Below, in pieces: positions 1-64,000 of a stretch of DNA of 64,000 nt. The notes beneath the pieces are model-generated. The model saw only the letters and a list, made by a program, of their open reading frames with translations. It was not told the origin of the DNA and made no database searches. The stretch comes from Mycolicibacterium chubuense. Lineage in GTDB: Bacteria; Actinomycetota; Actinomycetes; Mycobacteriales; Mycobacteriaceae. The stretch is from positions 569 to 64,568 of the forward strand of contig NZ_JYNX01000036.1 of assembly GCF_001044255.1 (NCBI RefSeq), written 5' to 3'. Position 1 is the first letter of the stretch. Each line of letters opens with the position of its first letter. Made by a program: the position numbers and the translations under genes.

Positions 1-449
1 AGCCCGGCGCCGGGTCCGACCTGGCGGCGCTGACGACGCGTGCAACGAAGGTCGACGGCGAAGTAGTAGATCTGCTCGACGAAAGTGGCGTGCGCCCAGA
101 AGTAGGTGTCGGGATCGAGTGCGTGGTAGCGGCGATCCGTTCCGGGCATCTCGCCTTTGACATGGTGGTGGAAATCGCGGACCCGGGTGCCCGCATTGTC
201 GTCGTCGGAGCCGTACACGGTGTTGAAGATGGGCGGGATCGTGCGCCGCAGGCGTTCGGCGGTGTCGGCGAAGAACGTCGAGTGGTCGTACACGCCCTGA
301 CCGAGCTCGGCGAGCATGTTCTGCAGCACGGCCGGGCGGGGCCCGATCAGATACATGCGGTTGTCGCCGAAGTACTTCCACACCAGGGAGCCGGGGCCCA
401 GCGGCAACGCGTCGTCGAGCGGTTCGGTCTGCTGCGCCAACTCGGTCAT
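1..449 (-). CDS. Oxygenase MpaB family protein (DUF2236), 3' part missing at window edge
   Basis: The minus-strand frame starts at ATG 447-449 and reads MTELAQQTEPLDDALPLGPGS, then WKYFGDNRMYLIGPRPAVLQNMLAELGQGVYDHSTFF and later HHHVKG and DPDTYFWAHATFVEQIYYFAVD. This is the conserved core of the mycobacterial MpaB/rubber-oxygenase-like family (DUF2236), which are predicted haem-dependent oxidoreductases. The histidines in the HHHVKG stretch and the WAHATFVEQ helix are family hallmarks. About 149 residues are present, so at least half of a usual protein lies outside the window. From about position 50 down to 1 the frame stops looking like the family (DLRCTRRQRRQ), while the neighbouring frame reads TFVARVVSAA, closer to the expected helix. 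A small indel or sequence error near the edge is possible. The substrate is unknown. Confidence 0.8.
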   Translation of the reverse strand, partial: MTELAQQTEPLDDALPLGPGSLVWKYFGDNRMYLIGPRPAVLQNMLAELGQGVYDHSTFFADTAERLRRTIPPIFNTVYGSDDDNAGTRVRDFHHHVKGEMPGTDRRYHALDPDTYFWAHATFVEQIYYFAVDLRCTRRQRRQVGPGAG

Positions 450-457
450 GAGCGACA

Positions 458-485
458 GTGTTACAGATTCTGCACTCTGTACCAA
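458..485 (-). promoter_or_regulatory. Candidate promoter of the MpaB-family gene
   Basis: On the minus strand TTGGTA (480-485) is followed by a 16-base spacer and TAACAC (458-463). Eight bases separate the -10 from ATG 449, which would give a leaderless or nearly leaderless mRNA. Motif reading only. Confidence 0.35.
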
Positions 486-565
486 GAGCGGTGTGGCGAG
501 GGACACAAGCCGCAGCCGTTGAGAAGCCAGGGCTGTGATGAGGGCCCGTCGAGCAGCCGGGAATG

Positions 566-820
566 CTATTCCGCGGAAGACGGGGACGGGGTGCGGCGCA
601 GGTGGGCGATGCCCAGCACCGCCAGCACCCCGGCGATGGTCGCGAGCAGCAGCGACAGCGTCAGCATCGGGGTGTTGTACACCACCGACATCGTCGACGG
701 CTGACCCTCGAGCAGGGGTGCGACCACGACCTGCCTGCTCGCCGAGAGCCAGCTGAGCACGCAGCCCACCGCGGCGAGCACCGCCAGCGTCAGCTCGACG
801 ACCGCGCGCCTGCGCCTCAC
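566..820 (-). CDS. Small two-helix membrane protein
   Basis: 84-residue protein read from a GTG that overlaps the TGA of the DUF3093 gene (GTGA), so it is probably translationally coupled as the last gene of the hem-linked operon. It has a basic N-terminus (RRRR), a first hydrophobic helix at about residues 8-25 (LTLAVLAAVGCVLSWL), a polar loop ending VVYNTP, and a second helix at about 52-73 (LTLSLLLATIAGVLAVLGIAHL) followed by a charged tail. Position resembles that of the small transmembrane protein Rv0514 of M. tuberculosis. No catalytic motif is visible and the function is unknown. Confidence 0.75.
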   Translation of the reverse strand: MRRRRAVVELTLAVLAAVGCVLSWLSASRQVVVAPLLEGQPSTMSVVYNTPMLTLSLLLATIAGVLAVLGIAHLRRTPSPSSAE

Positions 821-1317
821 GGCGTGCGCTCCGGCGGGATGCGCTCCTCGACGATGTTCGTCAACGCCGCCCGCAGCTGCTGGTGCTTGCGTGCCCACGC
901 CTGCGCGGTGCGGTCGTTGGACAGTTTCAGTCCGATCCCCGTGCGACCCCGCGGGACGCCGGTGAGCTCGCCCAGCGCGCGCGCGTACTGCCACTTCGGG
1001 GCCTCCGCGCCCTCGGCCTCCGGGTACACCCGCAGGATCTCGCTGGTACGGATCGTCTCGGTGCCCTGGCGCAGCGCGTCCGCGGTCAACTCGACCGAGG
1101 TGTGGATGCGGGCGGCCTTGACCTGGATCGCCAGGAAGCCCGACACCAGCACGAAGAACGCGCCCGGCACCACCCACTGGATGCCGTAGCCCGCCGACAA
1201 CTGGATCAGGGCCATCGAGATGCCGGCCGCGGGCCCGGCGAGCACCCACAGCCAACTGGCGCCCTGTTCGGTGAACAGGGGCTCCGTGGCCGGCCCGGTG
1301 GCGACGGGTTCGGTCAT
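817..1317 (-). CDS. DUF3093 family membrane protein
   Basis: 166 residues from ATG 1317, which overlaps the preceding TGA by 4 bases; a longer GTG start at 1347 would only add an arginine- and glycine-rich shadow of the neighbour. Residues about 22-60 form two closely spaced hydrophobic helices (WLWVLAGPAAGISMALIQL and VPGAFFVLVSGFLAIQV). A cytosolic domain follows with the DUF3093-like elements IHTSVELTADALRQG and GIGLKLSNDRTAQAWARKHQQLRAALTNIVEER. The family is actinobacterial and of unknown function. It sits in the run of membrane genes downstream of hemB. Confidence 0.8.
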   Translation of the reverse strand: MTEPVATGPATEPLFTEQGASWLWVLAGPAAGISMALIQLSAGYGIQWVVPGAFFVLVSGFLAIQVKAARIHTSVELTADALRQGTETIRTSEILRVYPEAEGAEAPKWQYARALGELTGVPRGRTGIGLKLSNDRTAQAWARKHQQLRAALTNIVEERIPPERTP

Positions 1318-1745
1318 GCCACACCCCCGCCCACCTGGTCGTACCACGCCCGGGCCATCAGCGCCGCGCCGACCAGCACGGGCAGCAGCCCCAGCAGGAT
1401 CAGCGGCTGGGCCACCCCGACCCCGATCGCCAACAACAGCACGACGGCGACCAGGGCGAACGCCATGCCGAGCAGTGCGAACCGGAATCGTCCGTCACCG
1501 CGGCGGGCCCGGCCCGCGAGGAACGCCAGCGCCCCCGCGGCCAGCACCGCTCCGATGCCGGTCAGGCGGTAGACGGTGAGGTAGCTGCGCACCCGGTCGT
1601 CGCTCATCTCGGACGGGATGGCCGCGCGCGCCGCGTCGTAGGTGGCCGTCGCCGCGAGCAGTCCGCCGACGATCATGATCACCGCGCCGCCGACGAAGCA
1701 CCAGAACGCGGCGTCGACGAGGCGCGGGCGGGAGTGGGTCGGCAT
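1314..1745 (-). CDS. Conserved four-helix membrane protein
   Basis: 143 residues if started at ATG 1743-1745. A TTG at 1763, directly after the preceding TGA (TGATTG), would add six residues, and the choice is open because neither has a clear Shine-Dalgarno. About four hydrophobic segments are visible: FWCFVGGAVIMIVGGLLAA, TGIGAVLAAGALAFLAG, FALLGMAFALVAVVLLLAIGVG and LILLGLLPVLVGAALMA, with short basic loops. It is coupled to DUF3093 by an ATGA overlap. It may correspond to the Rv0513 type of membrane proteins next to hemB. Function unknown. Confidence 0.75.
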   Translation of the reverse strand: MPTHSRPRLVDAAFWCFVGGAVIMIVGGLLAATATYDAARAAIPSEMSDDRVRSYLTVYRLTGIGAVLAAGALAFLAGRARRGDGRFRFALLGMAFALVAVVLLLAIGVGVAQPLILLGLLPVLVGAALMARAWYDQVGGGVA

Positions 1746-1763
1746 CGGGGTCAGCGTAGCCAA

Positions 1764-2177
1764 TCAGCGGGTGAAGAAGTCGTGGGCGTCCTTGCGGTGC
1801 AGCAGATAGGTTCCGCCGCCGATCAGGACCGACCCGATGATCACCGCCGCGGCGTAGCCCAGCGCGGCGGCCTCGTGCCGGTCGACGGTGAACAGGTCGC
1901 TCACCGAGTAGACGACCGTCGCGATCGCGCCGCCGGTCAGGGCGGTCCGTGCCCAGCGGTAGCCGTGCCGCATCAGGATCAGGAACGTGACGACGACGGC
2001 CGCCAGGAGGACGACGAACACGACGTTGATCGCCAGCAGCAATCCGGTCGCGCGCTGATCGCCGGTGAGCAGGTCCACCAGATATCCCGCGATCATCAAC
2101 GGCAACGCGACCACCCACAGCCAGAAGCCGGTGTCGACGTCGGGCGGGCGTACCGGTGGCGCCGACGGGTCCGTCAC
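1764..2177 (-). CDS. Conserved four-helix membrane protein next to hemB
   Basis: 137 residues, GTG start overlapping the hemB stop (GTGA). The proline-rich N-terminus (MTDPSAPPVRPPDVDTG) is followed by four predicted membrane spans: FWLWVVALPLMIAGYLVDLL, GLLLAINVVFVVLLAAVVVTFLIL, ALTGGAIATVVYSVSDLF and ALGYAAAVIIGSVLIGGGTYLL. The end is RKDAHDFFTR. It resembles the neighbouring 1314-1745 protein in size and topology, so the two may be old duplicates. Coupling to hemB makes a role in the envelope side of tetrapyrrole metabolism possible but unproven. Confidence 0.75.
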   Translation of the reverse strand: MTDPSAPPVRPPDVDTGFWLWVVALPLMIAGYLVDLLTGDQRATGLLLAINVVFVVLLAAVVVTFLILMRHGYRWARTALTGGAIATVVYSVSDLFTVDRHEAAALGYAAAVIIGSVLIGGGTYLLHRKDAHDFFTR

Positions 2178-3154
2178 GCGAGTCGACGGGCCACGTCGAC
2201 GGCCCAGTAGGTGAGCACGATGTCGGCGCCGGCGCGGACGATGCCGGTGAGCGTCTCGAGCACGACGGTGTCCAGGTCGATCCAGCCGTGCTCGGCCGCC
2301 GCGCTGATCATCGAGTACTCCCCCGACACCTGGTAGGCCGCGACGGGCACCGGTGAGCGGTCGGCGGCGGCACGGACGATGTCGAGGTAGGCCATCGCCG
2401 GCTTCACCATGATGATGTCCGCGCCCTCGTCGATGTCGAGGTCGACCTCGTGCAGCGCCTCGCGGGCGTTGCCGGGCTCCTGCTGATAGGTGCGCCGGTC
2501 GCCCTGCAGGCTCGAGGACACCGCCTCGCGGAACGGGCCGTAGAAACCGGAGGCGAACTTCGCGGCGTAGGCCAGGATCGCGGTGTCGATGTGCCCGGCG
2601 GCGTCGAGCCCGGCCCGGATCGCGGCGACCTGCCCGTCCATCATCCCGCTCGGCCCCACCATGTGGGCCCCCGAATCCGCCTGTGCCACAGCCAGTTCGA
2701 CGTAACGCCGGTTGGTCGCGTCATTATCTACTCTGCCGACCCGGTCCAATACGCCGCAGTGCCCGTGGTCGGTGAACTCGTCGAGGCAGGTGTCGGCCAT
2801 CAGCACGGTCGCGTCGCCGAGATCGCCTGCGAGGTCGCGCAGTGCGACGTTGAGCACCCCGTCGTGGTCGGTGCCCGCAGACCCGCGGGCATCCTTGTCC
2901 TCGTCGCGCGGCACCCCGAACAGCATCAGCCCGCCGACACCGGCCTCGACCGCCTCGGCGGCGGCACGGCGCAGCGACTCACGGGTGTGCTGCACGACGC
3001 CGGGCATGGAGGCGATCGGCCGCGGTTCGTCGATGCCGTCGGCGACGAACATCGGCAGCACGAGTTGCCGTGGCGCCAGCGTGGTCTGCGCGACAAGCCG
3101 GCGCATGGCCGGGGAGGATCGCAGCCGTCGCGGACGATGACTCGGGAAAGGCAT
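2174..3154 (-). CDS. hemB: Delta-aminolevulinic acid dehydratase (porphobilinogen synthase)
   Basis: Cytosolic enzyme joining two 5-aminolevulinate molecules into porphobilinogen. 326 residues, the normal length. The two Schiff-base lysines are K199 (LAYAAKFASGFYGPFREA) and K251 (IIMVKPAMAYLD). The metal-site segment reads DTCLDEFTDHGHCG (residues 121-134): C123 and C133 are kept, but the middle cysteine of the zinc type is D125, as in intermediate metal-site variants of the family. It starts 14 bases after the hemD stop and overlaps the next membrane gene. It is the fourth enzyme gene of the hemACDB operon. Confidence 0.97.
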   Translation of the reverse strand: MPFPSHRPRRLRSSPAMRRLVAQTTLAPRQLVLPMFVADGIDEPRPIASMPGVVQHTRESLRRAAAEAVEAGVGGLMLFGVPRDEDKDARGSAGTDHDGVLNVALRDLAGDLGDATVLMADTCLDEFTDHGHCGVLDRVGRVDNDATNRRYVELAVAQADSGAHMVGPSGMMDGQVAAIRAGLDAAGHIDTAILAYAAKFASGFYGPFREAVSSSLQGDRRTYQQEPGNAREALHEVDLDIDEGADIIMVKPAMAYLDIVRAAADRSPVPVAAYQVSGEYSMISAAAEHGWIDLDTVVLETLTGIVRAGADIVLTYWAVDVARRLA

Positions 3155-3168
3155 GACCGTCCTGTCGA

Positions 3169-4851
3169 TCAGCGGCGGCGGCTCTTCTTCCGCGGCGGGG
3201 GTAGCGCACCCTCGGCGCGCAGCCGGGCGGCGTGCTCGGCGAGCGCCTCGACGAGCGGTCCCACCGCGGCCACCTCGGGCTGGACGTCGACACGCAACCC
3301 GAATTCGGCTGCGGTTTCAGCGGTTTTCGGCCCGATGCACGCCACGATCGTGCGGGCGTGCGGCTTGCCGGCGATGCCGACGAGGTTGCGCACCGTGGAG
3401 CTCGACGTGAAGCACACCGCGTCGAAGCCGCCCGTCTTGATCATCTCGCGGGTGTGCGCCGGCGGCGGGGCCGCGCGCACGGTCCGGTACGCGGTGACGT
3501 CCTCGATCTCCCAGCCCCGTTCGCGCAGCCCCTCGGCCAGCGTCTCGGTGGCGATGTCGGCGCGCGGCAGCAGCACGCGGTTCACCGGGTCGAAAACATC
3601 GTCATAGGGCGGGAATTCGTCGAGAAGGCCCAGCGACGACTGCTCACCGGTGGGCACCAGCTCCGGGTTGATGCCGAAGGCGCGCACCCGATCGGCAGTC
3701 GCCTGCCCCACGCAGGCGATCTTGACACCGGAGAACGCGCGGGCGTCGAGACCGAACTCGTTGAACTTCTCCCACACCGCACGCACCGCGTTGGTGGAGG
3801 TGAACACCACCCACTGGAACCGGCCGTCGACCAGACCCTTGACGGCCCTTTCCATCTGGGCCGGGCTTCGGGGCGGCTCGACCGCGATGGTCGGCACCTC
3901 GATGGGCAGCGCGCCGTGGCCGACGAGCCGATCGCTCATCTCACCCGCCTGGTCCTTGGTGCGCGGCACCAGCACGGTCCAGCCGTACAGTGCGCGGCTC
4001 TCCCACCAGTTCAGCTTGGCGCGGTTCGCGACGGTCCGGCCGATGGTCACGACCAGCGTGCCGGTCAGCGGGCCCGACGGCTCGACACCGGCCGGCTTGT
4101 CCAGCACCGCCTTGTCCAGCAGACCCGCGAGCGTGGTCTCGACCGAGCGCTGCTGGCACGTGGTGCCGTTGGCGGTGACGACGGCGGGGGTGCTGTCGGC
4201 CAGCCCGTACTCGATCAGCGTGCGTGCCGCCTCGGGCAGATGCGAGGCGGTCGCGTGCAGGATCAGCGGCCCGGGCGCGGCGGCCAGTGCGGCCCAGTCC
4301 ACGTTCGGGTCGCGGACGTCGGCGACGGTGTGCGACGACCCCAGCGGCAGTCCCGCATAGGTCGGCACGGCCGACGTGTCGGGCAGACCGGGAACGATCT
4401 CGAACGTCAGCTGCGTGCGGGCCAGCGCGTTGATCTCGGTGATCACCGCGTCGATCGACAGCGGGTCACCGGCCACGAGGCGGACCACGTCGACCCCGGT
4501 GCGGGCCTCGGTGGCCAGCGTCTTGGCGACCTCGGCTGGGTCGCCGAGCGCGGGCCGGATGTCCGGGCCGCCGGGGATGACGGGTTCGGCCGCCTCCGCG
4601 GGCGCGGCGTCGGTGGCCGCAGCCTCCGGGGCGCCCGCCGCCGGAACGGGTCCCGACGGCGGTGGCAGCTCTGAACCCGCGAGGGCGAGCACCGCTTCCG
4701 GTACATCGGGGTCGGTGAAGACGAGGGCGGCGTTGGCCAACACAGCACGGGCGCGCGTCGTCAGCAGGCCCGGATCCCCGGGCCCGGAGCCGACGAACGT
4801 GATGCGGCCGGGCTTGCCCTTGCGTCCTCGCAAGGTCATCTGGCGAGTCAT
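3169..4851 (-). CDS. hemD: Uroporphyrinogen-III synthase with N-terminal methyltransferase-like domain
   Basis: 560 residues. Residues about 15-275 resemble SUMT/CysG methylases: the glycine loop [16 protein letters not shown] is clear, but an Ala/Pro-rich insert follows (about 65-95), and the usual GGDPF motif reads VAGDPLSID. The methylase half may therefore be weakened or altered. Residues about 290-545 form the HemD domain, closing hydroxymethylbilane into uroporphyrinogen III; segments such as [36 protein letters not shown] and [16 protein letters not shown] are typical. A basic tail KKSRRR ends it. The ATG overlaps the hemC stop (ATGA). Length and layout match M. tuberculosis Rv0511. 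Confidence 0.93.
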
Positions 4852-5783
4852 GTACCTCTCCCGCGTTCGTCCAACAGGTCCCGTGCTCCCAGCTCGAACA
4901 GTTCCGCGGCCACCGAGAGCCCCAGCTCCCGTGCCCGCTCGGGTGTTCCGATACCGGACGCCCGGATCACGTCGGATCCGTCCAGCGTCGCCACGCAGCC
5001 GCGCAGCGACAGCTCTTCGAAGACGCGGCCGTCCTCATCGATCGACTCGACCACCTCGGCGATCGCGCCCACCGGTGCGGAGCAACCCGCCTCCAGTTCG
5101 GCGAGCAGGGTCCGCTCTGCGATGACCGCAGCCCGGGTGTCGGCGTCATCGAGTTCCGCCAACAGTTCGGCCAGGCCGGAGTCACCGGCACGGCACTCGA
5201 CTGCCAACGCACCTTGAGCCGGCGCCGGCAACATCTGTACCGGTTCCAGCGTCTCGGTGACGGCGTCGAGGCGACCGATGCGGGCCAATCCCGCCCGGGC
5301 GACCACGACGGCGTCGAGAACACCGCTGCTTACCCTGTTCAACCTGGTATCTAGGTTGCCTCGTAGGGGGCGGATTTCCAAACCGAGACCCAGTGCTCTA
5401 AGCTGCGCGGTCCGTCGCGGGGACGAGGTGCCGATCACCGAACCGGTGGGCAACTCTCCGAGCACCATCCCGTCCCGGGCCACCAGCGCGTCGCGGGCGT
5501 CCTCGCGCACCGGGATCGCGGCGATGACGAACCGCGGATCGGGTGCGGTCGGCAAATCCTTGTAGGAGTGCACCGCCATGTCGACGGTGCCGTCGGCGAT
5601 GGCTTCGCGCAGTGCGGCGGTGAACACCCCGACGCCGATGTCGGCGATGGGCGCCTGCGACCGATCGCCGTCGGTGGAGACGATCACGAGTTCGGCGTCG
5701 TGCCCGGCGGCGATGAGCGCGTCGCGGATGGAACCGGCCTGGGTGGTGGCCAACAGACTGCCCCGCGTGCCGATGCGGATCAC
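4848..5783 (-). CDS. hemC: Porphobilinogen deaminase (hydroxymethylbilane synthase)
   Basis: 311-residue cytosolic enzyme that polymerises four porphobilinogens into hydroxymethylbilane. Visible hallmarks: [14 protein letters not shown] at the N-terminus, HSYKDLPT (residues 72-79, including the catalytic-site aspartate region), [11 protein letters not shown] (118-128) and the dipyrromethane-cofactor cysteine C234 in [11 protein letters not shown]. The GTG start overlaps the hemA stop by four bases, so expression is coupled to HemA. Confidence 0.97.
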
Positions 5784-7150
5784 TCGGTGCTATCGAGATC
5801 GGTTGTCAGCAAGGGGATCTCACCCACCGCGACGGCTCCCAGCTCGCTTCCGGCCACGGCGTCGACGGCGTGCTGGTCGAGTTCGAACAGTTCGCGCAGC
5901 GCCTCGGCGTAGCTGTCCCCGCCGGGCGCGCTGGCCAGCTGCTTGACGCGCACCGTCGGCGCGTGCAGGAGTTTGTCGACGACGCGGCGCACCGTCTTGG
6001 CGACCTCGTCGCGGTGCGCGGAGTCCAGCCCGGGCAACCGGTTGTCCAGCCGCAGGAGTTCGGCCTCGACGACGTCGGCGGCGCGCTGGCGCAGCGCGGT
6101 GACCGTCGGGGTGACCTCCGCCATCCGCTGGCCGGCCAGGTAGTCGGCGACCTCGGCGGCGACGATCGAGCGGGCGGCCTCGGCGTCGGAGGTGGCGGCG
6201 CGTGCGGTCGGTTCCCGCAGGATCCGCTCCATGTCGATCACGTACACCCCGGGCAGCCCGGCCACCGCGGGGTCGATGTCGCGGGGCATACCGAGATCGC
6301 ACATCACCAGCTGCTTGCTGTTGCCGAGCCGCTGGGCCAGGCCGCGGTGCACGTCGGCCAGCGACACCACCGGACGGACCGCGCCGGTGCAGCTGACCAC
6401 CACGTCGGCGTCGGTGAGCAGCGGCGGCAGGTGGTCGAACGGGTACGCCTCGGCGGTGACGCCGTGGCCGCGGATGGTCTCGGCCAGCCGTTTGGCGCGC
6501 GGCAGCGAGCGGTTCACCACGTGGATGCGTTCGATCCCGGCGCGCATCAGCTGCCGGGCGGCCAGGGCGCCCATCGACCCGGCGCCCACGACCACCGCGG
6601 ACCGCCCGGCCAGCGAGCCGATCCGGGCCTCCGCCATGTCCAGCGCGACGGAGACCACGGACGCGCCGGCGGCGTCGATGCCGGTCTCGGAGTGCACCCG
6701 CTTGCCGACCGACAGGGCCCGCTGGGACAGTTCGTGCAGGGTGCGCCCGACCGTGTGGTTCGTCTCGGCGGTCGCGTAGGCCCGCCGCACCTGGCCCAGC
6801 ACCTGGGCCTCGCCCACCACGGCGGAGTCCAGCCCGCTGGCGACCGCGAACAGGTGCTCGACGGCGGCTTCGGCGTAGCGGACGTAGGCGTACCTGGTCA
6901 GATCCTGCAGCGACATACCGGAGTGCTCGCTGAGCACCTGACCGATCACCGACAGACCGCCGTGGAACGCCTCGACGACCGCGTACATCTCCACCCGGTT
7001 GCAGGTCGACAGCACCATGGCTTCGGTGACCAGTGAGGACTGCAGAACCTGCTCGATGATCTTGGCCTGATCGGCCTCGTCGGTGCTCAGTTGTTCGAGC
7101 ACGGACACCGGCGCGCTCCGGTGCGAAACCCCGAAAAGCAGTACGCTCAC
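5780..7150 (-). CDS. hemA: Glutamyl-tRNA reductase
   Basis: First committed enzyme of C5-pathway tetrapyrrole synthesis, reducing Glu-tRNA to glutamate-1-semialdehyde with NADPH. 456 residues. Catalytic C50 lies in [11 protein letters not shown], the [11 protein letters not shown] substrate loop is at residues 10-20, and the NADPH loop is GAGSMG (189-194). The C-terminal dimerisation helix is present. It starts at GTG 7150 with a purine-rich GAGGAAG just upstream. It is the leading gene of hemA-hemC-hemD-hemB. Confidence 0.97.
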
Positions 7151-7170
7151 GGCTTCCTCACCACCCCACC

Positions 7171-7200
7171 AAGGTAGTCGTTCACCAGCTGGCCTTCCAA
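7171..7200 (-). promoter_or_regulatory. Candidate promoter of the hemACDB operon
   Basis: Minus-strand -35 TTGGAA (7195-7200), 18-base spacer, -10 TACCTT (7171-7176), which fits the mycobacterial TANNNT form. It would give a 5' leader of about 15 bases before GTG 7150. Motif reading only. Confidence 0.45.
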
Positions 7201-7206
7201 ATTTGC

Positions 7207-7461
7207 TCAGCCGGCCAGATCGGCCCGCAGCCGGGCCTCGTCGACCTCCCAGTAGCTGTGTTCGGCGCCGTCGAGGAGCACGACGGGCAGCCGGTCGCCG
7301 AACTCGGCGCGAAGTGCGACGTCACCGGCTGCGGCGGCCTCGTCGACGTCGGTCACGGTCAGCCGGAATCCGAGCTCGTCGCCCAGTTCGGCCAGCCGCG
7401 TCGCGGCGGCCTGGCACATCGGACATCCCTGGCGAGTGAGCAACTGCACAGCGCGATCCAC
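7207..7461 (-). CDS. Glutaredoxin-like thiol-redox protein
   Basis: 84 residues from GTG 7459-7461. It has a thioredoxin fold with a CPMC redox pair at residues 13-16 ([20 protein letters not shown]) and the cis-proline segment [10 protein letters not shown] near residue 59, followed by a tyrosine/tryptophan-containing strand ([11 protein letters not shown]). This is the size and layout of the glutaredoxin-like (DUF836) proteins such as Rv0508. It probably reduces disulfides of protein partners, but no partner is encoded nearby. Transcribed divergently from the HAD hydrolase at 7501. Confidence 0.85.
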
Positions 7462-7487
7462 CCCGCCAGTATCGCGACCAGGTGACT

Positions 7488-7493
7488 TACTGT
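7488..7493 (+). promoter_or_regulatory. -10 element for a leaderless mRNA
   Basis: TACTGT at 7488-7493 lies 7 bases before GTG 7501. A TANNNT box at this spacing is the usual arrangement for mycobacterial transcripts that begin at the start codon. Confidence 0.5.
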
Positions 7494-7500
7494 TGTAGCC

Positions 7501-8406
7501 GTGTCCGATATCGGGGGCTTGGGCGTCGGGACCGACGGCCGTTCGCAGCAAGTCGCGGGCGAGGTCAGCGCAGCGGTGGCCGCCGAGGGCCTCGTCGAGC
7601 CGGCCGACGAGCTGCCGGGTCCGCCGCCTCCGCCGCCCGACCTGACCGCGGCGGCGTTCTTCGACGTGGACAACACTCTGGTGCACGGCTCGTCGCTGGT
7701 CCATTTCGCGCGCGGCCTGGCCGCCCGCGAGTACTTCACCTACAAGGACCTCGCCCGCTTCGCCCTGGCCCAGGCGAAGTTCCAGCTGACCGGCCGGGAG
7801 AACAGCGACGACGTCGCGGCGGGCCGGAGCAAGGCGCTGGCGTTCATCGAGGGCCGCTCGACCGCCGAGCTGGTCGCCCTCGGCGAGGAGATCTACGACG
7901 AGATCATCGCCGACAAGATCTGGCCGGGCACCCGTGCGCTGGCCCAGATGCACCTCGACGCCGGCCAGCAGGTGTGGCTGGTCACCGCGACGCCGTACGA
8001 GCTGGCCGACACCATCGCGCGCAGGCTGGGGCTGACCGGCGCGCTGGGCACGGTCGCCGAGTCGGTGGACGGGGTGTTCACCGGCCGGCTCGTCGGCGAC
8101 ATCCTGCACGGCACCGGCAAGGCGCACGCCGTCCGGTCGCTGGCCATCCGGGAGGGGCTGAACCTGCGCCGCTGCACCGCCTACTCCGACAGCTTCAACG
8201 ACGTGCCGATGCTCTCGCTGGTGGGCACCGCGGTGGCGATCAACCCCGACGCGGACCTGCGCGACCTGGCCCGCGAGCGGGGCTGGGAGATCCGCGACTT
8301 CCGCACCGCCCGCAAGGCGGCCCGCATCGGGGTGCCGTCGGCGCTGGCGCTGGGCGCGGTCGGCGGTGCGCTGGCCGCGGCGGTGTCGCGCCGGGACAGA
8401 AAGTAG
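7501..8406 (+). CDS. HAD-IB family hydrolase (SerB1-like)
   Basis: 301 residues. A variable, proline-rich N-terminal stretch (residues 1-48, ending PPPPPPD) precedes a HAD phosphatase: motif [10 protein letters not shown] with D55 and D57, motif [15 protein letters not shown], a lysine in [10 protein letters not shown], and motif [20 protein letters not shown]. The C-terminus has a hydrophobic helix ([21 protein letters not shown]) that could anchor it in the membrane. Related mycobacterial proteins are annotated as phosphoserine phosphatase SerB1, but HAD-IB proteins of this type may act on other phosphomonoesters. The GTG start is supported by the -10 seven bases upstream. Confidence 0.88.
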
Positions 8407-8465
8407 CCGGGGGCGGCGCTGATAGGCTCGCGCCGCCACCGCCGAGCAACGGAGAGTATCGCCGC

Positions 8466-9005
8466 ATGGCCATCGCTGCGAACATCATCGGAACCCACTA
8501 CCGGTATCCGGACTACTTCGAGGTCGACCGCGAGAAGATCCGCGAGTTCGCCCGCGCGGTCAAAGACGACCATCCCGCGCACTACAGCGAGGAGGCCGCG
8601 CAGGACTGCGGCCAGGACGCGCTGATCGCGTCCCTGACGTTCCTCGCCGTGGCCGGCAGGCGCGTGCAGCTGGAGATCTTCAACCAGTTCGACGTGCCGA
8701 TCAACATGGAGCGGGTGCTGCACCGCGACCAGAAGATCAAGTTCCACCGGCCCATCGTGGCGGGCGACAAGCTGTTCTTCGACTCGTACCTGGACTCGGT
8801 GACCGAATCGCACGGCGCGGTCGTGACCGAGGTCCGCGGCGAGGTCACCGACGAGCGGGGCGAACCCGTGCTGACGAGCGTGGTGACGGTGATGGGCGAG
8901 GCGCAGTCGGACACCGAGGCGGACGAGGTGAGCGACCGGATCGCCGCGGCGCGCGACGAGGCAATCCGCAAGATGGTTGCCAAGCAAACAGCCCAGGCGG
9001 ACTGA
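8466..9005 (+). CDS. FAS1-like / HadA-type dehydratase domain protein
   Basis: 179 residues, single hot-dog domain: [38 protein letters not shown], then [23 protein letters not shown] and [26 protein letters not shown]. This is the MaoC-type N-terminal half-domain seen in HadA/HadC subunits and in Rv0504c. Such proteins normally pair with a HadB-like catalytic subunit carrying the D/H hydratase dyad; no partner is encoded here. A role in 3-hydroxyacyl-thioester dehydration is inferred from the family. Confidence 0.85.
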
Positions 9006-9018
9006 ACGGCGCGACCGC

Positions 9019-10083
9019 TCAGCCGAAGAACGTGTTCCGGCGGTTCGCGAGCAGCTGGTACAGCGTCTGCTGGATGGTCTCGCGCACCTGATCGGTGAGC
9101 TCGAAGGTGATCATCGGGTCCTCGGCGGCCGACTCGTCGTAGCCGGCGGTGTCGATCGGCTCCCCGAACTGGATGTACCACTTCGACGGCAGCGGCACCA
9201 CGCCGAGCGGACCTGCCAGCGGGAACAGCGGCGTGACGGGGAAATACGGCAGGCCGAGAAGCCGCGCCAGCAGCTTGACGTCGGCGACCATCGGGTAGAT
9301 CTCCTCCGAGCCGACGATCGAGCACGGCACGATCGGCGCCTTGGTGCGCAGCGCCGCCGAGACGAAGCCACCGCGGCCGAATCGCTGCAGCTTGTAGCGG
9401 TCCTTGAAGCGCTTGCCCAGGCCCTTGTAGCCCTCCGGGAACACCGCGGTCAGCTCCCCGGCGGCGAGCAGCCGGTGCGCGTCGTCGGTGCAGGCCATGG
9501 TGTGGCCGGCCTTGCGGGCGGCCTGCCCGACGCCCGGCATGTCGAACACCATGTCGGCGGCCAGCAAGCGCAGGTCGCGGTGCGCCGGATGATGGTCGCG
9601 GACCGCGACCGAGGTCATCAGACCGTCGAACGGCAGCACGCCGGCGTGGTTGGCCACCACCAGGGCCGCGCCCGTCTCGGGGAGGTTCTCGATGCCGCTG
9701 ACCTCGACCCGGAACCACGAGTTGAAGAACACCCGCAGCAAAGGAAGGAAGATTGCGTTGTTGAGATGCGGGTCGAAGCCGAACTCGTCGACGGTGTAGT
9801 CGCCGGTCATCCGTTTGCGGATGAAATCGGCGACGGCGCCGATCCGGGTGGCGAGTTCGTTGGGCGCCTCCTCCGCGGTGCCCGCGCCACCTGCGCGGTG
9901 CGCGTCGATGTCGCGGACGACGGCGGCGAGCTCCTCGGCCGTGGCGCGGCCGTCGGCGTCGCCGATCAGCGAGGGATGTCGGCGCGATCGGTCGACCCGC
10001 TGGGCCGCTGCCCGCCGGGATGCCGCGCTACGCCCCGAATTGGAGTGCAGCGGAATGACTTTCGCTTTCGACTCGCCCGCCAC
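9019..10083 (-). CDS. PlsC-type lysophospholipid acyltransferase family protein
   Basis: 354 residues. A charged N-terminal region of about 100 residues precedes the acyltransferase domain with the catalytic box NHAGVLPFD, the acceptor-site box VFPEGYKGLGKRFK and the later IVPCSIVGSEEIYP block. There is an amphipathic/hydrophobic segment before the box (NNAIFLPLLRVFFNSWFRVEV). It likely transfers acyl groups to a glycerolipid or glycolipid at the inner membrane, as inferred for its M. tuberculosis counterpart Rv0502. The cyclopropane synthase gene cmaA2, adjacent in M. tuberculosis, is absent here. Confidence 0.9.
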   Translation of the reverse strand: MAGESKAKVIPLHSNSGRSAASRRAAAQRVDRSRRHPSLIGDADGRATAEELAAVVRDIDAHRAGGAGTAEEAPNELATRIGAVADFIRKRMTGDYTVDEFGFDPHLNNAIFLPLLRVFFNSWFRVEVSGIENLPETGAALVVANHAGVLPFDGLMTSVAVRDHHPAHRDLRLLAADMVFDMPGVGQAARKAGHTMACTDDAHRLLAAGELTAVFPEGYKGLGKRFKDRYKLQRFGRGGFVSAALRTKAPIVPCSIVGSEEIYPMVADVKLLARLLGLPYFPVTPLFPLAGPLGVVPLPSKWYIQFGEPIDTAGYDESAAEDPMITFELTDQVRETIQQTLYQLLANRRNTFFG

Positions 10084-10138
10084 AGTTTCCGTTTCCCTCT
10101 TTCTCCGGGTGTCCCCGCCCCCACGCGTGGCCCTGAGT

Positions 10139-11218
10139 CTAGCGTCCGAATCGCTGAGCCGCCGCTACAGCGCGGTGCTCCACAGCAGAAACCCAGCGCG
10201 GATCCACGATGGGCTTCAATCCCCGTCCCCGCACATAGTCGTCGAAGGCCTCCGCCGTCGTCCACTTGGGCGTGTATCCGAGCTCGGTGCGCATCCGTGT
10301 GGTGTCCATGACGCGGCCGTAGCTGAGGTAGTCGAGCTGCTCCCGATCCAGTTCGCTGTTACGGGTGGCCCGCCACAGCGAATCCACCGCCACCAACGCC
10401 GACCGCGGCAGGGGCAGCGCCAGCCGGCCCGATCGGCGGATCGCCTGGCTCATCATGATGATCCCGGACGCCCCGATGTTGAAGGTGCCGGCCTTGCCCG
10501 CCATCGTGGCCCGCTCCAGCGCCCCGAGCGCGTCCTGCTCGTGCAGGAGCTGCATGCGTGCGTCGTGGCCGATGACCGTCGGCACCACGGGCCCGGCCAG
10601 GTACCGCGACAGGGCGGTGTCCATGGCGGGCCCGATCATGTTGGCCAGCCGCAGAATGGTGACCGCGATGTCGGGCCTGCGCCGGCCCAGCCCACGCGCG
10701 TAGCCCTCGATGTCGATGCTGTCGCGGGCGAAGCCTTCGCCCGGCGGTCTGCGCCGGCTGCGCGCCTCGGTGAAGAGCACCGGATCCCGCGACGTCGAGC
10801 CGTAGACCTCCGACGTCGACTTGAGGATCACCCGGCGCACCGACGGCGCCTTCTGGCAGGCGGCGAACAGCTGGATCGCGCCCATCACGTTCAGTTCCTT
10901 GAGCGTGGCCCGGCCGCCGGAGCGGGGCGCGTACGACGCGGCCGCGGCGTGCACCACGGTGTCGACGTCCCCGTTGCGGATCACCTTGGCGATGAACGGA
11001 TTGCGGATGTCGGCGCGGACGAACTCGGCGCGCCCCATCCGGCGCAACAGGTCCTTGCTCGGGGCGATCGCGTCGACCGCGATCACGTGATTGATCAGCG
11101 GGTTCTGCGCCAGTCGGGCCGTCAGGTAGCCGCCGAGGAATCGGCAGGCTCCCGTGACGAGCACGACCTTCGGGTAGTTCAGCCCGTCAGATCCGCCCGA
11201 GGTGCCTCCAGCATCCAT
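10139..11218 (-). CDS. NAD-dependent epimerase/dehydratase family protein (GalE2-like)
   Basis: 359 residues from ATG 11216-11218. This start is preferred over GTG 11227 because TAGGGT (11226-11231) sits 7 bases before it, fitting a leaderless transcript. The Rossmann N-terminus is VVLVTGACRFLGGYL (TGxxxFxG), and the STSEVYG strand is present, but the expected catalytic YxxxK is not recognisable: the corresponding area reads GYARGLGRR. The protein may therefore be an atypical SDR rather than an active UDP-sugar epimerase. It corresponds in position to Rv0501 (galE2). Confidence 0.82.
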   Translation of the reverse strand: MDAGGTSGGSDGLNYPKVVLVTGACRFLGGYLTARLAQNPLINHVIAVDAIAPSKDLLRRMGRAEFVRADIRNPFIAKVIRNGDVDTVVHAAAASYAPRSGGRATLKELNVMGAIQLFAACQKAPSVRRVILKSTSEVYGSTSRDPVLFTEARSRRRPPGEGFARDSIDIEGYARGLGRRRPDIAVTILRLANMIGPAMDTALSRYLAGPVVPTVIGHDARMQLLHEQDALGALERATMAGKAGTFNIGASGIIMMSQAIRRSGRLALPLPRSALVAVDSLWRATRNSELDREQLDYLSYGRVMDTTRMRTELGYTPKWTTAEAFDDYVRGRGLKPIVDPRWVSAVEHRAVAAAQRFGR

Positions 11219-11245
11219 CTCCGACACCCTACGGGCGCGTCGCGA

Positions 11246-11347
11246 CTACTTGCCGAGTTTTCTGCGCTGCACCCGCGTGCGACGAAGCAGCTTGCGGTGC
11301 TTCTTCTTCGACATGCGCTTGCGACGCTTCTTGATGACAGAACCCAT
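11246..11347 (-). CDS. Small-subunit ribosomal protein bS22 (33 residues)
   Basis: 33 codons from ATG 11345-11347 to TAG 11246. The protein is almost entirely basic ([20 protein letters not shown], then [10 protein letters not shown]), identical in character to the AURKAIP1/COX24-like peptide identified as bS22 in mycobacterial 30S ribosomes. It binds rRNA in the small subunit. GGAG lies a few bases before ATG. It is commonly missed in annotation because of its size. Confidence 0.93.
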
Positions 11348-11457
11348 GAACTCCGCTACCTAAGTGTTGTCGTGACGAGCGTGAAGGAATCTCGTCAGCC
11401 TCGACCGGCCACCTTACCGAAGGGCGGATTGACCACGAAATCCAGCGTCAGGCGCGA

Positions 11458-11721
11458 CTAGCCGGCGTCGAAGTACGAGCTCTCCAGCATGTCGTGGACC
11501 GCCTTGGCGTGGACGCGGAACGACCGACCCACCCGGACCGCCGGCAGCTCACCGTTGTGCACCAACCGGTACACGGTCATCTTGCTGACCCGCATGAGGC
11601 TGGCTACCTCGGCAACGGTGAGAAATTGAGCTCGAGGCGGCTGGCCCTCGGACTGGCCGGCGTCTCGCGCCGCCTTCCCGCTGGCTGAATCCCGCGCCGA
11701 CGGCCCGTTCATAGACGTCAT
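11458..11721 (-). CDS. Helix-turn-helix DNA-binding protein, excisionase/MerR type
   Basis: 87 residues if started at ATG 11719-11721 (MTSMNGPSARDS); ATG 11712 is equally possible. After a polar N-terminus comes a winged-helix domain: FLTVAEVASLMRVSKMTVYRLVHNGELPAVRVGRSFRVHAKAVHDML. This is the BldC/excisionase family pattern (LTVxEVAxxLxVSxxTVYRLxxxGELPAxRVG). Homologues of this size (Rv0500A) lie next to bS22 and proC in mycobacteria. It is probably a DNA-binding regulator; targets are unknown. Confidence 0.88.
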   Translation of the reverse strand: MTSMNGPSARDSASGKAARDAGQSEGQPPRAQFLTVAEVASLMRVSKMTVYRLVHNGELPAVRVGRSFRVHAKAVHDMLESSYFDAG

Positions 11722-11797
11722 CGCAACCCAATCCATCAGGCGCGGGCAGTTCCAGCGGCTTCCCCACCGCTGGCACCGACCCGTGCTTACCACTGGG

Positions 11798-11803
11798 AGA
11801 ATA
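11798..11803 (-). promoter_or_regulatory. -10 element upstream of the HTH gene
   Basis: TATTCT on the minus strand is a good TANNNT box. It would start transcription near 11790 and leave a leader of about 70 bases. No strong -35 is seen. Confidence 0.4.
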
Positions 11804-11860
11804 GCGTGGCAGGTGGGGTTACTGCGACGGGTGTGGGCTAATCCGTCCGAAATTCCTGAA

Positions 11861-12733
11861 CTACTCGGGTGTAATTCCTAGCTGCTCAGAGCGCCTTTTC
11901 GCGGCCTCGACGGCGTTGGCGACCGCTGCACGCAACCCACCGCGCTCGAGTTCCCGCAGCCCAGCGGCGGTGGTGCCGCCCGGGGACGTGACGGTGGCCC
12001 GCAACTGGGCGGGCGAGGTGTCGATCTTTCCGGCCATCGGTGCGTCCTCCCCGACGGCCCCGCCGTCCAACCGCTCCAGCAACATCGCCGCCGAGCCGGC
12101 CATCGTCTGCACCACCAGATCGGTGGCGACCGGGCGGGTCAGCCCCGCATCGACGGCGGCGTCGACGAGGGCCTCGACCATCAGGAAGAAGTACGCCGGC
12201 CCCGAGCCCGACACGGCCGTCACCGCGTCGATCTGAGACTCGGACACCGTCAGCACCCCGCCGACGGCGTCGAAGAGCGACGAGACGCCCCTGACGTGCT
12301 CGGTGGTGGCGAAGCGCCCCGGCGCGACGGCGCTGACGCCGCCACCGACGAGCATCGGCGCGTTCGGCATGACCCGCACGACGGGCGAGCCCGCGGGCAG
12401 CTTGTTCTCGTAGTAGGCGGCGCTGACGCCGGCCGCCACCGTCACGAAGATCTGCTCGGCAGCGTCGCTCTCCGCCCGGGCGGCGGTCTCGACGATGTCG
12501 CCGATGACGTTGCCCACATCCGAGGGCTTCACGGCGACGATGACGTAGGTGGCGCTGTCGACGGCTTCAGGCACCGAGGTGACCCGCACCGAGTACTTCT
12601 CGGCGAGGTAGGTCGACCGGGCGTGATCCTTCTCCGCGACGACGAGGTCCTTGACCTGACGCCCGGCCCGCAGCAACCCCGCCAGCAACGCCTCGCCGAT
12701 ACTCCCGCCACCGATGATCGCGATTCTGGCCAT
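11861..12733 (-). CDS. proC: Pyrroline-5-carboxylate reductase
   Basis: 290 residues from ATG 12731-12733 (MARIAIIGGGSIGEALLAGLL); an upstream ATG at 12745 would add four residues. The NADPH loop is GGGSIG (8-13). The C-terminal dimer/active-site block is VSGSGPAYFFLMVEALVDAAVDAGL, and the signature SPGGTTAAGLRELERGG is intact. It catalyses the last step of proline synthesis in the cytosol. Gene order proC-HTH-bS22 is as in M. tuberculosis. Confidence 0.96.
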   Translation of the reverse strand: MARIAIIGGGSIGEALLAGLLRAGRQVKDLVVAEKDHARSTYLAEKYSVRVTSVPEAVDSATYVIVAVKPSDVGNVIGDIVETAARAESDAAEQIFVTVAAGVSAAYYENKLPAGSPVVRVMPNAPMLVGGGVSAVAPGRFATTEHVRGVSSLFDAVGGVLTVSESQIDAVTAVSGSGPAYFFLMVEALVDAAVDAGLTRPVATDLVVQTMAGSAAMLLERLDGGAVGEDAPMAGKIDTSPAQLRATVTSPGGTTAAGLRELERGGLRAAVANAVEAAKRRSEQLGITPE

Positions 12734-12767
12734 GCCGCACAGCATGTCACGGCCGGATCGGGCCGGC

Positions 12768-13589
12768 TTATCGGCTCTCCGCTGCCGGCACCAGCGCCAG
12801 CTGACGGGTCTGCACGATGATGCGACCCTCGCAGTCGACCACCACGTGGTCCTCGTCGAACCAGTCCTGGCCGATCTGGGTCGTCGTGCACATCACCCGC
12901 AGCCAGCCGTCGGCAGGCACGGCCCGCAGGTAGGCCGTCAGCTGCACGGTGGGCGCCCACCCGAACCTGTTGACGCCGAACGTGACCGGCGCCGACACGT
13001 CGCCGCACAGCAGCGCGAACAGCACGTCGGGCGCGACCCCCTTCGGCCGTACCCAGTACTCGATCAGCGGCGGTCCGCCGTCGCCGCGCGGGCTGAACGA
13101 CGTCAGCGAGGGCCGGATGTCGCAGCCGTGCGCGAGATGGACGATGTCGGCCATCGGATGGCCGGGGCCGATCGGCTCGAGCCCGGGCGGCGGGTCGGGG
13201 GTCATCAGTGGCAGCACCGGGTTGACCGACAACAGCGGCGGCACATGGTGTTCCGGGGTGCCCATGGTGATCGCGGCACGCAGCGCGGTGCGTGTGCCCT
13301 GGTTCAGTTCGACGTCGATCAGGCTGACGCGGCGGCCGCGTTTGCGGACCGTCGTGACGATCTCCATCGGGCCCGGGTCGGGCGCCCACAGGAAGCTGCC
13401 CGACACCGCGATCGGCTCGACGCTCGCCTCGCCGAACTCCGTGCGGGCCGCATTGGCGCACAGGGCGAGCATCGCGCCGCCGTGCACCTTGGGCCCGATC
13501 GTCCAGTGCTCGTTGAGCAGCCCGTGGTAGACACCGTCGCCGCCGGTTGTCAGCGTCATGGCGTCGGTGAACAGGGTCGAACCCGTCAT
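12768..13589 (-). CDS. Acyl-CoA thioesterase family protein (double hot-dog)
   Basis: 273 residues, with two hot-dog halves. The first contains HWTIGPKVHGGAMLALCANAART (the GPKVHGG loop typical of TesB-like/4HBT_3 thioesterases) and the second FGWAPTVQLTAYLRAVPADGWLRV with IIVQTRQLALVP. Family members cleave acyl-CoA thioesters; the substrate cannot be told from the sequence. It corresponds in position to Rv0499. It starts 16 bases from the stop of the neighbouring isomerase gene and is probably cotranscribed with it. Confidence 0.85.
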   Translation of the reverse strand: MTGSTLFTDAMTLTTGGDGVYHGLLNEHWTIGPKVHGGAMLALCANAARTEFGEASVEPIAVSGSFLWAPDPGPMEIVTTVRKRGRRVSLIDVELNQGTRTALRAAITMGTPEHHVPPLLSVNPVLPLMTPDPPPGLEPIGPGHPMADIVHLAHGCDIRPSLTSFSPRGDGGPPLIEYWVRPKGVAPDVLFALLCGDVSAPVTFGVNRFGWAPTVQLTAYLRAVPADGWLRVMCTTTQIGQDWFDEDHVVVDCEGRIIVQTRQLALVPAAESR

Positions 13590-13605
13590 GTACCGTCCTC
13601 GGCTC

Positions 13606-14451
13606 TCAGCGCAGCAGATGCGCGCGGGCGAACTGCAGCGACTCGGTCAGCAATGCCTCCCGCTCCGCGGCTGAGCGCGCGCCGGAGGTCGTCACCTCGA
13701 GGATGACATGGCCGGCGAAGTCGCTCGCGGCCAGCGTCTCGCAGATCTCGACGGTCGGCTGGGTGCCGCGGCCGGGCACCAGATGCTCGTCGGCCGAGGC
13801 GCCGCTGCCGTCACACAGGTGCAGATGCACCAGGCCCTCCCCCATGCGGCGGGCCATGTCGACGGCGTCGGTGCCGGCGGTCGCGGTGTGCGACAGATCC
13901 AGCGTGTAGTGCGCGTGGCCGCCGTCGAGCGGGTCGTACGACGGGGCGAACGCGGAGATGCCGGGCCCTGGGCTGCCGCCACGCTTGCGCATCCGCTCGA
14001 TCGACGTCTGCCCCGCACCGAAGAACCGGTCGGCCCGGAACGGGAACATGTTCTCGACCGCGACCATCACGTCGCTGCCGGCCTCGAGCTCGGCCACCTG
14101 ATCGGAGAACCCCTCGGCGTAGCGGCGCTGCCAGCGGAACGGCGGGTGGACGACGACGGTCTGTGCGCCGAGCTGCTCGGCCGCCCGCACGCTGCGCTCC
14201 AGCTTCGGGATCGGGTTGGCCCCCCACACCCGCTGCGAGATCAGCAGGCAGGGTGCGTGGACCGACAGCACCGGCACGTCGTAGCGCCGGGACAGCGCCG
14301 CCACCGCGTCGACGTCCTGGCTGACCGCCTCGGCCCAGACCATCAGCTCGACACCGTCGTAGCCCAGTTTGGCGGCGTACTCGAAGGCAGCCTCGGTCTT
14401 CAGCGGATAGACCGAGGCCGTCGACAGACCGACCTTGATGGCAGGGCGCAC
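13606..14451 (-). CDS. Sugar phosphate isomerase/epimerase family TIM-barrel protein
   Basis: 281 residues, AP endonuclease 2/xylose-isomerase-like TIM barrel. Visible barrel strands and metal-site residues include YDGVELMVW, VLSVHAPC, VVVHPPFRW, VMVAVENMFPF, YTLDLSHTA, LVHLHLCDGSG and GHVILEVTTSG. The pattern E-H-H-E-D-H-H-E suits a divalent-metal site. Rv0498 is the positional counterpart. The substrate is unknown; the family includes sugar and inositol isomerases. Confidence 0.87.
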   Translation of the reverse strand: MRPAIKVGLSTASVYPLKTEAAFEYAAKLGYDGVELMVWAEAVSQDVDAVAALSRRYDVPVLSVHAPCLLISQRVWGANPIPKLERSVRAAEQLGAQTVVVHPPFRWQRRYAEGFSDQVAELEAGSDVMVAVENMFPFRADRFFGAGQTSIERMRKRGGSPGPGISAFAPSYDPLDGGHAHYTLDLSHTATAGTDAVDMARRMGEGLVHLHLCDGSGASADEHLVPGRGTQPTVEICETLAASDFAGHVILEVTTSGARSAAEREALLTESLQFARAHLLR

Positions 14452-14455
14452 CCGG

Positions 14456-15703
14456 TCAGCCTGATTGCAGCAGCGCCAGCGGACCGAGGGTGACCAGAGC
14501 GCCGACCGCGACCGCGATCAGCGTGCTGCCGATGTCCTCGGTCTTGCGCACCACTCGCACACCGACCACCAGGCCCAGAATCACCAGGACCGAGAGCACC
14601 AGCGCGACGATGTTGTTCCACTTCCAGAGCTGGTCGAACGCCACGAACAGACCTGCACCGAACACCACGGCGACGACGCTCTGCCCGACCACCCACAGGC
14701 CGTGTACCAGCGGCGACATCTCGCGGGGCTGGTCCTCCTCCTCGTCCTCCTCGTCCAGGTCGAGGTCCTCGGGCAAGGGCCGGGTGCCGCGGCGCGCGAC
14801 ATCGTCGGCGACGGTCTCCCCGCCGAACAGCGGATCGGCAGTGGAGCGTAGGTAGGACGGCAGCTCGTCGTCTGTGGTCTCGGTCTGGGTGTCGGTACCG
14901 GTGTCCTCGGTGTCGGTGTCGGTCTCGGTGTCCTCGTGGTTGTCGAGCGCGGCCGCATCGACCTCGGCGTCCTGCTCGGCGACGGGCGCTTCGTCGAGGT
15001 CGTCGACGGTGTCCTCGGCCTCGGCGTCGATCGGGTCCGGGCTCATCAGCTCGGCGTCGACGGCGGCGCTGTTCTTGCGGCCGAACCGTCCGAAGGGCGA
15101 GCGGCGTGGCGGTGCGACGAACTCGACCGGGTCGGCCTCGGCGTCGCGGTGTTCGACGTGCGCGGCGTACTCGGCCACGGCGTCGGCGTATTCGTCCTCG
15201 TCCTCGTGCTGGTCTTCCGCCTCCGGCTCGACGTCGCCGAACTCGACCAGTTCGTCGTCGGCCTCGGTCACCTCGGCCGCGTCGGCGAGCTCATCGGTCT
15301 CGGACTCGGCCTCGGACTCGGCCTCGGCCTCGGTCTCGATCTCGGTTTCGGTTTCGGCCTCGGGCTCCGTCTCGACGTCGGCCTGGGGCTCGTGCTCGGG
15401 TTCGGTCTCCGGCTCGGCGACGAGGACCTCGCCGTTGCCGACCTCGCCGTTGCCCGTCGCGGTGTCCTGATCGTCCTGGGCTGCTACCTGCTCGACCTGC
15501 TGCTCGTCGCGCGTCGGCGCCGGTTCGTCGGGCCGGACGATCGGGATCTCACCGGTGAGTTCGGCGACGGTGACGGCATCGGCGTTGCCGCGGCGCCGGC
15601 GGCGCCTGCCGCCGACCGGGGGTGCGCCGATCGTGCCGTTCTTGGCCAGCAACTCGGCGACCGAGATCGGCCGGGTGTTGCTGTACTCATCTGATCCAGT
15701 CAT
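14456..15703 (-). CDS. Acidic low-complexity membrane protein (Rv0497-like)
   Basis: 415 residues. The N-terminus is MTGSDEYSNTRPISVAELLAKNG, followed by a basic GRRRRRRG patch and VTVAELTGEIPIV. A long Glu/Asp-rich region (about 70-300) follows, with repeated EAE and ETE units encoded by repeated gtctcggcctcg-type DNA. Residues about 325-415 hold three or four membrane spans: VHGLWVVGQSVVAVVFGAGLFVAF, IVALVLSVLVILGLVVGVRVV and STLIAVAVGALVTLGPLALL. M. tuberculosis Rv0497 has the same layout but is about 100 residues shorter, so the acidic part is expanded here. The acidic domain should be cytosolic. Function unknown. Confidence 0.85.
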   Translation of the reverse strand: MTGSDEYSNTRPISVAELLAKNGTIGAPPVGGRRRRRRGNADAVTVAELTGEIPIVRPDEPAPTRDEQQVEQVAAQDDQDTATGNGEVGNGEVLVAEPETEPEHEPQADVETEPEAETETEIETEAEAESEAESETDELADAAEVTEADDELVEFGDVEPEAEDQHEDEDEYADAVAEYAAHVEHRDAEADPVEFVAPPRRSPFGRFGRKNSAAVDAELMSPDPIDAEAEDTVDDLDEAPVAEQDAEVDAAALDNHEDTETDTDTEDTGTDTQTETTDDELPSYLRSTADPLFGGETVADDVARRGTRPLPEDLDLDEEDEEEDQPREMSPLVHGLWVVGQSVVAVVFGAGLFVAFDQLWKWNNIVALVLSVLVILGLVVGVRVVRKTEDIGSTLIAVAVGALVTLGPLALLQSG

Positions 15704-15730
15704 CGCCTGCTTGCCTTTGAGCCTCGCTGC

Positions 15731-16723
15731 TTACCGTCCAGCATTGCGCACTGACATCCGCCGGGAGGCCGTTTCACCGCCCACAAGGGCCGTGCCGTCG
15801 GCTTCGCTGTCGAGTTTGCGCAGAATCAATCCCTCCCGCAACGCCCAGGGACAGATGTCCACACTTTCGATACCGAGCGCCTTCATGCTCGCCTCGGCGA
15901 CCAGTGCGCCGGCGACGATCTGCGGTGCACGGTCGGCGCTCACCCCTTCCAGTTCGGCACGGTCGGACGCGGTCATCCTAGAGATGAAAGCTATGAGCTG
16001 ACGAAGACCCGCGGCGGTCAGGGTGCGCTTGACCCGCGGCCCGGCCCCCGAGGGCGCGGCGCCGGTGAGCCGGGCCAGCGAACGAAACGTCTTGGACGTG
16101 GCAACCGCAAGATCAGGGCTGCCGGCCTCGGTGATGGCGGCGCCGGCCTCGGAGAGCTCGTTGGCCAGCCAGTCCCGCAGCATCGCCACGCGCCGGCGTC
16201 CCGGTGGATCGTCGGGCAGCCACTCGCGGGTCAGCCGGCCCGCACCGAGAGGCAGCGACATCGCCACGTCGGGTTCCTCGTCGACCCCGCTGGACAACTC
16301 CAGCGAGCCGCCGCCGATGTCGATGTTGATGATGCGTCCGGCGCTCCAGCCGTACCAGCGCCGCACCGCGAGGAACGTCAGCCGCGACTCGTCGACACCG
16401 GTGAGCACCCGCAGATCCACGCCGGTGTCCGACTTCACCCGCGACAGCACGTCTTCGGAGTTCTTCGCATCGCGCACCGCCGACGTCGCGAACGCCATCA
16501 GCTCCGAGCAGCCAGAGCTGGTCGCGATCTTGGCGAACTCGTCGATGGTGCCGATCAGCTTGTCGGCGCCGCGGCGGGTGAGTTTGCCCGAGGTGTCGAT
16601 GGCCTCGGCGAGCCGCAGCGAGGCCTTCGTCGAACTCATCGGCGTCGGGTGCCCACCGCGGCGGGCATCCACCACCAACAGGTGGACGGTATTGCTGCCC
16701 ACGTCGAGCACGCCTAATCGCAC
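15731..16723 (-). CDS. ppx1: Ppx/GppA phosphatase family protein (exopolyphosphatase)
   Basis: 330 residues, ASKHA fold: phosphate-1 motif [19 protein letters not shown] at the N-terminus, [13 protein letters not shown], and the phosphate-2 motif [16 protein letters not shown] with [13 protein letters not shown]. Members hydrolyse polyphosphate and/or pppGpp; Rv0496 is the M. tuberculosis counterpart. It lacks the C-terminal HD-like domain of long Ppx proteins. GTG 16723 is 6 bases from TAGGTT, which supports a leaderless start. Confidence 0.92.
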
Positions 16724-16729
16724 CCGTCC

Positions 16730-16748
16730 AACCTAATGGGTCTACCGT
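16730..16748. promoter_or_regulatory. Back-to-back -10 elements for ppx1 and the Rv0495c-like gene
   Basis: Minus-strand TAGGTT (16730-16735) is 6 bases from the ppx1 GTG. Plus-strand TACCGT (16743-16748) is 8 bases from GTG 16757. Both genes would be leaderless and share a divergent promoter of under 40 bases. Confidence 0.45.
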
Positions 16749-16756
16749 GGAAAACC

Positions 16757-17533
16757 GTGACTGGACCGTATCCGGGTGAGGTGGAACTCGATTTCGCCCG
16801 CGAATGGGTGGAGTTCTACGACCCCGAGGACCCCAACCATCTGATCGCCGCCGATCTGACGTGGCTGCTGTCGCGCTGGACGTGCGTGTTCGGCACCCCG
16901 GCCTGCAAGGGCACGGTCGACGACCGTCCGGACGACGGATGTTGTTCGCACGGAGCGTTTCTCTCCGACGACGACGACCGCGCCAAACTCGACGACGCGG
17001 TGAAACTGCTCACCGACGACGACTGGCAGTTCCGGAGCAAGGGGCTGGGCCCGAAGGGCTACCTGGAGTGGGACGAATACGAGGACGAACCCACCCTGCG
17101 CACCCGGAAGTACAAGGGCGCGTGCATCTTTCTGAACCGGCCGGGGTGGCCCGCCGGTATCGGGTGCGCGCTGCACACCAAGGCGCTGCAGATCGGCGTG
17201 GAACCGCTGACCCTCAAGCCCGAGGTCTGCTGGCAGCTGCCGATCCGGCGCACGCAGGAGTGGGTGACGCGTCCCGACGGCTCCGAGATCTTGAAATCGA
17301 CCATCACCGAATACGACCGGCGCGGCTGGGGTGAGGGCGGGCTCGACCTGACCTGGTACTGCACCGGCGATCCCAACGCCCATGTCGGCGAGAAGCCGGT
17401 GTGGCAGTCCTACGCCCCGGAGCTCACCGAACTGCTGGGCGAGAAGGCCTACGCGGAGTTGGCGGCAATGTGCAAGCGGCGCACCGGCTTGGGCCTGATC
17501 GCCGTGCACCCCGCGACGCGGGCCGCTCAGTGA
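16757..17533 (+). CDS. Cysteine-rich conserved hypothetical protein (Rv0495c-like)
   Basis: 258 residues from GTG 16757, chosen because a -10 element (TACCGT) lies 8 bases before it; ATG 16736 would sit upstream of that promoter. The soluble protein has nine cysteines (C43, C50, C62, C63, C123, C137, C158, C202, C239) in short segments such as [45 protein letters not shown] and TWYCTGD. The spacing suggests a metal or Fe-S site like that of CxxC-rich zinc/iron-binding families. It is conserved in mycobacteria (Rv0495c), but its function is unknown. It is coupled to the YCII gene by GTGA. Confidence 0.85.
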
Positions 17534-17829
17534 GCGAACAGCTCTTCCTGTTCCGGCTCATTCCGCCGCGCGCCGACTTCGCGCAGACGATGACCGATGC
17601 CGAGCGCCAGGCGATGGACGGGCACACCGAGTACTGGCGGCGACTGCTCGCCGAGGGCCGGGTGGTCGTCTACGGACCGGTCGCCGACCCCGAGGGGGTG
17701 TGGGGGCTCGGCGTGCTGCGCGGCGCGGACCGCGCCGAGGTGCTCGCGATCGGTGAGGCCGATCCGTCGGTGGTCGCCGGGGTCAACTCGTTCGAGGTGC
17801 TCGAGATCCTCGGCGGCAGGACCGGATAG
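17530..17829 (+). CDS. YCII-related domain protein
   Basis: 99 residues, GTG start overlapping the preceding TGA. A single ferredoxin-like YCII domain: [52 protein letters not shown] and ending [13 protein letters not shown]. The histidine in DGHTEYW is the conserved YCII residue. Members are small putative enzymes or ligand-binding proteins of unclear function. Its last 160 bases overlap, on the opposite strand, the 3' extension of the island gene ending at 17670. Confidence 0.85.
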
Positions 17830-20240
17830 CCTCCCACCCGCCGGGGCGCCGAGGTGCGCCGGATCGCCGGTGCCACCGGCCGGCCCTGCAGCAGGCCCGC
17901 GACGCTGCGGGCGTCGATCGCGTACCGGTAGACCGGCAGCGCGTCACGGACCGCGGCGATGGTCGCGTCGACGTCGTCGTCGCCGTGCGCGGCCGAGGTG
18001 ACGAAGGACTGACCGAGGACGCCGCGGCGCAGCAACTCCTGCAGGAACAACGTCCGGTACGCCTGCGACGGGACGCTGTCCGCGTCGGCCGTGCCGAACA
18101 TCAGGCAGGACGGGCGGCCGGCGACCGTGATGTGGTCCGAGAGCCCCGCCTCGGCCACCGCGGCGCTCACGCCTGCGGCGAGCCGCCGGCCCGCGTGCTC
18201 CATCCGGGCGACCGGGTCCTCGGTGCGGTACGCGGCGGCGACGGCACGGAACGCGGCCAGCGACGCGGCCTCCGGACCGTGGGTGCTCGACAGCAGGAAC
18301 ACCCGGTCCCGGTCGGTGCGCAGTCCCCCGAGTTCCATGTACCGGCGCCGCCCGGCCAGTGCGGACAGCGGGAAGCCGTTACCCATCGCCTTGCCCCAGC
18401 ACGACAGGTCGGGCGTGACGCCGTAGACGGCCTGCGCGCCGCCGGCAGCCCAGCGGAACCCGGTGATCATCTCGTCGAACACCAGCAGGGTGCCGTGCCG
18501 GTCGCACAGCCGCCGCACCCCGGTCAGGAAACCGGGGTCGGGTTCGGCGGTCGCGGTCGCCGCCTCCATCACCACACACGCCACGTCGCCGGCCGCCAGC
18601 ACCGCCGCCAGCGAGTCCAGGTCGTTGTAGGAGAAGCGCACCGTCGCCGCGGCGTGGTCGGCGGGGACGCCGCCGGACATCGCGGTGGTACCGATGAACC
18701 AGTCATCGGTGGAGAAGAACGGCTGATCGCAGACCGCGACGGTGACCCGGCCGGTCACGGCGCGGGCCAGCCGCACCGCAGCAGTCGTCGCGTCCGAACC
18801 GTTCTTGGCGAATTTCACCATCTCGGCCCCGGGCACCAGCGCCAGGAAGTCCTCCGCCGCAGCCGCTTCCAGCGCCGTAGGTCGGCTGAAGCCGACGCCG
18901 CCGGCGATCGTGCGCGCCACCGCGTCGACCACCGGCGGGTAGCCGTGCCCCAGCGTCACCGCCCGCAAACCCATGCCGTACTCGATGTAGTCGTTGCCGT
19001 CGACGTCCCACACCCGGCAGCCCCGACCGTGGGTCAGTACCGGTGGCATCGTCTCCGGATACTGGTCGGCTCCGCGCGCGTAGGTGTGCGCGCCGCCGGG
19101 AACGAGTTCGTGCAGCCGGTTCTGCAGCAGCCGTGAACGCGCGAAACGGCGTGCCGGCCGGGCGAACTCGTCGTCGACGACCCAGCGGCCGGCCAGCTGG
19201 GGCCAGCGCGCCTCGACCTCGGGCAGCAGGTCACCCAGCGTGAGCAGCACCCGGTCGGGCGCCGCGTCGACCAGGGCCTGCGGCGCGATGATCGGAATGT
19301 CGGTGCCCGGCATGCGGCGGCCCTGCTTGGCCGGGGACGCGTCGGCGACCGCGGTGATCAGCGACGAGTTCAGCGCGGCACGGCTGAACAGCGCCACCGC
19401 CCGTGATGCGGCGCCGTACGCGTAGACGCGGCGGCCGGCGCGGCGCTCCTCCTCGAGCCAGCAGCGCAGCGCCACCGTCTGCGCGTCGGCCGCATCCTGC
19501 AGCACGGCGACGGTGGCCGGATCGGTCAGTGCGGCTTCGGAATCGAGTAGCGCGCGGACCGTCGGCCCCGGGTCACCGGCTCCGTGCACCGCCGCGACGA
19601 GCACGGTGCCGCCGTAGAGATCGAACCTCCACGCCTGCACGGCCCGCATGCCGACCCTGTCGAGCTGGTCCACCAGCGCCGGTGTGGAGTAGTACCCGAA
19701 ATGTCCGTGCCGCAGAGCATTCCACTGACTATGCGCCACGATCGCGCCCAGGCTGTGGAACTGCAGCAGCAGGACACCGCCGGGTGCGGTGGCGGCGGCG
19801 CGCTCACGGAACGCCGCGCCCTGGTCGGCATCGTGCATGATGCCGAAACAGTCCACGACCACGTCCGCGCTGCCCGAGCCGGGATGGTAGCCGCGGTCGG
19901 CGAGCAGGGGCAGCCAGCTGCCGCCGTGCGGGCTGCCGAACTCGCAGACCGTGCCGCCCCCGGCCAGCCAGCCGGCCTCACCGACGCGCCGGATCGCGTC
20001 GGCGGCTTGGCTGGTCAGCGCTTCGGGCTCGACACCGCGGGGTTCGGCGGTACGGGTGTCGTCCTCGGCCAGTTGCGCCAGGCCGCAGTCCGCGCACACG
20101 TCCATGGCCAGCGGGTGCGATGTCTCCGCCTGCTCCACCGGTGAGTCCGCCGGCGGGAAGTGGTCCGCGGCGGGCACCTCGCCCAGGTCGAGCACCCGCT
20201 GCAGACGTCGGCCCCCACAACCGCGACATTCGCCGTCCAT
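17670..20240 (-). CDS. Fused C-methyltransferase and class III aminotransferase
   Basis: 856 residues from ATG 20238-20240 (MDGECRGCGG), chosen because the zinc-binding start is typical. Residues 1-360 form a sugar C-methyltransferase-like module: zinc cysteines C5, C8, C49, C52 around VLDLGEVPAADHFP, a variant SAM loop (TVCEFGSPHGGSWL), HGHFGYYS, and a C-terminal lobe with VYAYGAASRAVALF. Residues about 370-800 form a glutamate-1-semialdehyde-aminomutase-like PLP enzyme: LVPGGAHTYARG, VWDVDGNDYIEYG, FAKNGSDATTAAVRLAR, LLVFDEMITGFR and PLP lysine K617 in SCWGKAMGNGFPL. The last 55 or so residues are a low-complexity read-through tail antisense to the YCII gene. It probably methylates and aminates a nucleotide sugar for the adjacent polysaccharide genes. 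Confidence 0.87.
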   Translation of the reverse strand: MDGECRGCGGRRLQRVLDLGEVPAADHFPPADSPVEQAETSHPLAMDVCADCGLAQLAEDDTRTAEPRGVEPEALTSQAADAIRRVGEAGWLAGGGTVCEFGSPHGGSWLPLLADRGYHPGSGSADVVVDCFGIMHDADQGAAFRERAAATAPGGVLLLQFHSLGAIVAHSQWNALRHGHFGYYSTPALVDQLDRVGMRAVQAWRFDLYGGTVLVAAVHGAGDPGPTVRALLDSEAALTDPATVAVLQDAADAQTVALRCWLEEERRAGRRVYAYGAASRAVALFSRAALNSSLITAVADASPAKQGRRMPGTDIPIIAPQALVDAAPDRVLLTLGDLLPEVEARWPQLAGRWVVDDEFARPARRFARSRLLQNRLHELVPGGAHTYARGADQYPETMPPVLTHGRGCRVWDVDGNDYIEYGMGLRAVTLGHGYPPVVDAVARTIAGGVGFSRPTALEAAAAEDFLALVPGAEMVKFAKNGSDATTAAVRLARAVTGRVTVAVCDQPFFSTDDWFIGTTAMSGGVPADHAAATVRFSYNDLDSLAAVLAAGDVACVVMEAATATAEPDPGFLTGVRRLCDRHGTLLVFDEMITGFRWAAGGAQAVYGVTPDLSCWGKAMGNGFPLSALAGRRRYMELGGLRTDRDRVFLLSSTHGPEAASLAAFRAVAAAYRTEDPVARMEHAGRRLAAGVSAAVAEAGLSDHITVAGRPSCLMFGTADADSVPSQAYRTLFLQELLRRGVLGQSFVTSAAHGDDDVDATIAAVRDALPVYRYAIDARSVAGLLQGRPVAPAIRRTSAPRRVGGYPVLPPRISSTSNELTPATTDGSASPIASTSARSAPRSTPSPHTPSGSATGP

Positions 20241-20262
20241 CACGCGACCGTGGCCGCTGTGG

Positions 20263-21297
20263 TCACACGAACTCGCTGACATGGCGCATCGTTTCGTCGA
20301 TCCGGCCGGTGCGCTGTAGGTGGGCCAGCCGGTTCAGCCGGGTGAACCTGTGCTCCAGGTCCGCGGAGGTGACGCCGTAGCGGACATAGGCCGAATGGAG
20401 TTCGGCGGCACCGTCGGCCACCGAGATCTCCGCTTCGAACCCGAGGTCGGCGCGGGCGCGGCTGAAGTCTACTCGGTACGAGCGCGGATCGGACCCGGTC
20501 TCGCCGGTGATCAGCACATCGGAGCCGGGAACGGCGTCGGCGACGCGACGTGCGATCTCGGCGACGGTCACGTTGTTGGCCTCGCTGCCGACGTTGAAGG
20601 CGCGGCAGGAGATCACCGGGGCCGGCACCTCCAGGCAGCGGACGAACGCCGCGGCGATGTCCCGCGCGTGCACCAGCGGGCGCCACGGGGTGCCGTCGGA
20701 CAGCACGCGCACCACACCGGTCAGCACCGCTGAGCCGACGAGGTTGTTCAGCACGATGTCGGCCCGCAGTCGCGGCGAGAAGCCGAACGCGGTCGCGTTG
20801 CGCAGGAACACCGGGCTGAACCCGGAGTCGGCGAGTGCCGCCAGATCGTCCTCGACGTGCACCTTGCTGACGGCGTACGGCGTCAGCGGACGCAGCGGGG
20901 CGTCTTCGTCGACCAGACCGTCCCCGGCGGCGCCGTACACCGAACACGTCGATGCGTAGCAGAAGCGTTGCACCCCGGCTTCTTTGGCCAGCCGGGCCAA
21001 TCGGACCGAGGCGTGGTGGTTGATGTCGTGGGTGACCTCGGGCATCAGTGCGCCCAGCGGGTCGTTGGACAGCGCCGCGAGATGCACGACCGCGTCGACA
21101 CCGCGCAGTTGCTCCACGGTGACCTCGCGCAGGTCGACCGCCAGCGCGGGCGGATCGTCCGGCCGCGGGCCCAGCACGCAGTCGGCGAACAGGCCGCTGT
21201 CCAGGCCGATCACCTCGTGGCCGGCCGCCCGAAGCGCGGGCACCAGCACGGTGCCGAGATAGCCCTGGTGACCGGTCACCAGCACGCGCTGCGTCAT
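20263..21297 (-). CDS. NAD(P)-dependent nucleotide-sugar epimerase/dehydratase
   Basis: 344 residues from ATG 21295-21297, which overlaps the deacetylase TGA. It is an extended SDR with cofactor loop VTGHQGYLG (7-15), STCSVYG, and the catalytic pair Y141 and K145 in TPYAVSKVHVEDDL. Substrate-domain motifs NATAFGFSPRLRADIVLNNL and RPLVHARDIAAAFVRCL are those of nucleotide-sugar epimerases/dehydratases. It works with the nucleotidyltransferase at 21950 and the methyltransferases of the operon on an activated hexose; the exact reaction cannot be read. Confidence 0.9.
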   Translation of the reverse strand: MTQRVLVTGHQGYLGTVLVPALRAAGHEVIGLDSGLFADCVLGPRPDDPPALAVDLREVTVEQLRGVDAVVHLAALSNDPLGALMPEVTHDINHHASVRLARLAKEAGVQRFCYASTCSVYGAAGDGLVDEDAPLRPLTPYAVSKVHVEDDLAALADSGFSPVFLRNATAFGFSPRLRADIVLNNLVGSAVLTGVVRVLSDGTPWRPLVHARDIAAAFVRCLEVPAPVISCRAFNVGSEANNVTVAEIARRVADAVPGSDVLITGETGSDPRSYRVDFSRARADLGFEAEISVADGAAELHSAYVRYGVTSADLEHRFTRLNRLAHLQRTGRIDETMRHVSEFV

Positions 21298-21953
21298 ACC
21301 GCCGCCTCCCGCCCGAAGCGCAGCACCGTCTTCTCGACGGTGAAGGCCTCGGCATGTGCGCTGCGGCACTGTACGCCGCGCAGCCGCGACAGCCCGAGGA
21401 AGGCGTCCTCGTCGAACCAGTCCCGACCGGTCTGCGACGGATAGTGCTTGTGCAGCAACCGCGCCTTCTCCTCGGCGATGGCGGTGTCGACGGGATGGAA
21501 GACGTTGGGCGACGGGGTGTCCGCCTCCCATTTGAGGATCTCGTAACCCAACGTGAGGTGGTCGCGGAACTCGGTCGGCGTCAACTCGGCGAGGAGCCGG
21601 TGATCCTGATGGGCGTCGGCGCGCTGGGTGCTGAACACCAGATCCGGTTCGCAGGTGCGACGGAACGCGCGCAACCCCTCCTTGACCTCGTTCCAGTGCG
21701 CGGGCGTCTGGCCGTCGGGAAGGCCCAGCAGCGTGAGGCTCACCTCCGCGCCCGGACAGAACGCGGCCAGCGCACCGCGCTCCTCGGCCTCGCGGACGGT
21801 GTCCGCGCCCGACAGCACCAACGCATGAACCCGCAGTCCCGGATGCGACCGGCTCAGCGTGAGAAGTGTTGCGCCCATGCCGATCGCGATGTCGTCGCAG
21901 TGGGCGCCCAGCACGGCGATCTCGCGCAGCTGCCCTGTGTTCAGATCGATCAC
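21294..21953 (-). CDS. PIG-L family deacetylase
   Basis: 219 residues from GTG 21951-21953, overlapping the previous stop. The zinc-site motif is LGAHCDDIAIGMGATLL (H18, D20, D21), a variant of the usual HPDDE, with a second ligand region in QRADAHQDHRLL. Other typical parts are ALVLSGADTVREAEE and RVHALV. Members remove N-acetyl groups from amino sugars, as in mycothiol and GPI pathways. In this operon an N-acetylated sugar intermediate is a likely substrate, which is inference from context. Confidence 0.88.
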   Translation of the reverse strand: MIDLNTGQLREIAVLGAHCDDIAIGMGATLLTLSRSHPGLRVHALVLSGADTVREAEERGALAAFCPGAEVSLTLLGLPDGQTPAHWNEVKEGLRAFRRTCEPDLVFSTQRADAHQDHRLLAELTPTEFRDHLTLGYEILKWEADTPSPNVFHPVDTAIAEEKARLLHKHYPSQTGRDWFDEDAFLGLSRLRGVQCRSAHAEAFTVEKTVLRFGREAAV

Positions 21954-22753
21954 GACGCGGCCACCTTCTCGTGCTCCCACAACGCCCAGGGACGGTTGCC
22001 GCTGCGGTAGGCGGCGTCGAGTTCGGCGCGTTCCTTGAAGGTGTCGGCCGGCTTCCAGAACCCGAGGTGCTTGTAGCCGTAGAGCTTGCCCCGGGCGGCC
22101 AGAACCCCGCACACGTCCTCGACCAGATCGCAGTTCTCCGTGAGCATGTCGAGGACCGCGGCGGACAACACGAAGAAGCCGCCGTTCTCCCAGATCGGCA
22201 GCCGGGACACCGGCGTGATGCCGGTGACCGCACCGGTGTGCGGACCGGACTCGATGACGTCGACGCAGTGGAACGACGACTGCGGCGGGACGATCAGCAT
22301 CGACGCCAACGCACCGGACGCCTTCACCTCGTCGATGATGTCGTTGAGCGGCGCGTCGGTCAGCACGTCGGCGTAGTTGGCCAGGAAGTACTCGTCGCCG
22401 TCGAGGAACGAGCGCACCCGCCGGAGCCGTTCTCCGATGGGCGATTCGGGGCCGGTGTCGACGAACGTGATGGTCCAGTCGCTGATGTCGGTCTGCAGCA
22501 GTTCGACCTTGCCGCCGCGGATCACGAAATCGTTGGACGCCGACTCCCGGTAGGACAGGAAGTAGTCCTTGATGTGCTCGGCGCCGTAGCCCAGGCACAG
22601 CACGAACTCGGTGTGACCGAAGTGGGCGTAGTACCGCATGACGTGCCAGATGAGAGGCCGCGGACCGATCATCTGCATCGGCTTGGGGATCTCGTCATCG
22701 CTGCCGTTGCGCATCCGCATGCCGTACCCGCCACAGAACAGAACGACCTTCAT
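21950..22753 (-). CDS. Glucose-1-phosphate cytidylyltransferase-like nucleotidyltransferase
   Basis: 267 residues from ATG 22751-22753, with GGAG immediately upstream and AGGAA a little further. The N-terminal activation loop is KVVLFCGGYGMRMRNGSDDEIPKPMQMIGPRPLIWHVMRYYAHFG, the RfbF family signature. It is followed by the cytidylyltransferase-like FLANYADVLTDAPL and WENGGFFVLSAAVLDML. It activates a sugar-1-phosphate as an NDP, probably CDP, derivative. No RfbG/RfbH pair (CDP-glucose dehydratase/dehydrase) is seen, so the classic CDP-3,6-dideoxyhexose route is not complete here. ATGA overlap on both sides. Confidence 0.9.
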   Translation of the reverse strand: MKVVLFCGGYGMRMRNGSDDEIPKPMQMIGPRPLIWHVMRYYAHFGHTEFVLCLGYGAEHIKDYFLSYRESASNDFVIRGGKVELLQTDISDWTITFVDTGPESPIGERLRRVRSFLDGDEYFLANYADVLTDAPLNDIIDEVKASGALASMLIVPPQSSFHCVDVIESGPHTGAVTGITPVSRLPIWENGGFFVLSAAVLDMLTENCDLVEDVCGVLAARGKLYGYKHLGFWKPADTFKERAELDAAYRSGNRPWALWEHEKVAAS

Positions 22754-23994
22754 CTCCGATTTCCTTCCGTCATGTCGACGACGTGCAGGGTGGGCAGCGG
22801 GTACACCAGGCGGGCGCCCCACTCGGCGGTGTAGCCGAGCTGATCGGTGATCTCCGCCTCGAGGTTCCACGGCAGCACCACGATCACGTCGGGCCGGTCC
22901 TTGTCCAGCTGCGCCGGATCGAGAATCGGGATGCGCGCGCCGGGCGTGAATCGACCGTGTTTATAGGGATTCCGGTCCACGGTGTACTCGAGCAGGTCGG
23001 TGCGGATGCCGCAGTAGTTGAGCAGCGTGTTGCCCTTCCCGGGAGCCCCGTAGCCGACCACGCGTTCGCCGCGCGCGCGGCACTCGAGCAGGTAGCGCAG
23101 CAGGTCGTGCCGGATCGTCTCGGTCCGCGGCCGCAGCCCGAGATAGCCGTCGACGCGGTGCAGTCCCGCGTCCTGCTCGGCGGCCAGCGCGGCGGCCACC
23201 CGGGGCGAGGGTGCAGCGGCCAGCTCGGCGGGTCGCGCCCACAGGCGCAGCGATCCGCCGTGCGTCGGCAGCATCTCGACGTCGACGACCGCGAGGCCGC
23301 CGGCCGCCAGCGCCCGGATCGCGGAAAGCACGGTGTAGTACTGGAAGTGCTCGTGATAGATGGTGTCGAACTGTCCGAGCGCGACGAGGTTGAGGGCGTG
23401 ATGCACCTCGATGCTCAACCAGCCGTCGTCGGCGAGCAGGGTGCGCAGCGACCGCGTGAACCCGGTCAGGTCGGGGACGTGGGCGTAGACGTTGTTGGCG
23501 ACCAGCAGGTCGGCGGCGCCGTGCCGGGCCCGGACGTCGGCGGCCACCTGCTCATCGAGGAACGCGGTGACCGTCGGCACCCCGCGGCGCCGTGCGGCCT
23601 CCCCCACATTGACCGACGGCTCGATGCCGAGGCAGCCGATGCCGGCCGCGGCCACGTGCGCCAGCAGGTATCCGTCGTTGCTGGCCACCTCGACGACGAA
23701 CGAATCCTGTTTCAGTCCCACGCGATTCGTCGCCTCGGCGACGAAGCGACGGGCGTGGTCGACCCAGCTGTCGGAGAACGAGGAGAAGTACGCGTACTCG
23801 GTGAACGTCTCCTCGGGCGTGATCAGCGCAGGGATCTGCAGCAGCAGACAGTCCTGGCACAGCCGCAGGTGTAGCGGGTACGTCGCCTCGGGGGCATCGA
23901 GTTCGGTGGCGGTGAGGAACTTCTCGCACGGCGGCGTGGCGCCGAGGTCCAGCACACTGTGCAACCTCGCCGACCCGCACAGTCGACACGTCAT
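22750..23994 (-). CDS. NDP-sugar C-methyltransferase (zinc-binding N-terminus)
   Basis: 414 residues from ATG 23992-23994, overlapping the previous TGA. It has three parts: a zinc domain with CRLCG and CQDCLLLQ around VLDLGATPPCEKF; a SAM domain with VVEVASNDGYLLAHV, NNVYAHVPDLTGF, IEVHHALNLV and the HEHFQYYTV motif; and a C-terminal lobe (RVVGYGAPGKGNTLLNYCGI and DVIVVLPWNL). This is the TylC3/NovU type of deoxysugar C-methyltransferase. It resembles the N-terminal half of the fused protein at 17670, so the operon carries two such methyltransferases, the second with a degenerated SAM loop. Confidence 0.93.
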   Translation of the reverse strand: MTCRLCGSARLHSVLDLGATPPCEKFLTATELDAPEATYPLHLRLCQDCLLLQIPALITPEETFTEYAYFSSFSDSWVDHARRFVAEATNRVGLKQDSFVVEVASNDGYLLAHVAAAGIGCLGIEPSVNVGEAARRRGVPTVTAFLDEQVAADVRARHGAADLLVANNVYAHVPDLTGFTRSLRTLLADDGWLSIEVHHALNLVALGQFDTIYHEHFQYYTVLSAIRALAAGGLAVVDVEMLPTHGGSLRLWARPAELAAAPSPRVAAALAAEQDAGLHRVDGYLGLRPRTETIRHDLLRYLLECRARGERVVGYGAPGKGNTLLNYCGIRTDLLEYTVDRNPYKHGRFTPGARIPILDPAQLDKDRPDVIVVLPWNLEAEITDQLGYTAEWGARLVYPLPTLHVVDMTEGNRR

Positions 23995-26096
23995 GACCTG
24001 CACCCCCCGGACTGGTAGCGGTACACCGCGGTGGTCTCGTCCTGCAGCCGCAGGCACCACACCGGGCTGGTCGCGAACATGCGCTCGAAACGGTCGACCG
24101 TGTCGGGCGCGGCGTAGCCGAAGTAGTCGAACGCCGTCTTGGCGTCGGCGGTGAACACGAAGTACGTCTGCCCCGCTGCGGCCGCGGCTTTTTCGGTGAC
24201 GTCGTCGAACTGGCCGGCGTCGGGGAAGCCGTCGAGGAACCCGGGCCAGCGCTCGACGATCGGGGTGTCGAACGAGTCGTCGTGCGCGGCCAGGTCGACC
24301 CAGGTGGCCGTGGCGCGCGTGGGCATGCCGGCCGAGTGCAGGCTCCAGACGGTGGCGGGCGCCCGCGCACCGTCGACGAGGTTGTTCAGCAGCGCCAGCT
24401 CCGAGGGCCGGGCCATGTTCAGGTACCAGGTGCCGTAGTAGCCCTGCAGACCGGCGGCGGCGATCAGCGCGAGCGCGACGGCGGCCAGGTGGTGGGCGCG
24501 GCGCGCCGTGATCGCGGCGACCAGCAACGGGGCGATCAGCACGGCACAGCCCGGCAGCGCATAGAGGTAGACCCGGAACACCGCCTCGCCGCCGTAGCTG
24601 CTGAGCCCGAGCAGCACGAAGGGGCTGAACGCCAGGATCGCCGGGACGGCCACCGGCCGCTTGCGGCGCCACCACACCACCGCGGCCACCACCGCGGTCA
24701 GCATGATCGTCGCGGACAGCCCGCGGCACACCAGCGAGGTGATCATCTTGTCGAGCGACCCCGCGTACTCGACGTTGCCTGCGCCGTTGGCCAGCGGGTT
24801 GAGGCTCGACAGGCCGCCGTGCTCGAACACGATGTAGCGCCGCGGATACAGGTAGCCGAAAAGGATTGCGGCATAGGGGATCACGATCCAACGCGGACCG
24901 ATCTGCCGGGTGATCGCCAGCGCCACCACCACGCCGAAGATCCAGAACGGTGTCAGCTGATGGGTCGGCACCAGGGCGGCGAACAGCAGGAAGGCCAGCC
25001 ACCCGGCGCGGCGGTCCACCCGCGAAGCCAGCAGCGCCACGATGATCCCGAGTCCGACGACGAAGGCGAACGCCTGGGGCGCGAAGTAGTCCTGGGCCAC
25101 CCAGTTGGCCAGCTCCGAGACCATCACCGCGGACAGCACCGCGCGCCGGTCCAGCCCGAGGGTGGCCGCCAGCGACCCGACCACGAGGGCCAACAGCACG
25201 TGCACCACCGGGGCGAACCAGTGCGCCACCGCGGTCGGGTCAACGGAGGTGACGTCGCTGAACCACGCGAACGTCGTGAAGAACGCCGGCCACTCGCGGT
25301 AGACGTCCACCCCCGACGGCGGCAGCACCCGGTTGGTCAGCAGGTAGTCGACGATGCCCAGGTGCTTGTAGGTCCACGCGTACATCGGCAGATCGGTGAT
25401 CAGCGTCGCGGTCAACCGCAGCACCAGGATCGCCGCGCCCACCGCCGCGGCCGCGGCCGCCAGCGCGTCGGCGCGCAGCGCGACGACGAACACGCACGCG
25501 AGCACGGCACCGACGACGACGAGCACCGGTCCGGTCCCGGTGACCAGCAGACCCAGGGGTGACTCGGGGGCCGCGGCCATCCCCGGCAGAGCCACCGCCC
25601 ACACGCACAGCGCCGCCACGATCCACGCGTACGGCGCGCTCAACCGCCACCGCCCGGGTGCCAGTGCGGTCGGCCACCGCAGCGCCGGGCGCGGCCGGCG
25701 CAGCGCGCACAGCACCGCCGAGCCGGCGACCGCGGTGACGAGCGTCACCAGCAGCGGGACGGGCAGCCATGCGCCCGCCCACGTCACGGTCACGGTGGCA
25801 CCTGCCGCCACGGCCATGCCGGTCACCGGGACGACGGCCACCGCCGCGGCGGCGGGAAGTCGCATCCACAGCACCGTCGCCAGGCCGGGTCCGGTGAGCA
25901 GGAACGCCGCCAGCAGCACGGCGCGCAGCCACGGCGCCACCGGGACCAGCGACAGCAGACCCAGAGCCGCTGACGCCAGCGTGAGCCATTCCGGTCGCAG
26001 CACGCCGATCGGTCGGCGGGCCGGTTCGACGCGGCGATGCCGGCCGCGCACCGGTGCCGGTGCCGGCGAGGCAGGCCGCTCGAGCAGATCAGTCAC
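23991..26096 (-). CDS. Large polytopic membrane protein, candidate polymerase or GT-C enzyme
   Basis: 701 residues, GTG start overlapping the GH16 stop by 8 bases. Roughly 14 hydrophobic spans run from residue 35 to about 560, with a predicted extracytoplasmic loop containing YLLTNRVLPPSGVDVYREWPAFFTTFAWFSDVTSVDP. A soluble C-terminal region of about 140 residues ends in CLRLQDETTAVYRYQSGGC. No family motif is certain; the acidic and aromatic loop between spans recalls GT-C transferases or Wzy-type polymerases. Its place directly beside the flippase gene in a polysaccharide operon makes a polymerisation or membrane glycosyl-transfer role plausible but unproven. Confidence 0.75.
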   Translation of the reverse strand: MTDLLERPASPAPAPVRGRHRRVEPARRPIGVLRPEWLTLASAALGLLSLVPVAPWLRAVLLAAFLLTGPGLATVLWMRLPAAAAVAVVPVTGMAVAAGATVTVTWAGAWLPVPLLVTLVTAVAGSAVLCALRRPRPALRWPTALAPGRWRLSAPYAWIVAALCVWAVALPGMAAAPESPLGLLVTGTGPVLVVVGAVLACVFVVALRADALAAAAAAVGAAILVLRLTATLITDLPMYAWTYKHLGIVDYLLTNRVLPPSGVDVYREWPAFFTTFAWFSDVTSVDPTAVAHWFAPVVHVLLALVVGSLAATLGLDRRAVLSAVMVSELANWVAQDYFAPQAFAFVVGLGIIVALLASRVDRRAGWLAFLLFAALVPTHQLTPFWIFGVVVALAITRQIGPRWIVIPYAAILFGYLYPRRYIVFEHGGLSSLNPLANGAGNVEYAGSLDKMITSLVCRGLSATIMLTAVVAAVVWWRRKRPVAVPAILAFSPFVLLGLSSYGGEAVFRVYLYALPGCAVLIAPLLVAAITARRAHHLAAVALALIAAAGLQGYYGTWYLNMARPSELALLNNLVDGARAPATVWSLHSAGMPTRATATWVDLAAHDDSFDTPIVERWPGFLDGFPDAGQFDDVTEKAAAAAGQTYFVFTADAKTAFDYFGYAAPDTVDRFERMFATSPVWCLRLQDETTAVYRYQSGGCRS

Positions 26097-28206
26097 CGGT
26101 CACCCGCACCCAGTCGACCGTCATCGCGGCGGGAGACGGCGTGGTGTCGTCGGCGGGGCCGGGCCAGGTGCCGCCGACAGCGACGTTGAGCAGCAGGAAG
26201 AACGGCTTGTCGAAGACCCACTGCTCGTCGGCGGGCAGGTCCCCGGCACGGAACACGGTGGTGGTCCGGTCGTCGACGCCCATCGAGATCACCCCGGGGT
26301 CGCGCTGCACCCAGTACGTGTGGAAGTCGTCGACGAACGGCGGATCGATGGGCAGGGTGCCCGCGAGCTTGTACTCCCGTCCGTCGGTGTCGGGTCCGAT
26401 CGCGCCGTTGTGGATGAAGCGGGCGTCGGAGATCGTCTCCACCACGTCGAGTTCACCGCTGCGGGGCCAGCCGACGGCGTCCACGTCGTCGCCGAGCAGC
26501 CAGAAGGCGGGATGCAGCCCGGCGCCGCGGGGCAACCGCACCCGGGCTTCGGCCCGGCCGTGCACGAACGACAGCCGGCCCTTGGTCGTCAACCGCGCCG
26601 AGGTGAACCGGTCGCCGTCCCGGCGCGCGGTGATGACCAGGTGGCCGTCGCCGTCGAGCGCCACGTTGTCCGGAGAATCGGTGTAGACCTGCGATTCGTC
26701 GTTGCCCCACCCGCCGCCGCCCAGGTCGTAGCCCCACCGCGCCGGGTCGGGCCGACTGCCTGCCGGGCCGTTGAAGTCGTCGAACATCATCACCGCGGCT
26801 GAGGCGGTGGGCCGGTCGACGGAGCACAGCAGCGTCACCGGCAGCGCGGTGGCCAGCAGCACCGACCCCACGCGCAGCCAGACGCGGCCGGCCCCGGCGG
26901 CGGCGTGACGCGCGCGGCCGTCCTGTCCGGCGCGCACCCGGCGCAGCCACGCGACGGCAGGGCCGATCAGGATCGCCGCCGAGAGGGCCTCGGCACCCAG
27001 GTACGCCCAGCCGACGCCGGTGATGCCCATCGATCGGGTGGCGACCCACGAGCCGGCGATGATCACCACGGTCATCAGCGCCTGCACCGAGAGGTAGAGC
27101 GCGAGCTTGCGCTGGACCCGGGAGAAGCCCTCGTACACGGCGGCCACCCCGGACAGCGGCAGGAACGCCGCGGCCAGCCACAGCAGGCTGTGCCCTTCGG
27201 AGCGGTAGTCGCCGCCCGCGAGGCCGAGCATCAGGGGACCGACCAGCACCAGTCCCGCCGACGCGGCCACGGCCACCACGGCCATCGTGCGGACCATCCG
27301 CCACGACAGGGCCGCGACCTGCTCGGGGTGGGCGGCCACTTCGGCGACGTAGGGGCTGACGACGAGGTGCATCATCAGGTACAGGGCGCTGATCATCGCC
27401 CAGGTCACGGCGAAGTACGCGTTGGCGGCCTGACCGACTTGCGTGACCACGATGAGCGGCACCACCAGCGGACCGATCGACCACAGCGACGCGATGCCGA
27501 ACGACGACCCGAAGTAGGACCACATCTGCCGGCGCGGCGGCAGATCCGCCGCCTGCCGCCACCGCGGATGGGTCGCGCTGCGGCGCTGCAGGACGACGTA
27601 GGTGCACAGCGCGGCCACCGCGGCGGTCAGCGTCCAGCTCAGCACGATCGTGACGGCGTGATCCCAGATCGCCAGCGCCGCGACCGCGGCCAGCTTCGCC
27701 ACCGCGTGCACCAGGTTCTTCACCGCGGCCCACCGCGCGACGCCGAGGCCCGCGGAGGCCTTGTCCAGCAGCGCGAACACCGCCAGCACGAGCACCATCA
27801 GCGGGAAACCGGCCATCGCCCAACCGGATTGGAACAGCGGGTCGCGGGGTCCGACCGCCACGAGAACGGCGCCGGTGAGCAGACCCATCGCAGCGACCAG
27901 CAGGAAGCCGCGGCGCAGCAGTGCCGGTGCGCGGACCCCGGCGATCGGCAGGAACCGCTCGTAGAGCACGTCGAGACCCAGCGTCGACATCGTCGACAGC
28001 AGCACCGCGGAGCTGATCAGCGCCGAAGCGAGCCCGACCTCCGCGGGCGGGAACAGCCGGGCCGTCACCGCCCAGAAGGCAAGGCCCAGAACGCCGGTCG
28101 ACGCGGTGGACGCGATCAGTGCGACGGTGTTGAGTCGCAGGTTGCGCTCGGCGGGCAGGTCCGCCGCCGCATCGCCCTGATCGAGGACGGCGGCGCGGGC
28201 GCTCAT
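26089..28206 (-). CDS. Wzx-type flippase fused to a GH16 glycoside hydrolase
   Basis: 705 residues from ATG 28204-28206, overlapping the upstream TGA. Residues about 22-425 are a polysaccharide transporter with 12 or so membrane spans (starts RLNTVALIASTASTGVLGLAFWAVTARLFPPAEVGLA). A further hydrophobic span at 444-462 (LRVGSVLLATALPVTLLCSV) should carry the rest across the membrane. Residues about 472-705 form a family 16 beta-glucanase-like domain: MMFDDFNGPAGSRPDPARWGYDLGGG, LHPAFWLLG, the catalytic ELDVVE (E585, D587, E590) and a final strand AAMTVDWVRV. The full GH16 ExDxxE signature suggests active endoglycosidase or transglycosidase activity outside the cell, physically tied to the exporter. 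Confidence 0.88.
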   Translation of the reverse strand: MSARAAVLDQGDAAADLPAERNLRLNTVALIASTASTGVLGLAFWAVTARLFPPAEVGLASALISSAVLLSTMSTLGLDVLYERFLPIAGVRAPALLRRGFLLVAAMGLLTGAVLVAVGPRDPLFQSGWAMAGFPLMVLVLAVFALLDKASAGLGVARWAAVKNLVHAVAKLAAVAALAIWDHAVTIVLSWTLTAAVAALCTYVVLQRRSATHPRWRQAADLPPRRQMWSYFGSSFGIASLWSIGPLVVPLIVVTQVGQAANAYFAVTWAMISALYLMMHLVVSPYVAEVAAHPEQVAALSWRMVRTMAVVAVAASAGLVLVGPLMLGLAGGDYRSEGHSLLWLAAAFLPLSGVAAVYEGFSRVQRKLALYLSVQALMTVVIIAGSWVATRSMGITGVGWAYLGAEALSAAILIGPAVAWLRRVRAGQDGRARHAAAGAGRVWLRVGSVLLATALPVTLLCSVDRPTASAAVMMFDDFNGPAGSRPDPARWGYDLGGGGWGNDESQVYTDSPDNVALDGDGHLVITARRDGDRFTSARLTTKGRLSFVHGRAEARVRLPRGAGLHPAFWLLGDDVDAVGWPRSGELDVVETISDARFIHNGAIGPDTDGREYKLAGTLPIDPPFVDDFHTYWVQRDPGVISMGVDDRTTTVFRAGDLPADEQWVFDKPFFLLLNVAVGGTWPGPADDTTPSPAAMTVDWVRVTGD

Positions 28207-29489
28207 GCGGGCACCGCCAACGGCAGGGGGTCGCGTCCCTCGCGCAGCGCCGCCCGGTACGCGCGGAAGCCGGCGAGCACCGAGCGCCACGCCGGGGTGG
28301 TCAATCCCTCGGGCAGCAGGTGCACGAGTTCCTCGGCGGGCTTTGCCGTGGACGCCGAGTAGGAGAGGTACTTGACGAACTCGGGTGCCCGCAGGAGCGC
28401 CGTCGAGAACGCCTGCGGGGCCGTCGCGCGATCGCAGGCGATCTTGGCGATCCACGCGCCCAACCCCACTCCGTAGGTGCGGCTCTGGGCGGCGAGTCCT
28501 TCACTGCTGGCCCGGTGCCGGTGCCACACCACCGATGCCGGGTCGTACACCAGCGCTCCGCCGGCACGCAGCAGCCGGAAGAACATGTCGAGGTCCTCCC
28601 CGCCACCGGTGGGCGATCCGGCGCCGAGCGCCTCGTCGAACCCGCCGAGACGCAGCACGGCGGCGCGGTCGACGGCGAAGTTGGCGCCGGTGCCGTAGTG
28701 GCCGACCGCGAACGGGAACAGCGGGATGTCCGACGGCGGGGCGGCCCACTCGAACACCCGCGTACGCAGGCAGGCCGACCAGCCGACCCGGGCGTCGAAG
28801 TACGCCTGGGCGGGTGTGCGCAGTTCGGCCGCCGGCACCAGCCCGGACACGCAGGTGACCGACTCGCCCCGGGCGAAGCCCCGTGCGATCGCGGCGAGCC
28901 AGTGCCGGTCGACCACCACGTCGTCGTCGGTGAACGCGACCACGTCACCGGTAGCGGCCAGCAGGCCGGTGTTACGAGCGCGCGAGAGCCCGGGCCGCGG
29001 CTCGTCGATCACCCGGACCCGGGGGTCGGCGAGTGCCTCGACGTACCGTCGCGTGGCGTCGGTGGCGGCGGCGTTGTCGACGATGATGATCTCGACATCG
29101 GGGTAGTTCACCGCCCGCACCGAGTCGAGTGCGGTCTGCAGCATCGACACGCGATCGCGGGTGCAGATCACGACGGTGATCGCCGGCGTCGACGACACCG
29201 GCACCGGGGCAGGCGCGGGAAACCGGGCTGCCAGTGCGCGCAGCCGGCGCACGTCGACGGCGCCGTCGGTGATGTCGAGGTCGACGAATCCCAGCGGTCC
29301 GGCGTCGGTGCGGACCAGCAGTCGTGCGCGCTCGAAGCCCTCGGCATGCTCCAACCGGGCGGCAGCGCAATCCAGGTCGAGGGCGTCGGTCCAGATCTCA
29401 CCGATCCAGGTGGCGCCGTCCCACACCGGCGGGGCGGCGGCGGGCAGCACCGGGCGGATCGTGGTCTCGGGGAGGGTCAGGTCGGTCAT
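28203..29489 (-). CDS. GT2 glycosyltransferase with N-terminal extension
   Basis: 428 residues from ATG 29487-29489. About 105 residues of unrecognised N-terminal sequence (WDGATWIGEIWTDAL, GFVDLDITDGAVDVRRL) precede a GT-A fold: ITVVICTRDRVSMLQTALDSVRAVNYPDVEIIIVDN, GLSRARNTGLLAATGDVVAFTDDDVVVDRHWL (DDD metal motif) and TGGGEDLDMFFRLLRAGGALVYDP. It is an inverting family 2 transferase acting at the cytosolic face. Both ends overlap neighbours by ATGA. Donor and acceptor are unknown. Confidence 0.9.
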   Translation of the reverse strand: MTDLTLPETTIRPVLPAAAPPVWDGATWIGEIWTDALDLDCAAARLEHAEGFERARLLVRTDAGPLGFVDLDITDGAVDVRRLRALAARFPAPAPVPVSSTPAITVVICTRDRVSMLQTALDSVRAVNYPDVEIIIVDNAAATDATRRYVEALADPRVRVIDEPRPGLSRARNTGLLAATGDVVAFTDDDVVVDRHWLAAIARGFARGESVTCVSGLVPAAELRTPAQAYFDARVGWSACLRTRVFEWAAPPSDIPLFPFAVGHYGTGANFAVDRAAVLRLGGFDEALGAGSPTGGGEDLDMFFRLLRAGGALVYDPASVVWHRHRASSEGLAAQSRTYGVGLGAWIAKIACDRATAPQAFSTALLRAPEFVKYLSYSASTAKPAEELVHLLPEGLTTPAWRSVLAGFRAYRAALREGRDPLPLAVPA

Positions 29490-30484
29490 GCCCACCCGCT
29501 CCGACGGGCCAACGCGCCACGCACATAGCCGGCGGTGGTGGCACCGAGGCCCAGCACCATCATCGCGGCGCGACGCCGTCCGCCGCGCCGCGGCGACACC
29601 GCCTCCCGCGCCACCGCGCGCGGCAGCACCCGGGTGGCGTAGCTCTGCTCGCTGTCGAGCGATCCCGGTGCCGCGGCCAGTCGCGTGACCACCGCTTTGG
29701 ACAGGCCCTCGTGATAGCAGCGGCTCAGGAAATAGCGGGGCGTCGCCCGGTCCGGGCTCACCCAGTGCCGCACGGCGGCGGCGGGGTCGAGCAGCACCCG
29801 ATCCGAGGGACGGCGAGCTCGCAGTCGCAGGAACAACTCCGTCTCCTCGCCGCCGACCGGCACCGACCCGACGCGTCCGACCTCGGACCGGAAGCCGCCG
29901 AGGTGCGTGAACACCGATCGGCGCAGGGACATGTTGCAGCCCAACGGGTTCCGAACGAGCGCCACTCGGTCGGGTTGTCCGACGTAGCTGCAGCCCACCA
30001 CCCAGTCGAACTCGGCCGGCATCCACAGGGGTCGGCCCTGCGGCCAGACCGGCGCGGCATGGCCGCCGACCCCGACCACGCGAGGATCCTCGTAATGGCT
30101 CAGCAGCGCACGGCTCCACCCCGGCTGCACCGCGGCGTCGTCGTCGAGGAACGCCACCACCTCGCCGTCGGCCGCCTCCACCCCGGTGTTGCGGGCACCC
30201 GACAGGCCGCGCTTACCGGTGTTGCGGCGCAGGATGATCCGCAGATCGTCGACGAATCGCGCTGCAGCGAGGGCGAACAGCTCGTCGTTGTGGTCGATGA
30301 CGATCACGACCTGCAGAGCGGGCGCGTCGTCGGCGAGCACCGAGTCCACCGACCGGCACAGGTCGTCCCAGCGCTCGGTGGTGTAGGAGCAGACGACCAC
30401 CGACAGGCTCTCGACCGGACGCCGGTCCGCGGGATCCAGGTACGGCAGTACCCGGCAGTTATGAACGGTCTGGGGCACCGGCAT
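29486..30484 (-). CDS. GT2 glycosyltransferase
   Basis: 332 residues. LSVVVCSYTTERWDDLCRSVDSVL starts the GT-A fold, followed by RGLSGARNTGVEAADGEVVAFLDDDAAVQPGW with the metal-binding DDD, NPLGCNMSLRRSVF and the catalytic-side GGEETELFLRLRARR. The C-terminal 50 residues are basic with a possible amphipathic or short membrane segment (RAAMMVLGLGATTAGYVRGALARR). The start at 30484 overlaps the preceding gene by 26 bases; a later internal start is possible. Confidence 0.9.
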   Translation of the reverse strand: MPVPQTVHNCRVLPYLDPADRRPVESLSVVVCSYTTERWDDLCRSVDSVLADDAPALQVVIVIDHNDELFALAAARFVDDLRIILRRNTGKRGLSGARNTGVEAADGEVVAFLDDDAAVQPGWSRALLSHYEDPRVVGVGGHAAPVWPQGRPLWMPAEFDWVVGCSYVGQPDRVALVRNPLGCNMSLRRSVFTHLGGFRSEVGRVGSVPVGGEETELFLRLRARRPSDRVLLDPAAAVRHWVSPDRATPRYFLSRCYHEGLSKAVVTRLAAAPGSLDSEQSYATRVLPRAVAREAVSPRRGGRRRAAMMVLGLGATTAGYVRGALARRSGWA

Positions 30485-31412
30485 CGCTGTCCGGCTCCTC
30501 TCCTGCTGTGCGGGCCGCGGCGCACCGGCGGCGGTTACGAAGATTGCTCAACGCGTACAGGCCGGTCCGGCGCAACTGCATGTCGTAGGAGCGCAACCGG
30601 CCGTACAGCACGTCGGCGGTGGTGATGTTCCAGCGTGCGTCCTCGGCCAGCCGGCCGCTGAACCCGAGCTGCTGACGCAGCTGCGACCGCGCCGAGGTCA
30701 ACGCCGTCGTCGAGCCGCTGGCGATCCGGAACGCGGCGAGCGTGGTGGGGACGCCGAAGAACTCGCCCCGGTCGAGCAGCCGCACCCACAGGTCGAGCTC
30801 GCTGAGGAACGAGGTGACGGGGTGGAATCCGCCGCAGCGGTCGAAGTCGGTGCGCCGGAACATCGCCGCGACCGGAGGGCCGATCGGATTGGTGCCGCTG
30901 CGGACGATGCGCCGCACCACGTGATCGGCCGACTGCAGCCCGACGATGCCGGGCAGCCCGCGGTCGGGACGCATCATCTCGCCGCCGTCGTCGATGAAGT
31001 CGGTGCGCGCCGAGACCAGGCTCACCGTCGGCATCGCGTCGAGCACCGCCGCCTGTACGCGCACACAGTCGGGGGTCAACGTGTCGTCGGCGCATACCAC
31101 TTTGACGTAGCGGCCCCGGCTGTGGCGCACCGCGATGTTGAAGTTGTCCATCATCGGCACGGTTTCGGCGTTGCGCAGCACCCGAACCCGCGGATCGTCG
31201 ACGTCTTCGAGGATCTGCCCGGTGCCGTCAGAGCTGTTGTTGTCGATGACCACGACCTCGAAGTCGCTGCTGTCCTGGGCCAGGACACTGTCCAGAGTGG
31301 CGCGCAGATGGCGGCGCGCCTGATAGGCCGGGATGCAGATGGAGACCGCTGGGCGCGCCGTGCGCTCGCGAGACGCCGGCGCCGCTGCGGGACGTGAAGT
31401 GATCGTGGCCAT
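30459..31412 (-). CDS. GT2 glycosyltransferase
   Basis: 317 residues. VSICIPAYQARRHLRATLDSVLAQDSSDFEVVVIDNNSSDGTGQIL is the classic start of a GT2 domain. YVKVVCADDTLTPDCV carries the metal motif in a variant ADD form, and FLSELDLWVRLLDRGEFFGVP the catalytic-site block. The C-terminal basic segment (LRNRRRCAAARTAGEE) is probably cytosolic. It is the second gene of the operon, 30 bases after the stop of the first GT2 gene. Confidence 0.9.
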   Translation of the reverse strand: MATITSRPAAAPASRERTARPAVSICIPAYQARRHLRATLDSVLAQDSSDFEVVVIDNNSSDGTGQILEDVDDPRVRVLRNAETVPMMDNFNIAVRHSRGRYVKVVCADDTLTPDCVRVQAAVLDAMPTVSLVSARTDFIDDGGEMMRPDRGLPGIVGLQSADHVVRRIVRSGTNPIGPPVAAMFRRTDFDRCGGFHPVTSFLSELDLWVRLLDRGEFFGVPTTLAAFRIASGSTTALTSARSQLRQQLGFSGRLAEDARWNITTADVLYGRLRSYDMQLRRTGLYALSNLRNRRRCAAARTAGEEPDSDAGAPDRS

Positions 31413-31442
31413 GTCGTCAACCCCCCCGGTTGATGTCGTCGG

Positions 31443-32264
31443 TTACTTGTCGGCGGCCAGTGCCTGCACCACGCGGCCCGAGACTCCGGAGCGGTGATCG
31501 CGTAACACGGTGCGCAACACCCGGATTCCGTCGCGCACGGCACGAAGGTTGGACTTGCCGTGGCGGCGTGGCATCTCCATGCTCGGCACCTCGGCGACTC
31601 GAAGGCCGGCCTGCATCGCGCGGACCGTCATCTCCGCCTCGATCTCGAATCCGGTCGCCTGCAGATCCATCACCTCGAGGTAGCGGCGGTGGAACGCGCA
31701 GAACCCGTAGCACAGGTCGGTCAGGTCGGCGTCGAAGGCGGAGTTGAACACCGCCAGAAGGAACTTGTTGCCCAACCGGCGGAACGGCGTGATGTCCGAG
31801 GACCCGCCGCCGGCGATGAACCGGGAGCCCTTGACGAAGTCGTAGCCGTGGGACAGGAAGTGCAGGAAGTGCCGGATCTCCTGCGGGGCCATGCTGCCGT
31901 CGGCGTCCATCATCACGATGACGTCGCCGGTGGCGGCTTGGAACCCGGCGCGCAGCGCGTCGCCCTTGCCGGTGCCCTGCTGGGCGACCACCCGGATGTC
32001 GGGGCGGTAGCTGCGCGCGGTGATCACGGTGGCGTCCGTCGAGTTGCCGTCCACGAGCACGATCTCGTCGACGTCGTCGCTGATCTGCTCCAGCACCCAG
32101 GCGATGTTGCGCGCTTCATTCCGCACCGGGATGACGAGGCTGACCGTCATCGTCGACGGGCCGGCGGGTCGGCGGCCGGCGATCGAGGCGTGGCCGCTGC
32201 TGAGCAGGCCGGCCCTGCGCGCTGCGGTGGTGTCGTGTCCGTTCTGGGCTACCAGGTCAGTCAC
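31443..32264 (-). CDS. GT2 glycosyltransferase, DPM1/GtrB-like, first gene of the polysaccharide operon
   Basis: 273 residues from GTG 32262-32264, chosen because GGAG lies 7 bases upstream; ATG 32150 is an alternative core start. MTVSLVIPVRNEARNIAWVLEQISDDVDEIVLVDGNSTDAT, GKGDALRAGFQAATGDVIVMMDADGSM (DAD metal motif) and FVKGSRFIAGGGSSDITPFRRLGNKF mark the polyprenyl-phosphate sugar transferase branch. It could load a sugar onto a lipid carrier, but it lacks obvious C-terminal membrane spans. This is the gene nearest the 493-base regulatory region. Confidence 0.9.
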   Translation of the reverse strand: MTDLVAQNGHDTTAARRAGLLSSGHASIAGRRPAGPSTMTVSLVIPVRNEARNIAWVLEQISDDVDEIVLVDGNSTDATVITARSYRPDIRVVAQQGTGKGDALRAGFQAATGDVIVMMDADGSMAPQEIRHFLHFLSHGYDFVKGSRFIAGGGSSDITPFRRLGNKFLLAVFNSAFDADLTDLCYGFCAFHRRYLEVMDLQATGFEIEAEMTVRAMQAGLRVAEVPSMEMPRRHGKSNLRAVRDGIRVLRTVLRDHRSGVSGRVVQALAADK

Positions 32265-32486
32265 CGTGTGGCTCCGTTTCTGTTGGGATCGTGACGCTCC
32301 CCGTGGTGTCGATCCGCTCGCCCACACCCCGGATGCCGTTCGCGCGCAAACAGTCGCATATTCGCTGTCTCTGCGCTTCCGGCTCGCGGGGACGTCACGG
32401 CCTGACGTTATCACCGCGCTTCAGGCCTCACGAAGCAAAGAATTGCCGGTCCAGCTAACCGATACCGGCGGCCCCATCTAGAGACA

Positions 32487-32515
32487 ACCATGAAGAGCTT
32501 GAAGCAGCGTGTCAA
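32487..32515 (-). promoter_or_regulatory. Candidate promoter of the polysaccharide operon
   Basis: Minus-strand TTGACA (32510-32515), a 17-base spacer and CATGGT (32487-32492), which keeps the A and final T of the TANNNT box. The start site would be near 32480. An alternative CRP-type promoter further upstream is described with the CRP site. Confidence 0.45.
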
Positions 32516-32637
32516 CGCACTTCAGAGCAGCTTTTGCCCCCGCTTTCAGCTAACTGAGCGACGGGAATCCAGTTGAGTTTTACTCCCGAAGATGCAGAGT
32601 TAGCGAACAAAAATGGGCGTCAGGACAGGTGCCGTAA

Positions 32638-32653
32638 TGTGACCAAGGTCACA
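32638..32653. promoter_or_regulatory. Perfect CRP-family operator
   Basis: TGTGACCAAGGTCACA matches the CRP consensus TGTGA-N6-TCACA exactly; mycobacterial CRP (Rv3676 type) uses the same consensus. The centre is 41.5 bases upstream of a possible start near 32604, given a CATTTT -10 at 32610-32615 with a weak -35. This is the geometry of class II CRP activation. Relative to the TTGACA promoter it would be far upstream (about -165). Confidence 0.7.
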
Positions 32654-32688
32654 GCCATTGATCACTGGGCGCGATGGGAACTGTGATC

Positions 32689-32705
32689 GCCTGTTAACAA
32701 CAGGC
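32689..32705. promoter_or_regulatory. Inverted repeat, operator or terminator stem
   Basis: GCCTGTT-AAC-AACAGGC is a perfect 7-bp dyad with a 3-base centre, 53 bases beyond the regX3 stop. It has no U tract, so an operator is as likely as a terminator. Confidence 0.4.
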
Positions 32706-32731
32706 AAACTCTGTGACGAAATGGGGACGAT

Positions 32732-32747
32732 TTCGGCCCCGGCCGAA
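32732..32747 (-). terminator. Candidate terminator hairpin of senX3-regX3
   Basis: TTCGGC-CCCG-GCCGAA forms a 6-bp GC-rich stem with a 4-base loop starting about 10 bases after the regX3 stop. There is no U tract, as is common for mycobacterial hairpins, so efficiency is uncertain. Confidence 0.4.
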
Positions 32748-32757
32748 CGGAAGAGTG

Positions 32758-33444
32758 TCAGCCCTCGAGTTTGTACCCGAGCCCGCGCACCGTGACCAGA
32801 TGCACCGGGTTGGCGGGGTCGGCTTCGATCTTGCTGCGCAGTCGCTTCACGTGGACGTCGAGCGTCTTGGTGTCCCCGACGTAGTCGGCGCCCCACACCC
32901 GGTCGATCAGCTGGCCGCGGGTCAGTACCCGCCCACTGTTGCGCATCAGGTACTCGAGCAGATCGAACTCCTTGAGCGGCAGGGTGATCGGGCTGCCGTT
33001 CACGCTCACGACGTGACGCTCCACGTCCATGCGGACCGGGCCGGCCTCGAGCACGCCGTCGGCGATGCCCTGATCGTCGGCGTCGGCCCCGCGCCGCAGC
33101 ACCGCCCGGATGCGCGCGATCAGCTCCCGTGCCGAATAGGGCTTGGTGACATAGTCGTCGGCGCCGAGCTCCAGGCCGACCACCTTGTCGATCTCACTGT
33201 CGCGCGCGGTCACCATGATCACCGGCACGCTCGAGCGGGCCCGCAGCTGCTTGCAGACATCGGTGCCGCTCATCCCGGGCAGCATGAGGTCCAGCAGCAC
33301 GATGTCGGCGCCCGCACGCTCGAACTCGGCCAGGGCCGACGGGCCGTCGGCCACCACCGTGGCCTCGAAGCCCTCCTTGCGCAGGAGGAAGGCCAGGGGA
33401 TCGGCCAAGGACTCCTCGTCCTCCACGATCAGCACACTGGTCAT
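32758..33444 (-). CDS. regX3: Phosphate-responsive response regulator RegX3
   Basis: 228 residues from ATG 33442-33444. The receiver domain starts SVLIVEDEESLADPLAFLLRKEGF, with phospho-acceptor D52 (IVLLDLMLPGMSGTD) and the conserved lysine in YVTKPYSARELI. The OmpR/PhoB winged helix is LPLKEFDLLEYLMRNSGRVLTRGQLIDRVWGADYVGDTKTLDVHVKRLRSKIE. It binds DNA in response to phosphate starvation through SenX3. It is separated from senX3 by only 7 bases, without the MIRU-type repeat seen between these genes in M. tuberculosis. Confidence 0.97.
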   Translation of the reverse strand: MTSVLIVEDEESLADPLAFLLRKEGFEATVVADGPSALAEFERAGADIVLLDLMLPGMSGTDVCKQLRARSSVPVIMVTARDSEIDKVVGLELGADDYVTKPYSARELIARIRAVLRRGADADDQGIADGVLEAGPVRMDVERHVVSVNGSPITLPLKEFDLLEYLMRNSGRVLTRGQLIDRVWGADYVGDTKTLDVHVKRLRSKIEADPANPVHLVTVRGLGYKLEG

Positions 33445-33451
33445 CGCTGTC

Positions 33452-34636
33452 CTAGTCCTCTCGGTCGTCGTGCTCGTTCGGGTCGTCCTCGCGCAGATAC
33501 GCGGGAATCGACAGGGTGAAGGTGGAGCCCGTGCCCGGCTGACTCCACAGCCGGATCGAGCCGTTGTGGTTGGCGGCGACGTGCTTGACGATCGCCAGCC
33601 CGAGTCCGGTGCCGCCGGTGGCCCGGGACCGTGCCTTGTCGACGCGGAAGAAGCGCTCGAAGACACGCTCCTGATCGACGGGGGCGATGCCGATACCGCG
33701 GTCGGTCACCGCGATCTCGATGTTGTCACCACGTCGCCGTCGGCTGATCGACACCGGGGATCCATTGGGAGAGTAAGCAATTGCGTTGGACACCAGGTTC
33801 GCCAGCGCGGTCACCAGCAGTGTCTCGTCACCGAGCACCCGGAAGCCCGTCGGCGCGTCGGTGGTGATCTCGATGTCGGCGTTGTCGGCGGCCACCTTGT
33901 GGCGCGACAGCGCCTCGGCCACCACGGTGTCCACGTCGACCGCACCGAGGTCGGGCAGCCGCTCGGCGCCCTGCAGCCGGGACAGCTCGATCAGCTCGCC
34001 CACCATGTCGGCCAGCCGGTGCGACTCGGTGACCATCTTCTCGGCGAAGTGGCGCACCGTCTCCGGGTCGTCGGACGAGGCGAGCACCGCCTCGGCCAGC
34101 ACGCCCATCGCACCCACCGGCGTCTTGAGTTCGTGGCTGACGTTGGCGACGAAGTCCCGCCGGGTCGCCTCCATGCGCGCGTGTTCGGACTGGTCGTCGA
34201 CGTAGACCACCGCGAACCGCCGGTCGTCCTCGGTGAGCAGCCGCACGTGGCCGCGCACCGAAAGCCCGGAGCGCCCCGGATGATCCCGCTTGCGCGGCAC
34301 CAGTTCGAATTCGATGTCCTGCCCGCTGGTCAGCGTCCGCTGCGCGGCCTGCCACGCGCGGTCGTCGAGCAACCGGTCGCGCACCAGTCCGAGTTCGGTG
34401 GCCCGGGTGTTGGTGTAGACCACGTCACGATGGGTGTCGACGACCACGATCCCGACCGGGGACTGCGCGACCGCGTGGCCGAGCATCTGGGAGACGGTGA
34501 TGCCGTTCTGCTCCACCATCCGGCGCTGACGGCGCTCGCGCAGCCGCGGAGCTGCCCTCACGCCGACCACCACACCGGCCGACAACGCGAGCAGTGCCAC
34601 GATCGCCGCGAGCAGCAGCGCCGATACGACACTCAC
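33452..34636 (-). CDS. senX3: Sensor histidine kinase SenX3
   Basis: 394 residues from GTG 34636. One N-terminal membrane segment is clear ([23 protein letters not shown]), followed by a basic patch. A PAS-like domain spans about residues 45-150 ([24 protein letters not shown]). The dimerisation/phospho-acceptor box is [17 protein letters not shown] with H168. The ATPase has the N box [14 protein letters not shown]1 [20 protein letters not shown] and G2 [13 protein letters not shown]. It signals phosphate limitation to RegX3. A direct-repeat array lies just upstream. Confidence 0.97.
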
Positions 34637-34717
34637 GCGAAAATCGTACGCACTCGGTGAACGTCATCCCAGCAGCGTGCGGCCAAAACGGGACACGTCA
34701 CAGACGCAAAGACGGAA

Positions 34718-34761
34718 GTTCGGTTCCGCGTTCTGCGCTGTTCACCCACTGTTCGCCGGGC
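34718..34761. promoter_or_regulatory. PHO-box-like direct repeats upstream of senX3 (candidate RegX3 site)
   Basis: GTTC starts recur at 718, 730, 740 and 751 within this site. The best two units are adjacent 11-base copies, GTTCACCCACT (34740-34750) and GTTCGCCGGGC (34751-34761). This matches the 11-base GTTCACC direct repeats bound by actinobacterial PhoP/RegX3-type regulators. It lies between gpm and senX3, 80 to 125 bases before the senX3 start, and so is placed for autoregulation. Confidence 0.6.
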
Positions 34762-34775
34762 GGGGATGCGGACCC

Positions 34776-35528
34776 CTACTTGGCGCCCTGGGCGGCCACC
34801 GCGGCCGCACCCGCCGCCGCGGCCTCGGGGTCCAGATAGGTGCCGCCGACGACCGTGGGCTTCAGGTCGCCGTCGAGGTCGTAGCGCAGCGGGATACCCG
34901 TCGGGATGTTCAGCCCGACCACGTCGTCATCGGACATCCCGTCGAGGTACTTGACCAGCGCACGCAGCGAATTGCCGTGCGCGGCGATCATCACCGTCTT
35001 GCCGGCACGCAGGTCGGGCACGATCACGTCGGTGAAGTACGGCACGAACCGTTCGACGACGTCCTTGAGGCATTCGGTCAGCGGCGCGCCGCCCGGGATG
35101 TCGGCGTAGCGCGGGTCGGTGTCCTGGCTGAACTCGCTGCCCGGCTCGATCGGCGGCGGCGGGGTGTCGTAGCTGCGCCGCCACGCCATGAACTGCTCGT
35201 CGCCGTACTTGGCCTTCGTCTCGGCCTTGTCCAGCCCCTGCAGCGCGCCGTAGTGACGCTCGTTGAGACGCCAGTCGCGGTGCACCGGGATCCAGTGCCG
35301 GTCGGCCTTGTCCAGCGCGATGTTGGCGGTGGTGATGGCGCGGCGCAGCAGCGAGGTGTACAGCACGTCGGGGAGCCGGTCGAGCTCTTTGATCATCTCG
35401 CCGGCCCGCGCGGCCTCAGCCCGGCCCTTCTCGGTCAGATCGACGTCGACCCATCCGGTGAACAGGTTCAGCGCGTTCCATTCGCTCTCGCCGTGGCGGA
35501 CGAGGATCAGCGTCGCGGTATCTGCCAT
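34776..35528 (-). CDS. gpmA: 2,3-bisphosphoglycerate-dependent phosphoglycerate mutase
   Basis: 250 residues. The phosphohistidine motif is [10 protein letters not shown] (H12), followed by [17 protein letters not shown], the [10 protein letters not shown] segment, [15 protein letters not shown] (catalytic glutamate region) and the second histidine in [15 protein letters not shown]. It interconverts 3- and 2-phosphoglycerate in glycolysis. The Ala-rich C-terminus is usual in mycobacteria. It lies directly upstream of senX3, as in M. tuberculosis. Confidence 0.97.
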
Positions 35529-35546
35529 GGGCCGATCCTCTCACGG

Positions 35547-36068
35547 TCAGTTCTTGTCGTGGTCCTCGATCAGATGCTCGAAAGCCTTCAGATTCTTGAG
35601 CGACTCACCCCGCGAGACCCGCCACTCCCACTCCTTCTGGATCGAGGTGCGGAACCCCAACTCCAGCAAGGTGTTGAAGTCGTTGTCGACGGCCTCGAGC
35701 ACCTGGCCCAGCACCCGGTCGATCTCGTCGGGGCTCACCGACGACAGCGACATCCGGCCGACGAGGTAGATGTCCCCGACGTTGTCGAGCGTGTAGGCGA
35801 CGCCGTAGAGCCTGCGGTTGCGTTTGAGCAGGAACTTGTAGACGCCCTCGAAGTTCTCGTCGGGTTTGCGGCAGACGAACGCCTCGATGCGGACCGAGTG
35901 CTCGCCGACGGTGAGGATCGTGTTGGTGGTGAGCCGCCGCTCGCCGGGGAGCGCGACCACCAGCCCCGGCAGGCCGCCTGCGGCGCCCTTGTGGCGGGTG
36001 AACGGCAGATCGTGTTCGGCCAGCGTGCTCTCGATGACGGCCTGCACGTCCTCTGTGCGATCGGTCAT
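35547..36068 (-). CDS. YbjN domain-containing protein
   Basis: 173 residues, with an alpha/beta YbjN fold of the type-III-secretion-chaperone-like group: [77 protein letters not shown] and [30 protein letters not shown]. Rv0487 is the counterpart. The family has no defined enzymatic role and is proposed to be chaperone- or regulation-like. Its ATG overlaps the mshA stop (ATGA), so it may be coexpressed with mycothiol synthesis. Confidence 0.87.
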
Positions 36069-37420
36069 GCCCGTACTCCCCTGCGCATCGAGAATCGGCG
36101 CCCGCCGCGGCGGGCCGTGGGCTGGCGCTGATGGCGGCCGCGGTGATCGGCGATCGCCCGGCCGTAGCTGTCCAACAGCATGTCGACGGTGTGCCCCCAG
36201 GAGAACGACGCGGCGTGCTCGATGGCGGCGCGGCTCATCGTGGCCGGCCCGGCGGCCAGGACGTCGGCCAGGGTGCGGGCCCAGTCCGCGGGGTCGTGGC
36301 CGTCGACCAGCGCCCCGGTGACCCCGTCGCGCACGGCGACCGGCAGCCCGCCCACCGCGGCCGCGACCACCGGCGTCCCGCAGGCCTGCGCCTCGACCGC
36401 GACCAACCCGAAGGACTCCGAATAGCTGGGCACCGCGACGATGTCCGCGGCGCGGTAGACGGCCACCAGTTCGTCGCGTGACTGCGGCGGCAGGAATGTC
36501 ACCCGGTCGGTGATGCCCAGCTCGGCGGCCAGGTCGACCAGACCGTCGGGGGTGGCCAGGCCCGACCCCGAGGGACCACCGGCGATCAGCAGCTGCACCT
36601 CGGGCAGCCGGGCGACCGCCCGCAACAGCACGTCGGGCGCCTTCAGCGGCTGGATGCGACCGACGAACGCGACGACCGGCACCTGCGGATCGAGGCGCAG
36701 CGCCGCGCGGGCGGCACCCTGGTCGCCGGGGGTGAACGTGCCCAGGTCGACGCCCGGGTACACCACGTCGATCCGCGCGGGATCAGCCTGATGCAGCGAA
36801 ACCAGTTGCGCCGCTTCGTGTTCGGTGTTCACGATGAGCCGGTCGGCTTCGTCGACCACCTGCTGCTCACCGATGGCGCGCATCGGCGGCTCCGGGGAGT
36901 CGCCGTCGGCCAGCGCGGCGTTCTTGACCGCGGCCAGCGTGTGCGCGGTGTGCACCAGCGGCACCGCCCACCGGTCGGCGGCCAGCCAGCCGACCTGACC
37001 GGACAGCCAGTAGTGCGAGTGCACGATGTCGTAGTAGCCGGGTTCGTGGGTGGCCTCGGCGCGCAGCACGCCGGCGGTGAACGCGCACAGCTGGGTGGGC
37101 AGATCGTTCTTGTCCAGGCCCTCGAACGGGCCTGCGACCACGTTGCGCACCAGCACCCCGGGCGCCACCCGCACCACCGCCGGATCCGTCGACGACGTCG
37201 CCCTGGTGAAGATCTCCACCTCCACGCCACGCTGCGCCAGCTCCAGGGCCGTCTGCAGCACGTAGACGTTCATCCCACCCGCGTCGCCGGTGCCCGGCTG
37301 GGCCAACGGGGAGGTGTGCACGGACAGCACCGCCACCCGGCGCGGCACGGGCAGAGGGTCGGTCGCTGGACGCACACCGTCATGTCTACACGCCCCGCGT
37401 GGGTCGACCTGCTCAGGCAC
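36065..37420 (-). CDS. mshA: D-inositol-3-phosphate glycosyltransferase (mycothiol synthesis)
   Basis: 451 residues from GTG 37418-37420; GTG 37375 ([13 protein letters not shown]) would give 436 and is equally plausible. It is a GT4/GT-B enzyme: [42 protein letters not shown] is the MshA N-domain signature, with [29 protein letters not shown], the donor-site KAPDVLL stretch and the [19 protein letters not shown] block. It transfers GlcNAc to inositol-3-phosphate, the first step of mycothiol. It overlaps the ROK gene by 8 bases. Confidence 0.95.
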
Positions 37421-38708
37421 TCACCTCGGGCCGGCGGGACTGCGCCCGGCGCATCGCGCCGATCGGGTCGGCGTAGAGGCCGCCCAGCGACACGATGCCC
37501 GCGCCGGCCTCCTGCACCCTGTTGCCGAACGCCGTCACCCGGATGTCGCGATGCGGCAGCACCGAACGCGCGGCGAAGGCCGACTCGACGGTGCTCATGC
37601 CCTCCGGATACTCGGTGAAGGCCTGACCACCGACCACCAGATCGTCGGGGTTGAGCATGTCGCGCAGCAACGCGACGGCCTCGCCGAGCACGCGGGCGCG
37701 TTCGGCGACCAGCGCCGCGGCCTGCTCGTTGCCCTGCCGCGCCGCGCGCAGCACGGCGGTGACGGTCGACGCCGGGCCGTCGGCCGGGATGATGCGGGCC
37801 TTGCGCGCGGCGACCAGCACCGCCTCGTCGCTGACCGTGGACTCCAGCTCACCGCTGCCGCCCAGCAGCTCCGACCGGGCCGGCAGCGCGGCGATGGTGC
37901 CGGGGCCACTGGCCGGGGAGTGCACCTGCCCGCCGATGGCCAGCGCGTAGCCGACCGTCTCGCGGGCGTACACGTACAGGCTGGTCGAGGTGCGACCCGG
38001 GGGCCGGCGGACTCCGAGCAGCAGCTCGGCGCCGGCCATCGCGTCGACGTGCGAGGCGATCGACACGGGCAGGCCGAGCGATTCGGCGAGCACCGGGCCG
38101 ACGGGCGCGTCCGACCAGCCCAGCCGCGGATGGTCCAGGTAGCCGGTGGTGCTGTCCACGACGCCACCCGCGGCCACCCCGACCCACAGCGGGCGGCGGC
38201 GGTGCCAGCGGCTCAGGTAGCGGCGGGCGCTGGCGGCGATGGCATCCAGGGCCCCGGCCTGGACGCCGCGCGGCGTCGGCGTCTCGACGACGTCGAGGGT
38301 CCGGCCGAGTAGGTCGGTGGCGACGATGCTGGTGGTGCGGGCGCCGATGTGCACGCCCAGGGTGAGGAAGGGCTCGTGGTTGACCTCGACCGGCACGCGG
38401 GGGCGGCCGATGGCGCCGGAGACCGCGAGGTCGGCGCGCTCCCGCAGCAGTCCGGCGTCGAGCAGCGCGGTGACCTGGCGGTTGACCGTGGCGATCGACA
38501 GGCCGGTGACCTGCGCGATGACGTCACGGGCGATGGGGCCGCGCTGTCGGGCCGCGGCGAACACCGACGCCGCGGCGGCCTCAGGGACGCGCAGCGCGGG
38601 AGCCACGATGTGGTGCAGCAGTGCCTGCGGGTAACGGCCGCTGCCTGCGGTGGCTGCGGTGCGCTTGGCCTGGGCGGCGTGTGAGCGGGCGGCGAGAGAG
38701 CTGGTCAT
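37413..38708 (-). CDS. ROK family transcriptional regulator
   Basis: 431 residues. A winged HTH lies at about residues 45-90 ([44 protein letters not shown]). It is followed by a ROK sugar-kinase-like domain with [45 protein letters not shown] and [15 protein letters not shown]. The cysteine cluster of zinc-dependent ROK repressors is not seen. Rv0485 is the counterpart. It is the upstream partner of mshA and divergent from the SDR gene, so it could control either. Confidence 0.9.
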
Positions 38709-38886
38709 GGAATCGTCCTCGAGTCGGTCGGTCGGTGGGGCGGGGCCACACCTGGCGACTCAGCGGGACGGGATCTCGTCCGGGCGCAGTCAGGCGCGGC
38801 GGGGTGCGCAACAACAACACGCACGCCGCGCGGCAGCCTCAGCCGCCTGACCGGTTCGGATCACGGGGTCAATTTAACACGAGCGC

Positions 38887-38892
38887 TAGGGT
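38887..38892 (+). promoter_or_regulatory. -10 element of the SDR gene (leaderless)
   Basis: TAGGGT at 38887-38892 lies 7 bases before ATG 38900. No clear -35 is present. The 190-base divergent region to the ROK gene holds nothing else I can name. Confidence 0.45.
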
Positions 38893-38899
38893 TGCGTGC

Positions 38900-39658
38900 A
38901 TGACGACGCCATCTGATGCCCGCCGAGTCGCCGTGGTCACCGGAGCCAGCGCCGGGATCGGCGAAGCCACCGCGAGAACGCTTGCCGCACAAGGCTTTCA
39001 CGTGATCTGCGTGGCTCGCCGCGAGGAGCCCATCCAAGCGCTGGCCGCCGAGATCGACGGCACCGCGATTGTGGCGGACGTCACTGATCCCGAGGCCGTC
39101 GCGGCGATGGCCGGCCGGCTGGACCGGGTGGACGTGCTGGTCAACAACGCCGGAGGGGCGCGCGGGCTGGAGTCGGTGGCCGACGCCGACGTCGACCACT
39201 GGCGCTGGATGTGGGAGTCGAACGTGATGGGCACCCTGCACGTCACCCGCGCGCTGCTGGGCAAGCTGATCGCCTCCGGCGACGGGCTGATCGTCACCGT
39301 CACCTCGATCGCGGCCGTCGAGATCTACGACAACGGCGCCGGCTACACCACGGCCAAGCACGCCCAGGGCGTCCTGCACCGCACGCTGCGCAGCGAACTG
39401 CTCGGAAAACCGGTGCGGCTCACCGAAATCGCGCCCGGCATGGTCAAGACGGACTTCTCCCTGAACCGCTTCGAGGGCGACACCGACCGTGCCGAGAAGG
39501 TCTATCAGGGCGTGACGCCGCTGGTGGCCGAAGACATCGCCGAGGTGATCGGCTTCGTCGCGAGCCGGCCGTCGCACGTCGATCTGGACCTCATCGTGGT
39601 GCGCCCCCGGGACCAGGTCAGCGGCGCCAGCGGGTCACGCTTCAACCGCCAGTCCTGA
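38900..39658 (+). CDS. Short-chain dehydrogenase/reductase
   Basis: 252 residues, classical SDR: cofactor loop VVTGASAGIGEATARTLA, NNAGG, catalytic serine in VTVTSIAA and YTTAKHAQG (Y and K of YxxxK). C-terminal block: EIAPGMVKTDFSLNRFEGD. This pattern, including the PGMVxTxF segment, is that of the YdfG/serine-dehydrogenase-like SDRs; Rv0484c is the M. tuberculosis counterpart. NADP-dependent alcohol oxidation is likely, with substrate unknown. Confidence 0.92.
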   Translation: MTTPSDARRVAVVTGASAGIGEATARTLAAQGFHVICVARREEPIQALAAEIDGTAIVADVTDPEAVAAMAGRLDRVDVLVNNAGGARGLESVADADVDHWRWMWESNVMGTLHVTRALLGKLIASGDGLIVTVTSIAAVEIYDNGAGYTTAKHAQGVLHRTLRSELLGKPVRLTEIAPGMVKTDFSLNRFEGDTDRAEKVYQGVTPLVAEDIAEVIGFVASRPSHVDLDLIVVRPRDQVSGASGSRFNRQS

Positions 39659-39751
39659 CACGTCGAGGTCGCGGGCTCTCAGCAAGCATTCAGCGAATTC
39701 ACCGTCAATTTCTTGGGATACACCCCAGGGAATTCTTCGCCGGCGACGAGA

Positions 39752-39774
39752 GGGTGGGAGTCACTTCACCACCC
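39752..39774 (+). promoter_or_regulatory. Hairpin in the leader of the small ORF
   Basis: GGGTGG (39752-39757) and CCACCC (39769-39774) can pair across an 11-base loop, ending 10 bases before the Shine-Dalgarno of the 33-residue ORF. It may influence translation or be chance. Confidence 0.3.
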
Positions 39775-39794
39775 GACAGACGGCGAGGACTGCC

Positions 39795-39896
39795 ATGACC
39801 ACAGTGACCCTGCCCTCCGCAGCACCCACCGCGACCATCGACGACGAGGCCCTGGAGGCCCTGATCCTCGACGCCTTCTGGGTCGGCGACGAATAA
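39795..39896 (+). CDS. 33-residue small protein of unknown function
   Basis: Small ORF in the gap between the SDR and lprQ genes. It starts at ATG 39795, five bases after a GAGGA Shine-Dalgarno (39785-39789), and ends with TAA. The third codon positions are overwhelmingly G or C, as in the surrounding real genes. The peptide begins MTTVTLPSAAPTATI and ends DDEALEALILDAFWVGDE. It is acidic, with no basic residue and no cysteine, and has a short amphipathic helix followed by an aromatic FW pair and a conserved-looking VGDE end. It is not the mycofactocin precursor, which ends differently and has a cysteine. Ribosomally made peptide precursor, regulator of a neighbour, or small structural protein are all possible. 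Confidence 0.65.
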   Translation: MTTVTLPSAAPTATIDDEALEALILDAFWVGDE

Positions 39897-39902
39897 CCGT
39901 CC

Positions 39903-41177
39903 TCAGCCGCCGGGGCGGCCGCTGACCGGCTGCGGGGCATCCGACGGCGTCACCGGCGCCGTGCTCGGGATCTGCTGCGGCGGCTTCTGCGACGACAGCG
40001 CCGACATCGACGTCCACTCGTCCCACGGCACCGCCCAGTCCCAGATGTCGCCGTCGGCGTAGGACAGGTCGATGCGGGTGCCGGTCACCTCGACCGGGTC
40101 GCCGTACATCGCGGAGTTGAAGTACTCCTGGGAGTTCTCCAGATTCAGGTTGATGCACCCGTTGGTCACGTTGGTATTGCCCTGCGCCCCGATGCTGTTG
40201 GGGTTGCAGTGGATGAACTCGCCGTTGTTCGAGATCCGCACCGCGAACCGCTCGTGCACGTTGGCGTACCCGGCAGCCGGGTTGGACATGTAGAAGTCCT
40301 CGTACTTCTCGGTCACCACGTGGACGCCGCTGCGGGTGACGTTGCGGTCGAGGTCGCCCTCGCCGTAGCTGCACGGGAAGTCCATGATCACCGCGCCGGC
40401 CTCGTCGAGAACCTGGATGCGGTGGCTGGAGGCCTCGGCCTTGACCACCTGGCGACGACCGATCGTGAAGTCGAGCGTGGAGTCCGACGCACCGTAGGCG
40501 CCCTCGCCGAACGGCACCCCGTAGAGCTTCGCGTCGACGTGGACGGCCGTGCCCGGCGGGTAGTACTCCTTGGTCCGCCAGTGCATGCGCGAGCCGCCTG
40601 CCTCGTCGGGCAGCCAGGCCCAGCTGCCCTCGACCTCGGGGGTGGTGGTGACCTTGACGGCCTTCTCCACCTCGGCGCGGTCGTCGTCGGCGATCGCGGC
40701 GTCGAACTGCAGGATGATCGGCGCCGCGACGCCGACGGTCTGCCCGTCCGAGAGCTGGAACTGCCCGTTGACCTGCGTGTCGGGGTCGACGGTGGTGAAC
40801 GACGCCTTGACCGGCACCGCCTTGCCGTCCTGCCCGACCACGGTTCCCGCCCAGCGGTACTCGACGCCGTAGCCGAGCGGCTCGGAGGCGGTGAACTCGG
40901 TGCGGTCCCGGTTGAGTGCGCCGGCGACGGGTTTGCCGTCGGCGTTGGTGAGGCTGATCTTCTGGAACCAGCCGTTCTCGACGCTGACGGCGACCCGTGA
41001 GGTGGGCGCGACGTCGTCCGCGGAATCCTTGGGTTCGTAGCTCAGCTGCGGCGTGGCGGGCGCCTCCTCGGCGGACTGGCCGGACGAGGAGTTCTTGTCG
41101 GTGGACATACACGCCGCGAGCGCGCCCGGTGCGACGACACCGACCGCCAGGGCGGCCAGTGCTCGCCGTCGATTCAT
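39903..41177 (-). CDS. lprQ: L,D-transpeptidase lipoprotein (LprQ/LdtMt5-like)
   Basis: 424 residues from ATG 41175-41177; GTG 41204 would add nine. A lipoprotein signal ([18 protein letters not shown], lipobox ALAAC with C23) directs it to the outer face of the membrane. Two Ig-like domains follow (about 40-245; FTIGRR ends the second). The YkuD catalytic domain contains VDEAG[14 protein letters not shown], H323 in [12 protein letters not shown] and nucleophile C341 in [14 protein letters not shown]. It makes 3-3 cross-links in peptidoglycan. A cysteine (C324) follows the histidine where the M. tuberculosis protein has alanine. The proline-rich C-terminal tail ([16 protein letters not shown]) is typical. 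Confidence 0.94.
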
Positions 41178-41219
41178 CGACGGCACCGGGTTGACAGGGC
41201 TCACGTGTTGCCAGCGTAC

Positions 41220-42269
41220 CTAGAGTGCGCACCCGATCAGAATCGGTTCGGGTGTGAGATCGATCCCGAAGGTCGCAGCGACGCCGTCCCGAATCGCCCT
41301 GGCCAGCGCGATCACGTCCGCGGCCGTCGCGTTCCCGCGATTGGTCACAGCCAGCGCGTGCTTGGTCGACAGCCGCGCCGCAGCGTCGTCGCCGGGGTAG
41401 CCCTTGCTGAATCCGGCGCGCTCGACGAGCCAGCCCGCCGCCAGCTTGACCCCGGCGGCGGCCGGATAGTGCGGGACCCGGCCGTCCATCTCGGCCGCCA
41501 GGCGCTCGAACTGCGCCTGAGTCACGACGGGGTTGGTGAAGAAGGACCCGACGCTCCAGGTGTCGTGGTCGGCGTCGTCGAGCACCATGCCCTTGCCGGC
41601 CCGCAGCCGCAGCACGGTCTCGCGCACCCGTGCCGGGTCGGCACGCTCCCCCGGTTCGACGTTCAGCGCGGCGGCCAGCTCGCCGTAGCGCAGCGGCGCG
41701 CTGCGGCCGGACGGGTCGAGCCGGAACTCGACCTCCAGCACCACGGCGTCCGCAGAGCCCTTCAGAATGCTTGTGCGATAACCGAATTCGAGATGGTCCG
41801 GAGTCACCCAGCGGTCCTCGCCGGTCCGCCGGTCCAGCAGCCGGACCCTGCTGATGGTGTCGGCTACCTCGGCGCCGTACGCGCCGACGTTCTGCACCGG
41901 TGTCGCACCCGTCGACCCGGGGATGCCCGACAGGCACTCCAGCCCGCCCAGCCCGTGCGCCAGTGACGCCGCGACGACGTCGTCCCAGACCGCCCCCGCC
42001 TCGGCCCGCAGCTTCTCCCCGTCGACGGCGATCCGGGGGGTCGCGAGCCGTACCACGGTGGCCGCACCGAGACCGTCGCCGAGCACCACGTTGGACCCAC
42101 CGGCCAGGATCAGAGCCTCCGGACCGACGGCGCGCATCACCTCGACCACCTGCTCGGTCGTCACACAGGTGATCAGCCGGTGCGCCACGGGGCCGACGCG
42201 CAAGGTGGTCAGCGGCGCCAACGGCACATCCTCGGCGACCGCCACGCCCGCGATAGACGAAGTGACCAC
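41220..42269 (-). CDS. murB: UDP-N-acetylenolpyruvoylglucosamine reductase
   Basis: 349 residues from GTG 42267-42269. This start is preferred because TACCGT lies 8 bases before it; an ATG at 42308 would run into the divergent gene. It is an FAD enzyme of cytosolic peptidoglycan precursor synthesis: [72 protein letters not shown], the catalytic serine in [13 protein letters not shown] and [17 protein letters not shown]. All family blocks are intact. Confidence 0.96.
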
Positions 42270-42277
42270 GGGCGGTA

Positions 42278-42287
42278 ACGGTAGCGT
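42278..42287. promoter_or_regulatory. Overlapping bidirectional -10 elements (murB and DUF2505 gene)
   Basis: Minus-strand TACCGT (42278-42283) and plus-strand TAGCGT (42282-42287) share the TA at 42282-42283. Each lies 8 bases from its start codon (42269 and 42296), so both mRNAs would be leaderless and transcribed from one symmetrical site. Confidence 0.55.
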
Positions 42288-42295
42288 GGTTTGCC

Positions 42296-42802
42296 ATGCC
42301 GCGTTCATTCGACATGGCCGCCGAGTACGGCGGCACGGTCGAACAGGTCCACCAGGCGTTCCGCGACGAGGAGTACTGGTTGGTGCGCCTGCAGGACTCC
42401 GGCGCCGACCACGCCACGCTCGACGACATGACGATCGACGCCGACGGCGGAATCCGGATCAAGACCACGCAGACCCTGCGCGCCGACCGGCTGCCCGGGG
42501 TGGTCACCCAATTCCACCGCGGGGACCTCAGTTTCGTGCGGGAGGAGCTGTGGTCGCCGGTCCGCGAGGGGCGGGCGACCGCGAAGGTCAGCGGCGCGAT
42601 CCCCGGTGCGCCGGCCGGGCTGACAGGCACCGCGGTGCTGGCCCCGGCGCAGCCCGGCTCACGGATGGCGTTCACGGCGACGGTCGAGGTGCGGGTACCC
42701 CTGGTGGGCGGCAAGATCGAGAACTTCATCGGCAGCCAGCTCGTCGACCTGCTGATCGCCGAACAGCGGTTCACCACGGTGTGGATCACCGAGAACAGCT
42801 GA
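42296..42802 (+). CDS. DUF2505 domain-containing protein
   Basis: 168 residues, START/SRPBCC-like fold: [84 protein letters not shown], and ending [33 protein letters not shown]2505 proteins are conserved in mycobacteria (Rv0481c type) and probably bind a hydrophobic ligand or lipid. Divergent from murB through a shared promoter. Confidence 0.9.
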
Positions 42803-42810
42803 GCTGCCAG

Positions 42811-43620
42811 GTGACCGGCGCCGCCTCCCGACCGCTCGGAGCGGTCACCCGCGGCACCACCGGCCAGAACCGGCTGCGTCGCAGCGACCGATGGCTGGTG
42901 CACTCCCCGCGGGTCCGCACCGCTGTGCAGAGCGCCGCCGACCCGTTGATCGTCGACCTCGGTTACGGCGCGCTGCCGGTGACGACGCTCGAGTTGGCGA
43001 TGCGGATGCGCCGGGTGCGCGCCGACGTGCGCGTGGTCGGGCTCGAGATCGATCCCGGGCGGGTGCGGGCGGGCCTGGCCGCGGTGGCCGACGGTCTCGC
43101 CCCCGGTGTCGACTTCGCGCTGGGCGGTTTCGAGCTGGCCGGCCACCGCCCCGTGCTGGTGCGGGCGTTCAACGTGCTGCGCCAATACCCGCCCGAGGCG
43201 GTGCCGGACGCCTGGGCGGCGATGCGCCGCGGGTTGGCGCCGGGCGGGCTGATCGTCGACGGCACCTGCGACGAGCTCGGCCGCCGGTGCGCCTGGGTGC
43301 TGCTCGATGCGACGTCGGCAGTGACCCTCACGCTCGCCTGCGACCCGTTCGCCATCGAGCGGCCCTCCGATCTGGCCGAGCGTCTGCCCAAGGTGCTGAT
43401 CCACCACAACGTGCCCGGTCAGCCCATCCACACGCTGCTCACCGCCGCCGATCGCGCCTGGGCGAGCAGCGCGGCACACGGCGTGTTCGGCCCGCGGGTG
43501 CGCTGGCGGGCGATGCTGGACATGCTTGCCGCGCAAGGTTTTCCGGTGTTCCCGCCGCGGCGCACGCTGCGCGACGGCGTCCTCACGGTGCCGTGGCCCG
43601 TGGTCGCCCCCCTCGAGTGA
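42811..43620 (+). CDS. Class I SAM-dependent methyltransferase-like protein
   Basis: 269 residues from GTG 42811, 8 bases after the DUF2505 stop. The Rossmann core reads LIVDLGYGALPVTTLELAMRMRR (motif I, DLGYGxxP), VRVVGLEIDPGRVRAG (motif II), RPVLVRAFNVLRQYPPEAVPDAWAAMRRGLAPGGLIVDGTCDELGRRCAWVLLD. The LRQYP motif and the C-terminal domain (HHNVPGQPIHTLL, FPVFPPRRTLRDGVLTVPWPVV) point to an actinobacterial family without assigned substrate. It is not present between the DUF2505 and nitrilase genes in M. tuberculosis. Confidence 0.82.
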   Translation: MTGAASRPLGAVTRGTTGQNRLRRSDRWLVHSPRVRTAVQSAADPLIVDLGYGALPVTTLELAMRMRRVRADVRVVGLEIDPGRVRAGLAAVADGLAPGVDFALGGFELAGHRPVLVRAFNVLRQYPPEAVPDAWAAMRRGLAPGGLIVDGTCDELGRRCAWVLLDATSAVTLTLACDPFAIERPSDLAERLPKVLIHHNVPGQPIHTLLTAADRAWASSAAHGVFGPRVRWRAMLDMLAAQGFPVFPPRRTLRDGVLTVPWPVVAPLE

Positions 43621-43694
43621 GGTGTCGCTTTCTGAGTGGACAGGTCCTCGCGGGCGTGCTGACAATGACTCCCAGGAGCCGGTGACCCCGCTCC

Positions 43695-43736
43695 CCGGAC
43701 GAGGTGCGTCGTACCCGGACAGCGACAAGACGACGC
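43695..43736 (+). ncRNA. Guanidine-III riboswitch (ykkC-III)
   Basis: The sequence CCGGACGAGGTGCGTCGTA, then CCCGGACAGCGACAAGACGA, matches the compact ykkC-III aptamer. A 7-bp helix pairs GCGTCGT (43706-43712) with ACGACGC (43730-43736), and CCGG (43695-43698) pairs with CCGG (43715-43718) to make the class pseudoknot. The conserved ACAAGAC segment is intact. Compared with the Thermobifida fusca aptamer as I remember it, the helix carries a paired C-G to U-A change, as expected of real RNA. AGGAG (43741-43745) begins 4 bases after the aptamer, so ligand binding probably exposes the ribosome site of the next gene. Confidence 0.9.
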
Positions 43737-43750
43737 GATGAGGAGAACTC

Positions 43751-44908
43751 ATGTCCGACGTACCCGAACGTCCCGACCCCTCCGTGACGAACGCCGAAGG
43801 CGCCTGGGCGCAGCAGGCCGAAGCGAAGCTGGGCGATCGCCGGCTCCGTGAGGAGATCGACAGAGGCCTGAGCCACGGGCTGGAGGCCGCGCCGTCCATC
43901 AACGACCGCACGATCTCGACGTTCGTCCGCGGCGAGAAGCCGCACTTCGCCGGTGAGCGCGGCACGTTCCTCAAATGCCCGTTCATCGAGGACGTCAACG
44001 AGGTCGACGACGCCGAGGTCGCGATCTTCGGCGTTCCCCTGGACGCCGGCGCCACCTACCGGCCGGGCACCCGGTTCGGGCCGCAGGGCATCCGCCGATC
44101 GACCAATCTGTTCGGAACGTACAACTACGAATCGGGCGTGGATCTGCGCGAGCAGCTGAACATGGTCGACATCGGCGACGTCTTCACGATCCCCGGCAAC
44201 CTGGAGAAGTCTTTCGACCAGATCAGCCAGGCGATGGCGCACGTCGTGCAGAAGGGCGTCATGCCGATCGTGCTCGGCGGTGACCACTCCATCGGGTTCC
44301 CCACGATCCGCGGGATGGCGCCCTACATGGACGGCAACATCGGGATCATCCACTTCGACCGCCACGTCGACACCCAGGAGACCGACCTCGACGAGCGGAT
44401 GCACACCACGCCGTGGTTCCACGCCACCAACATCAAGAACGCGCCGGCGACCAACCTGGTGCAGATCGGCATCGGCGGGTGGCAGAGCCCGCGCGAGGGC
44501 GTCAAGGTCGGCCGCCAACGCAAGTCGACGGTGATGACCGTCGGCGACGTCGAACGGGTCGGCATCGAGAAGATCGCGGAGATGGCCCTCGAGATCGCCT
44601 GGAAGGACGCCAAGGCGGTCTACCTGTCGTTCGACATCGACGTGATCGACGCCGGGTTCGTTCCGGGCACAGGATGGCCGGAGCCGGGCGGGCTGCTCCC
44701 GCGGGAGGCGCTCAACCTGGTCAAGATGATCTCCGAACCCGGGTTGGCCGGCATCGAGGTCGTCGAGTGCTCGCCGCCCTATGACTGGGCCGAGCAGACC
44801 GCGCTGATGAGCTCGCGCGTCATTCTCGACAGCCTCGCCGCGCAGGTCCGGTCCGGCAAGCTCGGCAAGAAGGCCGCCAAGGCCGATCGTCCCGCCTGGG
44901 GTCCGTAA
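43751..44908 (+). CDS. Agmatinase-family ureohydrolase, probable guanidine hydrolase
   Basis: 385 residues from ATG 43751, five bases after AGGAG. An N-terminal extension of about 85 residues precedes the arginase fold: VAIFGVPLDAGATYRPGTRFGPQGIRRS, GGDHS (176-180), HFDRHVDTQE (D203, H205, D207) and SFDIDVID (D295, D297). All six metal ligands are present (H179, D203, H205, D207, D295, D297). The usual FDAHxD reads FDRHVD, and the loop RMHTTPWFHATNIKN is unlike classical agmatinases. Control by a guanidine riboswitch argues that the substrate is free guanidine, split into urea and ammonia, as in the GdmH branch. No nickel-chaperone genes lie next to it. Absent at this place in M. tuberculosis. 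Confidence 0.88.
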   Translation: MSDVPERPDPSVTNAEGAWAQQAEAKLGDRRLREEIDRGLSHGLEAAPSINDRTISTFVRGEKPHFAGERGTFLKCPFIEDVNEVDDAEVAIFGVPLDAGATYRPGTRFGPQGIRRSTNLFGTYNYESGVDLREQLNMVDIGDVFTIPGNLEKSFDQISQAMAHVVQKGVMPIVLGGDHSIGFPTIRGMAPYMDGNIGIIHFDRHVDTQETDLDERMHTTPWFHATNIKNAPATNLVQIGIGGWQSPREGVKVGRQRKSTVMTVGDVERVGIEKIAEMALEIAWKDAKAVYLSFDIDVIDAGFVPGTGWPEPGGLLPREALNLVKMISEPGLAGIEVVECSPPYDWAEQTALMSSRVILDSLAAQVRSGKLGKKAAKADRPAWGP

Positions 44909-44922
44909 CTAGTCTGGAGGGC

Positions 44923-45738
44923 ATGCGTGTAGCCCTGGCACAGATCCGCAGCAGCGACGATCCCGCCGCCAACCTCCGCCTCGTCGAGGAGCAGACGCGG
45001 CGGGCGGCCGAGGCCGGCGCGTCGCTGGTGCTGTTCCCCGAGGCGACGATGTGCCGGTTCGGGGTGCCGCTGGGCGCCGTCGCCGAACCGTTCGACGGCC
45101 CGTGGGCCGACGCGGTCCGCCGGAGCGCGGACCGCGCCGGCATCGTCGTCGTCGCGGGCATGTTCGTCCCGTCCGATGACGGCCGGGTCACCAACACGCT
45201 GATCGCGACCGGCCCCGGCGTCGACGCTCGTTACGACAAGATCCACCTGTACGACGCATTCGGCTTCACCGAGTCCGACACGGTCGCCCCGGGGCGGGAG
45301 CCGGTCACCATCGTCGTCGACGGCGTGACGGTCGGGCTGACGCTCTGCTACGACATCCGGTTCCCCGAGCTGTACGTCGAATTGGCCGAGCGCGGTGCCG
45401 AGCTCATCACCGCGCACGCGTCGTGGGGCACCGGGCCCGGCAAGCTCGAGCAGTGGACGTTGCTGGCCCGCGCCAGGGCGATCGACACGTCGAGTGTGGT
45501 GGCCGCGGTCGGACAGGCGTATCCCGGGGACGAGCTCGCGGCGCTCGGGCCGACCGGGGTGGGCGGCAGTCTGGTGGCGTCCGCGCTGGGCGAGGTGCTC
45601 GCCGGGGCCGGCGCGGATCCGGAACTGCTGGTCTGTGACGTCGACCTCGACGCCGCGCGCAAGGCCCGTACGACCGTCGCGGTCATGCACAACCGCTCAG
45701 GGTTTGCTCATACCGGTAGGGCAGAATCGCTGAGGTGA
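44923..45738 (+). CDS. Carbon-nitrogen hydrolase (nitrilase superfamily)
   Basis: 271 residues from ATG 44923. The catalytic triad is visible: E40 (LVLFPEATM), K106 (RYDKIHLYDAFGF) and C142 (GLTLCYDIRFPELY). Further landmarks are HASWGTGPGKLEQWTLLARARAIDT and DPELLVCDVDLDAARKAR. The DKIHLYDAFGFTESD segment is shared with Nit-like deaminated glutathione amidases and omega-amidases. Rv0480c is the counterpart. Cytosolic amide hydrolysis, perhaps metabolite repair. It follows the guanidinase gene by 14 bases and could be cotranscribed with it. Confidence 0.92.
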   Translation: MRVALAQIRSSDDPAANLRLVEEQTRRAAEAGASLVLFPEATMCRFGVPLGAVAEPFDGPWADAVRRSADRAGIVVVAGMFVPSDDGRVTNTLIATGPGVDARYDKIHLYDAFGFTESDTVAPGREPVTIVVDGVTVGLTLCYDIRFPELYVELAERGAELITAHASWGTGPGKLEQWTLLARARAIDTSSVVAAVGQAYPGDELAALGPTGVGGSLVASALGEVLAGAGADPELLVCDVDLDAARKARTTVAVMHNRSGFAHTGRAESLR

Positions 45739-46601
45739 CCGATCCCTGGGCCCGCCCGCCGCAGCAGTCCGGCCCGGCGTTCCCACCGCCATCGCCGCAG
45801 AACCCGCAGTACCCGCAGCATCCGTCCGCGCCCCCGCAGGAAGGCTCCTCGTTGCCGGCGAAGTTCAAGAAGTTCTTCAGCGACCCCCTGTCCATCGTCC
45901 TGGTGGTGGTGATCGTGGTGGCGCTGGTGTTCGCCGGCCTGCTCGGTGCCGAGCTCTACGCCCGCAACCGGGCCGACACGGTGGTGGCCGGGGTGGTCGA
46001 GTGCGTGGTGCAGGACGACGCGACCGCGTCGTTCGGGGTGCTGCCGCCGTTCCTGATGCAGCACATGTCCGGTCATTACACGAACATCCGCATCGAGACC
46101 GCGGGCAACCAGGTTCGTGACGCCAAGGGCATGAAGGTCAACCTCGACATCGACGACGTTCGCCTGCAGGACACCCCGACCTCCAGCGGCACGGTCGGCT
46201 CCCTGGTGGCCAACATCGACTGGTCGGCCGACGGCATCAAGCAGACCATCCAGGGCGCCATTCCGTTGATCGGCAGCTTCGTCACCGGGGTGACCACCAA
46301 CGCCAGCGACGGCACGATCGAACTCGAGGGCGCGCTGGGCAGCATCACCGCCAAGCCGCAGGTCGTCGACGGCGGTATCGCGCTGTCGGTGCAGAAGGTG
46401 ACCGGGCTGGGCTTCACGCTGCCCCGCGAGGCCGTTCAGCCGGCGCTGGACGCGTTCACCGCGCAGCTGACTCAGAACTATCCGTTGAACATCAAGGCCG
46501 ACTCGGTGTCGGTCACCGATACCGGTGTGCAGAGCCGCTTTTCGACGCAGAACGCGTCGATGCCCAAGCAGACCGACGACCCCTGCTTCGGCACCCTGTA
46601 G
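45735..46601 (+). CDS. DUF2993 domain membrane-anchored protein
   Basis: 288 residues; the GTG overlaps the nitrilase TGA. A cytosolic Pro/Gln-rich N-terminus (about 1-45) is followed by one membrane span (LSIVLVVVIVVALVFAGLLGAELYA). The extracytoplasmic DUF2993 domain follows: ARNRADTVVAGVVECVVQDDATASFGVLPPFLMQHMSGHYTNIRIETAG and IALSVQKVTGLGFTLPREAVQPALDAF, ending SMPKQTDDPCF. DUF2993 includes the mannosyltransferase-associated protein LmeA; this is the Rv0479c-type paralogue. Probably binds lipid or glycolipid in the periplasm. Confidence 0.9.
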   Translation: MTDPWARPPQQSGPAFPPPSPQNPQYPQHPSAPPQEGSSLPAKFKKFFSDPLSIVLVVVIVVALVFAGLLGAELYARNRADTVVAGVVECVVQDDATASFGVLPPFLMQHMSGHYTNIRIETAGNQVRDAKGMKVNLDIDDVRLQDTPTSSGTVGSLVANIDWSADGIKQTIQGAIPLIGSFVTGVTTNASDGTIELEGALGSITAKPQVVDGGIALSVQKVTGLGFTLPREAVQPALDAFTAQLTQNYPLNIKADSVSVTDTGVQSRFSTQNASMPKQTDDPCFGTL

Positions 46602-46604
46602 GTC

Positions 46605-47273
46605 CTAGAGGCCGTCGAGCACCGCTCGCGTGCCGGACAACCCGAGGCGGGTCGCGCCCGCGTTGAGCATCGCGGTGGCGTCCGCCGCCGACCGGATGCC
46701 GCCGCTGGCCTTGACGCCGAGGCGGCCGCCGACGGCGGCGGTCATCACTTCCACCGCACGCACCGAAGCGCCGCCGGCGGGATGGAAACCGGTCGAGGTC
46801 TTGACGAAGTCGGCGCCCGCGTCCTCGGCAACCCGGCACACGTCGGTCAGCAGCGGCCAGCCTCCGAACTCCACCAGGGCCGACGACTCGACGATCACCT
46901 TGAGCAGTGCCCCTGGTGTCGCGTCACGGACGGCCGCGATGTCGGTGCGGACGACGTCGAGTTCGCCGCCGATCGCCGCGCCGACGTCGATCACCATGTC
47001 GATCTCCCGGGCGCCTGCGTCCACCGCCACCGCCGCCTCGTGGGCCTTGATCACCGAAAGGTGTTTGCCTGACGGGAATCCCACCACGGACGCCACAGCG
47101 CGGCCGGCGGCCAGCGACACCGCGGTCGGTACGAACGGCGGCGACACGCACACGGCGTAGACGTCGAGTTCGACGGCCTCGGCGAGCAAAGCGACGATAT
47201 CGGCTTCTGTCGCTTCAGGTTTGAGCAACGTGTGGTCGACGGCGGCGGCGACCTGGGCGCGGGTGTAGCCCAT
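46605..47273 (-). CDS. deoC: Deoxyribose-phosphate aldolase
   Basis: 222 residues from ATG 47271-47273 ([22 protein letters not shown]), overlapping the preceding TGA by one base. The TIM barrel has D92 ([12 protein letters not shown]), Schiff-base K158 ([10 protein letters not shown]) and K188 (GVKASGGIR). It splits 2-deoxyribose-5-phosphate into acetaldehyde and glyceraldehyde-3-phosphate in nucleoside breakdown. Normal length and all signature residues present. Confidence 0.96.
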
Positions 47274-47683
47274 CAGAACGGTTCTTCGGTGCCACCGGGA
47301 TTGCACCCCGCGGCGATCATCTGGTCGGGGCTCACCTCGGGTCGCCAGGGCTCGAGATTCCAGCTCACCTTCCCGGGCTGGGCGATCTCGGCGAACTGCC
47401 AGTGGCAGACGAACTGCTCCTTCATGCCCGCGATCGCGGCGTCAGGCGACAGCGCGAGGATCTCGTTCCACGCCTCGTCGGCCTGCGCCGCCGTGCCGGG
47501 CCGGCCCGAGGTGTCACGCCCCGCGGCGGTGGGATACACCCGCAGGCTCGACAGGTCACCCCACTTGGCCCACTTCACGTGGTCGATGTAGGGCGGAGGT
47601 TGCAGGCCCGGGGTGGCGGCGGCGTGGGGAGCCCCGGTGAGCGCGACCGCGCAGGCGGCCATGCCGATCAGCGCCAGCCGCAC
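47273..47683 (-). CDS. Secreted DUF2599 protein
   Basis: 136 residues from GTG 47681-47683, directly after the upstream TAG (TAGTG). A signal peptide is clear: [23 protein letters not shown] with cleavage expected after AAA. The mature part begins [33 protein letters not shown], with [25 protein letters not shown] at the end and two cysteines (VCHWQF, AGCNPG) that can form a disulfide. This is the actinobacterial DUF2599 pattern, of unknown function. Rv0477 is the counterpart. Confidence 0.88.
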
Positions 47684-47964
47684 TAGCGCGACTTCCCTTG
47701 GATCTCCAGGATTTTCGGCCGGACATCGACCAGGTACACGCCGGCGGCGACAGCCGCGATCGCCACCCCGGTGATGCCGAGCACCAGCGCCAGCAGGATC
47801 GCGACGCCGAGGATCACCAGCCACACGGGTTTCGTCAGCTTCTCGGCCGCGGTGTAGGCGTCGGGCCGCTGGATCGCGGCATGGACGAACGCGTACACCG
47901 TCGTCACCAGGACGGCGGCCTGCAACGCGAAGAGGACGTAACCCACAAGGCCTTGGAGCTCCAC
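47683..47964 (-). CDS. DUF2516 family membrane protein
   Basis: 93 residues with three hydrophobic spans: [44 protein letters not shown] and [20 protein letters not shown]. The [21 protein letters not shown] signature is that of DUF2516 (Rv0476). It lies directly downstream of hbhA and upstream of the DUF2599 gene in the same orientation. Function unknown. Confidence 0.9.
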
Positions 47965-47997
47965 GCTCGACAGCCTAGGCGGGTTACGTCCCCTTTT

Positions 47998-48018
47998 CGA
48001 CTTCCCCGAAGGGAGTCG
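47998..48018 (-). terminator. Candidate terminator of hbhA
   Basis: CGACT and AGTCG flank CCC-CGAA-GGG, giving an 8-bp stem with one bulge and a tetraloop, 4 bases beyond the hbhA stop. There is no U tract. Confidence 0.4.
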
Positions 48019-48022
48019 TCGC

Positions 48023-48646
48023 TTACTTCTGGGTGACCTTCTTGGCCGGCGCCTTCTTGGCGGGGGCCTTCTTGGCGGTGGCCTTGGCCGGAGCGGCCTT
48101 CTTGGCCGGGGCCTTCTTGGCGGCCTTCTTCACCGGCTCGGCGGCCGACTCGGCACGCTTGGGCAGCTCGACGCCGACCAGCTTGGCGGCGCGCTCACCG
48201 ACCGCGCGGGTCTGCGACGCCACGTTGCCCAGCGCCTCCTGGGTCAGCTCCACGGCCTGGTCGGTGTACTCCTCGACCCGGCTGGCGGCGCCTTCGAGGG
48301 CCGGCTGGGCGCGCAGGCGCTCCAGGGCGGCCTCGCCGCGCTCGATGAGCTTGTTGTAGGTCGACTGCGCGGCCTCCGCGTAGCCCTCGGCGACCTTGCG
48401 CAGCTCCTCGGGGGTCAGCTTGCCGCGGATGTCCTCGAACTGGGCCGGCAGCTCCTCCTGCAGCTGGTTGATGCGGGCGCGGCGCTCTTCGAGACGGGTC
48501 TCGGCGTCGCTGCGGGCGTCGCCGGCGCGCTCACGCAGCGTCGCGACGATCTCGTTGACGCGCTCGAGCGCGAGGTCGGCTGCGCCGACGGCGGCGAGCA
48601 GCGGGGCCTTCAGGTCTTCGACGTCGAGCTGATTCTTGTCAGCCAT
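48023..48646 (-). CDS. hbhA: Heparin-binding hemagglutinin
   Basis: 207 residues from ATG 48646 with AGGAAAA just upstream. The N-terminal part (about 1-110) is a long coiled coil ([75 protein letters not shown]). The C-terminal 45 residues are Lys/Ala/Pro repeats of the KKAPAKK type that bind heparan sulfate in M. tuberculosis and are methylated there. Found at the cell surface and linked with adhesion, aggregation and lipid-inclusion binding. The full lysine-rich tail is present. Confidence 0.95.
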
Positions 48647-48661
48647 GGGATTTTCCTTTCA

Positions 48662-49168
48662 CTAACTGATGGAGGTCTGTTGGGGTGATTGCGTGATCTG
48701 CAGAGGGCTGTTGTCGTGTTCCGTCGTCGGCTCCTCGTCGTCGTCACGGACACTGTCGTCTGCACTGGACGGTCCCGCCGCGGCCGCAGCCTCGAGCAGT
48801 GCCGCCTCGTTCTGCTGGCAGAACGACGTGTAGATGTCGAGCAGCACCTGCTTCTGCCGCTCGTTGATCGCCGTGTCGGTGATGATGGCGTCGCGCACCT
48901 GGTTGGTCTCGCTGGGCTCGAGGATCCCGGCCCGGATGTAGAGCACCTCGGCCGACACCCTCAGCGCCTTGGCGATCTGGTTCAGCACATCTGCTGAGGG
49001 CTTGCGCAATCCCCGTTCGATCTGGCTCAGGTAGGGATTGCTGACACCGGCCTTCTCGGCGAGCTGCCGCACCGAGACCTGCGCGGCTTCCCGCTGGGTC
49101 CGGATGAAGCTGCCGATGTCCTGGGCGGCGCTGGAGACGACCGCGGCGAGATTCTCGTCCTGCGCCAT
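48662..49168 (-). CDS. XRE-family transcriptional regulator (Rv0474-like)
   Basis: 168 residues from ATG 49166-49168, chosen because AGGAGG lies 8 bases before it. The HTH is at about residues 20-75: IGSFIRTQREAAQVSVRQLAEKAGVSNPYLSQIERGLRKPSADVLNQIAKALRVSAEVLYIRAG. A helical region (DAIITDTAINERQKQVLLDIYTSFCQQNEAALL) and an acidic disordered tail follow. The homologue in M. tuberculosis lies upstream of hbhA as here. A 30-base palindrome covering its promoter suggests autoregulation. Confidence 0.92.
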   Translation of the reverse strand: MAQDENLAAVVSSAAQDIGSFIRTQREAAQVSVRQLAEKAGVSNPYLSQIERGLRKPSADVLNQIAKALRVSAEVLYIRAGILEPSETNQVRDAIITDTAINERQKQVLLDIYTSFCQQNEAALLEAAAAAGPSSADDSVRDDDEEPTTEHDNSPLQITQSPQQTSIS

Positions 49169-49213
49169 GGTGCTGTCCTCCTTCGCTGCCGTGGTGTGTT
49201 TACCGACAACTCC

Positions 49214-49242
49214 ACGGTACGACTGAGTGCTAACTTTTGCAA
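49214..49242 (-). promoter_or_regulatory. Promoter of the XRE regulator gene
   Basis: Minus-strand TTGCAA (49237-49242), a 17-base spacer and TACCGT (49214-49219), a TANNNT box. Start near 49207, leader about 40 bases with the strong AGGAGG. Confidence 0.55.
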
Positions 49243-49251
49243 GCACTCAGT
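49222..49251. promoter_or_regulatory. 30-base palindromic operator at the XRE promoter
   Basis: ACTGAGTGCT and AGCACTCAGT are perfect 10-base inverted arms around a 10-base centre. The site covers the -35 and most of the spacer of the XRE gene promoter, where a bound protein would block RNA polymerase. It resembles HrcA CIRCE halves (GAGTGCTAA), but the halves face the opposite way, so it is not CIRCE. Confidence 0.65.
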
Positions 49252-49260
49252 TAGCGCAGG

Positions 49261-50586
49261 TCAGAACAGTAGCTGGGCGATCGTGTAGATCGTCAGACCG
49301 GCCAGCGACCCCACCACCGTGCCGTTGATCCGGATGAACTGCAGGTCGCGGCCCACGTGCAGTTCGATCCGCCTGCTCGCCTCGTCGGCGTCCCAGCGCT
49401 CGATGGTGTCGGTGATGATCGTGGTGATCTCCGCCCCGTATCCGACCACCAGGTGCTGGGCGCCGCGCACGATCCAGTTGTCCACCTTGTCGCGCAGATC
49501 TGCGTCGTCGCGCAGGGACTCCCCGATGCGCACGACGGAGTCGGCGATACGCGTGCGCAGCGTCGACGACGGGTCGTCGACGGACTCCAGGATGAGCCGC
49601 TTGGCGGTGCTCCACGCCGTCTCGGCGGCCCGCGCGACCTCGTCGCGGGCCATGATCTGCTCCTTGACGTTCTCGGCCTTCTGGATCGTCGCCTCGTCAC
49701 TCTGCAGATCGCCGGCGAACTCGAACAGGAACTTGGTGGCCGAGCGGCGCAGCTCGTGGTCGGGATTGCGGCGGACCTTGTCGGTGAAGTCCATCAGCTC
49801 GCGGTGGATGCGCTCGCCGACGAGGTGGTCCACCCAACGCGGCGACCACGTCGGCGAATCGCGCTCGATGACGCGCTCGATGACCTCACCGGCGTTCAGC
49901 GACCACTGGAACGCCCGGTCGGCCAGCAACTGCAGCAGCGCTTCCTGGCGGCCCTCCTCCAGCAGCGACGCCAACACCCGCCCGATCGGCGGTCCCCACT
50001 GAGGCTCGGCGATGCGCTTGACGATCATCCGGTCCAGCACCTGCTGGACGTCTTCGTCACGCAACATCTCGACCAGCACGCGCAGCGCCGTCGACGCCTC
50101 GGCGGCCACCCGCTCGGCGTTGACCGGTTCGGCGAGCCACTTGCCTGTCCGGCTGGCGACGTCGGCGTCGCGCAGCTTGGTCTCCACGTTCTCCGGGGAC
50201 AGGAAGTTCTCCCGGACGAAGTCGCTGAGACCCTCGCCGAGCTGGTCTTTCTTGCGCTTGATGATCGCGGTGTGCGGGATCGGGAGACCCAGGGGGTGCT
50301 TGAACAGCGCGGTCACCGCGAACCAGTCGGCCAGCGCGCCGACCATGCCCGCCTCGGCGGCCGCACGCACATAGCCCACCCACGGCGCCGCCCCGTGGGA
50401 CTGCGCCCAGGTGCACAGCAGGAAGATCACCGACGCCCCGAGGAGGAAGCCGAGCGCGACGGCCTTCATGCGTCGTAGGGCGCGCCGTCGCTCGGCGTCA
50501 GCCGGCGAATCGGCTCCGGCGAGCTTCTCGGCGAAGCTCGCGCGGGGTCGTTGCCCGGCGTCGGGGACGTTCACTCGATGTGCCAC
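49261..50586 (-). CDS. DUF445 family membrane protein
   Basis: 441 residues from GTG 50584-50586. N-terminal hydrophobic segment KAVALGFLLGASVIFLLCTWA, then VGYVRAAAEAGMVGALADWFAVTALFKHPLGLPIPHTAIIKRKKDQLGEGLSDFVRENFLSPENV, the unmistakable DUF445 start. A long helical domain and a C-terminal membrane segment (INGTVVGSLAGLTIYTIAQLLF) follow. Topology suggests a protein anchored at both ends with a large coiled soluble part. Rv0473 is the counterpart; function unknown. Confidence 0.92.
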   Translation of the reverse strand: MAHRVNVPDAGQRPRASFAEKLAGADSPADAERRRALRRMKAVALGFLLGASVIFLLCTWAQSHGAAPWVGYVRAAAEAGMVGALADWFAVTALFKHPLGLPIPHTAIIKRKKDQLGEGLSDFVRENFLSPENVETKLRDADVASRTGKWLAEPVNAERVAAEASTALRVLVEMLRDEDVQQVLDRMIVKRIAEPQWGPPIGRVLASLLEEGRQEALLQLLADRAFQWSLNAGEVIERVIERDSPTWSPRWVDHLVGERIHRELMDFTDKVRRNPDHELRRSATKFLFEFAGDLQSDEATIQKAENVKEQIMARDEVARAAETAWSTAKRLILESVDDPSSTLRTRIADSVVRIGESLRDDADLRDKVDNWIVRGAQHLVVGYGAEITTIITDTIERWDADEASRRIELHVGRDLQFIRINGTVVGSLAGLTIYTIAQLLF

Positions 50587-50631
50587 GTGTCCATCATCCC
50601 TGCGCGGCCGACCAGCCCCGCCCGACCACCG

Positions 50632-50637
50632 TATTAT
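50632..50637 (+). promoter_or_regulatory. -10 element of the TetR gene
   Basis: TATTAT is a strong TANNNT box; a start near 50644 would leave a leader of about 26 bases before GTG 50670. The divergent DUF445 gene starts at 50586. Confidence 0.5.
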
Positions 50638-50669
50638 CGACAAGGACTAACGAACGGATCACCGCGAAC

Positions 50670-51374
50670 GTGGCACAACATTCCCCGCCGGTGGCGGTCA
50701 AGACCGATGGGCGCAAACGCCGCTGGCATCGGCACAAGGTCGAGCGCCGGAATGAACTCGTGGACGGCACCCTGGAGGCCATTCGCCGGCTCGGCAGCAA
50801 CGTCAGCATGGATGAGATCGCCGCCGAGATCGGGGTGTCCAAGACCGTTCTGTACCGCTACTTCGTCGACAAGAACGACCTGACCACCGCGGTGATGATG
50901 CGCTTCGCGCAGACCACGCTGATCCCCAACATGGCCGCCGCGCTGTCGTCGAACCTGGACGGTTACGCCCTGACCCGCGAGATCATCCGCGTGTACGTCG
51001 AGACGGTGGCCGCCGAGCCGGAGCCCTACCGGTTCGTGATGGCGAACAACTCCGCGAGCAAGAGCAAGGCGGTCGCCGAGTCCGAACAGATCATCGCCCG
51101 CATGCTGGCGGTGATGCTGCGCCGGCGCATGGTGTCGGTCGGCATGGACACCGGCGGCGCGGAGCCGTGGGCGTTCCACATCGTCGGTGGCGTGCAGCTG
51201 GCCACGCACTCGTGGATGTCGCATCCGCGGATGAGCGCCGACGAGCTGATCGACTACCTGACGATGCTGTCGTGGAGCGCGCTGTGCGGCATCGTCGAGG
51301 TCGGCGGTTCGCTGGAGCGGTTCAGGTCCGAAGCCCATCCTTCCCCGGAACTGCCCCCTCAGCTGCTTGACTAG
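50670..51374 (+). CDS. TetR-family transcriptional regulator
   Basis: 234 residues from GTG 50670, the same length as Rv0472c. A basic N-terminal arm (KTDGRKRRWHRHKVERR) precedes the HTH: LVDGTLEAIRRLGSNVSMDEIAAEIGVSKTVLYRYFVDKNDLTTAVMMRF. The C-terminal ligand domain includes VETVAAEPEPYRFVMANNSASKSKAVAESEQIIARML and AFHIVGGVQLATHSWMSHPRMSADELIDYLTMLSW. The effector is unknown. The neighbour downstream is the PPK2 gene, 4 bases away, so they are probably cotranscribed. Confidence 0.93.
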   Translation: MAQHSPPVAVKTDGRKRRWHRHKVERRNELVDGTLEAIRRLGSNVSMDEIAAEIGVSKTVLYRYFVDKNDLTTAVMMRFAQTTLIPNMAAALSSNLDGYALTREIIRVYVETVAAEPEPYRFVMANNSASKSKAVAESEQIIARMLAVMLRRRMVSVGMDTGGAEPWAFHIVGGVQLATHSWMSHPRMSADELIDYLTMLSWSALCGIVEVGGSLERFRSEAHPSPELPPQLLD

Positions 51375-51378
51375 GTCC

Positions 51379-52245
51379 GTGAGCGAGCCCCTGGATCTAC
51401 CGTCGCTGTGGTCGCATGAGCCGCACTCGCTGCTGAGGTTCACGCCGGGCGATCTGGTCGCCGACATCGACCCCGACGCCACCCCCGGTTTCCGCGGGGT
51501 CAAGTCGGATGCCCCGACGCTGCAGGAGGAGCGCAACGTGCGCTTCGCCGAGCTGCAGGAGATGCTGTACGCCCGCAGCCGGGTCGGCGACACCCGCTCG
51601 GTGTTGCTGGTGCTGCAGGGCATGGACACCGCGGGCAAGGGCGGCATCGTCAAACATGTTGTCGGAGGCTGCAATCCGCAGGGCGTCGACTACTTCAACT
51701 TCGGCAAGCCCACGCCCGAGGAGCTGTCGCACCACTTCCTGTGGCGGATCCGCAAGGCTCTGCCGCGGCCGGGCCACATCGGGGTGTTCGACCGTTCCCA
51801 CTACGAGGACGTGCTCATCGTCCGCGTGCACAACCTGGTGCCCCCGACGGTGTGGGAGCCACGCTACGACGAGATCAATGCGTTCGAACGCGAACTCGTC
51901 GAGAGCGGCACGAGCCTGGTGAAGGTCGCGATGTTCGTCTCCCTCGACGAGCAGAAGAAGCGACTCGCCGAGCGGCTCGAGCGGCCGGACAAGTACTGGA
52001 AGTACAACCCGGGCGACATCGACGAGCGACTGAAGTGGCCTCTCTACCAGGAGGCGTACCAGGCGATGCTGGACCGCACGAGCACCGAGTACGCGCCGTG
52101 GCACGTGGTGCCCTGCAACCGGAAGTGGTACAGCCGCCTGGCCGTGACCGAGTTGATGATCGAGGCGCTCAAGCAGCTCAACATGTCCTGGCCGCCACCG
52201 GATTTCGACGTCGAGGCTGAGAAGGAGCGGCTGAAGAAGGCCTGA
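51379..52245 (+). CDS. Polyphosphate kinase 2 family protein
   Basis: 288 residues from GTG 51379; a TTG at 51367 inside the TetR gene is a weaker alternative. P-loop kinase: Walker A GMDTAGKGG (81-89), lid-side motif (FNFGKPTPEELSHHFLWRIRKALP), Walker B GVFDRSHYEDVL (135-146), and the C-terminal IDERLKWPLYQEAYQAMLDRTSTEYAPWHVVPCNRKWYSRLAV. It transfers phosphate between polyphosphate and nucleotides. A single PPK2 domain of normal size. Not present at this position in M. tuberculosis. Confidence 0.94.
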   Translation: MSEPLDLPSLWSHEPHSLLRFTPGDLVADIDPDATPGFRGVKSDAPTLQEERNVRFAELQEMLYARSRVGDTRSVLLVLQGMDTAGKGGIVKHVVGGCNPQGVDYFNFGKPTPEELSHHFLWRIRKALPRPGHIGVFDRSHYEDVLIVRVHNLVPPTVWEPRYDEINAFERELVESGTSLVKVAMFVSLDEQKKRLAERLERPDKYWKYNPGDIDERLKWPLYQEAYQAMLDRTSTEYAPWHVVPCNRKWYSRLAVTELMIEALKQLNMSWPPPDFDVEAEKERLKKA

Positions 52246-52254
52246 GCTTCGGCG

Positions 52255-52313
52255 CCGAGCGTGCACTTTATGCACGCCTCACCTGGGGTTTGTGTATAAC
52301 TTCTGCACGCTCG
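52255..52313 (+). repeat. 59-base repeat, copy A (upstream of the DUF559 gene)
   Basis: Layout: CCGAGCGTGCA, 6 bases, GCACGCCTCAC, 20 bases, CTGCACGCTCG. The first two blocks form a dyad (CGTGCA-N5-TGCACG). Copy B at 53195-53253 has the same three blocks at identical spacing, 940 bases away. By my alignment 42 of 59 bases match, with the differences almost all in the spacers. Confidence 0.75.
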
Positions 52314-52348
52314 CCTGATTCGTCGGAGCTCATTCCGATGATGCGGGC

Positions 52349-53269
52349 ATGCCAACCAACATCCTCTTGGCCAGCGAGGCCCTCGCGGCGGGCCAGGTGA
52401 CCCGCCGGGAACTGGCCCGCGACTACACGAAGCTGTTTCAGAACGTCTACGTGCGCGGCGGGCTGAAGCTCACCGCGCAGGACAAGGCGGTGGCGGCCTG
52501 GTTGTGGTCCGGGCGATCGGCGACGGTGGCCGGCGTCAGTGCTGCAGCCCTGCTCGGGAGCCGCTTCGCTTCCGAAAGGGCTGCAGCAGAGCTCATCCGG
52601 GCTCACCGTCGGGCGCCCAAGGGCATCGCAGTGTTCACCGACACGGTCGCCGACCGGGACGTTTGCCGCATCGGCAGCGTCGCGGTGACGAAGCCCGCAC
52701 GGACGGCGTTCGACATCGGTCGCCGCCATCCCGTTGTCGCCGCCGTCCAGCACATCGACGCGCTGTTGCATGCCACCGGCTGCCGGATCGACGACGTGCG
52801 GGCGGTAGCCGGACGCTACCCCGGCGTCCGCAGTATTCGTCGACTGATGACGGCACTGAGCCTCGCCGATACAGGGGCCGAGTCGCCGACCGAGACGCTC
52901 ACGCGCCTGTTCGTGGTCGCGGCGGGACTACCGCGCCCGGTCACGCAGATCCCGGTACAGGATGCAGACGGGCGTGTGCGCTACCGCCTCGACATGGGCT
53001 GGCCAGACCTGCTCGTCGCCGTCGAGTACGACGGCGGACACCACTGGACCGATCCCGTGCAGCGCGCCCGAGACATCGAGCGCTGGGAGTTCCTCGCGGA
53101 GCAGGGATGGACGGTCATCCGCGTGAGCTGGACCCAGTTGCGCGACCAACCGAACACCATGGTCCGTCGCGTCGCGAAGGCCCTTGGCGTGGCACCGAGC
53201 GTGCAGGTCTCGCACGCCTCACTCGAGCGATGCGTAGAAAACCTGCACACTCGACGCGGGGGTCAGTAG
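52349..53269 (+). CDS. DUF559 (Vsr-like nuclease fold) protein with N-terminal HTH
   Basis: 306 residues from ATG 52349. The N-terminal part (ILLASEALAAGQVTRRELARDYTKLFQNVYVRG) resembles the winged-helix of AbiEi-type antitoxin domains, and ATVAGVSAAALLGSRF follows. The C-terminal DUF559 domain carries GAESPTETLTRLFVVAAGLPRPVTQIPVQDADGRVRYRLDMGWPDLLVAVEYDGGHHWTDPVQRARDIERWEFLAEQGWTVIRVSW, with the D, E and D residues of a PD-(D/E)xK/Vsr-like site. Nuclease activity is inference. Its last 20 codons overlap copy B of the repeat. Such genes are patchily distributed in mycobacteria, consistent with mobility. Confidence 0.85.
   Translation: MPTNILLASEALAAGQVTRRELARDYTKLFQNVYVRGGLKLTAQDKAVAAWLWSGRSATVAGVSAAALLGSRFASERAAAELIRAHRRAPKGIAVFTDTVADRDVCRIGSVAVTKPARTAFDIGRRHPVVAAVQHIDALLHATGCRIDDVRAVAGRYPGVRSIRRLMTALSLADTGAESPTETLTRLFVVAAGLPRPVTQIPVQDADGRVRYRLDMGWPDLLVAVEYDGGHHWTDPVQRARDIERWEFLAEQGWTVIRVSWTQLRDQPNTMVRRVAKALGVAPSVQVSHASLERCVENLHTRRGGQ
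53195..53253 (+). repeat. 59-base repeat, copy B (within the 3' end of the DUF559 gene)
   Basis: Same three blocks as copy A: CCGAGCGTGCA, GCACGCCTCAC and CTGCACACTCG with spacers of 6 and 20 bases. It encodes the C-terminal residues around PSVQVSHASLERCVENLHTR, so the repeat is both coding and block-conserved with a non-coding copy. Confidence 0.75.
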
Positions 53270-54117
53270 CTGTAGAAACCCTTGCCGGTCTTCTTGCCCA
53301 GCTGGCCCGCCTCGACCATGCGCTGCAGCAGCGGCGGCGGCGCGTAGTGGGCGTCCTTGTACTCGTCGTACATCGAATCGGCGATCAGCTTCATGGTGTC
53401 CAGGCCGATCAGGTCGGACAGCCGCAGCGGACCCATCGGGTGCGAGAGCCCCGCGACGACGGCGGTGTCGATGTCCTCGACGCTGGCCACGCCGGCCTCG
53501 GCCATCCGGATCGCCGAGAGCAGGTACGGCACCAGCAGCGCGTTCACGATGAAGCCCGACCGGTCGCCGCAGCGGACCACCTTCTTGCCCAGCGTCTCCC
53601 CGGCGAACTGCTCGACCCGTGCGATCGCCTCGTCAGACGTGACGAGCGTGTTGACCAGCTCGACCAGCGGCAGCACCGGCACCGGATTGAAGAAGTGCAG
53701 ACCCAGCACCCGGCTCGGATTCTTCGTCGCCGCAGCGATTTTCATGATCGGGATGCTGGAGGTGTTCGACGCCAGCACCGCGTCGGGGTCGGTGACGATC
53801 TCGTCGAGCTTGGCGAACACTGACGCCTTGACGGCCTCGTCCTCGACGATCGCCTCGATCACCAGCTGGCGGTCGGCCAGGTCGGCGAGGTCGCTGGTGA
53901 ATGTCAGCCGGGCCTGGGTGATCTCGAACTCGTCGGCGGCCAGCTTGCCCTTGGCCTTCGCCCGCTCCAACGACGCCGTGATGCGCGCCCTGCCCGCCTC
54001 GGCCAGCTCCGCCGACGGCTCGTAGACCACCACGGCCGCACCGGCCCTGGCGCACACCTCGGCGATGCCGCCGCCCATCTGCCCGGCGCCCACGACGCCG
54101 ACTCGTTCGATGCTCAC
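53263..54117 (-). CDS. fadB2: 3-hydroxybutyryl-CoA dehydrogenase
   Basis: 284 residues. NAD loop VGVVGAGQMGGGIAEVCA, substrate/catalytic region SNTSSIPIMKIAAATKNPSRVLGLHFFNPVPVLPLVELV with H141, and C-terminal domain signatures RCGDRSGFIVNALLVPYLLSAIRMAEAG and LSHPMGPLRLSDLIGLDT. It oxidises 3-hydroxyacyl-CoA in beta-oxidation or reduces acetoacetyl-CoA. Its stop overlaps the DUF559 stop tail to tail by 7 bases. It lies downstream of icl, as in M. tuberculosis (Rv0468). Confidence 0.96.
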   Translation of the reverse strand: MSIERVGVVGAGQMGGGIAEVCARAGAAVVVYEPSAELAEAGRARITASLERAKAKGKLAADEFEITQARLTFTSDLADLADRQLVIEAIVEDEAVKASVFAKLDEIVTDPDAVLASNTSSIPIMKIAAATKNPSRVLGLHFFNPVPVLPLVELVNTLVTSDEAIARVEQFAGETLGKKVVRCGDRSGFIVNALLVPYLLSAIRMAEAGVASVEDIDTAVVAGLSHPMGPLRLSDLIGLDTMKLIADSMYDEYKDAHYAPPPLLQRMVEAGQLGKKTGKGFYSY

Positions 54118-54138
54118 ATCTCTCCTACCGTCGCAGCG

Positions 54139-54173
54139 ATGAGCCCCGCCCGGGAAGCCCAGGCGGGGCTCAT
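54139..54173 (-). terminator. Strong hairpin terminator between icl and fadB2
   Basis: ATGAGCCCCGCC (54139-54150) and GGCGGGGCTCAT (54162-54173) form a perfect 12-bp GC-rich stem with an 11-base loop, 20 bases after the icl stop. There is no U tract, as usual for mycobacterial hairpin terminators. Confidence 0.75.
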
Positions 54174-54192
54174 GCTGTCATGCGTCAGCGAT

Positions 54193-55479
54193 CTAGTGGA
54201 ACTGGCCCTCTTCGGTCGAGCCCGCGAGCGCGGTGGTCGACGAGGTCGGGTCCACGGTGGTGGCGATCCGGTCGAAGTAGCCGGCGCCGACCTCGCGCTG
54301 GTGCTTGGTCGCGGTGTAGCCCCGCTCCTCGGCGGCGAACTCGCGCTCCTGCAGCTCGACGTAGGCGCTCATCTGGTTGCGGGCGTAGCCGTAGGCCAGA
54401 TCGAACATCGAGTAGTTGAGCGCGTGGAAGCCGGCCAGCGTGATGAACTGGAACTTGAAGCCCATCGCGCCGAGCTCCTTCTGGAACTTCGCGATCGTCG
54501 CGTCGTCGAGGTGCTTGCGCCAGTTGAACGACGGCGAGCAGTTGTAGGCCAGCATCTGGTCCGGGAACTCGCTCTTGACGCCCTCGGCGAACTTCTTGGC
54601 CAGCTCGAGGTCCGGGGTGCCGGTCTCCATCCAGATCAGGTCGGAGAACGGCGCGTAGGCCTTGGCGCGGGCGATGCACGGCTCGAGGCCGTTCTTCACC
54701 CGGTAGAAGCCCTCGGCGGTGCGGTCACCGGTGATGAACGGCTGGTCGCGCTCGTCGACGTCGGAGGTGATCAGCGTGGCGGCCTCGGCGTCGGTCCGGG
54801 CGATGACGACGGTCGGCACGCCGGCGACGTCAGCCGCGAGACGGGCCGAGGTCAGCGTGCGGATGTGCTGCTGGGTCGGGATCAGCACCTTGCCACCGAG
54901 GTGGCCGCACTTCTTCTCCGAGGCCAGCTGGTCCTCCCAGTGCGAACCCGCGACGCCGGCGGCGATCATCGCCTTCTGCAGCTCGTAGACGTTGAGCGCA
55001 CCACCGAAGCCGGCCTCACCGTCGGCGACGATCGGCGCGAGCCAGTTCTCCACCGAGCGGTCGCCCTCGACCTTGGCGATCTCGTCGGCGCGCAGCAGCG
55101 CGTTGTTGATGCGGCGCACGACCTGCGGCACCGAGTTGGCCGGGTAGAGGCTCTGGTCGGGGTAGGTGTGGCCGGACAGGTTCGCGTCACCGGCGACCTG
55201 CCATCCCGACAGGTAGATGGCCTTCAGGCCGGCGCGAACCTGCTGGACGGCCATGTTGCCCGTCAGCGCACCGAGCGCGTTGACGAAGTCCATGTCGTGC
55301 AGCTGCTCCCAGAGCACCTCGGCGCCGCGGCGGGCCAGGGTGTGCTCCTCGACGACGGTGCCCTGCAGGGCCACCACGTCCTGCGGGGTGTAGGTGCGGG
55401 TGACACCCTTCCACCGCGGGTTGTGGTCCCAGTCGTGCTGGATCTGTTCGGGGGACTTCGGCGTGCCCACGGTCGACAT
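54193..55479 (-). CDS. icl: Isocitrate lyase
   Basis: 428 residues from ATG 55477-55479 with GAAGGAG seven bases upstream. ICL family 1 of the glyoxylate shunt, also acting as methylisocitrate lyase in mycobacteria. The catalytic loop is [15 protein letters not shown] with C191, as in M. tuberculosis Icl1. Also visible: [57 protein letters not shown], and [21 protein letters not shown]. The 234-base upstream region is unusually rich in palindromes. Confidence 0.97.
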
Positions 55480-55507
55480 AGGATTGCTCCTTCGAAAAGT
55501 TGTTAAC

Positions 55508-55535
55508 GTTCAGCGTCTTCACTGGTGTGCTGAAC
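55508..55535. promoter_or_regulatory. Inverted repeat in the icl leader/promoter
   Basis: GTTCAGC (55508-55514) and GCTGAAC (55529-55535) are perfect inverted arms two helical turns apart. The same half-sites recur in the palindrome at 55637-55650. Confidence 0.4.
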
Positions 55536-55581
55536 CGAGCATGCATCACGCCATAACCGCAGGTCCACCCGTTTCGCTTGT

Positions 55582-55625
55582 AAACTTTCGCCAACGGACG
55601 CAGGGAAGTTGCGAAGATTGCGAAG
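55582..55625. promoter_or_regulatory. Candidate RamB-type sites upstream of icl
   Basis: AAACTTTCGCCAA (55582-55594), and TTGCGAA repeated at 55609-55615 and 55618-55624, resemble the AAAGTTTGCAAA-like sites of RamB from corynebacteria and mycobacteria only partly. ramB is encoded 1.1 kb away, next to the thioesterase gene. Assignment is tentative. Confidence 0.35.
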
Positions 55626-55636
55626 ACCACGACCTG

Positions 55637-55650
55637 CTGAACCGGTTCAG
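55637..55650. promoter_or_regulatory. Perfect palindrome upstream of icl (1)
   Basis: CTGAACCGGTTCAG, 14 bases, no spacer; suited to a dimeric regulator. It does not fit the KstR consensus at its outer positions. Confidence 0.45.
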
Positions 55651-55653
55651 AAG

Positions 55654-55667
55654 TTACCGGCCGGTAA
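55654..55667. promoter_or_regulatory. Perfect palindrome upstream of icl (2)
   Basis: TTACCGGCCGGTAA, 14 bases, starting 4 bases after the first palindrome. Confidence 0.45.
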
Positions 55668-55682
55668 ACGATCGTCGCAGGT

Positions 55683-55698
55683 CAGTACGGCCGTACTG
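55683..55698. promoter_or_regulatory. Perfect palindrome between the thioesterase gene and icl (3)
   Basis: CAGTACGGCCGTACTG, 16 bases, 15 bases beyond the thioesterase stop. It could be a third operator or, less likely given the missing loop, a terminator stem. Confidence 0.45.
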
Positions 55699-55713
55699 TT
55701 TAGGTGAAGCGAT

Positions 55714-56541
55714 TCAGAGCGCGAAGATCGACGCGACCGCTTTGACCTCGTCGCCGACCGCATATGTGAGCGTTGTAACAGTCCGGTCGCTCAGGTCGGC
55801 GCCGAACTTCTCGGTCGATCCGGCCGGATAGGTGTGGCGGAGGATCTCCAACTTGTCGCCGAGCGCGACGGGGAGATCGTGCTCGATGGTCACCCGCAGC
55901 GGCGCCGTCAACAACTCGGGGCGGGACTGCAGGAAGTCCTCCACCACCGACCAGTACACCGAGTTGTTCATGTGATCGAAGATGTCGATGTCGCTGACGC
56001 GCACCGGGTAGTCGCGAATCTGCTCGGCGTCCTCGCGCCCACCCGCGCTCAGATAGGCCTTCCACCGCAGCCGGCCCTCGCTGGTCGTGCGCCGCAGGCC
56101 TTCGATGAAGTCGTCGGCGATGCGCGCGGGACCCTGCGTCTCCCTGTTGATGTTGATCCAGAACGCCTCGGATTCGACGAGACCGCCCTTGCGACCGTCG
56201 ATCCGCACCCGCATCTCGCACCAGCGGTTCGAGGTGCCCGAACACCAGCGCCGCAACCGCAGCATGTCCTTGAACACGATCGGCTCGATCATGTCGATCA
56301 TCGTGCGGCGCACGATCCACAGCGGATGGGTCTCCTCGAACCCCATCTCGCGTAGCTGATCGGTGCCGACGTCCTGGATGTGCCGGGTGGCCGCGTCGAA
56401 TTTCAGCCTGCCCTCGCGGTCCACGTCGGCCACCCGCAGCGGCCATTCGACGTCGAAGACGTCGGGGTGCCCCTCGGGCACCGGCATCATCGTCTTGGCC
56501 AGGCCCTGCGTCGCGGCAGTCGGCCGACCGGGGGTACTCAC
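55714..56541 (-). CDS. Acyl-ACP thioesterase family protein
   Basis: 275 residues from GTG 56539-56541; an upstream ATG at 56577 is less likely because it would extend into the divergent promoter region. Double hot-dog acyl-ACP thioesterase pattern: WPLRVADVDREGRLKFDAATRHIQDVGTDQLREMGFEETHPLWIVRRTMIDMIEP, WCSGTSNRWCEMRVRIDG, SEAFWININRETQGPARIADDFIEGL and the second-half VSDIDIFDHMNNSVYWSVVEDFL. It probably releases fatty acids from acyl-ACP in the cytosol. Closely matches Rv0466. Divergent from ramB. Confidence 0.9.
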   Translation of the reverse strand: MSTPGRPTAATQGLAKTMMPVPEGHPDVFDVEWPLRVADVDREGRLKFDAATRHIQDVGTDQLREMGFEETHPLWIVRRTMIDMIEPIVFKDMLRLRRWCSGTSNRWCEMRVRIDGRKGGLVESEAFWININRETQGPARIADDFIEGLRRTTSEGRLRWKAYLSAGGREDAEQIRDYPVRVSDIDIFDHMNNSVYWSVVEDFLQSRPELLTAPLRVTIEHDLPVALGDKLEILRHTYPAGSTEKFGADLSDRTVTTLTYAVGDEVKAVASIFAL

Positions 56542-56606
56542 GAATCCTGATGATGCCACACGCACACCACTTGCCAATGATGCAAATCAGCACTTAGCAG
56601 GGTTGT

Positions 56607-56612
56607 TAGGCT
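56607..56612 (+). promoter_or_regulatory. -10 element of ramB (leaderless)
   Basis: TAGGCT lies 7 bases before GTG 56620. Upstream, TTGCCAATGATGCAA (56571-56585) is a TTGC-N7-GCAA inverted repeat that could be a self-binding site of RamB. Confidence 0.45.
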
Positions 56613-56619
56613 AGTTGAC

Positions 56620-58053
56620 GTGGCCAAAACCTACGTCGGGGCCAGGGTCCGGCAGTTGCGCAACGAGCGTGGATTCAGCCAGGCCGGGCTGGCTCAGATG
56701 CTCGACATCTCGCCCAGCTACCTCAACCAGATCGAGCACGACGTGCGCCCGCTCACGGTGGCGGTGCTGCTGCGCATCACCGAGGTGTTCGGCGTCGACG
56801 CGACATTCTTCGCCTCCCAGGACGACACCCGATTGATCGCCGAGCTACGCGAGGTGCTGATGGACCGGGACCTCGACGTCGACGTCGGGCCCGCCGAGGT
56901 CGCCGACATGGTGGGCGCGCATCCCGCGCTGGCCCGCGCCATGGTCAACCTGCACCGCCGCTACCAGCTGACGACGACGCAGCTGGCCGCCGCCACCGAG
57001 GACCGGTTCACCGTCGGCAACGCCACCTCGGGTGCCAGCGGCACCGGGGCGATCTCGATGCCGCACGAAGAGGTGCGCGACTACTTCTACCAGCGGCAGA
57101 ACTATCTGCACGAGCTGGACACCGCCGCCGAGGAACTGACGGCCGGGATGCGCATCCAGCGGGGCGACCTGGCCGGCGACCTGTCCGACCGGCTGCGGTT
57201 CGTGCACGGCGTGACGATCATCCGCCGCCTCGACCTCGGCGAAGGCGTGCTGCACCGCTTCGACCCGGTGTCCAAGACGCTGGAGATCACCGCGCACCTG
57301 TCGACCGGGCAGCGGGTCTTCCGGCTGGCCTCGGAGCTCGCCTACCTCGAGTACGGCGACCTGATCGACAAGCTCGCCGACGAGGGCCACTTCACCAGCG
57401 AGGAGTCGCGCAAGCTCGCCCGCCTCGGGCTGGCCAACTACTTCGCCGCGGCGACGGTGCTCCCGTACGCCCAGTTCCACGACGTCGCCGAGAAGTTCCG
57501 CTACGACGTCGAACGGCTCTCGGCGTACTACTCGGCCAGTTACGAGACCATCTGCCATCGGCTGTCCACGCTGCAGCGCCCGTCGATGCGCGGGGTGCCG
57601 TTCTCGTTCGTCCGCGTCGACCGCGCAGGCAACATGTCGAAACGCCAGTCCGCCACTGGTTTTCACTTCTCCTCCAGCGGCGGCACCTGCCCGCTGTGGA
57701 ACGTCTACGAGACGTTCGCCAACCCCGGCAAGATCGGCGTGCAGATCGCCGAGATGCCCGACGGCCGCGCGTACATGTGGGTGGCGCGCACGGTGGAGCG
57801 GCGCGCGTCGCGCTATGGTCAGCCGGGTAAGACGTTCGCGATCGGCCTGGGCTGCGAACTGCGGCACGCGCACCGGCTGGTCTACTCGGAAGGCCTGGAC
57901 CTCAGTGGTGATAACGCGACGCCCATCGGCGCCGGCTGCCGGGTCTGCGAGCGGGACAACTGCCCGCAGCGGGCGTTCCCCGCGCTGGGCCGCGCGCTCG
58001 ACATCGACGAACACCGCTCGACGGTGTCCCCCTATCTGGTGAGGCAGTCATGA
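56620..58053 (+). CDS. ramB: Glyoxylate-pathway regulator RamB (short-chain fatty acyl regulator family)
   Basis: 477 residues from GTG 56620. N-terminal XRE HTH: YVGARVRQLRNERGFSQAGLAQMLDISPSYLNQIEHDVRPLTVAVLLRITEVF. An IrrE-like region comes next (RVFRLASELAYLEYGDLIDKL and LARLGLANYFAAATVLPYAQFHDVAEKFRYDVERLSAYYSASYETICHRLSTLQRP). The C-terminal domain has four cysteines (SGGTCPLW, GLGCELRH, GAGCRVCERDNCPQRAFP), which may bind a metal or Fe-S cluster. Represses icl and related acetate genes in relatives. Two genes from icl, as in M. tuberculosis (Rv0465c). Confidence 0.95.
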   Translation: MAKTYVGARVRQLRNERGFSQAGLAQMLDISPSYLNQIEHDVRPLTVAVLLRITEVFGVDATFFASQDDTRLIAELREVLMDRDLDVDVGPAEVADMVGAHPALARAMVNLHRRYQLTTTQLAAATEDRFTVGNATSGASGTGAISMPHEEVRDYFYQRQNYLHELDTAAEELTAGMRIQRGDLAGDLSDRLRFVHGVTIIRRLDLGEGVLHRFDPVSKTLEITAHLSTGQRVFRLASELAYLEYGDLIDKLADEGHFTSEESRKLARLGLANYFAAATVLPYAQFHDVAEKFRYDVERLSAYYSASYETICHRLSTLQRPSMRGVPFSFVRVDRAGNMSKRQSATGFHFSSSGGTCPLWNVYETFANPGKIGVQIAEMPDGRAYMWVARTVERRASRYGQPGKTFAIGLGCELRHAHRLVYSEGLDLSGDNATPIGAGCRVCERDNCPQRAFPALGRALDIDEHRSTVSPYLVRQS

Positions 58054-58589
58054 GCACCGCACGCATTCCTCCGGGTGGCTTCAAGGAGCTCGGCCCGGTC
58101 AACTGGGCGATCGCCAAGGTCGGAGCCAAGGGCATCCGGCGGCCGCGGTTCAGCCTCGTCAACGTGCTGGGCCGGCACCGGCTGCTGTTCCTGGCGTGGC
58201 TGCCGCAGTCGCTCTATCTGCTCGGCGCCGGCAAGCTGTCGCGGCGCGACGCGGAGTTCGTGATCCTGCGCGTCGGCCATCTGCGCGACTGCGAGTACGA
58301 GTTGCAGCAGCACCGCAGGCTGGCCCGCACCCGCGGCGTGGACGCGGCCACCCAGGCCGCGATCTTCGCCGGGCCCGACGCCGACGGCCTCACCGACCGG
58401 GAACGCACGCTGCTCACCGCCACCGACGAGTTCGTCGTCACCCGCGGCGTCTCACCGCAGACGTGGCAGGCGCTGTCGCGGCACTACAACACCCAGCAGC
58501 TGATCGAATTCTGCTTGCTCACAGCGCAATACGACGGTCTCGCCGCGACGATCACGACTCTTCAGGTGCCGCTGGACTTCCCGGACTAA
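58050..58589 (+). CDS. Carboxymuconolactone decarboxylase family protein
   Basis: 179 residues, ATG overlapping the ramB stop (ATGA). All-helical CMD/AhpD-like fold: GRHRLLFLAWLPQSLYLLGAGKLSRRDAEFVILRVGHLRDCEYELQQHRRLARTRGVD, and LTDRERTLLTATDEFVVTRGVS, TQQLIEFCLLTAQYDGLAATITTLQVPLD. The usual CxxC of peroxidase-type AhpD is absent; a single cysteine (RDCEYEL) remains, followed at a distance by a histidine (QQH). Rv0464c is the counterpart. Enzyme activity unknown. Confidence 0.9.
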   Translation: MSTARIPPGGFKELGPVNWAIAKVGAKGIRRPRFSLVNVLGRHRLLFLAWLPQSLYLLGAGKLSRRDAEFVILRVGHLRDCEYELQQHRRLARTRGVDAATQAAIFAGPDADGLTDRERTLLTATDEFVVTRGVSPQTWQALSRHYNTQQLIEFCLLTAQYDGLAATITTLQVPLDFPD

Positions 58590-58592
58590 GGC

Positions 58593-59678
58593 TCACCAGA
58601 CGTCGGCGGCGATCACGACGCGGTCGCCGCCGCGAGCCTTGGCCTCGTACATCGCGGTGTCCGCCGCGGTGATCACCTCTTCGAGGTCCGAGCCCCATCT
58701 CGTGCTCGTCGCGAGGCCGATGCTGACGGTCACCGCGGGCTGGGCGGGTGCGGAGACCGACGCCCGGATCCGTTCGGCGACGGCACCGGCCTGCCTGGCT
58801 GAGATCCGGTCCACCACCAGGAATTCCTCGCCGCCCCAGCGCACGACGACGGCCTCGCTGCGCACGCTCTGCCGGATCCTGCGCGCGGTGCGGATCAGCA
58901 CCTCGTCCCCGACGGCGTGGCCGAGGGTGTCGTTGACCGCCTTGAAGCCGTCGACGTCGATCAGCAGCGCGCACAGATCCGACTGCAGCGGCGCGCTCTC
59001 GTCGAGCCGTGTGATCGACACCGCCAGACCGCGCCGGTTCGTCAGTTCGGTCAGCGGGTCGGTCAGCGACTGTTTGGAACTGCCCTGCAGCAACCAGAAT
59101 CCGAACTGCAGGGCCGGCAGGATGCAGACGGTGACCAGCAGCGCGATGACCGCCCGCGACACCGCGACCTGCAGCCCGTATTCCGGTGCGCTCACCGCCA
59201 ACCAGACCGCGATGCCGACCACCGAGACCGTGCACCACGCGATGTGGGCCAGATGCAGTCGCGGGCCGTGGAAGAACACCACGTAACCGCCGGCGCACAA
59301 CAGGATCGGGATGCCCGACATGGCCAGGTTCGCGTCGCCGAACAACAGCGCCGAGATCGTCATGATGACGTCGACGAACGCGACCAGCACCGCCGACTCA
59401 CGGGCCGACGGCCACGGCAGCAGCGCCCAGCGCGCCGCCCAGCCCAGCGAGCCCAGGGCCACGAACGCCCAGCCCGCGCGGATCAACGGCGCATCGACAC
59501 CCGGCGGCGCGTACACGTTCAGCAGGGACAGCACGCCCATCGTGACCCCGATGCCGGCGATCACGTGCCTCAGCACCGACAGCAGCCCGCGGCTGCGCAG
59601 AAAGTCGATGCGCCACTGGTATTCGTCGCGCTGACGCCACCAGCGCAGGATCAAATTGTCGGCCACCCCGTCCCCCAC
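58593..59678 (-). CDS. Membrane-bound diguanylate cyclase (GGDEF)
   Basis: 361 residues from GTG 59678 (GTG 59666 possible). Five or six N-terminal membrane spans (about 30-197; for example LRHVIAGIGVTMGVLSLLNVY and VIALLVTVCILPALQFGFWLL) are followed by the catalytic domain: LTDPLTELTNRRGLAVSITRL, CALLIDVDGFKAVNDTLGHAVGDEVLIRTARRI and WGGEEF (281-286). The active-site GGEEF is intact, so it should make c-di-GMP from GTP. The RxxD product-inhibition site expected just before it is absent (RSEAVVVRW). The membrane part is a probable signal-sensing module. Confidence 0.93.
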   Translation of the reverse strand: MGDGVADNLILRWWRQRDEYQWRIDFLRSRGLLSVLRHVIAGIGVTMGVLSLLNVYAPPGVDAPLIRAGWAFVALGSLGWAARWALLPWPSARESAVLVAFVDVIMTISALLFGDANLAMSGIPILLCAGGYVVFFHGPRLHLAHIAWCTVSVVGIAVWLAVSAPEYGLQVAVSRAVIALLVTVCILPALQFGFWLLQGSSKQSLTDPLTELTNRRGLAVSITRLDESAPLQSDLCALLIDVDGFKAVNDTLGHAVGDEVLIRTARRIRQSVRSEAVVVRWGGEEFLVVDRISARQAGAVAERIRASVSAPAQPAVTVSIGLATSTRWGSDLEEVITAADTAMYEAKARGGDRVVIAADVW

Positions 59679-59725
59679 CGGCTCATTGTCTGGGATCGGG
59701 CAGCGACGCCGTCAGGGATTGGCGG

Positions 59726-60004
59726 TTAAAGGTAGGTCACGCCCAGCACGGTGAGCGAGAACAGCACCGGTGACACCGGCAGCGCCCAGCAGAACACCGC
59801 CCACGCCTCCGCTCTACGCGACTTCTGCTGCCACTGCCGCCAGCCCAGGTACCCGCCCGCGATCGCCACGAGGAACGACACCGCGGCGACGACCAGCACC
59901 CACATCGGGATGTCGGTCGACCCGATGGCCGCGGAGATCCCGGCCAGCCACAGCATGTGGCCGACCACCAATCCGCCGATCCCGGCGACCCAGATCGCCC
60001 TCAA
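59726..60004 (-). CDS. Small three-helix membrane protein downstream of lpdC
   Basis: 92 residues if started at TTG 60002-60004, which follows the lpdC TAA directly; no ATG or GTG alternative keeps the first helix whole. Hydrophobic spans: IWVAGIGGLVVGHMLWLAGISAAI, MWVLVVAAVSFLVAIAGGYLGW and AVFCWALPVSPVLFSLTVLGVTYL, with a basic QQKSRRAEA loop. Size and place fit Rv0463. Function unknown. Confidence 0.78.
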   Translation of the reverse strand: MRAIWVAGIGGLVVGHMLWLAGISAAIGSTDIPMWVLVVAAVSFLVAIAGGYLGWRQWQQKSRRAEAWAVFCWALPVSPVLFSLTVLGVTYL

Positions 60005-61408
60005 TTAGAAGTTGATCATGTGGCCGACCAGGCCGTGGAAGCACTCCTGCAGCGCCTCCGACAGGGTCGGGTGGGTGTGCACGTTGCGGGCGAGCTCGTT
60101 GGCGGTCAGGTCCCACTTCTGCGCCAGGGTGAGTTCGGGCAGCAACTCGGAGACGTCCGGGCCGATCAGGTGACCGCCGAGCAGCTCGCCGTACTTCTTG
60201 TCGGCGATCAGCTTCACGAAGCCGGTCGGGTCGGCCAGGCCGTGCGCCTTGCCGTTGGCGGTGAACGGGAACTTGGCGACGACGACGTCGTAGCCCTCGT
60301 CCTTGGCTTGCTGCTCGGTCAGACCGAAGCTGGCGACCTGCGGCTGGCAGAATGTCGCGCGCGGCATCATCCGGTAGTCGCCGAGGGCCAACGTCTCGGC
60401 GCCGGCGATGGTCTCGGCGGCGACGACACCCATCGCCTCGGCGACGTGGGCGAGCTGCAGCTTGCCGGTGACGTCGCCGATCGCGTAGATGTGCGGCTTG
60501 TTGGTGCGCATGTAGTCGTCGATCGCGATGCCGCCGCGATCGGTCAGCTCGACGCCGGTCTTCTTCAGGTCGAAGCCGTCGACGTTGGGCACGAAGCCGA
60601 TGGCCTGCATGACCTTGTCGGCCTTGAGCTCGTCGCCCTTGCCGTCCTTGCTGATCTTGACCGTGACCGTCGACCCGTCATCCTCAATGGATTCCACCTT
60701 GGTGCCGGTGAGGATCTTCACGCCGAGCTTCTTGTACTGCTTCTCGATCTCCTTGGAGACCTCGGCGTCCTCGTTGGGCAGTGCGCGCGGCAGGAACTCG
60801 ACGATCGTGACGTCGACGCCGTAGTTCTTCATCACGTACGCGAACTCCATGCCGATCGCGCCGGCGCCGGCGATGACGATCGAGCCGGGCAGGTCGCGCT
60901 CCATGATCTGCTCTTCGTAGGTGATGACGTTCTTCGACAGCTTGGTGCCGGGCACCAGCTTGGTGTGGGCGCCGGTCGCGATGATCGCGTTGTCGAACGT
61001 CACGGTCACAGGGTCTTTTTGGTCATCCCCGGTCGGTTCGACCACGATCGTGTGATCGTCGGTGAACTTGCCGTAGCCCTGGATCTCGGTGATCTTGTTC
61101 TTCTTCATCAGGAAGTGCACACCGGCCACCCGGCCCTCGGCGACCTTGCGGCTGCGGTCGAACGCGGCGCCGTAGTCGAAGCTGACGTCCCCGCTGATGC
61201 CGAACGTCTTGGCTTCCTTGGTGAACATGTGCGCCAGCTCGGCGTTGCGCAGCAGCGCCTTGGACGGGATGCACCCGACGTTGAGGCACACGCCGCCCCA
61301 GTACTTGGGTTCGATGATGGCGGTGTTCAGCCCGAGCTGGGCGGCGCGGATGGCCGCCACGTACCCGCCGGGGCCTGCTCCGAGAACGACGACGTCATAG
61401 TGGGTCAC
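60005..61408 (-). CDS. lpdC: Dihydrolipoamide dehydrogenase
   Basis: 467 residues. FAD loop [21 protein letters not shown], redox disulfide C41/C46 in [19 protein letters not shown] loop [16 protein letters not shown], and the C-terminal active-site histidine and glutamate in [14 protein letters not shown]. It is the E3 subunit of pyruvate, 2-oxoglutarate and branched-chain dehydrogenase complexes and of the peroxynitrite reductase system in mycobacteria. Full length, no unusual residues seen. Confidence 0.97.
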
Positions 61409-61440
61409 GCCTTACCACCCTAGTGGTCTTCGGCAACTGG

Positions 61441-61854
61441 CTACCGGGTGATCCAGCCGAAGACGTATCCGCCGTAGAGCAACGCGGCCCCCGCCGTCGA
61501 GGCCAGCGGCGCCGACATGAACGCGATCGCCAGCGCGGTGACCGACGGCCGGTTCTGCACCATCGCGGTGAGCAGGCCGCCGACGATGCAGGCGACCAGG
61601 TACACCAGGACCGCGAACACCGGCAGGGACTTCTCCAGCGAGTGATACCACCAGTAGTACAGGCCCGCCCCTGCCGCGGCGGCGAGGATCCAGACCGCCG
61701 CGGTGACGAGCACGAACCGCCAGCGGCCGAGGAACTGCGGCACTCCGGGCACGACGACCGGTGCCGCGGTGTGCGGGGCGGGGTCATCGATCACGCTCTG
61801 CGCGGCGAAGCCGCCGGTGAACTCCGGGGTGTAGGGCTGCGTGTGCTCAGACAC
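61441..61854 (-). CDS. Conserved membrane protein
   Basis: 137 residues, GTG start overlapping the upstream gene by 8 bases. A polar N-terminus of about 45 residues (SEHTQPYTPEFTGGF, VVVPGVPQFLGRWRF) precedes three spans: FVLVTAAVWILAAAAGAGLYYWWY, PVFAVLVYLVACIVGGLLTAMV and ALAIAFMSAPLASTAGAALLYGGYVFG. Located next to lpdC as the Rv0461-type proteins are. Function unknown. Confidence 0.78.
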   Translation of the reverse strand: MSEHTQPYTPEFTGGFAAQSVIDDPAPHTAAPVVVPGVPQFLGRWRFVLVTAAVWILAAAAGAGLYYWWYHSLEKSLPVFAVLVYLVACIVGGLLTAMVQNRPSVTALAIAFMSAPLASTAGAALLYGGYVFGWITR

Positions 61855-62125
61855 CGGTGGCCACCTGCAGAGCGGCCAGCGCGCCGAACCAGCCGGGCCC
61901 GACGGCGAGGACGAGCGCGCCGAGGGCGGTGACCCAGCGTCTTCCGGACATCAGGATGGTCAGGGTGCCGAGGACGCCGGGGATGCCGACGACGAGGGCG
62001 ATGACGACGTCGGGGCGGACGGGCGCGGTGATCTCGACGGCGGCGAGGAGCGCGCCCATCATGCCGAGGGCGACGCCGACGATCATCACTCCGGCCAATA
62101 CCGATGCGCGGGGCAGCGGGATCAC
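61847..62125 (-). CDS. Small hydrophobic membrane protein
   Basis: 92 residues from GTG 62123-62125, chosen because TACCGT lies 6 bases upstream. Three hydrophobic spans: SVLAGVMIVGVALGMMGALLAAVEI, VVIALVVGIPGVLGTLTIL and WVTALGALVLAVGPGWFGALAALQVA. The gene overlaps the next one by 8 bases, so the two are coupled. It fits the place of Rv0460. Function unknown. Confidence 0.75.
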   Translation of the reverse strand: MIPLPRASVLAGVMIVGVALGMMGALLAAVEITAPVRPDVVIALVVGIPGVLGTLTILMSGRRWVTALGALVLAVGPGWFGALAALQVATGV

Positions 62126-62131
62126 CTCTCG

Positions 62132-62137
62132 ACGGTA
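62132..62137 (-). promoter_or_regulatory. -10 element for a leaderless mRNA
   Basis: Minus-strand TACCGT ends 6 bases before GTG 62125. Confidence 0.45.
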
Positions 62138-62190
62138 AACCCGGTGCAGCGGCTTTCCCGGGAGGCGCGCTGGCGTCTGGTGCGCGGCGG

Positions 62191-62667
62191 CTACCTCAGC
62201 GGCATCGGGCAGGCGTCGACGCCCTCGGCCACGACGTGCGTCCCACTCGACACGGGTCGCTCGCCGCGCTCGTACGCCGCGCCCGTCACCACGGTCTCGC
62301 CGGCCAGCGCCCGGTTCTCCTCGTCGGTGAACGCGCGCCCCCGGGACAGGAACCGCTTGCCCTCGGGGGCCTCGAGGCTGAAGCCGCCGCCGCGGCCGGG
62401 CACCACGTCGATCACCAGCTGGGTGTGCTTCCACGCGTCGAACTGCGGACCGGAGATCCACACCGGCACCCCGTCGCCGACGTCGAACACCGCCAGCAGC
62501 ACGTCGCGGTCGCCGACGACGAAGTCCCCGTCGGGGTAGCACATCGGCGAGGAGCCGTCGCAGCATCCGCCGGACTGATGGAACATCAACGCGCCGTGGC
62601 GGTCCTGCAGCGTGCGCAGCAGGTCGGCCGCCGCGGCGGTGATCAGGGCTCGGTTCGGTGCGGGCAC
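62191..62667 (-). CDS. DUF779 domain-containing protein
   Basis: 158 residues from GTG 62665-62667, preferred over ATG 62676 because GGGGGAGGA lies 8 bases before it. The DUF779 core is RHGALMFHQSGGCCDGSSPMCYPDGDFVVGDRDVLLA and VPVWISGPQFDAWKHTQLVIDVVPGRGGGFSLEAPEG, with a CC-x-C cluster. DUF779 genes usually accompany NAD aldehyde dehydrogenase genes (Rv0459-Rv0458 in M. tuberculosis). The dehydrogenase is not in the window but may lie further along. It follows the GAF regulator's stop by one base. Confidence 0.9.
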   Translation of the reverse strand: MPAPNRALITAAAADLLRTLQDRHGALMFHQSGGCCDGSSPMCYPDGDFVVGDRDVLLAVFDVGDGVPVWISGPQFDAWKHTQLVIDVVPGRGGGFSLEAPEGKRFLSRGRAFTDEENRALAGETVVTGAAYERGERPVSSGTHVVAEGVDACPMPLR

Positions 62668-62668
62668 G

Positions 62669-63958
62669 CTATCCATCCTCCCCCACCCGGGCGGCGCGGA
62701 TCGCCGGCGCCGTCGACGGCGGCAGCAGTGCGCGCCGATCCGCGGGATAGCAGACCGTCAGCCCGACCGACGACGCGAACCGGTATGGCTGCGCGGCGAG
62801 CAGGCCGACGAACTGCTTGCGTAACCGCGACATCTCGGCGCGCACCGTCACCACCCGGGAGCGGTCGCCGTACAGATCCTCGGCCAGCTGCGGCGCGGAG
62901 CGTCCCTGCGGCGAGCGTGCCAGCGCGCACAGGATCTCGGCATGGCGCAGCGACAGGTCGTGGCGCCAGCATCCGAACTCCCCTGCCAGCCGCAGCGACG
63001 GCTTGTCCGGGTCGGCGAAGTCCAACGTCACGTGCGACACGTGCGTGGCACCGGCGTCGTCATCACCCTCGGCCAGCCGCACCAGCCAGCCGCCGGGCAG
63101 CGGCTCGACGGCGCACGGCCCCAGCGTTGCGAGCCACACCCGGCCCGGACCCATCTGGTCGGGCAGCAGGATCCGGTTGTGCAGCGGCATCGCGTCCACC
63201 GCGGCGACCCAGCCCTCGGTGTCCACGGCCAGCGCGGGGGTGCCCATGCGGGCGAGGATCGGTGCGGCGACCGTGCGCAGCCGGTTCAGCGTGCGGTCGT
63301 GCTCGGAGCGCAGGTGCGATTCGGCCAGCCGTGCGACGGCGTCGACGAGCGCGATGGTGGTGGGGTGCACGGTCGCGGCCGGGCCGGACACGTCGACGAC
63401 GCCGATGACCTGCCCGGTCCGCGGGTCGCGGATTGGCGCCCCCGCGCATGTCCAGGCGTGGTGGCTGCGCAGGAAGTGCTCGGCAGAGAACACCTGGACC
63501 GCTCGTTGCGCGGCGAGCGCGGTGCCGATCGCGTTGGTGCCGACGGCCCCTTCGCCCCAGTGCGCGCCCTCGACGAACCCGAGCCGGTCGGCGTTGCTCA
63601 GCACTGCCGGCGAGCCGGAGCGCCACAGCACCCGGCCCTGCGCGTCGGCGACGACGAGGATGTTCTCCCCGTCGGCGACCAGCGATTCGAGGCCGTGGGA
63701 GATCTCGTCGAGCACCTCCATCAGGCCCGACGCCCGCCGCAGCGCCTCCAAGCCACCGGTCTCGACCACCGGGGTGTCGCTGGGTTCGATCCCGCTGGCC
63801 AGCAACCGCTGCCAGGAGTCACCGATCACTTCGCGGGGGCGCGCCGGTGCCCGGTGCCCGGCCATCGTCGCGTCGTAGACAGCCGACATCAGCCGCGCAT
63901 AGCTGCGCGGATCCTCGCCGACGGCCACGGCGGGTTCAGGCACGGACGACCCTGGCAT
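62669..63958 (-). CDS. GAF domain transcriptional regulator (AcoR-like N-terminus)
   Basis: 429 residues from ATG 63956-63958 (GTG 63961 adds one). N-terminal REVIGDSWQRLLASGIEPSD is the AcoR-type sensor start, followed by a GAF domain with SNADRLGFVEGAHWGEGAVGTNAIGTALAAQRAVQVFSAEHFLRSHHAWTCAGAPIRDP and GVVDVSGPAATVHP. A central PAS-like part leads to a C-terminal winged helix (LSLRHAEILCALARSPQGRSAPQLAEDLYGDRSRVVTVRAEMSRLRKQF). It lacks the sigma-54 AAA+ domain of true AcoR. It probably controls the coupled DUF779/aldehyde dehydrogenase system in response to a small molecule. Confidence 0.9.
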   Translation of the reverse strand: MPGSSVPEPAVAVGEDPRSYARLMSAVYDATMAGHRAPARPREVIGDSWQRLLASGIEPSDTPVVETGGLEALRRASGLMEVLDEISHGLESLVADGENILVVADAQGRVLWRSGSPAVLSNADRLGFVEGAHWGEGAVGTNAIGTALAAQRAVQVFSAEHFLRSHHAWTCAGAPIRDPRTGQVIGVVDVSGPAATVHPTTIALVDAVARLAESHLRSEHDRTLNRLRTVAAPILARMGTPALAVDTEGWVAAVDAMPLHNRILLPDQMGPGRVWLATLGPCAVEPLPGGWLVRLAEGDDDAGATHVSHVTLDFADPDKPSLRLAGEFGCWRHDLSLRHAEILCALARSPQGRSAPQLAEDLYGDRSRVVTVRAEMSRLRKQFVGLLAAQPYRFASSVGLTVCYPADRRALLPPSTAPAIRAARVGEDG

Positions 63959-64000
63959 CACTGGCGATTGTGCTCTCCATCTCAGCGGTAAACCAGGCCG

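Follow-up and report, generated by a model that had tools for sequence, protein, structure and literature searches.

Riboswitch-led guanidinases, enzymes that hydrolyse guanidine, have been characterised experimentally in cyanobacteria and in comammox Nitrospira (PMC12186494, PMC11410670, PMC8390497). In Synechocystis, the gene for GdmH (Sll1077; structures 7esr and 7oi1) is described as controlled by a class I guanidine riboswitch within an operon that also encodes an ABC importer and Ni chaperones (PMC12186494, PMC8390497), and the available text on Nitrospira inopinata places the guanidinase (9fek) in a permease-guanidinase operon under a class I riboswitch, with an APC-type permease implicated and no adjacent chaperone genes (PMC11410670). 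In the class III riboswitch, the T. fusca crystal structure identifies C6, G7 and G17 as the guanidine contacts (PMC5696562), and guanidine binding by this class is reported to form a pseudoknot, stabilise the transcript and free the ribosome site (PMC12186494, PMC5696562). The same RNA motif, ykkC-III, was reported upstream of genes annotated speB in 2010, and the available text of that report names neither a ligand nor a guanidinase (Weinberg et al., PMC2864571).

The locus described here lies in the window, the whole 64-kb stretch of DNA that was analysed, and consists of a guanidine-III aptamer directly ahead of a gene for an arginase-fold protein, gdmH (Table 1). The window protein is 60% identical to Synechocystis GdmH, has the same metal ligands and specificity residues, and is likewise led by a guanidine riboswitch; however, the riboswitch is of class III, the gene stands alone, and no HypA gene is adjacent. 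With the N. inopinata guanidinase it shares 62% identity, the lack of adjacent chaperone genes and a candidate permease of the APC type, but this permease is unlinked rather than part of an operon. As a whole, the observations are very probably best explained by a guanidine-inducible guanidine hydrolase gene whose divergent importer half has been lost and whose probable importer is an APC permease. The longer history, in which a divergent two-sensor module (guanidine-I with an SSF importer; guanidine-III with the hydrolase) was followed by a swap, in this clade, to an APC permease that is encoded elsewhere and whose family is associated with guanidine-I in other loci, is judged slightly more likely than not.

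The window locus is a known type of system, and the greater novelty lies in the divergent module of its relatives. The earlier note had implied more novelty for the window locus; its guanidinase reading is strongly supported, but the ykkC-III/speB link dates from 2010 and riboswitch-led guanidinases were already known. The literature searched, which included few subscription papers and was in part available only as partial text, describes no guanidinase in mycobacteria, no divergent arrangement of guanidine-I and guanidine-III and no SSF importer of guanidine, and none of the transporter terms looked for occur in PMC12508155. Two unrelated riboswitch classes with one ligand that share a divergent pair of transcription units offer a testable case.

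Table 1. Features at the gdmH locus, in window coordinates.
Feature	Position	Strand	Basis or remark
Upstream neighbour, 269 aa	42811..43620	+	no Pfam match; methyltransferase-like by eye alone
Presumed deletion junction, 16 nt, from stop TGA (43618-43620) to -35 box	43621..43636	.	comparison with relatives
Predicted promoter: TGGACA (43637-43642), 18-nt spacer, GACAAT (43661-43666)	43637..43666	+	sequence
Guanidine-III (ykkC-III) aptamer	43673..43739	+	RF01763, 63.8 bits
5' hairpin of aptamer region (43675-43681 / 43688-43694)	43675..43694	+	covaries in relatives
P1 pseudoknot, CCGG 43695-43698 / CCGG 43715-43718	43695..43718	+	sequence, invariant in relatives
P2, 7 bp, GCGUCGU 43706-43712 / ACGACGC 43730-43736	43706..43736	+	
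Shine-Dalgarno GAGGAG	43740..43745	+	sequence
gdmH, predicted guanidine hydrolase (guanidinase), 385 aa, ATG..TAA	43751..44908	+	identity, residues
CN_hydrolase (PF00795), 14 nt 3' of gdmH stop	44923..45738	+	

A guanidine-III aptamer leads gdmH

The Rfam search for guanidine-III that had been proposed in the earlier note gave a match to the full RF01763 model well above its gathering cut-off (63.8 against 36 bits, E 7.3e-11). Guanidine-III was the only gathering-level RNA match in the 64-kb window, and this was the only RF01763 match in the host's 5.95-Mb genome at E <= 0.001. The note had described a complete ykkC-III aptamer, and the covariance match bears this out: the 7-bp P2 helix, the CCGG pseudoknot and the ACAAGAC core are all present, and the distance from the end of P2 to AGGAG is 4 nt, as claimed. 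It had also started the feature at 43695, which is where the first pseudoknot strand begins; the full Rfam match starts 22 nt earlier and includes a hairpin, which in the window contains a single C-C mismatch. With position 1 placed by hand at 43695, the contacts C6, G7 and G17 of T. fusca correspond to C43700, G43701 and G43711. The window RNA is thus a member of the guanidine-III class, sharing with the T. fusca aptamer the whole model, the pseudoknot P1, the P2 helix and the ligand-contact nucleotides.

Covariation was examined in 22 aptamers (21 distinct), each ahead of a guanidinase gene. Across these, 96.5% of 375 cells were paired, compared with 36-47% when the partners were slid, and two-sided changes occurred in 12 cells, compared with 3.5 +/- 1.4 in shuffles, a number reached by none of 500 shuffles. 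The two-sided changes fall in the 5' hairpin and in one P2 pair; P1 is invariant over the 22 aptamers, and covariation is therefore uninformative on P1 either way.

Many of the 22 loci have a similar promoter-like pair of boxes 5' of their aptamer, with deviations in, for example, the -10 box of L012 and the -35 box of L025-L027 and L029. Transcription probably starts near 43673, and the leader would then essentially consist of the guanidine-III aptamer. The aptamer ends 11 nt before the ATG (43751), and 3 nt separate P2 from GAGGAG, a leader geometry that fits translational activation. Binding of guanidine would form the pseudoknot and triplex and leave the Shine-Dalgarno sequence free, so that the 385-aa enzyme is made, and would also be expected to protect the mRNA, as published for class III. 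No conserved anti-Shine-Dalgarno sequence was identifiable from the leader sequences of relatives and the minimum-energy fold. The candidate CUCC at 43691-43694, opposite GGAG, is not conserved, as many relatives read GCGCCC there, and in the minimum-energy fold the leader pairs with coding sequence, which differs in the relatives.

The 385-aa protein is a predicted guanidine hydrolase

Sequence comparison strongly supports the identification of the 385-aa protein as a guanidine hydrolase and not an agmatinase. In addition to its identity to the two characterised guanidinases (62% to 9fek and 60% to 7esr/7oi1), it contains all six metal ligands, as the earlier note had stated (H179, D203, H205, D207, D295 and D297), which are necessary but not diagnostic, since they are common to all six other ureohydrolases aligned. 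Guanidinases have been defined by T105, H222 and W313 of the N. inopinata enzyme, and E344 is mentioned in addition (PMC11410670); these residues correspond to T102, H218, W309 and E339 of the window protein, with the offset between chain and native numbering derived by hand from alignments. The alignment and the FastTree tree comprised 100 rows, of which 94 were guanidinases (the window protein, 91 loci and two PDB chains, with a few genomes occurring twice, for example as L020 and L125 or L030 and L141) and six were other ureohydrolases, including the three distant paralogues encoded elsewhere in the window's own genome. At the position of W309, tryptophan was found in 93 of the 94 guanidinases (the other has a gap) and threonine in all six others. 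H218 is histidine in 93 guanidinases and asparagine in one; H218 and E339 are found in all six other ureohydrolases and T102 in three of the six, so that these residues alone are not diagnostic and W309 is the sole published diagnostic residue that separates the window protein from all six. The FDRHVD motif, which had been taken to fit a different substrate, proved to be a mark of the clade: its R204 is arginine in 94 of 94 guanidinases and alanine in the six others. The phylogenetic placement that had been called for puts the window protein and both characterised enzymes in one clade (branch support 0.93), apart from the other ureohydrolases.

Two other substrates were weighed against this identification. 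An ordinary agmatinase or guanidinobutyrase, with a riboswitch that is coincidental or a decayed relic, would be compatible with a Pfam result of Arginase alone, with a score of 171.3 bits for the NCBIfam agmatinase equivalog TIGR01230, just under its cut-off of 174.3, and with the occurrence of T102, H218 and E339 outside the guanidinases, in three to six of the six other ureohydrolases. This identity was rejected as extremely improbable: the agmatinase score lies below cut-off, the protein is 33% identical to guanidinobutyrase (3nio) against 60-62% to the guanidinases, and W309 and R204 are both missing from the six non-guanidinases. Moreover, the genome encodes three further ureohydrolase paralogues elsewhere, and the aptamer is kept beside the guanidinase gene across the genus. 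It is also very unlikely that the enzyme acts on methylguanidine, aminoguanidine or guanylurea and that the riboswitch senses the same compound. Guanidine-III is reported to bind methyl-, amino- and ethylguanidine as well as guanidine, and agmatine with reduced affinity (PMC5696562), but the window protein has the residues on which guanidine specificity depends according to published work, and for the Nitrospira enzyme the available text reports urea as undetectable from methylguanidine (printed 'methylguanine') and very little urea from agmatine (PMC11410670).

As a guanidine hydrolase, the protein is predicted to be a Ni-dependent enzyme that converts guanidine to urea and ammonium, both reaction and metal being extrapolated from the two characterised enzymes. 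Urease alpha is encoded in the window's genome, and the host urease could release the remaining nitrogen from urea. Two HypA homologues are encoded on other contigs and none in the window; adjacent Ni chaperone genes are a feature of the Synechocystis type and not universal. The dN/dS ratio of gdmH is 0.02-0.11 in seven pairs within the clade that lacks the symporter (see below), indicating purifying selection. The protein tree groups the window gdmH with that of L012 (support 0.96), whereas nucleotide sites group it with its own clade by 40 to 14, and its dS to L123 is 0.37, compared with 0.22 for the neighbouring genes; this conflict is ambiguous, and no claim of recombination is made.

The closest named relative of the host is Mycolicibacterium chlorophenolicum DSM 43826 (protein 99% identical, DNA 96.5% over 6.1 kb). 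Next to gdmH, the CN_hydrolase gene is possibly a read-through gene and is not guanidine-specific. The 269-aa upstream gene is not part of the guanidine system; tblastn finds it at 5 of 13 sites that are empty of gdmH. The flanking genes include those that we take to be murB and deoC.

Relatives carry a divergent guanidine-I riboswitch and SSF symporter

In relatives of the window locus, the strand opposite to the guanidinase carries a guanidine-I riboswitch, approximately 190-320 nt ahead of the guanidinase match, which leads a symporter of the SSF family (PF00474) in divergent orientation. Among PDB entries, choline transporters are closest to this symporter in sequence; its family is a candidate guanidine importer. 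M. vanbaalenii (L018) is one of the relatives with the divergent pair. At the junction where the window has 16 nt, L012 and L026 hold about 1.8 kb and some other loci hold more. Five loci are without the symporter (the window, L011, L122, L123 and L124), and they share a short joint just 5' of the promoter. In a tree of five flanking proteins from 28 loci, rooted arbitrarily on L148 and with several weak deep nodes (43-77), the five form one clade with support of 100, nested among symporter-bearing lineages. The ancestral cassette at this site would therefore have paired guanidine-I and the SSF symporter, a predicted importer, with guanidine-III and gdmH in divergent orientation, and the importer half would have been deleted in the window's clade; given the nested position of the clade, one loss is simpler than an insertion of the symporter. 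Searches of the window's genome found neither guanidine-I (RF00442; E <= 0.001, with stricter filters) nor the symporter (E <= 1e-100). The idea of a hidden remnant of guanidine-I 5' of gdmH was rejected, as a permissive RNA scan of 42700-43800 with E up to 5 returned guanidine-III and two far sub-threshold microRNA models.

The earlier note had regarded the locus as an insertion relative to M. tuberculosis, and the comparison with genomes of the genus supports an insertion: the site was found without a guanidinase in all 13 genomes examined, chosen as ten without a guanidinase and three with one elsewhere, and in all 13 CN_hydrolase directly follows the upstream genes. On its 5' side the site is bounded by a conserved gene, either the 269-aa gene or one with DUF2505, and on its 3' side by CN_hydrolase. 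One empty site, L145, nests among full sites. In the reciprocal case, the guanidine-I symporter is kept and no guanidinase is found at E <= 1e-100, as in G084 (L139), G056, G166 and G168; the arrangement in G084 fits modular loss. Two symporter copies (G146:C1:5735062-5736579 and G263:C33:6660-8195) contain one in-frame TGA each.

Guanidinase genes and guanidine riboswitches across the genus

A survey of 297 genomes of the genus, with thresholds of E <= 1e-100 for guanidinase and E <= 0.001 for guanidine-III, found a guanidinase in 70 genomes, three of them with partial or distant matches (G044, G059 and G087), and a guanidine-III match in 170. Guanidine hydrolysis is thus predicted in about a quarter of the genomes sampled, and such genes would be annotated by default as agmatinase or arginase-family. 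These data place the predicted activity in environmental mycobacteria, and guanidine use as an environmental trait, which the earlier note had suggested, is plausible with M. chlorophenolicum as the closest named relative.

Features were paired by coordinates, using all 70 guanidinase and all 53 symporter matches, the 64 guanidine-III matches in guanidinase genomes among those listed, and 53 of the 83 guanidine-I matches listed (41 of 41 above cut-off and 12 of 42 below). In 36 of the 70 genomes, guanidine-III precedes the matched guanidinase start by no more than 38 nt; in 23 it does so by 115-149 nt. In 34 genomes the gene is flanked by a guanidine-I riboswitch with a symporter in divergent orientation, back-to-back with guanidine-III in 32 and with no nearby guanidine-III match in two. 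Adjacent guanidine-III alone is found in four (the window's genome, G019, G054 and G197), guanidine-III at 115-149 nt with no symporter in 23, and none of these features nearby in nine, although two of the nine (G158 and G235) do carry a guanidine-III match and may belong with the 23. Among 80 named loci, both riboswitch classes surround the gene in 17, of which 16 have the symporter and one, L037, has an APC permease instead.

While guanidine-III precedes the enzyme gene in the window, all eight copies examined away from guanidinase genes (seven from genomes without a guanidinase and one a second copy in a guanidinase genome) precede SMR proteins, which match PF00893 above cut-off and have SugE as their best NCBIfam model, below its cut-off. 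The genus thus appears to use this switch for export or for hydrolysis, depending on the genome.

An unlinked APC permease is the candidate importer

The window's genome encodes, on contig 59, an APC permease that is 89% identical to the one preceding gdmH in L125 (genome G184). Permeases at least 80% identical to it are found in 23 of the 297 genomes: in all four genomes of the symporter-less clade, in none of the 34 with symporter and guanidinase, in none of the 23 with a distant aptamer, in five of the remaining nine, and in 14 without a guanidinase. In G002, G028 and G184 an orthologue immediately precedes gdmH, and in G159 an orthologue is convergent with it. More distant homologues have a guanidine-I match in front, at 75.6 bits in L037 (49% identical) and at 62.1 bits, under the cut-off of 63, in L043 (58-59%). 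No guanidine-I or guanidine-III match was found near the contig 59 permease in the window's genome. The best NCBIfam model for the contig 59 permease, TIGR03428 (permease of the urea carboxylase system), scores 604.6 bits, below its cut-off of 740.45; the permeases of L037 and L043 are below it as well, at 614.2 and 610.9 bits. Several such 'urea carboxylases' have later been shown to prefer guanidine (PMC12186494).

Over the 297 genomes, symporter and APC permease do not overlap at all (42 against 23 genomes, p 0.026, with kinship ignored; the 42 exclude the partial G052 and ten at 48-50% identity). For the clade, the Fisher p of 1.4e-5 overstates the exclusion of symporter and APC permease, because this represents one evolutionary event. 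Taken together, these sequence data make it probable that the importer was swapped in the window's clade, from the SSF symporter to the unlinked APC permease, and that the latter carries out import there.

The alternative is that gdmH only detoxifies guanidine formed inside the cell, with no dedicated importer in the clade and an APC permease that has nothing to do with guanidine. In its favour, the locus lacks the symporter half through deletion, and no SugE-like exporter was found in the genome, whose two SMR matches score 25.5 and 23.7 bits for SugE. At the threshold applied, 14 of the 23 genomes that encode the APC permease lack a guanidinase, so the permease may carry something else, and 23 guanidinase genomes have neither transporter. 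However, four other genomes of the genus have this permease next to gdmH, and homologues are preceded by a guanidine-I aptamer; purely internal detoxification is judged unlikely, though worth serious consideration. The importer swap, if true, would be a natural exchange of one importer for a non-homologous one, with enzyme and sensor left as they were.

Additional observations

In the window's genome, two SMR genes are adjacent at G000:C31:269755-270378 (L142); they are not SugE-like and have no guanidine-III match. A divergent gene of the DUF294 family accompanies the contig 59 permease, and relatives of this gene are found next to the permeases linked to gdmH in L125 and L049; at L165:6715-7764 (-) the gene is nucleotidyltransferase-like, with DUF294/DUF294_C, and is divergent to the APC permease. 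With 33-62 bits, 42 of the 83 guanidine-I matches listed in the genus fall short of the cut-off of 63; they may represent ykkC variants that bind different ligands.

L126-L129, which are four of the 23 genomes with a distant aptamer, represent a second mycobacterial guanidinase locus, 84-86% identical. Here some 110-115 nt separate the aptamer from the ATG, and the riboswitch class has another expression platform; in L126-L128, a GGATGCC/GGCATCC pairing between aptamer and ATG is possible. Distant aptamers also occur in Streptomyces (L039) and Cellulomonas (L041). In another Streptomyces guanidinase locus, guanidine-III lies on the opposite strand, toward a divergent gene (L040:3727-3792 (-)). 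In a Myxococcales MAG, guanidine-II (L034:5469-5513) lies downstream of a guanidinase that is 82% identical, and classes I, II and III thus all occur around the guanidinase family.
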